A DNA stretch of 38,063 bases. Source: a virus. The notes beneath the pieces are model-generated. The model searched no databases. It saw only the letters and a program-made list of their open reading frames with translations, and had not been told where the DNA came from. The translations under genes were made by a program, and so were the position numbers. The stretch is from positions 1 to 38,063 of the IMG/VR virus record IMGVR_UViG_3300028569_000082. One strand, given 5' to 3'. This document shows positions 1-38,063 of this stretch, piece by piece. Position 1 is the stretch's first letter. Each line of letters opens with the position of its first letter.

Positions 1-555
1 TTTTGGCAGCATTCCCGCTTCAGTAGCTATAAGCGGCGATTCAATAGGCATATCAATAGCCTTATTATAAACATAGCTATATTTCGTATCTAAACCGCCT
101 AAATTGTAGCGCTTTTTATCCTGTATAAGCTGCTGCCCTGCATGAAATACAACGCCGTTTTTTTCTTGCCATGCTCCGCGCCCGCGTATGTTTTCAGTAT
201 TATAAAAGCCTACATGATTGCAAAAGTTTATAAGATAATCCGCCGCCGTAGTTACAACGTAATTACTATTGTCACGGTTCGGAAATGATAGTAACCAAAA
301 TTCTAAAGGCGCAATGCTCAATAAATTAGCCTTGTTTATTGCAGCAGCTTTGTACTTTACAATTGACATAGTAGAACGAATGTAAAAATAATAAAGCATT
401 TGCCCATCTTCAGTTCCCCAACCTAAGGGCCGAAAATAACCACTTATAAAACCTTTTTTATCAGTTTCGGGTGCTGATGCTGCCGGGCGTTCTGCTTTAG
501 GTTTTTTTGTGTTTTGTTTTGGTTTTTGTTCCCAGTCAATTGGTTTGTCTTTCAT
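1..555 (-). CDS. Primase/helicase-type replication protein, N-terminal part (cut by window edge)
   Basis: The reading frame starts at an ATG at 555 and runs off the left edge after 185 codons without a stop, so only the N-terminal part is visible. The first ~30 residues are charged and proline/alanine-rich, probably a flexible tail. Around residues 120-145 the run RGRGAWQE..GVVFHAGQ.L resembles a segment I associate with phage and plasmid primase/helicase proteins (DUF927-like ATPases), in which RGRG.W..dGrvV.H.Gd precedes the ATPase core. The ATPase core itself would lie beyond base 1 and cannot be seen. The start overlaps the stop of the upstream DnaB-N gene by ATGA, so the two are translationally coupled. 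Role in phage DNA replication is inferred from this motif and the neighbours; family assignment is moderate. Confidence 0.6.
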   Translation of the reverse strand, partial: MKDKPIDWEQKPKQNTKKPKAERPAASAPETDKKGFISGYFRPLGWGTEDGQMLYYFYIRSTMSIVKYKAAAINKANLLSIAPLEFWLLSFPNRDNSNYVVTTAADYLINFCNHVGFYNTENIRGRGAWQEKNGVVFHAGQQLIQDKKRYNLGGLDTKYSYVYNKAIDMPIESPLIATEAGMLPK

Positions 556-1163
556 TGTCTTACTATTTGCTTACCTACATTAAATTTTTTAATATTCTGC
601 ATCAGTTCCCGCACTGTTTCAAAAACATCGTCAGTATCAGCGATAATCGTATTTATCATATTTATGCCTACTTTTATAAGTTCGCGCTGTACATGCTTTT
701 GGATTAGTATTCTTGCATGGTATTCTAAATTTGCAGCACTTGCAACACGATTTGTTAGTTCAGCCAAATAAGCGGGACCGCCGCACCTATATTTTAGTTT
801 TTCAGCAACCGTTACTATGTCGACCACTTCAACTGTTTGGCAAAGTTCAAAAATAAGTTTGTGATTTTCAAAATAAAAATGCTCAGGGCTTAAAAAATTT
901 ACTTTGTCACGGGCGTTATTATCTACTAAGATAGCACCTAAAATAACTTGTTCTAAGTCTTTAGAATGTGGGAACGTAATAGATTTTTCAAATAAGCTTT
1001 GTTCTTTTTCTTCAAGTGCTAATATAATATTTTGCAGCGTTAAAAGTTGCCGTTCTTTTAGTTGCCTATAATTTTGGCGCTTTGCATCGTCCTTAATGTA
1101 GGCATCCATTTTTAATGCTTCATTTTTAAGTTCAGATAGTAGGCTTTGTGCTTCGTTTGTCAT
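552..1163 (-). CDS. Stand-alone DnaB-like helicase N-terminal domain protein
   Basis: This 203-residue protein has the pattern of the replicative helicase DnaB N-terminal domain in residues ~65-165: LEQVILGAILVD, FLSPEHFYFENHKLIFEL, VDIVTVAEKL, then GGPAYLAELT and a helix ending ILIQKHVQRELI. In DnaB this domain drives hexamer assembly and primase contact. No Walker A motif or RecA-like ATPase domain follows; the protein ends ~40 residues later, so it is not a helicase on its own. The N-terminal ~60 residues are probably helical and highly charged. Its stop overlaps the start of the downstream primase/helicase-type gene by 4 bp, and its own start overlaps the VRR-NUC gene stop. I infer a replisome scaffold or helicase-loading subunit working with the downstream protein. 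Confidence 0.75.
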   Translation of the reverse strand: MTNEAQSLLSELKNEALKMDAYIKDDAKRQNYRQLKERQLLTLQNIILALEEKEQSLFEKSITFPHSKDLEQVILGAILVDNNARDKVNFLSPEHFYFENHKLIFELCQTVEVVDIVTVAEKLKYRCGGPAYLAELTNRVASAANLEYHARILIQKHVQRELIKVGINMINTIIADTDDVFETVRELMQNIKKFNVGKQIVRQ

Positions 1164-1534
1164 ATCTCATCCGCTTTAAAGTCTTCATCAATCCAGCGTA
1201 ATATATTACCTATACCGCCCGATTTTCTGACTTGTTTAATAAAATTGATTTGTTCTTTTGTTGCTTTGCCGCTTAGGTTTTTCACTTCGAGGGCTGTAAA
1301 TATAGCAATTTTTTGTCCTATCATATCTTTAGTTATAATTTTTTCAGTCCAACCTATTAAATCAGAACTACCAACGCAAAGACCAAATGTTATTTGTCGC
1401 GGCTCAGTTATTATAGGGCGGCTGTTAATAACCGCCCTTTTGCCCTGAAATGCTGTGCCCGTGTTATTCCGAAATAAAACGCCGTATTTACTATGCCGGG
1501 CTTGCAATTCTTTGTATAATTGTTGTTCTTTCAT
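1160..1534 (-). CDS. VRR-NUC domain nuclease
   Basis: This 124-residue protein fits the compact phage VRR-NUC nucleases (PD-(D/E)XK superfamily) along nearly its whole length. Visible motifs are GSSDLIG (~residues 55-61, catalytic Asp), FTALEVKN (~residues 80-87, the E-x-K pair) and GKATKEQINFIKQVRKSGGIG (~90-110), where the Gln and the terminal GGIG are characteristic. The family includes FAN1-type and phage structure-specific nucleases; phage versions often sit in replication or recombination operons, as here. It overlaps the DnaB-N gene by 4 bp and the upstream gene by 4 bp. The substrate cannot be told from sequence. Confidence 0.88.
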   Translation of the reverse strand: MKEQQLYKELQARHSKYGVLFRNNTGTAFQGKRAVINSRPIITEPRQITFGLCVGSSDLIGWTEKIITKDMIGQKIAIFTALEVKNLSGKATKEQINFIKQVRKSGGIGNILRWIDEDFKADEI

Positions 1535-1800
1535 AGCTTTTTTAAATCGGATTCTAAGCGTTCTAAAAATGTTTCTTGACTATCATCGCCTGCTAATAAA
1601 TAATCGACACGTTGCGCATAAACATGTGCCATTTTTAGGCATTTTATAGCATCTTCTAAACGCTTTAATACTTCGGGTTCAAATGTTTCATAAGTGCCAC
1701 CATAACCCGTTTCTTTGCCTTGTTTATTTATATAGCTTTCAATAGTTTCATAAATATCTATTATTCTATACTGGTCGCCCTGAAATGTACCTCCGCTCAT
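1531..1800 (-). CDS. Small conserved phage-type protein beginning MSGG
   Basis: This 89-residue acidic protein starts MSGGTFQGDQYRIIDIYETI. The opening MSGG-x-F-x-x-x-QYRI-x-x-I resembles small uncharacterised proteins that I have seen widely in phages and prophages (MSGGHFDY-type openings). The rest is predicted mostly helical, with a leucine-rich C-terminus (FLERLESDLKKL). No catalytic or DNA-binding motif is visible and the function is unknown. It overlaps both neighbours by 4 bp, so it is surely part of the early operon. Confidence 0.75.
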   Translation of the reverse strand: MSGGTFQGDQYRIIDIYETIESYINKQGKETGYGGTYETFEPEVLKRLEDAIKCLKMAHVYAQRVDYLLAGDDSQETFLERLESDLKKL

Positions 1801-2084
1801 GATTTTGCTTTTGTTTTAGGTGAACAGCCTAACCAAAAGCTAAATGCAAATGCTTTAGCCCTGTGACCTTTAATTTTATACTTTGCTATTGCTTCATCTA
1901 ATATAGCCTCCATTACATCATGCTCGCATTCGTATTCTAAAAACTTAATTTGCTTTTCGCCGCGTTCATTTACTTCGGCATTTGCTACAAGTTCGTCAAA
2001 ATCTGCAGGCGGTTCTGATACTGCATAAACCTTTCGGTAAATTTCCAAAAGTATTTCGTAATCTGTTAATTTTTTTCGTTTCAT
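1797..2084 (-). CDS. Small unknown protein in early operon
   Basis: This 95-residue protein has a basic N-terminus (MKRKKLTDYEILLEIYRKVY), an acidic middle and a basic C-terminus (SPKTKAKS). I do not recognise a family. The middle shows a regular helical pattern (VMEAILDEAIAKYKIKG). It overlaps the downstream gene by 4 bp and the upstream lipoprotein gene by 4 bp, which supports it as a true gene. Function unknown. Confidence 0.7.
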   Translation of the reverse strand: MKRKKLTDYEILLEIYRKVYAVSEPPADFDELVANAEVNERGEKQIKFLEYECEHDVMEAILDEAIAKYKIKGHRAKAFAFSFWLGCSPKTKAKS

Positions 2085-2524
2085 TGTTGTTTAAATTTAT
2101 GTAAGTAATTTAATGTCGCATTCTTTTTATAACCTTCAGGACCTCCACACCATATCCGCGCTAACTGTTCATAGGTTGGATAATGCCCATGCTTTTGCGC
2201 GTATGTATGGCAAAAAATTCCCATTGTTGCCCAGAAAACATGCTCCGCTTTTTCTTTGTTAAACATGTCTTCATGCGAATACCCTAATAGATCTGTCATT
2301 CCGCTACCCTTTACGCAAATGTTATAAATCTGATACCGACCATTACCATGCTGTGATTTAGCTTTATCAGTATTACCCGATTCTATTTGGCCTATCTTGC
2401 GTATAAATTCCGAGTCGCAGGTGTCGCGATAAATGGTTATTGTTTTCACTATTACAATAGGTTCGAGCTTTTGGCAGCTGAAAAGTACTAAAATTAAGAT
2501 TAAAAATGATGTTAATTGTTTCAT
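2081..2524 (-). CDS. Lipoprotein with lytic-transglycosylase-like (SLT-type) domain
   Basis: The 147-residue product starts with a lipoprotein signal peptide: hydrophobic residues 7-15 and a lipobox LFSC with the acylated Cys at residue 17. From residue ~38 it resembles the SLT lysozyme-like fold: IGQIESGN (~45-51, candidate catalytic Glu48), GRYQIY (~62-67, the usual G-x-x-Q-I block after the catalytic Glu), and LARIWCGGPEG followed by a Tyr-containing C-terminal helix. Such enzymes cleave the peptidoglycan glycan strand. Being acylated, it should sit in a membrane facing the periplasm. It lies in the early minus-strand operon, not with the late lysis genes, so it may act early, for example in remodelling the wall or blocking superinfection; that is inference. 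Just upstream are the 75-bp repeats. Confidence 0.75.
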   Translation of the reverse strand: MKQLTSFLILILVLFSCQKLEPIVIVKTITIYRDTCDSEFIRKIGQIESGNTDKAKSQHGNGRYQIYNICVKGSGMTDLLGYSHEDMFNKEKAEHVFWATMGIFCHTYAQKHGHYPTYEQLARIWCGGPEGYKKNATLNYLHKFKQQ

Positions 2525-2561
2525 GTTAAAATTTTTTTACTAATTATTTAAAATATCATTT

Positions 2562-2636
2562 GGCATCGGATTGAACGACACTTAAAACTGTGAACATTAG
2601 CATTGATTTAGTTTTGTTTTTCGCCACATAAACTAC
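2562..2636. repeat. 75-bp direct repeat, copy 1
   Basis: A 75-bp sequence beginning GGCATCGGATTGAACGACAC and ending CGCCACATAAACTAC, identical to the copy at 2664-2738. Copy 1 is flanked directly by a 9-bp inverted repeat: ATATCATTT ends at 2561 and AAATGATAT starts at 2637. It lies in the gap between the helicase-methyltransferase and lipoprotein genes. No reading frame uses it. Confidence 0.95.
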
Positions 2637-2663
2637 AAATGATATAGAACTTTAAATCCCTGC

Positions 2664-2738
2664 GGCATCGGATTGAACGACACTTAAAACTGTGAACATT
2701 AGCATTGATTTAGTTTTGTTTTTCGCCACATAAACTAC
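2664..2738. repeat. 75-bp direct repeat, copy 2
   Basis: Identical over 75 bp to 2562-2636, with 27 bp between the copies. Its flanks are also nearly complementary but with a different sequence: CCCTGC ends at 2663 and GCAAGG starts at 2739 (5 of 6 positions pair). The copy starts 13 bp beyond the stop codon of the upstream helicase-methyltransferase gene, so in minus-strand transcripts it lies in the spacer before the lipoprotein gene. Confidence 0.95.
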
Positions 2739-2751
2739 GCAAGGTTATATT

Positions 2752-5253
2752 TTATATACAATCAAATAAAGTCGGTACGTTTATTTTATACTCAATGCTT
2801 TTAAGGTAATATAAACCATCATCGTAATACTCAGGATTTAATTCTACTGAAATACATTTACGTTCCATTTCTAAACATTTATAAGCTGTAGTAAATAAAC
2901 CGCCGAAAGGGTCACAAACTAAATCGCCTTTCATTGTAAATCTGTTTAACAGCCTAACTACTATATCAAATTGAAGCGGGCAAATATGCTTTTGTTTTTT
3001 TCTGTTTGCCTGATTAGTATTTAAAGTAGCCATTCTATTAACATTAGTCCATACATGCTCACTTGTACTATGTACGGGCAATGTCATAAATAAAGAACTT
3101 AGCTTATTTTGATTTTCTAAGTCTTCACATGCTTTTAAATGTTCCTGAAAACTATAAACATTTGATTTATCATGCTTTTTCCAATGATTACAAATTTTTT
3201 GAACATCCATTTGCTTTAATTCGTTATAACTTAAAAATCTATTACCATCACTTTTCCAATAAGCATGGGCATCTAATTGCCAATTTGCGCGGGTATATTC
3301 GTCTTTTGTTTTTGTGCATGGATCATCTGCATAAGCATTATCCATTAAAGATGGCGCTTTTCTAAATAATAAAACATACTCAGGTAAACCTACGCCCATT
3401 TTAGTAGCGTCTTTACATTGTTCGGTCCATCCTAATCTGTAAGTTTGGTTATTTTCTCGAACTACATCAGTTGTAACTGTAATTTTACCAATTAGATAAA
3501 ATCCATTCTTTTGAAAATGCGCTACAGTTTTTCCGCTAAAATCATCTATTGTAGTAAATTTAGTTCCATTTTGATAGCTATAACGAATTCTATCTTTAAC
3601 GTGAATCGCTGCAATTTTGCCAGGTTTTAGGCATCTTAATAAGTTAGGCGTTAAATAGTCCATTTGTTTAAAAAACTCATCATTACCGTAATTATGACCC
3701 ATGTCATTATAATTATCTGAGTATTCGTAATGGTCACCAAATGGAATAGAAGTTAATATCATGTCATAAATATTACTTTCAAATTCATTATGCATCATAA
3801 CAGTATCTTCATTATATACTGTAGCATTGCCAATTTTAGCACTACGTCTGTTGTTAAAAATTTGTCGTTTCATATCTGATTTAATTTTATCTGTGTTTAA
3901 TCCGTATTCTCTAACTAAATTTATCATTTCTGTTTGTAATTCAATATGCTTTATCCATTTTTCTTTCAATGCTTTTAATACATCCTGTTCGTTTTGAGTA
4001 AATATAGCATAAACGTTCACTTCATTTTCTTGCTTAAATCTGTAACATCTATGTATTGACTGTATAAAATCATTAAATTTATAATCAATACCGCAAAAAA
4101 TCATATTATGGCAACTGTGTTGAAAATTACAACCTGAACCAGCTATTTTTGGTTTTGTGCTAAGTATTTGATATTTATTATGCTTAAAATCTATAAGTAG
4201 CTGTTCTTTTTCGCTATTATCTTGTGAGCCATAAACAGATTTTAAATTATATTCTTTAAATGTTCTATTTAACTCTTGGCGCTCAGCTTCTAAATGATGC
4301 CATAAAATCCATTTTTTATTTGGTTCGTTTTTAACAATTTCGTAGGCTTTTTTTATCCTTACATTTATTGATTCTGATTTTTCGCGGCTAACATCAATAA
4401 GGCTTTTTGTAGTATCTTTAAAAATTACTAATTCTCCTTTTTTATTATAAATTTCGCCTTCTGTATTATTTTGTACTAATACTTCAATAAAGTTTAATTT
4501 AGGCAATAAATAACCAGTATCATCATAACCTAAATCTGAAGGCTTATTTATAAAAACCGCCCATGTAGATACCCATTTCCAAAACTCCTCTTTTTTATTT
4601 GGGTAAAGTGTCAAATGTCCAGCTTTTACAGAATCTCTTTGAAAAAATCTAGTTAATGCGTGACCTCTATCAATAACTCCTAAGTAATCAGCATAATTAA
4701 GAATTTCTATAAAATCATTTGGCGTTGGAGTTGCTGTAGCTACAAATCTATAATTAACATCTCTAAAGTGATTTAAAACGTAATTAGTAGTTTCAGTCTT
4801 TAAGTTTCTAAGTATTGATGCTTCATCAAATGATACGCCACCAAATAATTCAGCTGTTACATCGCCTTTTCTGATACGCTCATAATTTGTTACATAAATT
4901 ATATTAGAATTTACAGTATCAACAATATCTGAATCAGTAATATATTTTATTGATTTTTCAGGATATAAAAATCCTAAATCATCCCTAAATTCTCCAACAA
5001 CGCCAAGTGGCATAACAATCAAAAAAGGCTTTTTAGTTATTTGTGAAATTTGTACAGCTATTTCAAGTTGCATCATTGTTTTACCTAATCCAAAACTTGC
5101 AAATATTGCACGCCTGCCGCCTGATATAGCCCAATTCACTATATCTCGCTGATGTGGCAATAATTTAGGTGATAGCGTTTCAATATCTATGTCAGTTCCA
5201 TAGTTTTGAGCTATAACAATTTTTTTATTCAAAAATTCTAAATACTCATTCAT
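2752..5253 (-). CDS. SNF2-type helicase fused to N6/N4 DNA methyltransferase
   Basis: This 833-residue protein has two parts. Residues ~25-440 are a superfamily-2 helicase of SNF2 type: LLPHQ, Walker A FGLGKT (54-59), a DEAS box (143-146, in place of DEAH), VATATPTPND (171-180) and motif VI SIHRCYRF (399-406). Residues ~470-825 are an N6-adenine/N4-cytosine methyltransferase: TSIPFGDHYEYS (501-512) stands at the catalytic (D/N/S)PP(Y/F) position and DPFGG (781-785) is the FxGxG-like SAM-binding motif, so the catalytic motif precedes the SAM motif, as in beta-type enzymes. The Ser-Ile-Pro-Phe version is non-standard; activity is probable, not certain. Helicase-methyltransferase fusions are known in phages (P1 DarB is one) and can protect phage DNA from restriction. 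The gene is clearly more AT-rich than its neighbours, suggesting separate acquisition. It overlaps the downstream end of the preceding helicase gene by 4 bp. Confidence 0.85.
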   Translation of the reverse strand: MNEYLEFLNKKIVIAQNYGTDIDIETLSPKLLPHQRDIVNWAISGGRRAIFASFGLGKTMMQLEIAVQISQITKKPFLIVMPLGVVGEFRDDLGFLYPEKSIKYITDSDIVDTVNSNIIYVTNYERIRKGDVTAELFGGVSFDEASILRNLKTETTNYVLNHFRDVNYRFVATATPTPNDFIEILNYADYLGVIDRGHALTRFFQRDSVKAGHLTLYPNKKEEFWKWVSTWAVFINKPSDLGYDDTGYLLPKLNFIEVLVQNNTEGEIYNKKGELVIFKDTTKSLIDVSREKSESINVRIKKAYEIVKNEPNKKWILWHHLEAERQELNRTFKEYNLKSVYGSQDNSEKEQLLIDFKHNKYQILSTKPKIAGSGCNFQHSCHNMIFCGIDYKFNDFIQSIHRCYRFKQENEVNVYAIFTQNEQDVLKALKEKWIKHIELQTEMINLVREYGLNTDKIKSDMKRQIFNNRRSAKIGNATVYNEDTVMMHNEFESNIYDMILTSIPFGDHYEYSDNYNDMGHNYGNDEFFKQMDYLTPNLLRCLKPGKIAAIHVKDRIRYSYQNGTKFTTIDDFSGKTVAHFQKNGFYLIGKITVTTDVVRENNQTYRLGWTEQCKDATKMGVGLPEYVLLFRKAPSLMDNAYADDPCTKTKDEYTRANWQLDAHAYWKSDGNRFLSYNELKQMDVQKICNHWKKHDKSNVYSFQEHLKACEDLENQNKLSSLFMTLPVHSTSEHVWTNVNRMATLNTNQANRKKQKHICPLQFDIVVRLLNRFTMKGDLVCDPFGGLFTTAYKCLEMERKCISVELNPEYYDDGLYYLKSIEYKINVPTLFDCI

Positions 5254-6764
5254 AATTTGTTTTGTTTAATATGTGTTAAAAAATTATTCCATGCTCGTTT
5301 AGCCGCTTGTTTTAAATCATTCTTATCAGCAGCATCTAAACCGTACTTTTTATTTATCCAATCAATGCTGCCATTTTCTTTTAGAATACGGCTTTCAAAA
5401 ATATAAAACGCCCAATTGTCTTTGTGCCCGCGCTTGTTTTTCAGTTCCCATAAATCCGCTAAAGTTATACTTTGCGCCTGTTCTCTTTTCTTAACTTTTA
5501 GCAATTCATCCAAGGTCGTATTATCTTTTACTGCAACGCCCGCAACTTCTTCAACCTGTTGTATTTTTATTTCAGGTTTAGCGCCGCAGTATGGGCACTT
5601 AGGTTCGGTTTTAACGTAAGTTCGTAAACATTCTGTACAATTGTTGTATTCAGCTTCTAATGTTTCCGTATCGCGTTTTTTCTTTTGAATGCCTTCTAAT
5701 GTCCATTCCCTGGTTTGAAGTGGGTGACCGTGCATTTTCTGATTCCCTACGTGATCCAATATTAAACAGCGGTTTTTGCCTTCCATAGGTCTAAGTCCGC
5801 GGCCAACTATCTGTAAGTACAATGATAGCGACATAGTACGGCGAAGCATGCCAACAACGCTAACAGCTGGTATATCTGTGCCTTCGCTTATAAGGTCACA
5901 AAATGTTAATACATGTATTAAACCCGAAGCTAAACCATCAAACGCTTTTTTAATTTCAGAATCTTCTAAGTTTCCATGTACCGCAACTGCCTTAAATCCA
6001 GCAGCATTAAACGCCGCCGATACATTTTCCGAATGCTTAATATTTACGCAAGAATAAATAGCTGGTTCGCCCGGCGCTAAACGTTTATATTCATCGACTG
6101 CATTGCCTGTTATCGCTGGTTTGTCCATTTCCTTAAATAAATCATCCGCTTTGTATTCGCCTTTCCTATCTTTTTTAATCTTTGTAAAATCCGCCAAAGG
6201 TTTAAAATTGTAATATTCTGGCATCACCAAATTACCCATTTGCACTAATTCAGCTGGTAACGGACCTAAAACTAAATCAGAAAAAACATCGCCAAGTCCT
6301 TGACCATCGCCGCGCCAAGGTGTAGCAGTTACGCCCAAAACATAAACCTTTTCGCCGTAATAATCTAAAATGTCCTTCCATGTTCCCGCGTTGGAGTGGT
6401 GGGCTTCATCAATTATCAGTAGGTCGGGCGTTGGTACTTCGTTCAATCTATTTTTAAGGCTTTGAACGCTGCAAACCTGTGCAGGTAAATAATACTGCTT
6501 TGGTCGGTTACCCGATATAAATCCATGCTTTAAACCGTATCGCTTGCATCGTTCGCTTATCTGATTAACTAAGTTTTTTTTATGCACTAAGAAATAGACG
6601 CGTTTACCTTTTGATATTGATTCTAAAGCCATGTATATAAACGTTTCAGTTTTACCGCCGCCTGTTGGTAACACGAACAATACTTTACGGTTGCCGCCTT
6701 TATAACTCTCTCTTATGTCGCTTACGCTTTTTGATTGATATGGCCTTAGCTGTATTGTGTTCAT
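5250..6764 (-). CDS. DEAD/DEAH-box (type III restriction-subunit-like) helicase
   Basis: The 504-residue protein carries a full superfamily-2 motif set: LRPYQ (7-11, Q-like motif), Walker A PTGGGKT (33-39), DEAH (119-122), VTATPWRGDG (145-154), SEGTDIP (293-299) and motif VI QIVGRGLRP (318-326). Two CxxC pairs at Cys376/379 and Cys390/393 form a probable zinc ribbon after the second RecA-like domain. This matches phage-encoded replication or recombination helicases of the ResA/SSL2 type. It is followed by the helicase-methyltransferase with a 4-bp overlap. The start at 6764 gives MNTIQLRPYQ, which sets the Q-like motif right at the N-terminus; it lies inside the 3' end of the helix-turn-helix gene (65-bp overlap). 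Confidence 0.9.
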   Translation of the reverse strand: MNTIQLRPYQSKSVSDIRESYKGGNRKVLFVLPTGGGKTETFIYMALESISKGKRVYFLVHKKNLVNQISERCKRYGLKHGFISGNRPKQYYLPAQVCSVQSLKNRLNEVPTPDLLIIDEAHHSNAGTWKDILDYYGEKVYVLGVTATPWRGDGQGLGDVFSDLVLGPLPAELVQMGNLVMPEYYNFKPLADFTKIKKDRKGEYKADDLFKEMDKPAITGNAVDEYKRLAPGEPAIYSCVNIKHSENVSAAFNAAGFKAVAVHGNLEDSEIKKAFDGLASGLIHVLTFCDLISEGTDIPAVSVVGMLRRTMSLSLYLQIVGRGLRPMEGKNRCLILDHVGNQKMHGHPLQTREWTLEGIQKKKRDTETLEAEYNNCTECLRTYVKTEPKCPYCGAKPEIKIQQVEEVAGVAVKDNTTLDELLKVKKREQAQSITLADLWELKNKRGHKDNWAFYIFESRILKENGSIDWINKKYGLDAADKNDLKQAAKRAWNNFLTHIKQNKL

Positions 6765-6936
6765 ATTCTAATTTGGTTAATTCGGTTTGAAGTTTGTCAA
6801 GCATTACTAAAGTTTGCGGTTCGACCTTAGACCAGTAATTAACTGTTTGCCGATTAACTTCGGCACGCCTGCATAATTCCGAAAGGCTAATGCCTAAAAT
6901 ATAGCATCGTAGAGATAATTTTTCAAAAGTTTTCAT
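6700..6936 (-). CDS. Small helix-turn-helix DNA-binding protein
   Basis: A 78-residue protein with a helix-turn-helix of Cro/CI-like type at residues ~14-36 (LGISLSELCRRAEVNRQTVN), followed by a helical, very basic C-terminus (KKRKRHKREL). It is the first gene of the leftward operon and faces the RecE-like gene across an ~80-bp divergent promoter region, the usual place for a regulator that controls both directions. Its last 65 bp overlap the helicase gene in another frame. It is too small to be a full CI repressor with a dimerisation domain; Cro-like or operon regulator is the likely role. Confidence 0.75.
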   Translation of the reverse strand: MKTFEKLSLRCYILGISLSELCRRAEVNRQTVNYWSKVEPQTLVMLDKLQTELTKLEYEHNTAKAISIKKRKRHKREL

Positions 6937-7017
6937 AATTTTTTGTTTAAATGTGTTGCAAAATTAAAAACATTTTTTAAATTTGTGATATTATTTAATA
7001 AAATTTTTATAAAATTT
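6937..7017. promoter_or_regulatory. Divergent promoter/operator region
   Basis: An 81-bp, extremely AT-rich gap between the leftward helix-turn-helix gene and the rightward RecE-like gene. On the minus strand TTAATTTGCA (near 6958-6966) is one base short of the TAnnTTTG -7 element. On the plus strand TTTG at ~6981 and a TATAAAATTT stretch close to the start could serve the rightward gene. No clean match to both promoter elements is visible, so this call rests on gene orientation and composition. Confidence 0.45.
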
Positions 7018-7773
7018 ATGACAAACCAAGAGTATCACAAAAAAACTGACTTCATTAGCAAGTCACTTTTAGACTTAGTACATAAGTCACCAGCGCATTA
7101 CAAAGCCTATATAATAGGTCAAAAACAAGCGCCAACATCAAGCATGATTTTAGGTAGTTTAGTTCATAGCGTTGTATTTGATCAGAATAATTACGCTGTA
7201 TTGCCAGAATGCGACCGCCGTACTAAAGAAGGTAAAGCTATCTATGAATCTTTTATTGATGAATCTGAAGGTAAAGAATTATTTGTTTCGGCTAAAGATT
7301 ACGAATTAGCCCTAAACATCAAAAACGCTGTATTAGCACATCCGAAGGCGGCGTTACTTTTACAACAGGGCGAAGCTGAACTACCTATATTTGGCAAAAT
7401 TGCAGACCTTGACGCAAAATGCAAAGTAGATTTTCTAAACACAAAGTACAACGTTTGCATCGACTTAAAAACAACAACTAATTCAGCACCAGGCGAATTT
7501 TCTAAATCTATCTACAATTACCGTTATCATGTACAGGCGGCATTCTATATGGACCTAACAAAGGCCGTACGCTTTATATTTATAGCAGTAGAAAAAGAAG
7601 CGCCGTTCAATGTAGAACTTTATGAATTAGATAATGATGCTATTGAACTTGGGCGCAAAGAATATTTAGACGATATAGAAACTCTGAAAAAATGCAAGGA
7701 ATCAAATAATTTTCACGGCTATACAACTGATAACAAAATACATATTATTTCACTGCCTACATGGGCTAAATAA
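7018..7773 (+). CDS. RecE-like PD-(D/E)XK exonuclease (DUF3799-type)
   Basis: The 251-residue product matches phage RecE/exonuclease VIII-like nucleases: SKSLLDLVHKSPAHYKAYI near the N-terminus, LGSLVHSVVFDQ (the family's G-x-x-x-H motif), then KVDFLN....CIDLKTTT (metal-binding Asp and D-x-K) and YHVQAAFYMDL (the QxxxY motif). It degrades one strand at double-strand ends to feed an annealing protein. I chose the ATG at 7018 (MTNQEYHKKTDF) over the one at 6943, because the 25 extra residues are rich in Phe and Ile, come from the AT-rich promoter region and look non-coding. It is followed after 9 bp by a Rad52-like gene, its expected partner. Confidence 0.88.
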   Translation: MTNQEYHKKTDFISKSLLDLVHKSPAHYKAYIIGQKQAPTSSMILGSLVHSVVFDQNNYAVLPECDRRTKEGKAIYESFIDESEGKELFVSAKDYELALNIKNAVLAHPKAALLLQQGEAELPIFGKIADLDAKCKVDFLNTKYNVCIDLKTTTNSAPGEFSKSIYNYRYHVQAAFYMDLTKAVRFIFIAVEKEAPFNVELYELDNDAIELGRKEYLDDIETLKKCKESNNFHGYTTDNKIHIISLPTWAK

Positions 7774-7782
7774 CTTCAAACC

Positions 7783-8316
7783 ATGCAAGTATTAACAAAA
7801 CTGCCAACATTTCAAGAACTATTAGTAGAAAATGAAGACAGCCTAAAGCAAAACGCGCTAACTGTATTATTGAATCAGGACCCGCCCGCAAAGTGGTTAG
7901 TTCAGCATCCAATGATTCGCGATTATAGATATATTCCTATTGAGAAAATAGAATATCTTTTAACGCGCATTTTTGGCAATTGGACCGTTGAAATACGGTC
8001 AACACAAATAGTAGCTAACTCAGTAGTTGTAACGGTCCGTTTACATGTAAATAACCCTATAAGCGGCGAACCAATGTGGCAAGATGGTATAGGCGCTGCA
8101 CCGATACAGACCGACAAAGGCGCTGGTGCTACCGATTGGAACGCTGTTAAAACCGATGGCGTGCAAAAAGCTGCACCCGCTGCTGAAAGTTACGCCGTTA
8201 AAGATGCAGCCGAAAAGTTTGGTAAAATATTCGGGCGCGATGTTAGCAGAAAAACGACCATGGATTACAACTCGTTACTTAAAAAATCAGCGTTTAATGA
8301 TGAATTAGAAAAATAA
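7783..8316 (+). CDS. Rad52-like single-strand annealing protein
   Basis: A 177-residue protein with features of the Rad52-type annealing fold: PIEKIEYLLTRIFGNWTVEI, a beta strand pair (VVVTVRLHV), a glycine-rich segment with DGIGAAP, and AVKDAAEKFGKIFGRD (~residues 140-156), which corresponds to the A-x-K-x-x-A-x-x-x-G helix common in Rad52/Sak proteins. It follows the RecE-like exonuclease by 9 bp; such pairs carry out phage homologous recombination. Assignment among the annealing families (Rad52, Redbeta, RecT) is not fully certain. It is the last gene before the large non-coding region. Confidence 0.72.
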   Translation: MQVLTKLPTFQELLVENEDSLKQNALTVLLNQDPPAKWLVQHPMIRDYRYIPIEKIEYLLTRIFGNWTVEIRSTQIVANSVVVTVRLHVNNPISGEPMWQDGIGAAPIQTDKGAGATDWNAVKTDGVQKAAPAAESYAVKDAAEKFGKIFGRDVSRKTTMDYNSLLKKSAFNDELEK

Positions 8317-8342
8317 AAGTGTTATATTTTTCCTATTGATTC

Positions 8343-8430
8343 GGTCTCACAATATAGAATCATAAAATTATTATTAGCCCTGTATGAAATAGGATGTGAG
8401 ACCCCTATCGATTACGGGGCTTAGTTTTTT
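8343..8430 (+). terminator. Inverted repeat followed by terminator hairpin
   Basis: Downstream of the annealing-protein gene, GGTCTCACA (8343-8351) pairs perfectly with TGTGAGACC (8395-8403). It is followed directly by CCCC (8402-8405)-TATCGATTAC-GGGG (8416-8419) and a T run (8425-8430), which looks like a Rho-independent terminator. The two stems share C8402-C8403, so they compete. A small inner stem TCATA/TATGA (8359-8363/8383-8387) can also form. Confidence 0.6.
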
Positions 8431-8472
8431 AAAATTTAATAAAATAAATTTCACTTTTACAAATATTACTTT

Positions 8473-8480
8473 TACTTTTG
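8473..8480 (+). promoter_or_regulatory. Candidate Bacteroidota promoter (TACTTTTG)
   Basis: TACTTTTG matches the TAnnTTTG -7 element. It lies after the terminator and before the iteron region, with ~400 bp to the first downstream gene, the terminase small subunit. There is no clear TTTG at -33. It would give either a long leader or a separate non-coding transcript across the iterons. Confidence 0.45.
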
Positions 8481-8519
8481 CCCTAACGGCAGCCTGCTGC
8501 TAAAAACGTTCTTACTACT

Positions 8520-8736
8520 TGTTAACACCATGTTACACCAATTGTAACGCATAAAACGCTGATAATCATAGCTTGTTACGCTGTTACACTTGTTACACCA
8601 CTTCAACACGTATATGCGTGTATTTTTTATGTTTACTCTCATATATATGTATAATATAGTGTAACAAGTGTAACAATGTAACAATATATAATAATCAATT
8701 AGTTATGTGTTACATTAATGTTACACTTGTTACACT
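8520..8736. repeat. Iteron cluster, consensus TGTTACAC(T/C)
   Basis: About a dozen copies of the nonamer TGTTACAC(T/C) or close variants occur in 217 bp. They form triplets at 8-11 bp spacing: 8574/8582/8591 (forward), 8658/8667/8675 (reverse complement) and 8708/8719/8728 (forward), plus 8531 and weaker copies at 8520 and ~8541. The second triplet is inverted relative to the other two, so the blocks can form hairpins. Iterons of this kind are typical of replication origins and of terminase recognition sites; the region lies directly upstream of the terminase small subunit gene. Confidence 0.9.
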
Positions 8737-8784
8737 TAATAATAATAATATAAATAATAATACTAATAATAATATAGATAATAG
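8737..8784. other. AT-only tract next to iterons (possible DNA unwinding element)
   Basis: Forty-eight bases made almost solely of AAT/TAAT units directly follow the last iteron. An AT tract flanking iterons is the usual form of a DNA unwinding element in an origin. The remaining ~100 bases up to the terminase gene (8785-8886) show no motif that I recognise. Confidence 0.5.
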
Positions 8785-8886
8785 CCTATAAAGCATTTAA
8801 AAGCGGTTTTAAGGCATTTTTATATTAAAGTGGTGTATATGTATCAAAACTTATTAAAAGTTCTTTAAAACTAAAAATACAAACAA

Positions 8887-9306
8887 ATGGGTAGGCATTT
8901 AAAATATAAAACAACTCAAGAATTAGAATCTGCTATAAATTATTATTTCAGACGTTGCGATTCGAATCAAGAAGAATTTATTAGTAAAGATGGCGAAACG
9001 TTTACCAAAACAGTTCCCGTACCTTATACAGTTGAAGGTATTTGCGAAGTATTAGGCATAACAAGGCAAACACTTCTAAACTACGAAAAAGCAGAGGGTT
9101 ATGAGATTTTTTTTGACACAATAGAAAAGGCAAAAGCAAAAGTTTTGACTAATACAATGGAACGTGCGTTATCGGGTAAGAACAATGCAGCTGTATCTAT
9201 ATTTTCGCTTGTTAATAATTATGGGTACAAAAACGCGAACCATAAGGAAACAACCGAAGACGATAAAAACATTAACATAAACATTCAGTATCCACCTGAT
9301 AAGTAG
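8887..9306 (+). CDS. terS: Terminase small subunit
   Basis: This 139-residue protein begins MGRHLKYKTTQELESAINYYF, the typical opening of small terminase subunits of the gp3/Terminase_5-like type. A helix-turn-helix follows at ~residues 55-72 (VEGICEVLGITRQTLLNYEK), then an oligomerisation segment and the characteristic AAVSIFSLVNNYGYKN. The small subunit recognises phage DNA at the packaging site and brings in the motor. It lies just after the iteron region, which could be its binding site, and its stop TAG (9304-9306) shares one base with the GTG start of the large subunit. Confidence 0.9.
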   Translation: MGRHLKYKTTQELESAINYYFRRCDSNQEEFISKDGETFTKTVPVPYTVEGICEVLGITRQTLLNYEKAEGYEIFFDTIEKAKAKVLTNTMERALSGKNNAAVSIFSLVNNYGYKNANHKETTEDDKNININIQYPPDK

Positions 9307-10757
9307 TGCCGCGTAATATTGACATAACACTATACCGACCGCATTTAGGGCAACAGCGTATTTTAAACAATAAGCGCCGTTTCAATTGTATAGTCTGTGC
9401 GCGGCGTTTCGGCAAAACAGAATTGATAACATCGGTTGCATTACCCCTTATAAGTCCTGCAGTATTTGAAGGTAAGTTTGTAGGTATATTTGTTGATGAT
9501 TTCAAAGACTTCGCGCAAAGTTGGGCAAAGATAGTTGATACTTATAAGCTAAGTAATGAAGTCGGCATTATAAAACACAAAGACGAAACATCTAAGATCA
9601 TGCAGTTTTTGAACGGCGGCGTTTTAGAAGTATGGTCCATTGGTGATGAAGGCCGAAAAGACAAAGGGCGTGGCCGTAAATATCACCGCGTTATCTATGA
9701 AGAAACGCAAAAGATACCAAGCCATATATTAGAATATCATTGGAAAACCGTGGCGCGCCCTACCTTAACTGACTACAAAGGTGATGCGTTTTTTATTGGT
9801 ACGGCTGCAGGTAAAGATAACTACTGGTACGAACTATGCAGAAACGGCGCTAAGGCTGGCAACGTTGAACGTAACTGTTACTTAGATATTGATTTGCCGC
9901 AATCTGAAAACGGCAGCGATAATTGGATAACGTTTCGAATGGAAACAACCGATAACCCCGTTATTGACCCGGCTGAAGTTGCCGATGCAAGCCGCGACCT
10001 TGACCGCCTAACGTTTGAACAAGAGTATAAATCTGTTTTTGTTGACTATTCAGGTGAAGCATGGGTTTACGTTCTTAAAGATAAAAGCATTCAGCAAAAA
10101 GTATTTCAGCCTGCAAAGAAAATCAATTGGGAAACGGAGCAGATTTACGTTTCATTTGACTTTAACAAAATACCCATGACAGCGGCGGTAATGAAAAAAA
10201 CCATATTGGCGCCAGATATAGCATCACGTTCACGTTATAAGTATGGCGTGCATATCCTAAAAGAATTTAAGATAGGTTCTGAGGAACGCGGCGAAGCTTC
10301 GATATATGATACATGCCAAGCGTTTAGGGAATGGGTATTTACCGAAACAAATAAGAAAATAGGGCGTTGGTCCGATACTGCTATTTATCCATGTACTATT
10401 CCGATACTGATAACAGGTGATGCGAGCGGTGATAGGTCCGATGGTAGGCAGCGAGTATCAAAAACCTATTATGAAATTATACAAGAAGAACTGCAGTTAC
10501 CCGCGCGGTTTTTTGTAGTTCCTAAAGCCAACCCGTTACATGCTGAATCATACGTTCAAACAAATACTATTATAAGCATGTGCCCAGACTTTCAGATATA
10601 TGAAGATAAATGTCCGGGTTTACGTATGGACTGTTTACGTATCAAATCAGATAACAGCCGCCGTATCATAAAGGGCAAAGGCGAAGAAAGGCAAGCGGAT
10701 TTATTAGATAATCTAAGATACTTGCTTAATACTTTTTGTCAAGATATTAAACTATAA
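9306..10757 (+). CDS. terL: Terminase large subunit
   Basis: The 483-residue packaging motor shows an ATPase domain with Walker A CARRFGKT (31-38), Walker B VIYEE (129-133) and a coupling motif IGTAAG near 160, then a C-terminal RNase H-like nuclease with VSFDFNK, ITGDASGDR and ADLLDNLRYLL carrying the acidic metal-binding residues. It cuts concatemeric DNA and pumps it into the prohead. The start is GTG at 9306, overlapping the small-subunit stop by one base; this is the start that places the first helix (RPHLGQQRIL) correctly. Length is normal for the family. Confidence 0.95.
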   Translation: MPRNIDITLYRPHLGQQRILNNKRRFNCIVCARRFGKTELITSVALPLISPAVFEGKFVGIFVDDFKDFAQSWAKIVDTYKLSNEVGIIKHKDETSKIMQFLNGGVLEVWSIGDEGRKDKGRGRKYHRVIYEETQKIPSHILEYHWKTVARPTLTDYKGDAFFIGTAAGKDNYWYELCRNGAKAGNVERNCYLDIDLPQSENGSDNWITFRMETTDNPVIDPAEVADASRDLDRLTFEQEYKSVFVDYSGEAWVYVLKDKSIQQKVFQPAKKINWETEQIYVSFDFNKIPMTAAVMKKTILAPDIASRSRYKYGVHILKEFKIGSEERGEASIYDTCQAFREWVFTETNKKIGRWSDTAIYPCTIPILITGDASGDRSDGRQRVSKTYYEIIQEELQLPARFFVVPKANPLHAESYVQTNTIISMCPDFQIYEDKCPGLRMDCLRIKSDNSRRIIKGKGEERQADLLDNLRYLLNTFCQDIKL

Positions 10758-10762
10758 CCCCT

Positions 10763-11599
10763 ATGATTTACCGCCCCAAAATTAAAGTACATTCTAATGC
10801 AGAAGTAGAATATTGGAAAAACCTAATAAATGAAAAACGATATCAGCACAAAACGATGCAGCGCTGGTTAGTGGTATCTGATGTACACAGGCCGTTTCAC
10901 AATCAAATACTATGGCAAAAGCTATTAAGGCTTATAAGCGAATTAGGCACCAATTTACACGGCATTGTATTAGCTGGTGATTACTTAGACTTATACACCT
11001 TAGGCAGCTATAATAACGAATCATTGGCCAACTTATCTGGACTAACACTACAAGATGAATACATAGATGGGCTACATGGTATAGATGAAATTAACAGCGC
11101 GTTCAAAGGTTCAAAAAAGTATTTTCTATTCGGCAACCATGAAGACCGATACTTTAGGCATATCAAAGAAAAGGACAATGCTAAATACGGCGGCGCACTT
11201 ATAAACCCAACTGAAGCGCTATATCTTCATGAGCGCGGATGGGAAGTTAAAACCGATTGGCAGTCTGATTATTTCACATTGGGCAAACACTTAGATATTG
11301 TACATGGTGTTTATACTTCTATTCATGCAGCAAAAGCGCACTTAGATAAAACACATCATTCTGTAATGTTTGGCCATACACATAGGGTTCAATGTTATCA
11401 TGCCGGGAACAAAGCAGCTTATAACATTGGCGGTTTATTCGATATCAAGTCTAAAGGTTTTAGCTACATGCCAAGGTTCCAACGGCAAGTATGGGCAAAT
11501 GGTTTCGCCATCGTCAACATAAATGACAATGGCGATTTTTACGTAGAACAGGTAAATGTTTGGGCCGATAAGTTCCTTGCTAACAGTAAGATGTATTAG
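10763..11599 (+). CDS. Calcineurin-like metallophosphoesterase
   Basis: The 278-residue protein has the full metal-binding series of this superfamily: VVSDVHRPF (~residues 37-45), LAGDYLDL (~72-79), FGNHEDRY (~120-127), IVHGVY (~180) and MFGHTHR (~203-209). It hydrolyses phosphoester bonds; the target could be nucleic acid ends or a nucleotide signal and cannot be told here. Phosphoesterases of this kind are often encoded next to phage terminases. It lies 5 bp after the large terminase gene and ends convergently against the minus-strand gene at 11596. Confidence 0.9.
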   Translation: MIYRPKIKVHSNAEVEYWKNLINEKRYQHKTMQRWLVVSDVHRPFHNQILWQKLLRLISELGTNLHGIVLAGDYLDLYTLGSYNNESLANLSGLTLQDEYIDGLHGIDEINSAFKGSKKYFLFGNHEDRYFRHIKEKDNAKYGGALINPTEALYLHERGWEVKTDWQSDYFTLGKHLDIVHGVYTSIHAAKAHLDKTHHSVMFGHTHRVQCYHAGNKAAYNIGGLFDIKSKGFSYMPRFQRQVWANGFAIVNINDNGDFYVEQVNVWADKFLANSKMY

Positions 11600-11985
11600 G
11601 GTTTAGTGAACATAGCCGTATAAGGATGAGCACCGTAATTAGATAACGGGCCTTGATACGGCCATTTAGCACAGTTAGTAATATGCTTTTGCCATTGTTC
11701 CCAAGGCGTTTTAAATTTTGGTTCTTGAAAGTCAAGCCAAAAATAACAGCGGTGTGTTTTAAGTTCGTTGTTCAATAGTGCAACTTTTGCATAGTATCGC
11801 GATTCTGATTCTATTACTGAGTATTTACGGGATGTATGCCAAAATTTAAAACGCTTATTTTTGCGGTAAAACTTACGCGTTAACGGAAACAGATTGAACG
11901 AATTGTTTAATATTAAACCTAATTCAATGTTATCTGGTTGGCCGCTTAAAATTAGTTTGCGCACCCATTTAGATTCCGTTTGCAT
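11596..11985 (-). CDS. Unknown protein encoded downstream of the sigma factor
   Basis: A 129-residue basic protein, rich in aromatic residues (FKFWHTSRKYSV, CYFWLDFQEPKF, KWPYQGPLSNYG). I do not recognise a family. It starts inside the 3' end of the sigma-factor gene (17-bp overlap) and must be co-transcribed with it. Its stop overlaps the phosphoesterase stop by 4 bp from the other strand. A partner or regulator of the sigma factor is one possibility, suggested by context only. Confidence 0.65.
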   Translation of the reverse strand: MQTESKWVRKLILSGQPDNIELGLILNNSFNLFPLTRKFYRKNKRFKFWHTSRKYSVIESESRYYAKVALLNNELKTHRCYFWLDFQEPKFKTPWEQWQKHITNCAKWPYQGPLSNYGAHPYTAMFTKP

Positions 11986-12736
11986 ACTTACTTCTAATTT
12001 TGTGAAACGCTTTTTTTTCTATTTGCCTAACACGTTCGCGGCAAATATTCATTTTTTCTGCTACTTTTGTTAAATCTTGCGGGAACGTATCAAAGTATCT
12101 AAGCTGCAAAATCTTATACTCACGTTCCGTTAAACATTCCTTAAATTCATTATAAAGTTCTTGCATTTCAATTTCTAAAACGTGCTTATCTGTTTGGTCA
12201 TCTGATGCAACTTGATACATTATGTCACCATCAAAATTAGTATCGTCTAAGCTAACAAATCCTTTAATGCTTTGCGCGGACCTAATAATGTTTTCTGGTA
12301 TGTTTAGTTTTTCGGCCAACAGTTGGCTATCGGTTTCTTCATACTTGCCTAATTGATATTTAACCTGACTTATCTTATGCGGTAACCTTACACAGTTTTT
12401 ATTAAGACCAATAAAATCTCTGATATAGCGCTGTATTTGAAACAACGCGTAACTAATAAACTTTACTTCAAACGATGGGTTAAAACTATCGGCCGCTTTG
12501 ATTAAGCCAAACATGGCTTCAGAAACTAAATCCATTATATCGCATTGCGAGTTATCGTACCTAAAAGCAACCGATGCAGCAAACAACATATTGTGTTTTA
12601 TTAACGTATCGCGATTTGCAATTTGTTCTTCTGCACGCGTTAATGGTTTATATCTTTGCGCTTCAGTTAGAAATTGTTGGAGTATACCTTTTTTGTTTCG
12701 GTGGTTATTTCCTTTAATATCTATGTGCCTAATCAT
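11969..12736 (-). CDS. Phage-encoded sigma-70 family RNA polymerase sigma factor
   Basis: The 255-residue protein contains sigma region 2 (~residues 40-112, including MDLVSEAMFGLIKAADSF and KFISYALFQIQRYIRDFI, i.e. 2.2-2.4), region 3 (~117-165) and region 4 (~200-250, with LTEREYKILQLRYF and the canonical 4.2 helix CRERVRQIEKKAFHKIR). It lacks the extended region 1 of housekeeping sigma factors but keeps region 3, which distinguishes it from ECF factors. It should direct host RNA polymerase to chosen promoters. It reads away from the tail operon across a shared promoter region; a TATCTTTG element lies 42 bp upstream of its start. Late-gene activation is the obvious hypothesis. Confidence 0.92.
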   Translation of the reverse strand: MIRHIDIKGNNHRNKKGILQQFLTEAQRYKPLTRAEEQIANRDTLIKHNMLFAASVAFRYDNSQCDIMDLVSEAMFGLIKAADSFNPSFEVKFISYALFQIQRYIRDFIGLNKNCVRLPHKISQVKYQLGKYEETDSQLLAEKLNIPENIIRSAQSIKGFVSLDDTNFDGDIMYQVASDDQTDKHVLEIEMQELYNEFKECLTEREYKILQLRYFDTFPQDLTKVAEKMNICRERVRQIEKKAFHKIRSKYANGI

Positions 12737-12777
12737 AAGTTTAGAAGTTTTTTAAAGCGTTTCATCAAATCGATGCT

Positions 12778-12785
12778 CAAAGATA
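12778..12785 (-). promoter_or_regulatory. Candidate promoter for sigma factor gene (TATCTTTG)
   Basis: On the minus strand TATCTTTG matches the Bacteroidota TAnnTTTG -7 element, 42 bp before the sigma-factor ATG. A TTTTG lies 11 bp upstream, which is closer than the usual spacing to the -33 element. Confidence 0.55.
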
Positions 12786-12837
12786 AAAGCTATTTTCAAA
12801 ACTGTAAATATTTTTATAAAAATTTTATAATATGTTT

Positions 12838-12860
12838 TATCTTTTTTTTACCTATCTTTA
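12838..12860 (+). promoter_or_regulatory. Candidate promoter for tail operon (TATCTTTT / TATCTTTA)
   Basis: Two near-copies of the -7 element, TATCTTTT at 12838-12845 and TATCTTTA at 12853-12860, lie 19-40 bp before the first gene of the tail operon. Both differ from TAnnTTTG in the last base. The region upstream is A/T only, without a clear -33 TTTG. Confidence 0.45.
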
Positions 12861-12878
12861 CAACAAAATTAAATACAC

Positions 12879-13439
12879 ATGATTTTTAGAAAAAGAAACA
12901 GGGCAGAACAAAACGAAAGTAATTACCAGAAGTGGCTTAAAACCTACATTCCCGAAACTACAAAGCAGCGCATAGAATTGACTAGAGTATTTACAGACCG
13001 CGCTGGTAATAACTTTTACATTTTGAAAAACCCGGCAAACCTGACGCGTGAACGTGCGCAAAGAATTGAGGAAGCGATGACTGCCATAGATTTTGGCATT
13101 AACAAAACCGAAGTAGTTGAAAAGCTAAGTTCGATGTTAGAAACGGTTGAAGATATGCCATGGCAAAACATGACGCGCGACAAGCTAAAAGAATTTCATA
13201 CTAAGTCTAAGGACCAACTAAACGATATTCTTTATAGGCTTAAACACGTAAAGATAGATGACTTATTATTAGAAGCTGGTTTGTATTTCTTTTACATCGA
13301 TGGTGAAAACCCATACATTATAAATAGCGAAACGCAACAGCGAAAAATGGATGCGATTAAAAACGATGATGAACTGCGCGCTTTTTTTTTGAACAGTATA
13401 GAACAAATTTTGAAAGGTTCGAGCGCTTTAAAAAATTAA
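12879..13439 (+). CDS. Tail assembly chaperone-like protein (short form)
   Basis: This 186-residue charged, mainly helical protein starts MIFRKRNRAEQNESNYQKWL and is the first gene of the tail operon. I do not recognise the sequence itself, but its position directly before the tape measure, together with an overlapping downstream frame without its own start, is the classic arrangement of the gpG/gpGT tail assembly chaperones. These bind the tape measure protein and recruit tail tube subunits. The short form would end at TAA 13437-13439; a -1 shift near its 3' end would give the long form of 271 residues described in the next entry. Confidence 0.75.
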   Translation: MIFRKRNRAEQNESNYQKWLKTYIPETTKQRIELTRVFTDRAGNNFYILKNPANLTRERAQRIEEAMTAIDFGINKTEVVEKLSSMLETVEDMPWQNMTRDKLKEFHTKSKDQLNDILYRLKHVKIDDLLLEAGLYFFYIDGENPYIINSETQQRKMDAIKNDDELRAFFLNSIEQILKGSSALKN

Positions 13440-13693
13440 ATTATCCAAGGCTAAACAAAATTGAACCGAACGTAAAACCTAAAAGAAAACCGCAAACATA
13501 TCAACACGCACTGCAAAAACTAAAAGAACAAAACCGCGAAAATGATTATATAATAACTAAGGGCGACCCTGTACAAATGGCAAATGTTAGATTTTGGGTT
13601 ATACGCGATTATTATTCAGCATTAGAACAAATACTAAAAGATAACGATAGAGCCGAACAAGCTAATAAAAAAATAAACAATGGCAGAAATTAA
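13382..13693 (+). CDS. Frameshifted extension of tail assembly chaperone (gpGT-like, -1 frame)
   Basis: In the -1 frame relative to the preceding gene, an open stretch begins at 13373, directly after stops at 13367 and 13370, and runs to TAA at 13691-13693, overlapping the tape measure start. It encodes ~100 residues (for example KLNYPRLNKIEP, QTYQHALQKLKEQ, ANVRFWVIRDYYSALEQIL) and has no start codon near its beginning; the first in-frame ATG is at 13577. Two slippery heptamers in the right phase lie in the allowed window: T-TTT-TTT at 13382-13388 (within a T9 run) and T-TTA-AAA at 13427-13433. A -1 shift at either gives a 271-residue fusion. Seen: frames and heptamers. Known: this arrangement in long-tailed phages. 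Inferred: the shift itself. Confidence 0.75.
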   Translation, partial: FFFEQYRTNFERFERFKKLNYPRLNKIEPNVKPKRKPQTYQHALQKLKEQNRENDYIITKGDPVQMANVRFWVIRDYYSALEQILKDNDRAEQANKKINNGRN

Positions 13694-16517
13694 AGACGTT
13701 TATAGTTTAGAATTTAACGGTTCACAGTTTCAAACTGAAATCAATTCAGCAATACAAAGTATTGACGAACTAAACAACGCCATGGCTGAAGGCGTTGATG
13801 TTGCAGATGAATTAGAATCAGCACAGGCGAATTTAGTTAGCGTGTTAGGAACCGAGGCTAATGGAGTGGAACAGTTAAATCAGAAACGTGATACTTTAGT
13901 TAAAACACAAAAAGCCGTTAACGCTGAATCAAAAGCTGGTGTAGCTGTTGGTAAGCAGTTGGATGCTACAAATAAACAGATAGCAGTTAGTACAGGTCAG
14001 GCGGCAACACAGCAACGCGGGTTTGCGGGTTCGTTACTGCAAGGCGCGCGTAATATAAATGGTTTACGCCGCGCTGGCATGATGTTGGGCAATGTATTTA
14101 GATTGTTAGGCGGTTTAAATCCGTTTGGTTTATTGCTTACTGCATTACCTACAGTTATTAGTTATATTTTTGGTGCAACAACTGCGCAAAAAGCATTCAA
14201 TGAAGCGGCTGAATCTGCTGTTCAAGGTTATGCAAAAGAAAAAGTAGCATTAGATGAATTGTTTGGTTCGCTCAATGATGCAAACATTAAAGGTGAAGAA
14301 CGTAGCGCAATTATTAAACAAGTAAATGACCAGTACGGTGATTATTTGCCGAACTTATTAACTGAAGCAAATACAGCTGAAGAAATTGCAGCGGCTTATG
14401 ATTTAATCAATAACGCATTGATAAGAAAATCTGTAACCCAAGCTAAAACAAACGCATTAGAAGCGGTTACAGGTAAATTATTACAAGATAGGATAGCAGG
14501 TTTAGAAAGGCAAAAAAAGGCACAAAAAGATTTAGACGATGCAGATGTAGCTATACTTATGAGAAATAAAGATGGTGAAGAAGAGTTTTCAAGACCAACA
14601 AACGATGACCAAGCACGCGCAATAAGTAATTTTAAAGCAGCAAAAAAGAATTTACAAAATATTGATAAAGCTTACAAAGAAGAAGTTAAAAAAATAAACG
14701 AATCAGCAAAAGACCTTGAAAAATCATTAGGTTTAACTCAAGTACCAACAACACCAAAAACACCGAGAACACCAAAAACACCGAGAACAATAACCCAAGC
14801 AAACAGAAATGCTACCGATGAAAAAGCAAAACTATTGCAAGATGAACTAACCAACCTTGAAAATGCTTTAAAAATTGAAATCGGTTTGACTGAAGAAGGT
14901 ACTGAAGCGCGCGTAAGGGCCGAATTAAAATATATTGATGTTATCGAAGGATTTAGAATACAGAATCAAAAAGGTTTTGGCGATAGTGAAGCTGAAATTA
15001 CTTTAATGATTCAAGACAATATATTAAAACGCAAAAAAATAAACTTAGACTATTTTAATTCATTAGAGGAAAAAGAAAAAGAACGTATTGAGAAAATCAA
15101 AACACAAATTGATGAAACTGAAGCGCTTTTAAATTTACAAATTCAAGATACGCAAGAAAGCAGCCAAGAACGTATTGATGCAGAAATGCAATACTACGAT
15201 GTGCTAAAAGATTTATATACAAGGTATGCTACAGAATTAGGTATGAACGAAAAGCAAATAGATACATTTGTAAAACAAGGATTAAAAAAACGTTTCGGTT
15301 TATATGAAAACTTTTATAGTGCGCAGTCAACTAATCAGCAAAATAATATACAAACTCAACTAAACAACCAGCTAACGGAATTAGAGCAAGAACGTAACGC
15401 ATTATTGCAAGCGGCTACAGGTAATGCTAAAGAACAAGAAAAGATTAACAAAATATATGATAAGCGCCGTTTAGAACTTGAAAAAGATACTAATAAAAAA
15501 ATATTAAACGCACAAATAACGCTTTTAAATCAGTTAAGAGCATTGGCAGTTTCAACTGGTGATACTAATTTATTATCTGACTTTGATAAGCAAATATCTG
15601 AATTAGAAACTAAATTAGTTGAGTTAGGCAAACTTACTGAAGATGGCATTGAACCGCCCGATCCTAAAAACCTTATTGAACAAATAGGCCAAGTTATTAC
15701 AGGTGTTTCAGATTCTATTTTTTCGGTTCTTAACGCACAGGTACAAGCCTATATTAGCGGACTTGATAAAGCCATTGACAAAAGCAAATCAGCGTTGGAT
15801 GAAATACGTAGCAATAGCGAAGACTTTAACGCGCGCCAATTAGAAATTGAAAAGGAACGTTTAGAAAAATTAGAAGCTGAACGAGCTCGGGCTGTTGAAC
15901 GTGAAAAGAATTTAGCGCAAATTCAAATAGCAATTAACGCTGCAATTGCAGTATCAAAGGCGGTGGCTGAAGGTGGTGGATTTGCATCCGCTATAACTGT
16001 TGCATTAACTATAGCTTCACTTATTGCTGGTTTAGCCCAAGCGCGTGCCGTTTCAAGTAGCGCGTTTTTTCATGGTGTTGAATATCTTGAACGCGGCAAT
16101 AATAAAGCGGGCCGCGATACAATACCTGCAATGCTTAACGAGGGCGAACGCGTAATTACAACCGATACAAACGATAAGTATTGGGATGTGCTAACTGCCG
16201 TACATAATAACAGAATCCCAGCGGATATACTTAATACATTTTCTAAAGCATATCAGCAAGGCGGTATTAAAAACGCTTTAGGTGCGTTCGGTAATAATGT
16301 TTCATTAAGTGGAGAGTTAGGCCAAAAATCTATATTTGTAAACGTGGCCCAAACATACGGCGGACTTGAAAACAGATTGGAACGTATCGAAAATGTTTTA
16401 ACGGAACTGCCTAAGTACATGCCAAAAACTACAGTTAGTGCGAATGCCAACGGTATATTTAAGATTGTAGAACAAAGACAGGCGCGTAAAAACTTTTCAC
16501 GTAATTGGTCAAAATGA
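13680..16517 (+). CDS. Tail tape measure protein
   Basis: At 945 residues this is the longest product of the window. It is largely helical coiled-coil (repeated Lys/Glu/Gln heptad-like stretches at ~20-110, ~290-350, ~400-680 and ~700-745), with hydrophobic segments at ~140-170 (LLGGLNPFGLLLTALPTVIS) and ~755-790 (small residues, Ala-rich). This is the usual make-up of tape measure proteins, which set tail length and help DNA pass into the cell. A small Thr/Pro linker made of 18-bp repeats lies at ~residues 358-370. The C-terminal ~120 residues are globular, with AMLNEGERVITTD. It begins inside the -1 frame of the chaperone gene, as expected for this module. Confidence 0.9.
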   Translation: MAEIKDVYSLEFNGSQFQTEINSAIQSIDELNNAMAEGVDVADELESAQANLVSVLGTEANGVEQLNQKRDTLVKTQKAVNAESKAGVAVGKQLDATNKQIAVSTGQAATQQRGFAGSLLQGARNINGLRRAGMMLGNVFRLLGGLNPFGLLLTALPTVISYIFGATTAQKAFNEAAESAVQGYAKEKVALDELFGSLNDANIKGEERSAIIKQVNDQYGDYLPNLLTEANTAEEIAAAYDLINNALIRKSVTQAKTNALEAVTGKLLQDRIAGLERQKKAQKDLDDADVAILMRNKDGEEEFSRPTNDDQARAISNFKAAKKNLQNIDKAYKEEVKKINESAKDLEKSLGLTQVPTTPKTPRTPKTPRTITQANRNATDEKAKLLQDELTNLENALKIEIGLTEEGTEARVRAELKYIDVIEGFRIQNQKGFGDSEAEITLMIQDNILKRKKINLDYFNSLEEKEKERIEKIKTQIDETEALLNLQIQDTQESSQERIDAEMQYYDVLKDLYTRYATELGMNEKQIDTFVKQGLKKRFGLYENFYSAQSTNQQNNIQTQLNNQLTELEQERNALLQAATGNAKEQEKINKIYDKRRLELEKDTNKKILNAQITLLNQLRALAVSTGDTNLLSDFDKQISELETKLVELGKLTEDGIEPPDPKNLIEQIGQVITGVSDSIFSVLNAQVQAYISGLDKAIDKSKSALDEIRSNSEDFNARQLEIEKERLEKLEAERARAVEREKNLAQIQIAINAAIAVSKAVAEGGGFASAITVALTIASLIAGLAQARAVSSSAFFHGVEYLERGNNKAGRDTIPAMLNEGERVITTDTNDKYWDVLTAVHNNRIPADILNTFSKAYQQGGIKNALGAFGNNVSLSGELGQKSIFVNVAQTYGGLENRLERIENVLTELPKYMPKTTVSANANGIFKIVEQRQARKNFSRNWSK
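14751..14786 (+). repeat. Two perfect 18-bp tandem units in tape measure gene
   Basis: ACACCAAAAACACCGAGA occurs twice in tandem, encoding a (T-P-K/R) linker TPKTPRTPKTPRT between coiled-coil segments. It is a likely site of length change by slippage. Confidence 0.95.
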
Positions 16518-16545
16518 TATGCTTTTGTACAAATAATTAAACATT

Positions 16546-16875
16546 ATGAAATATCTAATAGCCGTTGTAATTTTGTTAGTATCTGTACTGCTATACATCA
16601 CAATAGATAATAGCACTAAGCTACTCAAACAAATACAGAAAAACGAACAGCGAACCCGCGATAGTTTGTCACAAATATATGCTAAATTTGTGATAAAATC
16701 AGATAGCATACAAGCTCATATAGATACGATGCAAACTACATTAGACAAACAAATAAAACTATTTAGATATGATTTACACAAAATTAAGATTATTGAAATA
16801 CCGAATACTAATTACGATAATATTTCTGACACTTTGCTCATTGGCCGCATCTTGTCAAATTACAAAGGTAGGTAA
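16546..16875 (+). CDS. Small membrane-anchored protein (inner-membrane spanin-like)
   Basis: A 109-residue protein with one N-terminal membrane segment (residues ~4-21, LIAVVILLVSVLLYITI) and a charged, helical, coiled-coil-like remainder (SLSQIYAKFVIKSDSI, HIDTMQTTLDKQIKLF). The last 107 bp overlap the next gene in another frame, and that gene encodes a lipoprotein. An N-terminal anchor plus an overlapping lipoprotein gene is the Rz/Rz1 (two-component spanin) layout. There is no sequence similarity that I can name. It sits between tape measure and tail genes rather than beside the holin or endolysin, so a tail role is an alternative. Confidence 0.6.
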   Translation: MKYLIAVVILLVSVLLYITIDNSTKLLKQIQKNEQRTRDSLSQIYAKFVIKSDSIQAHIDTMQTTLDKQIKLFRYDLHKIKIIEIPNTNYDNISDTLLIGRILSNYKGR

Positions 16876-17227
16876 CGGTTTTTTGATTACACGCGAATAT
16901 GCTGAGTTTATCGCAATGCGTTTTGATAGTTTGGATGCCTATAAAATTGCATACGGCGAAAGTGTTAATAGGGCTGTTGAATGCGATGCGTTGCTATATA
17001 ATGCAGAATCGGTAATATTAGCAATGAAAGTACAGCACCAAACACAAAGTGACATGCTGCTATTAAAAGAAGCTGTAATCAAAAGCCATGAACGCGATGT
17101 AATAATATGCAATGACTATAAAAAGCAGCTGAAGAAACAAACACGTATTAAAAAAGTGTGGAAAATAACAACTTACGCGTTTATAACTGTATCTTTTGGA
17201 TTGTTAACATATTCAATACTTAAATGA
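16769..17227 (+). CDS. Lipoprotein with C-terminal membrane segment (spanin-like)
   Basis: The 152-residue protein begins with a basic n-region (MIYTKLRLLKYR), a hydrophobic stretch and a lipobox LAASC with Cys29 as the acylated residue. A helical periplasmic part follows (~30-125), then a basic stretch and a C-terminal membrane segment (~130-150, TTYAFITVSFGLLTYSIL). Lipobox at one end and membrane anchor at the other is the architecture of unimolecular spanins, which fuse inner and outer membranes at lysis. The start lies within the preceding membrane-protein gene. Its stop overlaps the next tail gene by 4 bp (17224-17227). Confidence 0.6.
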   Translation: MIYTKLRLLKYRILITIIFLTLCSLAASCQITKVGNGFLITREYAEFIAMRFDSLDAYKIAYGESVNRAVECDALLYNAESVILAMKVQHQTQSDMLLLKEAVIKSHERDVIICNDYKKQLKKQTRIKKVWKITTYAFITVSFGLLTYSILK

Positions 17228-18918
17228 ACGGTTTACTAATATTTTTCGATGGCATACCTCAAGACCTTGATAATTTCAATGGTACTGAACAAGCAAGTTT
17301 TGTTTTTCGCCGCAAAGATGAAACGGGTGATTCTGCATTTTCTTTTGCTCCTGAATTAACTGTTGTTGGTGATACTTACGAATATGTAAGGCAGCAAATA
17401 ATAAACGCGCCAAATGCAAATATAGCAGCTATACAGGTTTTAATTTACGATACATGCTGCACTAACCCCGATGGTTCGGACCGCTTATTATTTACGGGAA
17501 AGATTGAAGGCGGTTCGGTTCGATGGTGTACGTTCCCGACATGTGAGGCGCAAGTTACGGTGGTCGATAATAGTCAGGATGCTGAAGCTATTAGATGTTT
17601 GAAAGAGCATTTTCCATGGAGTAGAAATCATGAAACTTTAAATATTACTACAAGGGGATTTGATGAATTTCGGGTAGCACCTTGGATATATTATTGTAAT
17701 GACCTAAAACCAAGTTCAACGCAAGAAGCAATAATGATTATAGGTATATTTATTTTTATTTCATTAACTCCTATTTTACTTATTATACAATTATATAATT
17801 TAATTAGTAACATAAATGAAAATGTTTTTGAAAACTTATCTAATTTTATTGTAGGTTGTGGGCGAAGACACTTAGCGCCATATTTAGATAGTCAATTTAA
17901 AAACCTTTGTAAAATATGCAGTATTGGCTATCAATCAAGTTTATTTGATGCAGGTGGTTATTATCACAATACTGTTAGATTAGATATTAACTACGTGCCT
18001 GGTACAAAAGCAGATCCATGGGAAACATTTGGATTAGCTGCTTATTTTGACAATCAACCAAACTTAAACGGTATTCAATTCTTAGATGCACTAAAAGAAT
18101 TTAATATTAATTGGCGCGTTGTTAATGGTGTTTTACAAATTGAGCGCAAAGATTATTTTTTAGGTGTTGAATGGTTTAATACTGATAACTTGCAAAATGA
18201 TCAACTATTATCTATTTGTTATGAATCATTAGGTGAGCGCCCTGCAAGTTATGCTGAATATCAATATGCAAAAGATGGTGTTGATAATAGTGGTGATGAA
18301 GTTAGAGGTAAATGGGTTGACCGTGTTATAGATTGGAATTCTATTGGCAATCCACAACAAACAGGATTATTTAGTAAAAACTTTCAATATTCTGCAGCAC
18401 AATTTAGATTTGATGCCAATAGACCAGATACTAACCCAATTGATAAACCGTTTTATGTAGCGTTTTATCCATTTGTAAATAATGATTACAATGACATAGC
18501 GATGTTATTAGAAAAAGGTGTTACTGCATTTCCTAAATTATTAAACTTAGAAAGGGTTATAGGTGAAGTGATTACAGGAAATAATATTATAAGACGCGGA
18601 ATAGGTATTACTGATATTTTATTAGATTCAAATAATTTAAGAATTTACAATTACAAATGGCATGTAAGAGAAAACCCATTGGTAGTTTCAGCTAACCAAC
18701 AATACGACACAGCATACCAACGCCTACTATACATTGACGACCCGCGTTTAACATCGGTAAAAACACGTAAAGTTACCATTTCGGTAACTGCCGATTGTTA
18801 TCTATTAACAAGTTTAGATATTGATAAATATGTAACAACTTCGCAAGGTCAAGTGCAAATAACTGAGATAACTTACGATACAAATAATAATTCATTAACT
18901 ATAAACGGTTTGATTTAA
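17224..18918 (+). CDS. Tail protein with internal hydrophobic segment (baseplate/hub-like)
   Basis: This 564-residue protein follows the spanin-like pair in the tail module and ends inside the start of the next tail gene (TAATG, one-base overlap). The N-terminal ~130 residues are beta-rich, with Cys pairs (DTCCTN, CTFPTC). The middle contains a striking hydrophobic run at ~residues 176-196 (IMIIGIFIFISLTPILLIIQ). The C-terminal part includes NGIQFLDALKEFNINWRV and DYFLGVEWFNT, reminiscent of tail hub or distal tail proteins that load a cell-puncturing domain, but I cannot name the family. DNA composition drops to very low GC across ~17640-18690, suggesting a replaced central segment. The hydrophobic run could contact or cross a membrane at infection. 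Confidence 0.65.
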   Translation: MNGLLIFFDGIPQDLDNFNGTEQASFVFRRKDETGDSAFSFAPELTVVGDTYEYVRQQIINAPNANIAAIQVLIYDTCCTNPDGSDRLLFTGKIEGGSVRWCTFPTCEAQVTVVDNSQDAEAIRCLKEHFPWSRNHETLNITTRGFDEFRVAPWIYYCNDLKPSSTQEAIMIIGIFIFISLTPILLIIQLYNLISNINENVFENLSNFIVGCGRRHLAPYLDSQFKNLCKICSIGYQSSLFDAGGYYHNTVRLDINYVPGTKADPWETFGLAAYFDNQPNLNGIQFLDALKEFNINWRVVNGVLQIERKDYFLGVEWFNTDNLQNDQLLSICYESLGERPASYAEYQYAKDGVDNSGDEVRGKWVDRVIDWNSIGNPQQTGLFSKNFQYSAAQFRFDANRPDTNPIDKPFYVAFYPFVNNDYNDIAMLLEKGVTAFPKLLNLERVIGEVITGNNIIRRGIGITDILLDSNNLRIYNYKWHVRENPLVVSANQQYDTAYQRLLYIDDPRLTSVKTRKVTISVTADCYLLTSLDIDKYVTTSQGQVQITEITYDTNNNSLTINGLI

Positions 18919-21365
18919 TGTCTTATACTTACGATGATATACAATTAGATTGCATTGATAGCAGCGGAACTGTATTATATAACATAGATACGTTTACTGC
19001 TTCAACTATACCTGCCGTGCCTATCGAAGGGTTTGCAATTGGAAATAAGATACGTTTAACACTTACTATTACAAGTAGTGGCTCTAATAGTTTTATAAAT
19101 AAGTTCCTTAGGTTTAATCCCGGTTTATTTGTTTTGTTTAATCGAACAAACGCATTTGATTTTGGATATCAAACACTAAACCCGTTAAGCACTACGCCAC
19201 AACAAGCTGTATTAAATGTTACTAATCCTGCTTTAGATAACATCTATTGCGAAATGTCGAATAATGCCGCGCCTCATGATGTAGCAACCGTTGTTTTTGA
19301 ATTTTACATTACTAATGACACTAATAACTTTATATTTGGCTATTCAAGTAATACTAATGTAAATAGGTTTTTGACATCTATTTTAAGCGTGCCGAATAAT
19401 CAGTTTCAAAGCATTTATAATGCTGCTAAAAACTTCGGTATTGCTACACGCGTATTTGACCCATCGGGATTTTCGGCCATACCTACTACACCTGCTGGTG
19501 GCAATTTCTTAAATCTACCTGTTGAAGCACGTTGGTATAATTCGGACTATTTAGGGTATAGCTTATTGATGCGTTACATACGTGAACTTGAAATTAGTTC
19601 AGCATCACAAATAGCCGCGGGCCTACAATTACTTACTGATGCAACGGCAACGGCGGCGCAACCTAATCAAACAACAATACCAAACTCAATATTTACCATT
19701 GCTAATAATCAGTTAGCAGTAGGCGAAGCAAATACAGTTCGTATTTTATTAAGGGGCGCAGCTTATAACGGTTCTGTTAATAATTACCCTATATCAGATG
19801 TCCGCATTTTATTATTTAGGTTTGATAACACTACAAACGCCGGTAACTTTGTTGTTGATTTAAGCCTATCTGATGCTGTAATACCACAGGCTACAACTAC
19901 CAGCGGTCAATTAAACGGCGCTATTTATTCTCCTTCAGATTGGTTTGAAAATGTACCCGTAGCCGATGACATTGAAGTTCAATTCGTAATAGATGGAACA
20001 CAGCTACAAATAAACGGCCAATATTATATAGTAGTAAATATTCATGACGCGGCAAATCCTAAATATGTAACTTCGCATCTAAGCCCTATATTAACTGCTA
20101 CCTATACAGCGCCTGCAATACCAACACTAACGGGTTATATTAGCACTTACAATACAGAATACAGCGGTAACGAATTAACAATAGCACCGCACCAAAGAGT
20201 TAAAGTGCGTTTAAATATTGATAAGCTAAGCTATGCAACAGCTTTAACTGCTTTAGGCTTAACAGGCACTTTCGATGGTAGTGTTGCTGGCATTATCTGT
20301 AGGCTTACAAATGTGCCAGGCGTTGTTAACCAAGTACAAGGATTTATACCCGCAGCGCCGCCAATTGTCACGGCCGATATGACAATAATAACAAATACAG
20401 TTAACGACCTTGTTTTAGATTGCATCTTTAGAATAGCTGAAGAGTACGCGGGAACGTTAACTGAGATTACATGGACAGTTAGCATGAATCAGCCGACATC
20501 GGTAAACGGCATAACACAATTTACACAAATAGACTTTGTTCAAAAATTAGATGTAGATGTTTTTGAAAACGATGCAATTAGCCCTAACTTATTAGCCATT
20601 CGCTTTTACAATTTAGAAGATTATATCTTAGGTATTAAAACCGAAATAATTGATATTTGTGATGCCGACCAAATAATAGCTGAAGTAGAAAAAGACCCCG
20701 CGCTTTCGGGTTCAGTTAATTTCATAGCTACTATATACCCAGCTAACGAATTAGGCGATACGAATAATAATGCAATTGAAGAAGAATCAAGTTGGGCACC
20801 AATAACTATTCAAATGCAACAGTTAGTTAGTGGAAAACTTGACGATGTGGCTGCTTCATTTGATGTTAATGATTTTGCTATATTTAAAATAAACGTACAG
20901 CAATTAACGCAAGGTCAGCGTTATTGGGTTACAGGTATTGCATATCAGCAAATACCCGATTATTGCCCTATTGGCTTAGTTGCATTAACAAGTACATCTA
21001 CTTACCGCGTTGTTGGCGTTTTGCCGTTGTGGACCATTACAGGCAATCCTACTGCGGTTATAGCTGAAATATTAGCGCACCCCGATTATGTAGGTGGTTT
21101 AACAATAGTTCAAAATAACTTTGTAGATAATGCAAATAACCCCGTAGGGATTTTAAGTTACACGGGAAATATTGTTACTGCAATAAAAATTAGCGATACA
21201 ATACCGATAGCTTATTATAGGTTTATAGTCGATGCTGATTTTGACCCAGGCACAGGAGCACACACAGTTAGACATGAAATTGTAATACCTGTTCCGATAC
21301 CCGCGCCAAGTTTAATACCTATTGTTACTTTTGATAATACGTATAAATGTAGCGATTTAGGATAA
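18918..21365 (+). CDS. Large beta-rich tail structural protein
   Basis: An 815-residue protein composed almost wholly of Thr/Asn/Ser/Val-rich beta-type sequence with regularly spaced short hydrophobic strands, as in phage tail tip, baseplate-periphery or adhesin proteins. No enzyme motif, signal peptide or membrane segment is evident. It starts one base into the previous stop and is followed by an AT-rich gap with a promoter. I do not recognise a named family; a role in the tail tip or host contact is inferred from position and composition. Confidence 0.6.
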   Translation: MSYTYDDIQLDCIDSSGTVLYNIDTFTASTIPAVPIEGFAIGNKIRLTLTITSSGSNSFINKFLRFNPGLFVLFNRTNAFDFGYQTLNPLSTTPQQAVLNVTNPALDNIYCEMSNNAAPHDVATVVFEFYITNDTNNFIFGYSSNTNVNRFLTSILSVPNNQFQSIYNAAKNFGIATRVFDPSGFSAIPTTPAGGNFLNLPVEARWYNSDYLGYSLLMRYIRELEISSASQIAAGLQLLTDATATAAQPNQTTIPNSIFTIANNQLAVGEANTVRILLRGAAYNGSVNNYPISDVRILLFRFDNTTNAGNFVVDLSLSDAVIPQATTTSGQLNGAIYSPSDWFENVPVADDIEVQFVIDGTQLQINGQYYIVVNIHDAANPKYVTSHLSPILTATYTAPAIPTLTGYISTYNTEYSGNELTIAPHQRVKVRLNIDKLSYATALTALGLTGTFDGSVAGIICRLTNVPGVVNQVQGFIPAAPPIVTADMTIITNTVNDLVLDCIFRIAEEYAGTLTEITWTVSMNQPTSVNGITQFTQIDFVQKLDVDVFENDAISPNLLAIRFYNLEDYILGIKTEIIDICDADQIIAEVEKDPALSGSVNFIATIYPANELGDTNNNAIEEESSWAPITIQMQQLVSGKLDDVAASFDVNDFAIFKINVQQLTQGQRYWVTGIAYQQIPDYCPIGLVALTSTSTYRVVGVLPLWTITGNPTAVIAEILAHPDYVGGLTIVQNNFVDNANNPVGILSYTGNIVTAIKISDTIPIAYYRFIVDADFDPGTGAHTVRHEIVIPVPIPAPSLIPIVTFDNTYKCSDLG

Positions 21366-21391
21366 AAATATTTTATTTTAATTTTTATTTG

Positions 21392-21399
21392 TATCTTTG
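21392..21399 (+). promoter_or_regulatory. Candidate promoter (TATCTTTG) before tail protein gene
   Basis: TATCTTTG followed by CA matches the -7 element exactly and is preceded by pure A/T sequence without a clear -33 TTTG. The transcript would begin at about 21404-21407, directly at the chosen ATG, so the message may be nearly leaderless. The same ten bases TATCTTTGCA recur at 28047 before the capsid gene. Confidence 0.6.
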
Positions 21400-21406
21400 C
21401 AAATAT

Positions 21407-22360
21407 ATGTTACTAAACTATCCGATTACATACACGCCCGAAATTAGTAGGACTTATTCTTTTAGGCAGCCCGTACCGATTCGGTATGCCTGTCCTATTT
21501 TGCCTGGTAATTTAATGCAAGACTTTAGTAATGCGTGGAACTGTAATCTTTGCGGTTCTGATTTACCGTTTTATATTCCTTATGTTGAGGGCGATATTAT
21601 ACCGTTTCAAACGCAAGTTACTGATTTATATAATCAGCCTAATGATGTTTTGGTAGCAGGATTTCAAACTACTACAAGCGCAACGCATTATGTGCAAGTT
21701 AGTTTATACGATTGTTGCGGCAATGAAATTAGTAAATATATTGATGTGTTTTCAGATAGTTACCATGTAGGGCAAAGCCTTGCAACGGGTAGCATTCAAA
21801 CGTGGTTTGTAAATACTGGTTTATTCCCTGCTGATTTGGATTGCTTTAGATTAAGAATTGAATATTTTAAAATAAATCAGATAACTTTAGAACCTGAAAC
21901 AGATAAAGTTCTTTGGTCTGAATACTATAAAGAAGTTGAAGGCTGTGGAAACTTAAATGACACTTCGTTAATTTATAGTACATACGCAAATTATGATTGC
22001 AACGGTAATTTTTATGGAACTTTGAGTAACTATTTAGGTTCTAATAATACGCCATTTTATAATTCGCTTCGCATTTTTGGAACTGTTGAGTTCTTTGGCG
22101 ATACTGAAGCAATCTCTGAAAATGATAGAAATGTAGTTATTAGTAAAGATATAACAGAAAATTACGGTATTATTTCGGGCGCTGTTCCACCGTTTTACAT
22201 TAAGTTACTACAACAAGCTGTGAGAGGCAATTACGTAACTGTAGATGCGGTGCAATATCAAAACTTTAGATATGATTCTAAGCCTGAAGATAACCGAATG
22301 TTTTTGTTAGATTTGACATTTGACAAAAGATGTCGATTAGATAACAAGCAGTGTCGATGA
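21407..22360 (+). CDS. Tail/virion structural protein, cysteine-containing
   Basis: The 317-residue product starts MLLNYPITYTPEISRTY. I chose the ATG at 21407 rather than 21389, because the earlier one lies upstream of the -7 promoter element and would not be in the message. The protein is beta-rich with Cys pairs (NCNLCGSD, YDCCGNE), ends with a Cys (KRCRLDNKQCR) and has no signal peptide. It lies between the large tail protein and the probable tail tube gene. No named family is recognised; it may be a distal tail or adaptor protein. Confidence 0.65.
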   Translation: MLLNYPITYTPEISRTYSFRQPVPIRYACPILPGNLMQDFSNAWNCNLCGSDLPFYIPYVEGDIIPFQTQVTDLYNQPNDVLVAGFQTTTSATHYVQVSLYDCCGNEISKYIDVFSDSYHVGQSLATGSIQTWFVNTGLFPADLDCFRLRIEYFKINQITLEPETDKVLWSEYYKEVEGCGNLNDTSLIYSTYANYDCNGNFYGTLSNYLGSNNTPFYNSLRIFGTVEFFGDTEAISENDRNVVISKDITENYGIISGAVPPFYIKLLQQAVRGNYVTVDAVQYQNFRYDSKPEDNRMFLLDLTFDKRCRLDNKQCR

Positions 22361-22398
22361 GGTCGTAATTCATTTACAAATATTTAAAAACAAAAAAC

Positions 22399-23274
22399 AT
22401 GAATATTTCTTTTATCAATGGGTTTTTGGGCGCGTTTGGCGTTTGCCCGCCTTGCATAGACGAGGATAATTCCCCTAACTATCTTTGTGACCCTTGCGAT
22501 TCAACCGTTTATTCTGGTGGTATTGCTGGTTGGTTTGCAAAAAAATGTAATTACGAATTTGACGATATTACAGATTCTACTGAATGGGAAACTGCAATAG
22601 CAAACAAAGACGTATTCGGTCGCGTAAATGGTAGCCGTATTAGTGGTGGTTTGCCGGCGCCTGAATTTACTACTAAAAAACGCGGTAGCTGCGGACAAGA
22701 GGAGGTAGTAAAACAGTCGCGTGTTGTTTCTCTTACCGATGCTGAAAACGATCTTACATTTACTATTGATGCACTTTATAACTTCCTTTCTAACCCTTCT
22801 AAAGCTGCTGGTTATGAATTTGGTTTTGTAACTTGCGATGGCCGTTTTTTAGGTTGGTATTCAAATGTAACTGTTCGCCCCTTTTATCAGATTGCAGAAA
22901 CTGATGAAGATGATGCGTTTTGGACACTTGAATTCAGATACAACGAACAGTTAGGTACATTTAGCCAATTGTCTTTAGACTTCTTGTTAACATTGCCTTA
23001 CAACGTTTGTTGGGTTACTTCAATTGTTGTTACAGGTTTTGCGGGTGCTACTACTGTTGCAGATGGTGCTACGTTGCAAATGCTTGCAACTATCTTGCCA
23101 TTGAACGCTACTGATTCTACTGTTACATGGTCTGTTGTTAACGGTTCGGGAACTGCAACTATTAGCGTAGGCGGTTTGCTTACTGCTACGAACGCTGGTA
23201 CTGTTACTGTAATTGCTACGGCTAATGACGCTTCAGGTGTTACTGGTTCACTTGTTATTACTGTTACTCCTTAG
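22399..23274 (+). CDS. Probable major tail tube protein with C-terminal BIG2 (Ig-like) domain
   Basis: A 291-residue protein. Residues 1-40 are Cys-rich (CPPC at ~16-19, CDPC at ~30-33). Residues ~70-205 form a beta-rich core with an acidic loop (AETDEDDAFWTLEFRY) like tail tube proteins. Residues ~208-291 are a bacterial Ig-like group 2 domain (VADGATLQMLATILPLNATD, VTWSVVNGS, GLLTATNAGTVTVIATA). Codon use (many GCT, GTT and ACT) resembles the capsid gene and differs from neighbours, suggesting high expression and so a major virion component. Ig-like tails on tube or capsid proteins are common phage decorations thought to hold weakly to cell or mucus glycans. A stem-loop follows the gene. 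Confidence 0.68.
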   Translation: MNISFINGFLGAFGVCPPCIDEDNSPNYLCDPCDSTVYSGGIAGWFAKKCNYEFDDITDSTEWETAIANKDVFGRVNGSRISGGLPAPEFTTKKRGSCGQEEVVKQSRVVSLTDAENDLTFTIDALYNFLSNPSKAAGYEFGFVTCDGRFLGWYSNVTVRPFYQIAETDEDDAFWTLEFRYNEQLGTFSQLSLDFLLTLPYNVCWVTSIVVTGFAGATTVADGATLQMLATILPLNATDSTVTWSVVNGSGTATISVGGLLTATNAGTVTVIATANDASGVTGSLVITVTP

Positions 23275-23288
23275 TTAGATAGTTTTAA

Positions 23289-23313
23289 GGGCGGTTATTA
23301 AATTTAGCCGCCC
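23289..23313 (+). terminator. GC-rich stem-loop after tail tube gene
   Basis: GGGCGG (23289-23294) pairs with CCGCCC (23308-23313) across a 13-base loop, followed only by TATTT. It could be a weak or partial terminator that lets some transcription pass into the portal gene, or an mRNA 3' stabiliser for the highly expressed upstream gene. Confidence 0.55.
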
Positions 23314-23331
23314 TATTTAAAATCAAATAGA

Positions 23332-25068
23332 ATGAACTTAGAACAGTTTTATCAGTTTTTAGATTCTGTAAATGCTACGATACTAAATCCACCCGTTCAC
23401 CCATTTAGGGCAGATTGGAAACGTATTTATGAAAGTATCAAACCTCACTTTTATGGTGAAGTGCCGCCCGCGTTAGATAAGGCATTCCCAAATGAGGATG
23501 AACAGATATTAGCATACAGAAAAAATACGTATCAGCCAAAAACAGAATCGCCATTGGTTAAGGCAATAACTGAATTGAATAGACTACTAAGTTCTGCTAA
23601 ACACTCAGTACGTTTTGAAAATACAGATATGAAAGAATTTGCCGAAAATGCAAAGTTTGGCGATTATAATTTACAAAATTATATATTTTCTGTATTTATT
23701 CCGAACCGCGTATTGGACCCTAACGCCGTTCTTTTGATTCAGCCCGAAGGCGAAGGGATTGAAACAGATAACGTACGCGTTAAAATTAACATGAAAGTAA
23801 TTCAGTCTGATAGGATTGTTTTTAATGATCCCGAATACAGACTACTAATATATAAAGGTATAAGCAAAAATAAATATGCTACCTTAGGTATTGAAAACCC
23901 TTTGTATTATCACATCGTAACTGATATGTTTTACGCACAGGCTCGCGCGTATGGTGATAAAACAATGTTTGAGGTTATCTATGAACACAATAGCGGTATT
24001 ATGCCTTGTGTTACCTTAGGTGGTCGCGTTGTTCCTAAATATGATTCTTATGGCAATACGTTTAAAATTTACAAGTCTGATTTTAGCCCTGCAATACCTT
24101 ATCTTAACGATGCTGCTATATTTGATAATCAGCATAAATCGGTTATGCTTGCGACATGCTTTCCTATTAAATTTGTTGAAGGCGTTGACTGTAACAGTTG
24201 TAATGGTGTCGGCCGCGTTCCTGACCCTAATGATTATGACACCAGCATAACTTGTAAAACTTGTTTAGGGCATGGCAAAACATTAAGCATAACGCCGCTT
24301 GCAGCATATAACCTAAACCCAACTACTTCTAAGTTTGGCGATAATGATAAACAACAAGTTGAACCGATTAGATATTATAGCCCCGATGTAAGTACTATTC
24401 AAGAAACTAACAAGGTAGCAATATATTCATTGGATAAGGCCGAACAAGTGTTAAACATAAACCGTTCTTTAAAGTCGGCACAAAGCGGTGTTGCTAAAGA
24501 AATGGACCGCGAACCCGAATATATTGAAGTAGGTAAAATTAGCGATGATGTTTATGCGCGTTATAAGGATGTGTTAAAAATTATTCAGGCTATTGTGTTT
24601 ATGGATACTGAAAGCCCGATAATGGTAAATGCGCCGATTTCGTTTGACCTAAAAACAGAAACGGAACTAATGGCCGAATTTGCATTATCACAAAAAGGCT
24701 TACCAACTGCCATCCGTTACGAATCTTATATTAGTTATGTTGACCGCCGATATAATGCCGATGCTGTTGCACGCCAAATAGCAACCATTTGCGCCATGTA
24801 TAATAGCGCTTATCTTTATACAGTTGAAGAACGCGTACAGCTTTTAGCAAGCGGCCAAATAACTGAAAAGGATGCAATTAGCGCTCAGTTCGTTTTTGAT
24901 GCTGTTACCGAACTTTACTATGATGAAGGCTTTGATATTATGGGTAGCGATTACACTACTATTAAGAATGCTATTGATGCTAAGTTAGCGCCAAGGTTTG
25001 ATGCGGTTGCAAGTGTTCAAGTACCAGAAATAGATATGAATCAGTTTAATAATACTGAAGAAGAATAA
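23332..25068 (+). CDS. Portal protein with DnaJ-like zinc-finger insert
   Basis: The 578-residue protein is at portal size and position, directly before a MuF-like minor head gene. NRSLKSAQSGVAKEMDREPEY resembles the stem/helix region of portals and is followed by a long helix and a C-terminal wing. The portal is the dodecameric ring through which DNA is packaged. At ~residues 285-316 it carries two CxxCxGxG motifs (CNSCNGVG and CKTCLGHG), the zinc-binding repeat known from DnaJ; this is unusual for a portal. The stop overlaps the next ATG by one base (TAATG). Family call rests on context plus this motif, not on a database match. Confidence 0.75.
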   Translation: MNLEQFYQFLDSVNATILNPPVHPFRADWKRIYESIKPHFYGEVPPALDKAFPNEDEQILAYRKNTYQPKTESPLVKAITELNRLLSSAKHSVRFENTDMKEFAENAKFGDYNLQNYIFSVFIPNRVLDPNAVLLIQPEGEGIETDNVRVKINMKVIQSDRIVFNDPEYRLLIYKGISKNKYATLGIENPLYYHIVTDMFYAQARAYGDKTMFEVIYEHNSGIMPCVTLGGRVVPKYDSYGNTFKIYKSDFSPAIPYLNDAAIFDNQHKSVMLATCFPIKFVEGVDCNSCNGVGRVPDPNDYDTSITCKTCLGHGKTLSITPLAAYNLNPTTSKFGDNDKQQVEPIRYYSPDVSTIQETNKVAIYSLDKAEQVLNINRSLKSAQSGVAKEMDREPEYIEVGKISDDVYARYKDVLKIIQAIVFMDTESPIMVNAPISFDLKTETELMAEFALSQKGLPTAIRYESYISYVDRRYNADAVARQIATICAMYNSAYLYTVEERVQLLASGQITEKDAISAQFVFDAVTELYYDEGFDIMGSDYTTIKNAIDAKLAPRFDAVASVQVPEIDMNQFNNTEEE

Positions 25069-25919
25069 TGGACCTAAACGCACCTGAAAGAATTAACGAC
25101 AAAGCAATAGAAATTTTACAAAAAAGGTACGACAAAGTAGAACCTAAATTTGTAAAAGATGTTCTTGCGTGGATTGAAAAGTTTAGAACAAGTTCGGGTA
25201 ATTTAGTTCGTTCAAAGGAAAACATTAGCCGCCTTAGTACATTTAAACGTGCAATAGAACGCTATCTAATTCAGTCGGGATATAATGACATGGTAAGCGG
25301 TTTTTTATCTAATTTCGATACATTATCCGCCGAACAACAAACAATACAAAGCGAACTAAACGGTTTAGATATTACAAAAAGTTTTTTAAATCCTTTTAAA
25401 CGGTGGGCGGTAAATAATGTAGTTGCGGCTATGCAAGGTCAAGGTTTAACAACAACACTAATAAACCCACTTAAGCAGGAATTATTAGTAGCCGTTAACC
25501 AAGGTAGTAGCCTTACGGATGTGGTTACATCTATTGCTGGTCAACTAAGTACTACCGAAGCGCGCCAAGGTGTTTTAAAAAGCATTAGCTTGCAAGCTTC
25601 ACGCGATGCTTTACTGCAATATGATGGCGTGGTAAATGAAGCGGTCCGCAAAGTATATAAAATGGATGCGTTGTTATATGTTGGCAGTATTGTTAAAGAT
25701 AGCCGCGCGCAGTGTGAAAGATGGGTGCAAGAAACAAAAAACGGAAAATTAGGGTTAATATTATTTGAAGATTTAGAAAATGAAATAGATTGGGCTGAAG
25801 ATAACGGTACGGGTATGATACCAAATACAACGCCCGAAAATTTTTGTCAAAATCGCGGCGGTTTTAATTGTAGGCACATCGCTTATCCTGTTAGGTCCGC
25901 TAATTATAAAAAAGATTAA
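25068..25919 (+). CDS. MuF/SPP1 gp7-like minor head protein
   Basis: This 283-residue, mostly helical protein has the C-terminal signature of phage head morphogenesis proteins: GSIVKDSRAQCERW, followed by TPENFCQNRGGFNCRHIAYPV. The Cys, the G-G-x-N-C-R-H block and final Pro-Val fit the family's metal- or fold-stabilising motif. Such proteins are present in a few copies in the head and attach to the portal; some are ejected with DNA. It begins at the portal stop codon and is followed 3 bp later by the endolysin. Confidence 0.85.
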   Translation: MDLNAPERINDKAIEILQKRYDKVEPKFVKDVLAWIEKFRTSSGNLVRSKENISRLSTFKRAIERYLIQSGYNDMVSGFLSNFDTLSAEQQTIQSELNGLDITKSFLNPFKRWAVNNVVAAMQGQGLTTTLINPLKQELLVAVNQGSSLTDVVTSIAGQLSTTEARQGVLKSISLQASRDALLQYDGVVNEAVRKVYKMDALLYVGSIVKDSRAQCERWVQETKNGKLGLILFEDLENEIDWAEDNGTGMIPNTTPENFCQNRGGFNCRHIAYPVRSANYKKD

Positions 25920-25922
25920 CAC

Positions 25923-26549
25923 ATGAAAAACTTTCAAAAACTACTTAAAGACAGAGGATATTATACGGGAGCCATTGACGGCATAGTCGGACCGCTGACA
26001 TTAGGCGGTGCAAAACAATGGATTAACACCGAAATGAATATTCGCGGTTGGGTTAAACCTGTTACCGATCTTGTTTGGATTAGAACCGACCAAACATTTG
26101 ATAATAAGTTTGCCGATTACGTTGTTAGATTTAATAACCGCGTGGCCGATATGATTTTACCATGCAGCACAACGCCTGGAGATTATTACATATTTAACCC
26201 GTTGACCGTTGGCGGCATTACAGGTAGTGCAGTAGCTTGCGAACAACAAGTAATAGCATCACATAAATTTGTAACCTCAGCTGATTGGAAACACCTTTGG
26301 TTAAATGCTCCATATTTTTATCAATCGGGTGCGATTGAGATTTACCGTGATGGAAACAAAGACCGAAAGCTTGACAAGGCAGTTAAGACAAAAGGTTGGT
26401 ACGGCATCAACTTTCACCGTGGCGGCATAGGCCATGCAGTAGATACTTGGTCCGCTGGTTGTTTAGTAGTTCCCGATGTACGTTGGTTTGAAGCTATCAA
26501 AATTTTTCAGCCTAATCAGTTAATAAACTTTACTATAATAGAATGTTAG
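25923..26549 (+). CDS. Endolysin: peptidoglycan-binding domain plus YkuD-like catalytic motif
   Basis: The 208-residue protein begins with a peptidoglycan-binding helix bundle (residues ~1-35: FQKLLKDRGYYTGAIDGIVG, close to PG_binding_1). The C-terminal part has INFHRGG with His165 and, after ~12 residues, WSAGC (Ser177-Cys180), recalling the H...(S/T)HGC catalytic motif of YkuD/L,D-transpeptidase-type enzymes. Phage lysins with HRGG...SAGC are likely peptidases or amidases acting on the peptide stem. There is no signal peptide, so export would depend on the holin encoded at 35286. Unusually, it lies among the head genes. It overlaps the next small gene by 7 bp. Confidence 0.75.
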   Translation: MKNFQKLLKDRGYYTGAIDGIVGPLTLGGAKQWINTEMNIRGWVKPVTDLVWIRTDQTFDNKFADYVVRFNNRVADMILPCSTTPGDYYIFNPLTVGGITGSAVACEQQVIASHKFVTSADWKHLWLNAPYFYQSGAIEIYRDGNKDRKLDKAVKTKGWYGINFHRGGIGHAVDTWSAGCLVVPDVRWFEAIKIFQPNQLINFTIIEC

Positions 26550-26734
26550 TTATAAAAGCAAAGCATAAAACAAATGGTACTGAATACCAATTTACCCCTT
26601 CGCAATGGTACGCGGAACAGCAAACAGGTAACTATAATTACTTAGGCACTATTCATGTAGCCGAACCCGCGCAACCGATTCAAAGAACTGTAACCCCAAA
26701 ACGCGGCTGCGGCTGTGCAAATAAACGTAAATAA
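26543..26734 (+). CDS. Small basic protein with CGC motif
   Basis: A 63-residue protein, beginning MLVIKAKHKTNGTEYQFTPSQWYAEQQTG and ending GCGCANKRK. It appears to be a small beta-type fold with a Cys-Gly-Cys tail. It starts within the end of the endolysin gene and lies 1 bp before the next start. Function unknown; possibly a head-decoration or lysis accessory protein. Confidence 0.6.
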   Translation: MLVIKAKHKTNGTEYQFTPSQWYAEQQTGNYNYLGTIHVAEPAQPIQRTVTPKRGCGCANKRK

Positions 26735-26735
26735 T

Positions 26736-27080
26736 ATGGCACGTTGGTATAAGTTTGTTATTCAATTAGAATACAATGAACAACCCTTAACACTTGAGGA
26801 ACTGCAAAGCGATTTTGAAGATGCTGTAAAATGCGAAGACTACAAAGCAGCGGCAAAAATTAGAAAGCAAATTGATGAACATATAAACGCTAATTCAAAT
26901 AGCGACAAAGTTGTACAGCTTGAAGATTATTGCTATATTGACTTAGATGAAGTTGCAACGTTCTATAAAACAGAATGGGAGGATGGCGAAACATTTACAA
27001 AGGTTATTTTAAAAAGCGGTTTTGAATTACCGTTAGCCATATCATTTGATGAATTTACCAAATTATTTTTTAAAGATTAA
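26736..27080 (+). CDS. UVR-motif protein
   Basis: I chose the ATG at 26736 (MARWYKFVIQLEYN) over an upstream GTG at 26715 that lies within the preceding gene. The 114-residue product has a UVR-like helical motif at ~residues 22-47 (LQSDFEDAVKCEDYKAAAKI), the segment through which UvrB, UvrC and McsA contact partners. The C-terminal ~55 residues are a small acidic alpha/beta part (CYIDLDEVATFYKTEW). It sits between the endolysin and the scaffold. Protein-protein interaction is the only function that the motif suggests. Confidence 0.6.
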   Translation: MARWYKFVIQLEYNEQPLTLEELQSDFEDAVKCEDYKAAAKIRKQIDEHINANSNSDKVVQLEDYCYIDLDEVATFYKTEWEDGETFTKVILKSGFELPLAISFDEFTKLFFKD

Positions 27081-27086
27081 ACACAC

Positions 27087-27917
27087 ATGAAAATGCTAGA
27101 CAAATTTGTAGAAAAATTGGGTATTGAACCCGAACTAATTTTAAAATTAGAAGCTAACGAAATTACATTAGATGAAGCTGTAACAGGTTATGTATCTAAA
27201 CTTGAACGCACGGTACAAGAACGTTTAGGCAAACAAATTGAAGAAGCTAAAAGCGCGGAACTATTTGGCGCTGCATACGCGAAAACAGAAAAACAGATTG
27301 CCGATGCTTTTGCGATTGATTTAAAGAAATATGAAGCAATTGATAAAAAAGATAGGTTTAAAACTATTGTATCTGATTTAAAGAATAGCCAATTAGAAAC
27401 GTTGGAAAAACTTAAATCAGAATACACTTCAGCCGATGCGCAAAAGTTGCAGCAATTGACGCAACAGTTAGAATTAGCCAACGCAAAACTAACTGAAAAA
27501 GAAATGCTAATGCAACAAGCTATTAAAGAAGAACAGGGCAAATTTCAAAGCTACATTAAGAATCAGCAAATAGATAAGGTTCGCGGCTCATTAGTTGAAT
27601 CCGTAAAAAATGCACGTTTAATGCCTAAAGAAATGCGCGCTATCTTAGAAGCAGAAATACGTGAACGTGGTTTTGATTTTGAAATTGATATCGATTCTAA
27701 CATTTGGGTTAACAAAGATGGAAACCGTGTAAAGCACCCATCTAAGCCAACGGAAAACCTAAAGTATGAAACGCTATTTGAAATTATTGCATCTGAATAC
27801 AATTTTGAAAAACAAAGTAACGGCGGCCAATCGAAATCATTTGAAATAGATGAAAAAACAAAAGGCGGCATACACCCAGCGCGTTTAAAATATCTACAAG
27901 ATAATAATTTGATTTAA
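27087..27917 (+). CDS. Scaffold-like protein for capsid assembly
   Basis: A 276-residue acidic/basic, strongly helical protein with a long coiled-coil (~residues 95-165: many Gln/Leu/Lys/Glu, QLTQQLELANAKLTEKEM). It lies directly upstream of the major capsid gene, the standard place and composition for a scaffolding protein that guides prohead assembly. The C-terminal ~60 residues are more globular (FDFEIDIDSNIWVNKDGNRV). No protease motif is visible. The frame ends at 27917, followed by the capsid promoter region. Confidence 0.75.
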   Translation: MKMLDKFVEKLGIEPELILKLEANEITLDEAVTGYVSKLERTVQERLGKQIEEAKSAELFGAAYAKTEKQIADAFAIDLKKYEAIDKKDRFKTIVSDLKNSQLETLEKLKSEYTSADAQKLQQLTQQLELANAKLTEKEMLMQQAIKEEQGKFQSYIKNQQIDKVRGSLVESVKNARLMPKEMRAILEAEIRERGFDFEIDIDSNIWVNKDGNRVKHPSKPTENLKYETLFEIIASEYNFEKQSNGGQSKSFEIDEKTKGGIHPARLKYLQDNNLI

Positions 27918-28167
27918 CAGTAGTTGCAGCGCTTATAATGCGTACCAGTGCAATTCTTTTGATTTAAGGGCAGTTCTTCTGGGATGTTTTTTTTAGTATG
28001 AAAAATAATATTAAAAAAATTATAAAATTATTTATTTTAAAAATCTTATCTTTGCAGTAACGACCTCTCACAAAAATAGGTACTACGGTACAGAAAAAAA
28101 ACAGTACGCACGGCAGCGTGGAAAATGCCAATCAAAAAACATTTTTTTAAAATTTAATATTCTTTAA
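27918..28167 (+). promoter_or_regulatory. Intergenic region with promoter and structured leader of capsid gene
   Basis: The 250-bp gap before the capsid gene contains TATCTTTGCA at 28047-28056, an exact -7 element. Upstream, TTGCA/TGCAA (about 27924 and 27950) and other short stems precede a T8 run near 27984, a possible weak terminator for the scaffold message. The leader from ~28060 to 28167 can form small hairpins: GTAC-TACG-GTAC near 28080, and CACG-GCAG-CGTG near 28110-28121. Their role could be message stability or translation control of the capsid gene. Confidence 0.5.
28047..28054 (+). promoter_or_regulatory. Candidate capsid gene promoter (TATCTTTG)
   Basis: Exact -7 element TATCTTTG, followed by CA as at 21392. 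It gives a leader of about 105 bases before the capsid ATG. No TTTG is seen at the -33 position; the preceding 40 bases are nearly pure A/T and include TTTATTTTAA, also present before 21392 (at different spacing). Confidence 0.62.
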
Positions 28168-29886
28168 ATGTCAACTATAAAACTCGCTGATGCGTGGAAA
28201 ATCATAGACATATCGTTGAATAATAACAACGGTATGCGCTCTATGCCTTCACCAAATATCGGCCTTTTACAATTGCTTGTTAGTGCTGCAAACAAATCAG
28301 CATCACAAGTTAAACTCGGTAACGTTCAAGCAGTAGAACAAGGCAACGGTAAAGTGTACAAAGTAACCCGCCGTTTTTTTCCACGTTTGGCCGAATCTAC
28401 TAATACAAGCCTTGAATATTGCCCAACTGATGGCGATATAGTAAAGCCTTTGTATGATGAAGTTGAAATTACTAACAAAACGGTTTCTCAGAAAATTAAA
28501 ATTGACGATGAACTGATTCGTTGTATTAAAGAAAACCGCGCTGATTATCAAAACAGCTATGTAAATGAAGTTCTAAGAAATCACATTAACAGACTTGGTA
28601 AAGAAGTTTCTACAATTATAGCAAATGGCGGTTTTGTTGGTAACTTTGTTAAATGCGATTGCGCTGATCCTGCTGTAACTTCTAAATCTTTGCCTTTGTT
28701 CCTTTCAAGTGGTTTGGGTATTAACCCTGTAGGTGAATCTATTTTAGATAGCGACCGCAAACAAGCCGAAATTGAACAACAGCTTATTTTGGTAGGTGGT
28801 ACTTTACTTGACCAATACCGTAAAGCACGCCAAATTGCAAGCGGAAACGATGCTGGTTTTGATGCTTCATTACTTGAAATTACCCGTTCAATTTTCTACG
28901 ATACTAACTTAGGCGCTGCGTTTGGTAACCCTAACGACATTATCGCAATGGCACCGGGAGCGCTTCAACTTATCACATACGCAAAAAATAAAGGTCAATT
29001 CACATACGACTTTGAAGATCAAATGCGTACTACTGTTGTAGACCCATGGTTAGGTATTGAGCATGATGTTGTAATGTCTTACTTAAAATGTAATGAAGAA
29101 ATTGAACTTTACATTCAGTTTGCTACTAACTGGGCTGTTATTGGTATGCCTAAATGTTGGGCGCAACAAGACTGTTTGTTTGATGGCGTACTTGATGTAT
29201 TTAAATATGAAGTAGTTTGTGCTGATACAGGATATTGTGATATCGAACCTGCATGTGGTTTTGTTGGTGCGCCTGCTGCTACTGATGCTCAATTCTGCGA
29301 ATCTGCTGATGAATGCGTAGTTGCTTGTAACGCTTTGTTCTACAAAAAATCAGTTACAGGTGAACTTTTCTTTGGTGAAGAAATAGATGTAGCTGATGCT
29401 GTTGCAATTCAAATCAACGGCCTACCTATTTCTGTAGGTGGTACATTTGACACAGGAACTGAAGCGGGTGCTAATGCTTACCTTGCTGCCGTTCAAGTTG
29501 CTTTAGCTGCCGCTGGTTATGTTTACACAGTTGCAGGTGGTTGGGATGGTACAGGTTTAATTATTAACGTCTTCACTACTTCAGCTGTAACTTCGGTAGT
29601 TATTGTTTCTGCTACAGGTGCTGATGTTGCCCTTACTGTTTCAACTGAAACTCTGTACAATGTTTACAGCGCTTCAACTGCTTCAACAGGTGCAACGCTT
29701 ACTGACCTTGATTGGGTATTAGATTCAAATTCTTTTGATGGTGCACCTACTGGTCAAATTTTAGGTGAAACCAATGTATTTGGAACTTATAGCAATTTCT
29801 ACACTACAAGTGCTAATACAGGCGCTGCACAGCTTATCATTACTGATAGCGTTGCATGTAACGACACTTATAACGGTACAATTTAG
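28168..29886 (+). CDS. Major capsid protein with C-terminal extension domain
   Basis: The 572-residue protein follows the scaffold gene, has its own promoter and a strong terminator, and shows the codon use of a highly expressed gene. Residues ~1-360 read like an HK97-fold capsid protein from Bacteroidota phages (RFFPRLAESTNTS, NEVLRNHINRLGKEVSTI, PNDIIAMAPGALQLITYAKN, WLGIEHDVVMSYLK). The remaining ~200 residues after Cys-rich sequence (CADTGYCDIEPACG, CESADECVVAC) form a Thr/Ala/Val-rich beta domain, longer than a standard capsid protein and possibly exposed on the surface. The family call rests on context and composition rather than on a recognised signature. Confidence 0.8.
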   Translation: MSTIKLADAWKIIDISLNNNNGMRSMPSPNIGLLQLLVSAANKSASQVKLGNVQAVEQGNGKVYKVTRRFFPRLAESTNTSLEYCPTDGDIVKPLYDEVEITNKTVSQKIKIDDELIRCIKENRADYQNSYVNEVLRNHINRLGKEVSTIIANGGFVGNFVKCDCADPAVTSKSLPLFLSSGLGINPVGESILDSDRKQAEIEQQLILVGGTLLDQYRKARQIASGNDAGFDASLLEITRSIFYDTNLGAAFGNPNDIIAMAPGALQLITYAKNKGQFTYDFEDQMRTTVVDPWLGIEHDVVMSYLKCNEEIELYIQFATNWAVIGMPKCWAQQDCLFDGVLDVFKYEVVCADTGYCDIEPACGFVGAPAATDAQFCESADECVVACNALFYKKSVTGELFFGEEIDVADAVAIQINGLPISVGGTFDTGTEAGANAYLAAVQVALAAAGYVYTVAGGWDGTGLIINVFTTSAVTSVVIVSATGADVALTVSTETLYNVYSASTASTGATLTDLDWVLDSNSFDGAPTGQILGETNVFGTYSNFYTTSANTGAAQLIITDSVACNDTYNGTI

Positions 29887-29899
29887 TTTTAATGATTCA

Positions 29900-29922
29900 G
29901 GGGCGGGAAACCGCCCCTTTTT
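29900..29922 (+). terminator. Strong Rho-independent terminator after capsid gene
   Basis: GGGGCGG (29900-29906), loop GAAA, CCGCCCC (29911-29917) and TTTTT (29918-29922). The seven-base GC stem with a GNRA-type loop and T run is an intrinsic terminator. It should confine most transcripts to the capsid gene. Confidence 0.92.
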
Positions 29923-29935
29923 AAAATATAAACAC

Positions 29936-30304
29936 ATGGTAAACTATTCAAAAAAAATAGCACAAGCACTAACAATAATTCGCAAATATTACGGCGCTAT
30001 AAACGTACAGCGTACCGATAATGAAGATGTTGTTTATCTATTCGACTATACAAGACAAAAGAAAACAATAGGCAGCGAAAATATTAACAAGGCTGTAGAA
30101 AAGGCTGTAAAACAAAATGATTTTCCAAAGGATATTTATTATTCTGAAGGGCTATTATCTGTAATACAAAAACAAGAAAATGTACAACAATACGAACAAG
30201 CCGAAACCATCGAAACCTATGAAACCGTTGAAGCCGAAGAAATAACCGAAAACGAAAAGCCAAAAAAACGCGGTCGTAAAAAACAAACTGATGCTGAATC
30301 TTAA
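29936..30304 (+). CDS. Small head protein with acidic/basic tail (function unknown)
   Basis: I chose ATG 29936 (MVNYSKKIAQALTIIRKYYG) because the open frame upstream of it runs through the capsid gene and its terminator. The 122-residue protein has an N-terminal ~75-residue folded part and a C-terminal tail rich in Glu and Thr that ends in a basic cluster (KPKKRGRKKQ). Basic tails of this type often bind DNA or capsid. It follows the capsid terminator by 13 bp and overlaps the next gene by 14 bp. No family recognised. Confidence 0.65.
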   Translation: MVNYSKKIAQALTIIRKYYGAINVQRTDNEDVVYLFDYTRQKKTIGSENINKAVEKAVKQNDFPKDIYYSEGLLSVIQKQENVQQYEQAETIETYETVEAEEITENEKPKKRGRKKQTDAES

Positions 30305-31271
30305 CACACCTACTTGCTTAGAAAACTACATAATAAGTCTTAATGGCTGTTATGCTGATGGCACAGTACCTACCAGCGGTTATTATTTAGAAAACTTAGA
30401 AGGTTTAACTATAAATAACGTCGCGGCTGTTAGTTCGGAAGCGCTTATTTCTGCTACGTTGACCGTACAGGAAAAAATGTATTTTGCAGCTGATGTAGTT
30501 GAAAAACGTTTGAAAGCTGTTTTAAATGCGCGTGGTATTAAACTAAATAGTATAGGTTCTAAATATGCTGTTTGTAGCGTATCAACTACAAGCGTTGCGC
30601 CATTAGCATTTAACCGTGGCATCAAGATTTCTAAGAAATGGATAGATAGCCCTCAAAGCCGCATATATATTGATACAGTCAAATTTAAGACAACTAACAA
30701 CGGTAATACAACAATTTACGTTACAGATTATGCAGGCAACATATTATTTAGTCAGGCTGTTACTGTTTTTGCAGATACGGAAATGCACGTATTTATTAAA
30801 AAGTATTTTAAAGAAGATTTACTATTAGTTACAATTGACACTACTAATATAGCGCCTTATCTGTACACTTGCAATGCTTCGACAAACTGCAAGCCATGCG
30901 GCGATACTGTTTTAGATGTAACGGGTTGGAATGGCATAGCAGCACAACCGCAAGGCTATTTAGGCGCGTGTGTTCGTGTTGATTGTGTAGATACAGATAT
31001 TATATGCCAATTTTTAGACCGTTTAGGCATGGCAATTTTGTACCAAACTGGCGTACAAATTTTAAAAGAATGGGTATCACCTAACAATCGTTTAAACCTT
31101 ATTAAAACGCACGGTAACGAATGGGCTAATATTAAAATAGGTGAATGGGAAAACGCAAGTATTGAAGCTTTAGATAACGAAATTGATAATATCATACAGT
31201 TGTTAGAAGCTGACCGATTCTGTTATAGATGTGAACAAAGATTAAGAATGTACCCAATGTTCCCTGGATAA
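30291..31271 (+). CDS. Cysteine-rich virion protein, head-tail region
   Basis: The 326-residue protein contains a beta-rich middle (IYIDTVKFKTTNNGNTTIYV, TVFADTEMHVFIKK), a Cys cluster (TCNASTNCKPCG) and a C-terminal helical part with another pair (RFCYRCEQR). The order capsid, this gene, gp10-like protein, tail terminator-like protein suggests a head completion or connector/adaptor function, but I see no diagnostic motif. It begins within the preceding gene and is followed after 3 bp by the next. Confidence 0.6.
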   Translation: MLNLNTPTCLENYIISLNGCYADGTVPTSGYYLENLEGLTINNVAAVSSEALISATLTVQEKMYFAADVVEKRLKAVLNARGIKLNSIGSKYAVCSVSTTSVAPLAFNRGIKISKKWIDSPQSRIYIDTVKFKTTNNGNTTIYVTDYAGNILFSQAVTVFADTEMHVFIKKYFKEDLLLVTIDTTNIAPYLYTCNASTNCKPCGDTVLDVTGWNGIAAQPQGYLGACVRVDCVDTDIICQFLDRLGMAILYQTGVQILKEWVSPNNRLNLIKTHGNEWANIKIGEWENASIEALDNEIDNIIQLLEADRFCYRCEQRLRMYPMFPG

Positions 31272-31274
31272 AAT

Positions 31275-31841
31275 ATGACTATAAACGAACGCTTAGAAAT
31301 ACTATCACAAGTTGTAAATGATGACAACACGGCCCGTAGAATTTCGCAGGCTGCCGCGTTTCAAGTTATAGCTGAGTATAAGCAAAGAATATTTTTTTTA
31401 GGCTTAGATAGTTCGGGTAGTCAAATAGGAACTTATAGTGTCAACCCGTTTTATATAAACCCGCTTTCGCTTACAACTGTTTCTGCAGGCGGCATAAAAC
31501 CCAAAGGTAAAAATGGCAATACTGTTTTTAAAAATGGCAATCCGCATAAGACAAAGTATTTGACACAAGGTTATAAAGAACTAAGAGATTTAACAGGTAG
31601 GCAATCGGGCAAGGTAGATTTGAATTTTAGCGGTTCATTATTTCAGAGTATCAAAGTAACTGAAAACGGATTAAATAGCGCAATTACTTATACGAATGAT
31701 GAAATGGCAGCAATAATGGAATTTAATGAAGAACGTTTTTTAAAAGAAATAGCAGCCGTATCAGATACAGAACGAGAATTAGGTGAAATAGCGGGCCGAA
31801 ATGAACTATTAGCAATTTTAGAAGAAATAGATTTACTATAA
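31275..31841 (+). CDS. gp10-like neck/tail-completion protein
   Basis: A 188-residue protein with the look of HK97 gp10/virion morphogenesis proteins: a KTKYLTQGYKELRDLTGR stretch, LNFSGSLFQSIKVTENGLNS (a typical strand-turn-strand), and a C-terminal Glu-rich helix. It lies between the connector-like and tail terminator-like genes, as expected for a neck or tail-completion factor. The stop overlaps the next ATG by one base (TAATG). Confidence 0.6.
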   Translation: MTINERLEILSQVVNDDNTARRISQAAAFQVIAEYKQRIFFLGLDSSGSQIGTYSVNPFYINPLSLTTVSAGGIKPKGKNGNTVFKNGNPHKTKYLTQGYKELRDLTGRQSGKVDLNFSGSLFQSIKVTENGLNSAITYTNDEMAAIMEFNEERFLKEIAAVSDTERELGEIAGRNELLAILEEIDLL

Positions 31842-32719
31842 TGTACGTAACACAAAACATAATAACCGAACTAATCAAACAGATTGATACTGCAATGGCA
31901 GCCGTAAATGTAAACGTTTACGGTAATGGCATAGCGGTAAAAGATACTGCAGGGCAGGTTGTTACTTTGAATGTTACGCAAAACGGCACACGAAACTATG
32001 TTGGCATCTCAGACACCGCGCGAACGGGCTATTATATCCGTGTTAATGGTATTGTTTCGGAAACAAGAAAAGCCGCGAATACTAAGCGCGGAAGTTGTGG
32101 TATCGAATTGGATGTGCGTGTTCCACTTAAATTAGTTTTTTGGCATCTTTGCGCTGACCCTCGTATGCTTTTAGATAGCGTTAAATTTGCGCTGTATGGT
32201 GCTAACTTTAAAGGTGTTCAATGGCAATACGCAATAGTAAACCCGCGTTTGTTCCCTGTTAGTAATGAAGTATTACCGTGGACCGTTTACGCTGCTGAAA
32301 CAGGCAAAGACCCGAAAACGCTATTAAGCCTTATGCAAATAGTTAGTTTAGATTTTGAATTACGATATGATTTTAGCCTTACTGAAAAATGTAAGCCGTT
32401 TTCGATATGTGAAGTTAATAAGCCAACACCTCTACCTATTACAGGATTTAAACCAGTTAACACAATAGCGCCTAAAATAAATGGCAACGATATTGTAAAT
32501 GCTAAAATAGATGTTACTGACAATGGAACTTGGACTGGAGATTTGCCAATTACTTACACTTATCAATGGCAAAGAAACGGAATTGACATTATAGGTCAAA
32601 CAAATAGTCAATATTTAACAGTATTAGAAGATTTAGGGAAAAAAATAACATGCGTTGTAACAGCTACTAACATAGCAGGTTCAACAAGCGCATTAAGTAA
32701 TAGTATTTTAATTTTATAA
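31841..32719 (+). CDS. Tail terminator-like protein with C-terminal Ig-like domain
   Basis: Residues ~1-195 form an alpha/beta unit of the size and position of tail terminator (gpU-like) proteins (ITELIKQIDTAMAAVNVNVY, WHLCADPRMLLDSVKFALYG). Residues ~200-292 are an Ig-like domain with TYQWQRNGIDIIGQ, the Tyr-x-Trp core, and KKITCVVTATNIAGST. The segment 32400-32719 coding for it looks more AT-rich and independent of the first part, as though added. Ig-like additions on virion proteins are common. The product ends just before the terminator at 32765. Confidence 0.6.
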   Translation: MYVTQNIITELIKQIDTAMAAVNVNVYGNGIAVKDTAGQVVTLNVTQNGTRNYVGISDTARTGYYIRVNGIVSETRKAANTKRGSCGIELDVRVPLKLVFWHLCADPRMLLDSVKFALYGANFKGVQWQYAIVNPRLFPVSNEVLPWTVYAAETGKDPKTLLSLMQIVSLDFELRYDFSLTEKCKPFSICEVNKPTPLPITGFKPVNTIAPKINGNDIVNAKIDVTDNGTWTGDLPITYTYQWQRNGIDIIGQTNSQYLTVLEDLGKKITCVVTATNIAGSTSALSNSILIL

Positions 32720-32764
32720 AGATTCACTATGCCGCCAAGTTTCGCTACCTTAGGCAATTAGTTA

Positions 32765-32792
32765 GGGGGTTGGAATCAATACCCCCTTTTTT
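32765..32792 (+). terminator. Rho-independent terminator
   Basis: GGGGGT (32765-32770) pairs with ACCCCC (32781-32786) over a 10-base loop, followed by TTTTTT. It ends the head-tail joining operon. A second, weaker hairpin GCC...GGC lies just upstream. Confidence 0.85.
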
Positions 32793-32815
32793 AGAAAAAA
32801 TTAAACTTTAAATAT

Positions 32816-33139
32816 ATGCCTTGTTGTAATTGTTGTGAAAATACCTTAAATTTGGGCTGTCTTAATGCTTGCAATGCTGTTTATAATACGGGCATTATTG
32901 TAGATGCACTAACTGCAGGCGTTTGGGTTTTAGAATTAACTTTTGGTTCAGTAAGTATTTATTATAGTGTTGATGTTGAAGATGGCGAAACGGTAATATT
33001 TACACTTACAAACCTTAATGAAAGTTACACATATCAAGGACAAATAATTGACCCTAACGGAGAAATAGTTACACTTGAAGTTAACGGCATTGAATATGAT
33101 TGTATTGAATTTAGCACTAAAATAATAACAAATTTATGA
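32816..33139 (+). CDS. Small cysteine-rich beta protein
   Basis: A 107-residue protein that opens MPCCNCCENTLNLGCLNACNA, with six Cys in the first 20 residues, followed by a beta-sandwich-like remainder (WVLELTFGSVSIYYSVDVED). The Cys cluster may bind metal or form disulfides. It is the first gene after the terminator and overlaps the next gene by 4 bp (ATGA). It heads the fibre-type gene block; a small virion surface or fibre-base protein is likely, but unproven. Confidence 0.65.
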   Translation: MPCCNCCENTLNLGCLNACNAVYNTGIIVDALTAGVWVLELTFGSVSIYYSVDVEDGETVIFTLTNLNESYTYQGQIIDPNGEIVTLEVNGIEYDCIEFSTKIITNL

Positions 33140-33783
33140 TTGATATTGTAAAACTCGCAAATGGCAATGTAGCCATCTATGATTCGACTTCGGGCGATTT
33201 CATTAACAGCCTTAGCCCAGATATAGTAGAAATAGAATGTAACACAAACGGCACTGTTAAGGTTATTCAAGACAATGGTAACGTAGAATATTTTGACCCG
33301 ACAATGGTTGCAAATACTCAAGTCTTACCAGCGGCACCAATAGCGTTTTCGGGTTCTTGCGGTGATCTTGCTTTGCTCTTAAGTACTGATTTTTTTTTTG
33401 TAGTTAGTGGCGGTGGTCCAACTGTAATACCAATCGAAATACAGTTAGCTGCAAGTGATGAAACAACAGCACTAACAACAGGAACGGCAAAGATTACATT
33501 TAGGCTACCAGTTGCTTTTACGCTTACTGGCGTTCGTGCTTCGCTTACAACTGCTCAGGCTTCGGGTTCAATCTTTACAGTTGACATAAATCAAAGCGGT
33601 TCATCTGTATTAGGTACTAAGCTGACCATTGACAATACAGAAAAAACAAGCGTAACGGCTGCAACGCCTGCAACAATTACGACAAGTGCGCTAACAGATG
33701 ATGCTGAAATAAAAGTTGACATTGACCAAATTGGGAACGGTACTGCAACAGGTTTAAAAATAACTTTAATCGGTATAAGATGA
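33136..33783 (+). CDS. Fibre/receptor-binding-type protein with poly-T tract
   Basis: A 215-residue protein. The C-terminal ~110 residues (TGTAKITFRLPVAFTLTGVR, GSSVLGTKLTIDNTEKTS, DAEIKVDIDQIGNGTATGLK) match a beta domain widespread at the ends of phage tail fibres and spike-like proteins. The N-terminal ~85 residues are a small beta part. A run of ten T at 33390-33399 encodes DFFF at the boundary. It overlaps both neighbours by 4 bp. It likely contributes to host contact; whether it is the main receptor-binding protein is unknown. Confidence 0.7.
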   Translation: MIDIVKLANGNVAIYDSTSGDFINSLSPDIVEIECNTNGTVKVIQDNGNVEYFDPTMVANTQVLPAAPIAFSGSCGDLALLLSTDFFFVVSGGGPTVIPIEIQLAASDETTALTTGTAKITFRLPVAFTLTGVRASLTTAQASGSIFTVDINQSGSSVLGTKLTIDNTEKTSVTAATPATITTSALTDDAEIKVDIDQIGNGTATGLKITLIGIR

Positions 33784-34580
33784 TAATAAATCCATACGCT
33801 TTCGGGGTAAGTTATGACCCTGATGCACAGGCATTTTTTACGGCATCAGGCTTAACAGGTGCGACAAATTTAAACGCTGTCAATCAGCTTGTTTTAGATT
33901 TGAAAGCAGCAAGCATTTGGACAAAGATGAAAGCTATTTACCCAATGGTAGGCGGTACTGCTGCATTGCATAAGTGGAACTTAAAAGACCCACAAGATAC
34001 TGATACTGCATTTAGGTTAGTGTTTGCAGGTGGTTGGACTCATTCTGCAACAGGTGCGCTGCCAGGTGGCATTAATGGCTATGCAGATACAAAATTAAAT
34101 ATGGCAACAAATTATTCTGTAAATACAAATGTGCATATTTCGTATTATTCAAGAACTTCTGGAGCATTTACAACCCAAGATATGACTGTTTATAATGGAA
34201 CAACTTTTACGGGATTAGCAATACAAAGAGGTACAGCGCCAAATGAAACTTTATTTGCTGCAAATGAAACAGTTAATTATATTTCTGCCAATGACACAAA
34301 TGGAGCAGCTTTTTATATTTCTAATCGCACAGCTTTAAATGTAAATAATGGTTGGAGAAATAGCACAAAGGTTGCAACAGGAACAAGTACAGCAGGAGCA
34401 AGGCCGAGTTTAAATATGTTTTTAGCAAATATAAATGTAAACGGAAGTCCTAACCCAGGATTATATGGTAAACGAGAATGCGCCTTTGCTTCTATTGGTG
34501 ATGGCTTAACAGATACCGAAGCTGCAAATTTTTACACAGCAGTACAAACATATCAAACAACTTTAAGTCGGCAAGTATGA
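33780..34580 (+). CDS. Tail fibre/adhesin-type domain protein
   Basis: The 266-residue protein has a sequence type that I recognise from virion-surface proteins of Bacteroidota phages: DPDAQAFFTASGLTG, IWTKMKAIYPMVGGTAA, LHKWNLKDPQDTDTAFRLVF and GGWTHSATGALPGGINGYAD. These read as one jelly-roll/lectin-like (concanavalin-like) domain, expected to bind a surface glycan. No catalytic residues are apparent. The middle (34090-34560) is more AT-rich than the conserved N-terminus, consistent with diversification of the binding part. Overlaps neighbours by 4 bp. Confidence 0.72.
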   Translation: MIINPYAFGVSYDPDAQAFFTASGLTGATNLNAVNQLVLDLKAASIWTKMKAIYPMVGGTAALHKWNLKDPQDTDTAFRLVFAGGWTHSATGALPGGINGYADTKLNMATNYSVNTNVHISYYSRTSGAFTTQDMTVYNGTTFTGLAIQRGTAPNETLFAANETVNYISANDTNGAAFYISNRTALNVNNGWRNSTKVATGTSTAGARPSLNMFLANINVNGSPNPGLYGKRECAFASIGDGLTDTEAANFYTAVQTYQTTLSRQV

Positions 34581-34798
34581 CACAAGTAGGACTATTAACA
34601 GAAAATCAAAAGGATAGCTTGATAGGTCAAATGTATGACGAAGACAGCTATTTTAACCCAATACAGGATGACTTCGATAATTGGATTATATCTATTGAAG
34701 AAATGGAATTTTGCGTTAATGCTGAGTTTCAATGGGTCAAAGATTTGCCGCTTATTGACTATAAACCAAAACCATCACCTCCATTCCCACCAATGTAA
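34577..34798 (+). CDS. Small acidic protein after the fibre gene
   Basis: A 73-residue acidic protein (MTQVGLLTENQKDSLIGQMY ... PPFPPM) with a Pro-rich end. It overlaps the fibre gene by 4 bp and the next gene by one base. Small acidic proteins just after a fibre gene may be fibre chaperones or fibre-associated subunits. No family recognised. Confidence 0.6.
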   Translation: MTQVGLLTENQKDSLIGQMYDEDSYFNPIQDDFDNWIISIEEMEFCVNAEFQWVKDLPLIDYKPKPSPPFPPM

Positions 34799-35286
34799 TG
34801 ATATCACTAATAATACTTATACCAATCGCAGCCTGTGCAATAGTGTTTTTACATTACTGCATAGGTTCACCGATTCAGGGCGAATACTACACGGGGCGTA
34901 TATTTTCCGCTTACGGCGCTTTTATTTCTAAACTGTACTTAGACTTCGAACAAAAAGAAAAACAGCGCGTATGGGCAAAATACAACGCGTGGAAACAACA
35001 ACGTGATAAGGAACTAAACGAGGAACTGCAAAACAAAACGGCAAATGAAGCTGATACTATTTATAAAGAATATTTGCAGCACGTTGAAATGACTTATAAC
35101 GATACTGAAAACAATATGAAAAATAACCCTTGGTCAATGGCTGGAGCATGTCCTATCTGTTTCGGTACTTGGGTTTCACTATTTACATTTACATTCTTTA
35201 TAATATTTGTTCCCCTTCCCTGGTGGTATATCTTCATAGGTACACCAGCTGCGGTTATTGTTTCACGCTATATAAAATTAAGTTAA
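34798..35286 (+). CDS. Membrane protein of the lysis region (unknown family)
   Basis: The 162-residue protein has a membrane segment at the N-terminus (~1-22), a long charged helical middle (~50-105, QKEKQRVWAKYNAWKQQRDK), then CPICFGTW and one or two C-terminal membrane segments (~115-160). It lies between fibre genes and the holin, with a one-base overlap to each neighbour. It might be an antiholin, a second holin or an envelope protein; nothing in the sequence decides. Confidence 0.6.
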   Translation: MISLIILIPIAACAIVFLHYCIGSPIQGEYYTGRIFSAYGAFISKLYLDFEQKEKQRVWAKYNAWKQQRDKELNEELQNKTANEADTIYKEYLQHVEMTYNDTENNMKNNPWSMAGACPICFGTWVSLFTFTFFIIFVPLPWWYIFIGTPAAVIVSRYIKLS

Positions 35287-35735
35287 TGGATTCTCTGACT
35301 ATTACAGCCGATTCGCTACGCCTTGCAAATGATTCGCTAAATTACTTTATTAAGATTTTGCCCGAAATTAAACAACAACTTTGCATTCTAAAGCCGCTAA
35401 TTATAGGCCTTTGTTTTATGTTGCTGATAGATTTTATAACAGGTTTGCGAAAAGCTAAACACCTTGGCGAAAAAATAAATTCTAAAGGTTTTAGACGTAC
35501 AATTTCAAAAATGAATGATTATTGCTTAGCAATTGTAAGTAGTCAAATTTTTACATGGATGTTTGATTTAGATTTTACCCTATCTTACTACGTAGCTTTG
35601 TTTATTTGTGGTATTGAACTAAAATCTATTTATGAAAATGTATCACAAACAACGGGCGTAAATATAGTCGGTTACTTCAAAGGATTTATACCAACACCTA
35701 AAGATTTTATAAAGAAACCCGATACAGATAAATAA
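35286..35735 (+). CDS. Holin (phage_holin_4-like)
   Basis: I chose ATG 35286 (MDSLTITADSLRL), which overlaps the previous stop TAA by one base, over an earlier ATG at 35130 inside the membrane-protein gene. The 149-residue protein shows the holin-4 pattern: a hydrophobic segment (PLIIGLCFMLLIDFITGL), then RKAKHLGEKINSKGFRRTISKMNDY (Asp-x-x-T-G, basic, INS-x-G motif), a second segment (LAIVSSQIFTWMF) and a third (SYYVALFICGIEL). It would make the inner-membrane hole that lets the endolysin reach the wall. A terminator follows. Confidence 0.82.
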   Translation: MDSLTITADSLRLANDSLNYFIKILPEIKQQLCILKPLIIGLCFMLLIDFITGLRKAKHLGEKINSKGFRRTISKMNDYCLAIVSSQIFTWMFDLDFTLSYYVALFICGIELKSIYENVSQTTGVNIVGYFKGFIPTPKDFIKKPDTDK

Positions 35736-35757
35736 TACTTTGCTCTTTTCGTTGTTT

Positions 35758-35934
35758 TCATGTGTGGCCGCTGCTTTTTTTAGGCAGCGGTTTTTTTGTT
35801 TGGGCTAACTTATGAAAGTTTCTTAGCCATAGTTCATTTACAATTATGTAACCGATTTTTTTAAATGTTTGAATATCGCCCGCTTCGTATTTTTGCTGGT
35901 TAAACGTTTCTTCAAATGTCGGTAAATTTTTCAT
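35758..35934 (-). CDS. Small minus-strand gene reading through the plus-strand terminator
   Basis: A 58-residue reading frame starts MKNLPTFEETFNQQKYEAGD and ends KKSSGHT. Its ATG (35934) overlaps the stop of the upstream gene by ATGA, which supports reality. The middle is amphipathic (KKIGYIIVNELWLRNF). The last ~12 codons are formed by the reverse complement of the terminator hairpin of the plus-strand holin operon. Function unknown. Confidence 0.6.
   Translation of the reverse strand: MKNLPTFEETFNQQKYEAGDIQTFKKIGYIIVNELWLRNFHKLAQTKKPLPKKSSGHT
35768..35797 (+). terminator. Rho-independent terminator after holin gene
   Basis: CCGCTGC (35768-35774) pairs with GCAGCGG (35784-35790), followed by TTTTTTT (35791-35797). 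It ends the rightward late transcription where it meets the leftward small-gene cluster. The minus strand has no T run after the stem, so it should act in one direction only. Confidence 0.88.
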
Positions 35935-36329
35935 TTTTTCACTATCAGTATTTCGTGTGTTTCAAATTTAATTAGTGCTGCTATTTGTAGTATTTTATTT
36001 CGCTTAAAGTATTCATCTGCATCGTGTTCAGTATCATCTACTACAACATTATTGCGGTCCCATAGCGCAAATTCGCAATGTAGTTTAAAGCGGTCAGACA
36101 TAATCGAACTAAATAAAAATAACGGTATGTAATCGCTGGTTTTCGGTAACTGCCTAATTAGGTCAAAGTTTACGCATTTGTGATGGTTGCAATAAACGGC
36201 CCATACAGATAAATCGGTTGGTATCATGCGTTGAATATCACCCATGCCAACGCCTAAAGTTCTATTATTAAATTCGCTTGTATCCAAATTTGGAAACATT
36301 TTATTTACCGCCTTCGCTACGCAGTTCAT
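35931..36329 (-). CDS. Unknown protein, possibly cysteine-protease-like fold
   Basis: From the ATG at 36329 the product has 132 residues and begins MNCVAKAVNKMF; from the ATG at 36299 it would be 122 residues and avoid overlap with the upstream gene. I prefer the longer form with caution, because an early Cys at the start of a helix, a later LHCEFALWD with His, and VVDDTEHD resemble the Cys...His...Asp order of papain/C39-like folds that occur in small phage proteins. This is weak; no catalytic claim can be made. Both ends overlap neighbours. Function unknown. Confidence 0.55.
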   Translation of the reverse strand: MNCVAKAVNKMFPNLDTSEFNNRTLGVGMGDIQRMIPTDLSVWAVYCNHHKCVNFDLIRQLPKTSDYIPLFLFSSIMSDRFKLHCEFALWDRNNVVVDDTEHDADEYFKRNKILQIAALIKFETHEILIVKK

Positions 36330-36711
36330 TCTGAGATTTATTGTAAGCTGAAAATAATAGTTTTTTGCATTCGTTTAAATACCATTCAGATTGTGATTCG
36401 GGCAAAGTAGAAGCAATTGCGATAACTTCAGCTATAACGGCTACATTATTATAAGTACTTTCATTTAGTAGGTCGCGTTCAATTGGTGTTGCTGCTTTTT
36501 CAAACGTATTAACAAATAGGTTTATAGCAGCCCGCAAATCTAAAAAACGCTTTTTCATTTCGAATTTTAGCTTAGATGGTTCGAACTGTGCAATAGCATA
36601 TTTTGCCGTACTAAGTGAACCTAATAAAAGCCAAATGTTTTGTGTCAGTTCGTTAACGCGTTGTTCGCCTACCTTTTCAATTAGCGCCGATTTTTTTTCT
36701 TCATTCGTCAT
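36301..36711 (-). CDS. Unknown helical protein
   Basis: A 136-residue acidic/basic, mainly helical protein (MTNEEKKSALIEKVGEQRVN, LLGSLSTAKYAIAQF, YNNVAVIAEVIAIASTL). No motif recognised. It overlaps the 59-residue gene upstream by 11 bp and lies 1 bp before the alternative start of the next gene. Probably an early-expressed host-interaction protein, judging by cluster context only. Confidence 0.65.
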   Translation of the reverse strand: MTNEEKKSALIEKVGEQRVNELTQNIWLLLGSLSTAKYAIAQFEPSKLKFEMKKRFLDLRAAINLFVNTFEKAATPIERDLLNESTYNNVAVIAEVIAIASTLPESQSEWYLNECKKLLFSAYNKSQNELRSEGGK

Positions 36712-36880
36712 GTCCTTTCAGTTTGTTTTGAAGTTCTTCAATTTTGTGTGTATAAATGTCAATTCTTAATTCTAATTCGTCATCGTATGGCTGCTGGTCT
36801 TGAATCCAAAGCATAGCATCTAAATAGCCTTTTTTGTATTCAAGAATCTTTTTTAGCCTTTGTTGTTCTGTACGTGTCAT
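36701..36880 (-). CDS. Small coiled-coil protein
   Basis: A 59-residue frame beginning MTRTEQQRLKKILEYKKGYL and ending KIEELQNKLKGHDE, with clear heptad spacing at both ends. It overlaps the 42-residue frame upstream by ATGA (36877-36880) and the gene downstream by 11 bp, which makes it a real gene in the cluster. Function unknown. Confidence 0.65.
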   Translation of the reverse strand: MTRTEQQRLKKILEYKKGYLDAMLWIQDQQPYDDELELRIDIYTHKIEELQNKLKGHDE

Positions 36881-37005
36881 ATAAATTTAATTAAATCATC
36901 AATTTCGGGAACTCTTATATATTTTTTCTTTACTATGCTATTCATAATTCGAACGCGCGAAATTCCAAAAAATAAACATGCTAATTCTACCAACATAAAG
37001 TTCAT
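36877..37005 (-). CDS. Very small helix-turn-helix-like protein
   Basis: A 42-residue frame from ATG 37005: MNFMLVELACLFFGISRVRI, then MNSIVKKKYIRVPEIDDLIK. The pattern (E-L-A-x-x-F-G-I-S-R-x-R-I ... K-Y-I-R-V-P-x-I-D-D-L) is that of an excisionase/HTH_17-type DNA-binding fold. The frame is open upstream without interruption to the TAA of the preceding gene (37069-37071) and in phase with it. It overlaps the next gene by ATGA. Confidence 0.5.
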   Translation of the reverse strand: MNFMLVELACLFFGISRVRIMNSIVKKKYIRVPEIDDLIKFI

Positions 37006-37068
37006 GACTGTTTCATTCGAAAATATAGCTTTAACGTGCCTATTTTGCTGAGGTATTTTACCTAACTG

Positions 37069-37311
37069 TTATTTAACCGAGTTTCTATCTTGAATGTATT
37101 TATAAACAGATTTAGCTGTAACTAAAAATTCTGTTTTAATATTGACTATGCTAACAAAATCTTCAAAATGCTTTACAAATAATTCTTCGGGTTTAGCTTC
37201 AGTTAAATAACCAAAATTAACTAACTGCCTTATTTTGGTTGCGGCGTATTTAGGATTCTTAGCGCCGTTAGGTTTTATTAGCTGCATCGCTTGTTCAAAG
37301 ATAAAATACAT
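37069..37311 (-). CDS. Unknown small protein
   Basis: An 80-residue basic protein (MYFIFEQAMQLIKPNGAKNP ... YIQDRNSVK), helical, with no recognised motif. A terminator-like hairpin for minus-strand transcripts lies only 11 bp upstream of its start, so it may be expressed by read-through or from a promoter that overlaps the hairpin. It ends with TAA, followed in phase by a further 63 open codons. Confidence 0.6.
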   Translation of the reverse strand: MYFIFEQAMQLIKPNGAKNPKYAATKIRQLVNFGYLTEAKPEELFVKHFEDFVSIVNIKTEFLVTAKSVYKYIQDRNSVK

Positions 37312-37322
37312 ATCTTATTTTT

Positions 37323-37354
37323 AAAAAAAACCGCCTGAACTTCAAAACAGGCGG
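37323..37354 (-). terminator. Terminator for minus-strand transcripts
   Basis: On the minus strand CCGCCTG (37354-37348), loop of 10 bases, CAGGCGG (37337-37331), then eight T (37330-37323). It would stop leftward transcription after the 37404-37649 gene, separating the two-gene unit at the right end from the small-gene cluster. Confidence 0.85.
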
Positions 37355-37403
37355 CCACAAACCAAAAACCAAAATGACTGACAGTAAAAAATAAGATAAT
37401 AAT

Positions 37404-37649
37404 TTAATATTTGCAAGTTATACGCGGTTTACCATCGTATTTTTTTTTATTTGTCAATGAATCATTGTTTGGTTTTATTTTTCCTTTAGACCAAATATCA
37501 AAGTCATCAAAGAAAAATGTTTTTACATCACCTAATTTATAGTATTCATTTTCACGGGTGCAGATGGCTTTATAGTTGCCTAAAGGTAAGTGCTGAATTA
37601 TTAGCCATTCATCGCCTTCTATCTTATCGTGAAAAAATCGGTAAATCAT
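37404..37649 (-). CDS. Unknown small protein
   Basis: An 81-residue protein rich in aromatic residues (MIYRFFHDKIEGDEWLIIQH, YYKLGDVKTFFFDDFDIWSK). Likely a small beta fold. No family is recognised. It lies 16 bp after the membrane-protein gene and before a terminator, forming a two-gene unit. Confidence 0.6.
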   Translation of the reverse strand: MIYRFFHDKIEGDEWLIIQHLPLGNYKAICTRENEYYKLGDVKTFFFDDFDIWSKGKIKPNNDSLTNKKKYDGKPRITCKY

Positions 37650-37665
37650 ATACCCAAAGGTGTGT

Positions 37666-37911
37666 TTAATTTAAAATGTTTACTAATGCTGCCCCAGTTG
37701 CATAGCCTAAACCATAGCACAAAGCCAAATAAAACCGCTGTGTGTTGTTCTTTGCTTCTATTTGATATGCAAGGAAAGGAAGCCCTAAGAAAGGCCCTAC
37801 AAATGCCCAAAAAACCATCGGCACTAACTGCCTATCTGATACGGCACTAATGTAAAATGTACTGGCTATTTCTATAATAACAGCAGCAATAAATAGGATT
37901 GTGTATTTCAT
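37666..37911 (-). CDS. Small three-segment membrane protein
   Basis: An 81-residue protein with hydrophobic segments at ~4-25, ~30-50 and ~60-80 (ILFIAAVIIEIASTFYISAV, VFWAFVGPFLGLPFLAY, LALCYGLGYATGAALVNIL), very likely a membrane protein. Early phage membrane proteins often act in superinfection exclusion, but nothing here shows that. The 152 bases upstream (37912-38063) hold no gene that I can support; they presumably contain the promoter. Confidence 0.6.
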   Translation of the reverse strand: MKYTILFIAAVIIEIASTFYISAVSDRQLVPMVFWAFVGPFLGLPFLAYQIEAKNNTQRFYLALCYGLGYATGAALVNILN

Positions 37912-38063
37912 GGTTTAAAAATTGCGTTTTTGTATTATCACCTGAACGCTAACAGTGCCAACATACGATTTGGAATACCTAATGGGGCTTTGCTTTTATT
38001 AAACTTTCTCAAACATTTATGTTATAGGCAATAGGGCAGACGTTCTTAGTTTCAACATTTGTG

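Follow-up and report, generated by a model that had tools for sequence, protein, structure and literature searches.

The window, that is the whole stretch of 38,063 bases analysed here, is the record of a virus, a freshwater phage, with a G+C content of 35.6%; no tRNA genes were found anywhere in it. Directly upstream of a probable tape measure gene are two overlapping open reading frames, the second in the −1 frame relative to the first. The features of this region, and of a fibre-like gene elsewhere in the window, are as follows.

12879–13439, plus strand: frame-0 ORF of 186 aa, probably the short, gpG-like product of a tail assembly chaperone gene; about 75 IMG/VR loci conserve it, and it lies directly upstream of the tape-measure candidate
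13373–13693, plus strand: −1 frame extension (gpT-like), which would be read from about 13388 onwards to form the C-terminal portion of a 271-aa fusion; it has no usable start codon ahead of 13577
13382–13390, plus strand: run of nine T residues (T9), the putative slip site, with T-TTT-TTT and T-TTT-TTG in phase; invariant among relatives
13391–13436, plus strand: dual-coding overlap 3′ of the slip site, in which silent changes are reduced
13427–13433, plus strand: second heptamer, TTTAAAA, rejected as slip site; only 25 of 62 distinct relatives have a slippery sequence here
13680–16517, plus strand: probable tape measure protein of 945 aa (PHROG tail tape measure, E=8.5e-4), downstream of the fusion frame in relatives
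33136–33783, plus strand: fibre-like gene of 215 aa containing a T10 run, with a constant N-domain and a variable C-domain
33390–33399, plus strand: the T10 run, a second homopolymer and probable slip site, at residues 85–88 of the 215-aa ORF; invariant, with stops in both other frames

The −1 frame opens at 13373, after TGA codons at 13367 and 13370, and ends with the TAA at 13691–13693, overlapping the ATG of the tape-measure candidate at 13680. On recomputation all of these positions agreed with those of the first-pass annotation, which had been made from the letters of the DNA. Two of its other claims were also reproduced, namely that the frame lacks a start, ATG, GTG and TTG all being absent before 13577, and that there are two phase-correct slippery heptamers, one within T9 at 13382 and one at 13427, with a slip at either giving a computed fusion of 271 aa. 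The in-phase heptamers are T-TTT-TTT (13382), T-TTT-TTG (13385), T-TTA-AAA (13427) and A-AAA-AAT (13430). The 186-aa and 271-aa products would have their first 170 residues in common.

The locus had initially been described as having no recognisable sequence relatives. This is true of cultured phages, where tblastn found no match for the frame-0 protein, the tape measure or the ORF at 23332–25068 and only the terminase was matched, distantly; nor was a relative found in the bacterial genomes searched. A protein scan of IMG/VR, however, gave 75 loci from uncultured viruses, to which alignment scans added L076, L077, L134 and some fragments. Because the peptides used as queries were back-translated degenerately, genes with TTC codons would not have been missed. 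Across the roughly 75 relatives the frame-0 protein is 54–98% identical to that of the window, with a range of 54–96% in a diverse set, and its tail beyond T9 is itself conserved. Every relative of sufficient length carries the −1 extension, in the same relation to frame 0; its protein identity to that of the window is 40–94% in the diverse set. Alignment with related phages, which had been suggested as a check on the frame, therefore comes out in its favour.

For analysis of the T9 run, the part of 62 distinct genes that precedes the run was used to build a tree, on which changes were counted by parsimony. T9 is identical in all 62, with no change at any of the nine bases against a mean of 7.3 at upstream third codon positions. 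The Ala/Ser codon at 13380 is GCT, AGT or TCT, and its last base (13382) is invariably T; 26 conserved codons of the four-fold type elsewhere in the frame-0 gene have undergone 3–17 changes each. In 13391–13427 the mean number of frame-0 third-position changes is 2.4, compared with 7.3 upstream, as expected from dual coding. With its protein conserved in a fixed relation to frame 0, and silent variation collapsing exactly from T9 through the overlap, the −1 frame is confirmed, as far as comparison of sequences can do so, to exceed what chance would produce.

Conservation also distinguishes between the two heptamers. Both T-TTT-TTT and T-TTT-TTG are invariant in the 62 distinct genes, so for T9 the heptamer conservation that the first-pass annotation had proposed as a check is borne out. 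Its picture of two competing sites has to be abandoned, since T9 alone is conserved; at 13427 a slippery heptamer occurs in 25 of the 62, and the rest have TTCAAAC, TACAAAA, TATAAAA or other sequences. This pattern shows T9, and nowhere else, to be the place at which the frame switch would be made, and the 271-aa fusion is very probably produced there. The length of the run is equally fixed. When IMG/VR was scanned with GC-T8-N{0,2}-GAACAGTAT, permitting T8, T9 and T10, all 63 contigs had exactly T9, with no T8 or T10, these counts, like those for T10 below, coming from related loci and hence not being independent events. The site is an in-phase conserved X-XXY-YYZ heptamer of the kind sought in −1 ribosomal frameshifting, and also a length-conserved A/T homopolymer of about nine or more at the frame transition, as sought in transcriptional slippage.

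The T10 run lies in the ORF at 33136–33783. Its relatives keep an N-domain of about 88 residues but differ in the C-terminal part, their total length ranging from 138 to 578 aa, and some of the C-terminal matches to cultured phages lie in genes annotated as tail fiber or virion structural protein. No silent change was seen at T10 in 42 distinct genes, whose N-domains go down to 33% identity, against a mean of 6.9 at conserved upstream codons. A scan permitting T9, T10 or T11 ahead of GTAGTTAG gave exactly T10 in 67 of 67 contigs. In all 48 loci each of the other two frames meets a stop no more than two codons beyond the run, whereas the background frequency of such codon positions in these genes is 4.0%; the stops are reached by way of varied sequences (GTAGTTAG, GAATTAAG, GAGTTAAG, GATGTAGC and AAGTTAAG). 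Stops in both frames would suit insertions and deletions in either direction, as made by polymerases and not by −1 ribosomal slippage. Gain or loss of one U through slippage would cut the fibre-like protein short just past the N-domain, at about 88–90 aa. From its conservation, T10 at 33390–33399 is a probable second slippage site. A comparison of contig names identified 14 contigs carrying both the T9 and T10 sites. At L152:1618–2031 there is a second gene copy in which the N-domain has T9 (DFFL) in place of T10, with nearby stops in both other frames.

We propose that RNA polymerase would slip on the dA:rU hybrid over T9, producing a fraction of transcripts with U10. Translated normally, these would read GCU-UUU-UUU-UUU-GAA and enter the −1 frame; transcripts with U8 would terminate immediately at UGA (UUU-UGA). 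Ribosomes may additionally slip on the same U run. The outcome would be a short gpG-like chaperone and a rarer, extended gpGT-like form, and tail assembly would require the two at a fixed ratio. We consider it reasonably likely that this transcriptional slippage is the main cause of the frame switch, favouring it because of the lack of RNA structure, the depletion of A/T runs and the T10 site in the fibre-like gene.

Folding of the single sequence 3′ of T9 gave a z-score of 0.13, which is nothing unusual, sliding-window folding over the gene showed nothing consistent, and the consensus fold after T9 was −0.19 kcal/mol with no compensatory pairs, all three calculations being pseudoknot-free. 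A search of Rfam gave no match, and no Shine–Dalgarno-like stretch is visible by inspection upstream of the run. Stimulators of either kind are common but not obligatory in −1 ribosomal frameshifting; the lack of RNA structure is compatible with ribosomal slippage as well and does not exclude it. Slippage-prone genomes have been recognised by signatures such as the avoidance of long A/T runs (Baranov et al, 2005, PMC1088944). The 174 non-redundant genes taken from these phages contain two A/T runs of at least nine in coding sequence against 10.9 expected, and none of 100 synonymous codon shuffles gave a count as low; the avoidance is mostly of A runs, and T10 is one of the two long runs that escape it. 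The RNA polymerase of E. coli, which may differ from the enzyme of the phage host, slips at runs of at least seven T and is biased to poly(T) over poly(A) (PMC6260861). A phage-encoded sigma-70-like factor (Pfam Sigma70_r2 and r4) is found at 11969–12736 on the minus strand, divergent from the chaperone gene, and might drive late transcription through T9.

The same 271-aa fusion would result from a −1 programmed ribosomal frameshift at T-TTT-TTT (13382–13388), as in lambda gpG/gpGT, with tRNA-Phe in the P and A sites slipping back by one base. That this is the cause is possible, if somewhat unlikely. The heptamer is in phase and shows no variation, even at T13382, a silent position that would otherwise be free to change, and the conservation of T9 beyond the heptamer is accounted for by dual coding, since T-TTT-TTT and dual coding alone would preserve the whole run. 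Ribosomal frameshifting is moreover the rule in tail chaperones, being widely conserved and found in all well-studied ones of like arrangement (PMC5009743). The depletion of A9/T9 could also stem from replication slippage, and comes mainly from A runs; for T runs alone of at least nine, 1 was seen and 2.0 were expected, which is not significant. A ribosomal frameshift would, however, have to operate with neither a conserved downstream structure nor a Shine–Dalgarno-like stretch upstream, and it leaves the companion T10, with its stops in both other frames, unexplained. Polymerase slippage fits the invariant T9 without stimulatory structure, together with the invariant T10, at least as well as a ribosomal frameshift, and the two may act together at T9.

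It is very improbable that there is no fusion and that the downstream frame is either non-coding or a separate gene with an internal start at ATG 13577. Most close relatives do have an ATG near codon 66–68 of the downstream frame, but the 60-odd codons ahead of ATG 13577 (FFFEQYRTN...) are among the most conserved of the −1 frame, which contradicts a start there; the methionine is absent at this position in L070, and nearly all relatives lack a start near the beginning of the frame. Although homopolymers are prone to error during sequencing and replication, a sequencing or assembly error (the true genome having T10 and one continuous gene) or a run that is phase-variable in the DNA is the least likely case of all, since the constant T9 of the 63 contigs disposes of sequencing error and DNA-level phase variation, and the conserved frame-0 tail past T9 and the suppressed silent changes in the overlap also argue against them.

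From its position by the tape measure and its two-product design, the 186/271-aa pair is most likely a tail assembly chaperone with gpG-like and gpGT-like forms. A gpG/gpGT-style layout had been recognised from the outset, and it stands: the two overlapping ORFs lie directly upstream of the probable tape measure gene, and the second is start-less, in the −1 frame and conserved as a protein. The tape-measure call is weak, the PHROG tail tape measure profile being the only relevant family match of the 945-aa ORF (E=8.5e-4). In L062 the terminase and the tape measure flank the candidate chaperone gene directly, and in L054 there is one small ORF between it and the terminase. Sequence searches of Pfam, PHROG and PDB gave no match to a known tail chaperone family. 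The Pfam family PF23992 (Pam3_gp32-like) weakly matches the −1 extension in 9 of 13 members, with a best E of 1.5e-4, the extension of the window scoring 20.3 bits against a curated Pfam cut-off of 27. Both structure models are poor and the fold search gave nothing significant. The BFVD matches at ranks 1, 3 and 26 bear the label tail assembly chaperone, at E 0.095 or worse; given the poor model (pLDDT 61), they are no more than suggestive.

The frameshifts of lambda gpG/gpGT and other tail chaperones are described by Xu et al, 2004, as cited in PMC3711429, and reviewed in PMC5009743. As in lambda, the overlapping ORFs adjoin the tape measure, and the second is start-less, in the −1 frame and joined near the end of the first. 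Here, however, the site is a T9 homopolymer and not a mixed heptamer, no stimulatory structure was found, no named chaperone family is matched in sequence, the upstream gene is not the major tail protein, and the slip is possibly made by RNA polymerase. In Shigella mxiE and spa13, where transcriptional slippage has been shown experimentally (PMC5009743), slippage likewise adds a C-terminal stretch, read in another frame, to a fraction of the product. In spa13 this stretch overlaps the length-control gene spa32, a position comparable with that of the fusion frame here, which overlaps or adjoins the tape measure. The Shigella genes, though, are bacterial type III secretion genes. The established transcriptional slippage of Thermus thermophilus dnaX occurs at A9 (PMC1088944, PMC5009743), also a nine-base run, and the T10 site shares with it the stops close by in both non-zero frames, leading to truncation. 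Unlike the phage sites the dnaX run is of A and lies in a cellular gene, and the T9 chaperone site would give an extension and not a truncation. An Acinetobacter prophage topoisomerase and tape measure protein, apparently made by transcriptional slippage, are mentioned in passing in PMC6095929.

In its two-product output the locus follows the known gpG/gpGT arrangement; what is unusual is the route through a homopolymer and the companion site in the fibre-like gene. In the literature searched on chaperones or fibres with transcriptional slippage, we found no report of such an arrangement, neither of transcript-level frame switching in a tail chaperone nor of a dnaX-like slip site in a fibre gene. 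The chances are about even that, in one group of uncultured freshwater phages, RNA-polymerase slippage on invariant T runs serves as a general means of setting the stoichiometry of tail parts, T9 extending a share of the chaperone and T10 truncating a share of the fibre protein. Frame switching in the chaperone is a textbook case of ribosomal frameshifting. If polymerase slippage yields the same two products, selection would be for the ratio of the two proteins and not for a particular decoding route, as is known for dnaX, and the pairing of T9 and T10 suggests a common, easily testable device in a large group of uncultured phages. Both genes are easily mis-called in annotation, where the start-less ORF may be lost or the homopolymer mistaken for an error. 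Elsewhere in the window, there is a T8 run at 31392–31399 in the ORF at 31275–31841, and the ORFs at 22399–23274 and 31841–32719 each have matches to Ig-like domains from major tail or virion structural proteins.
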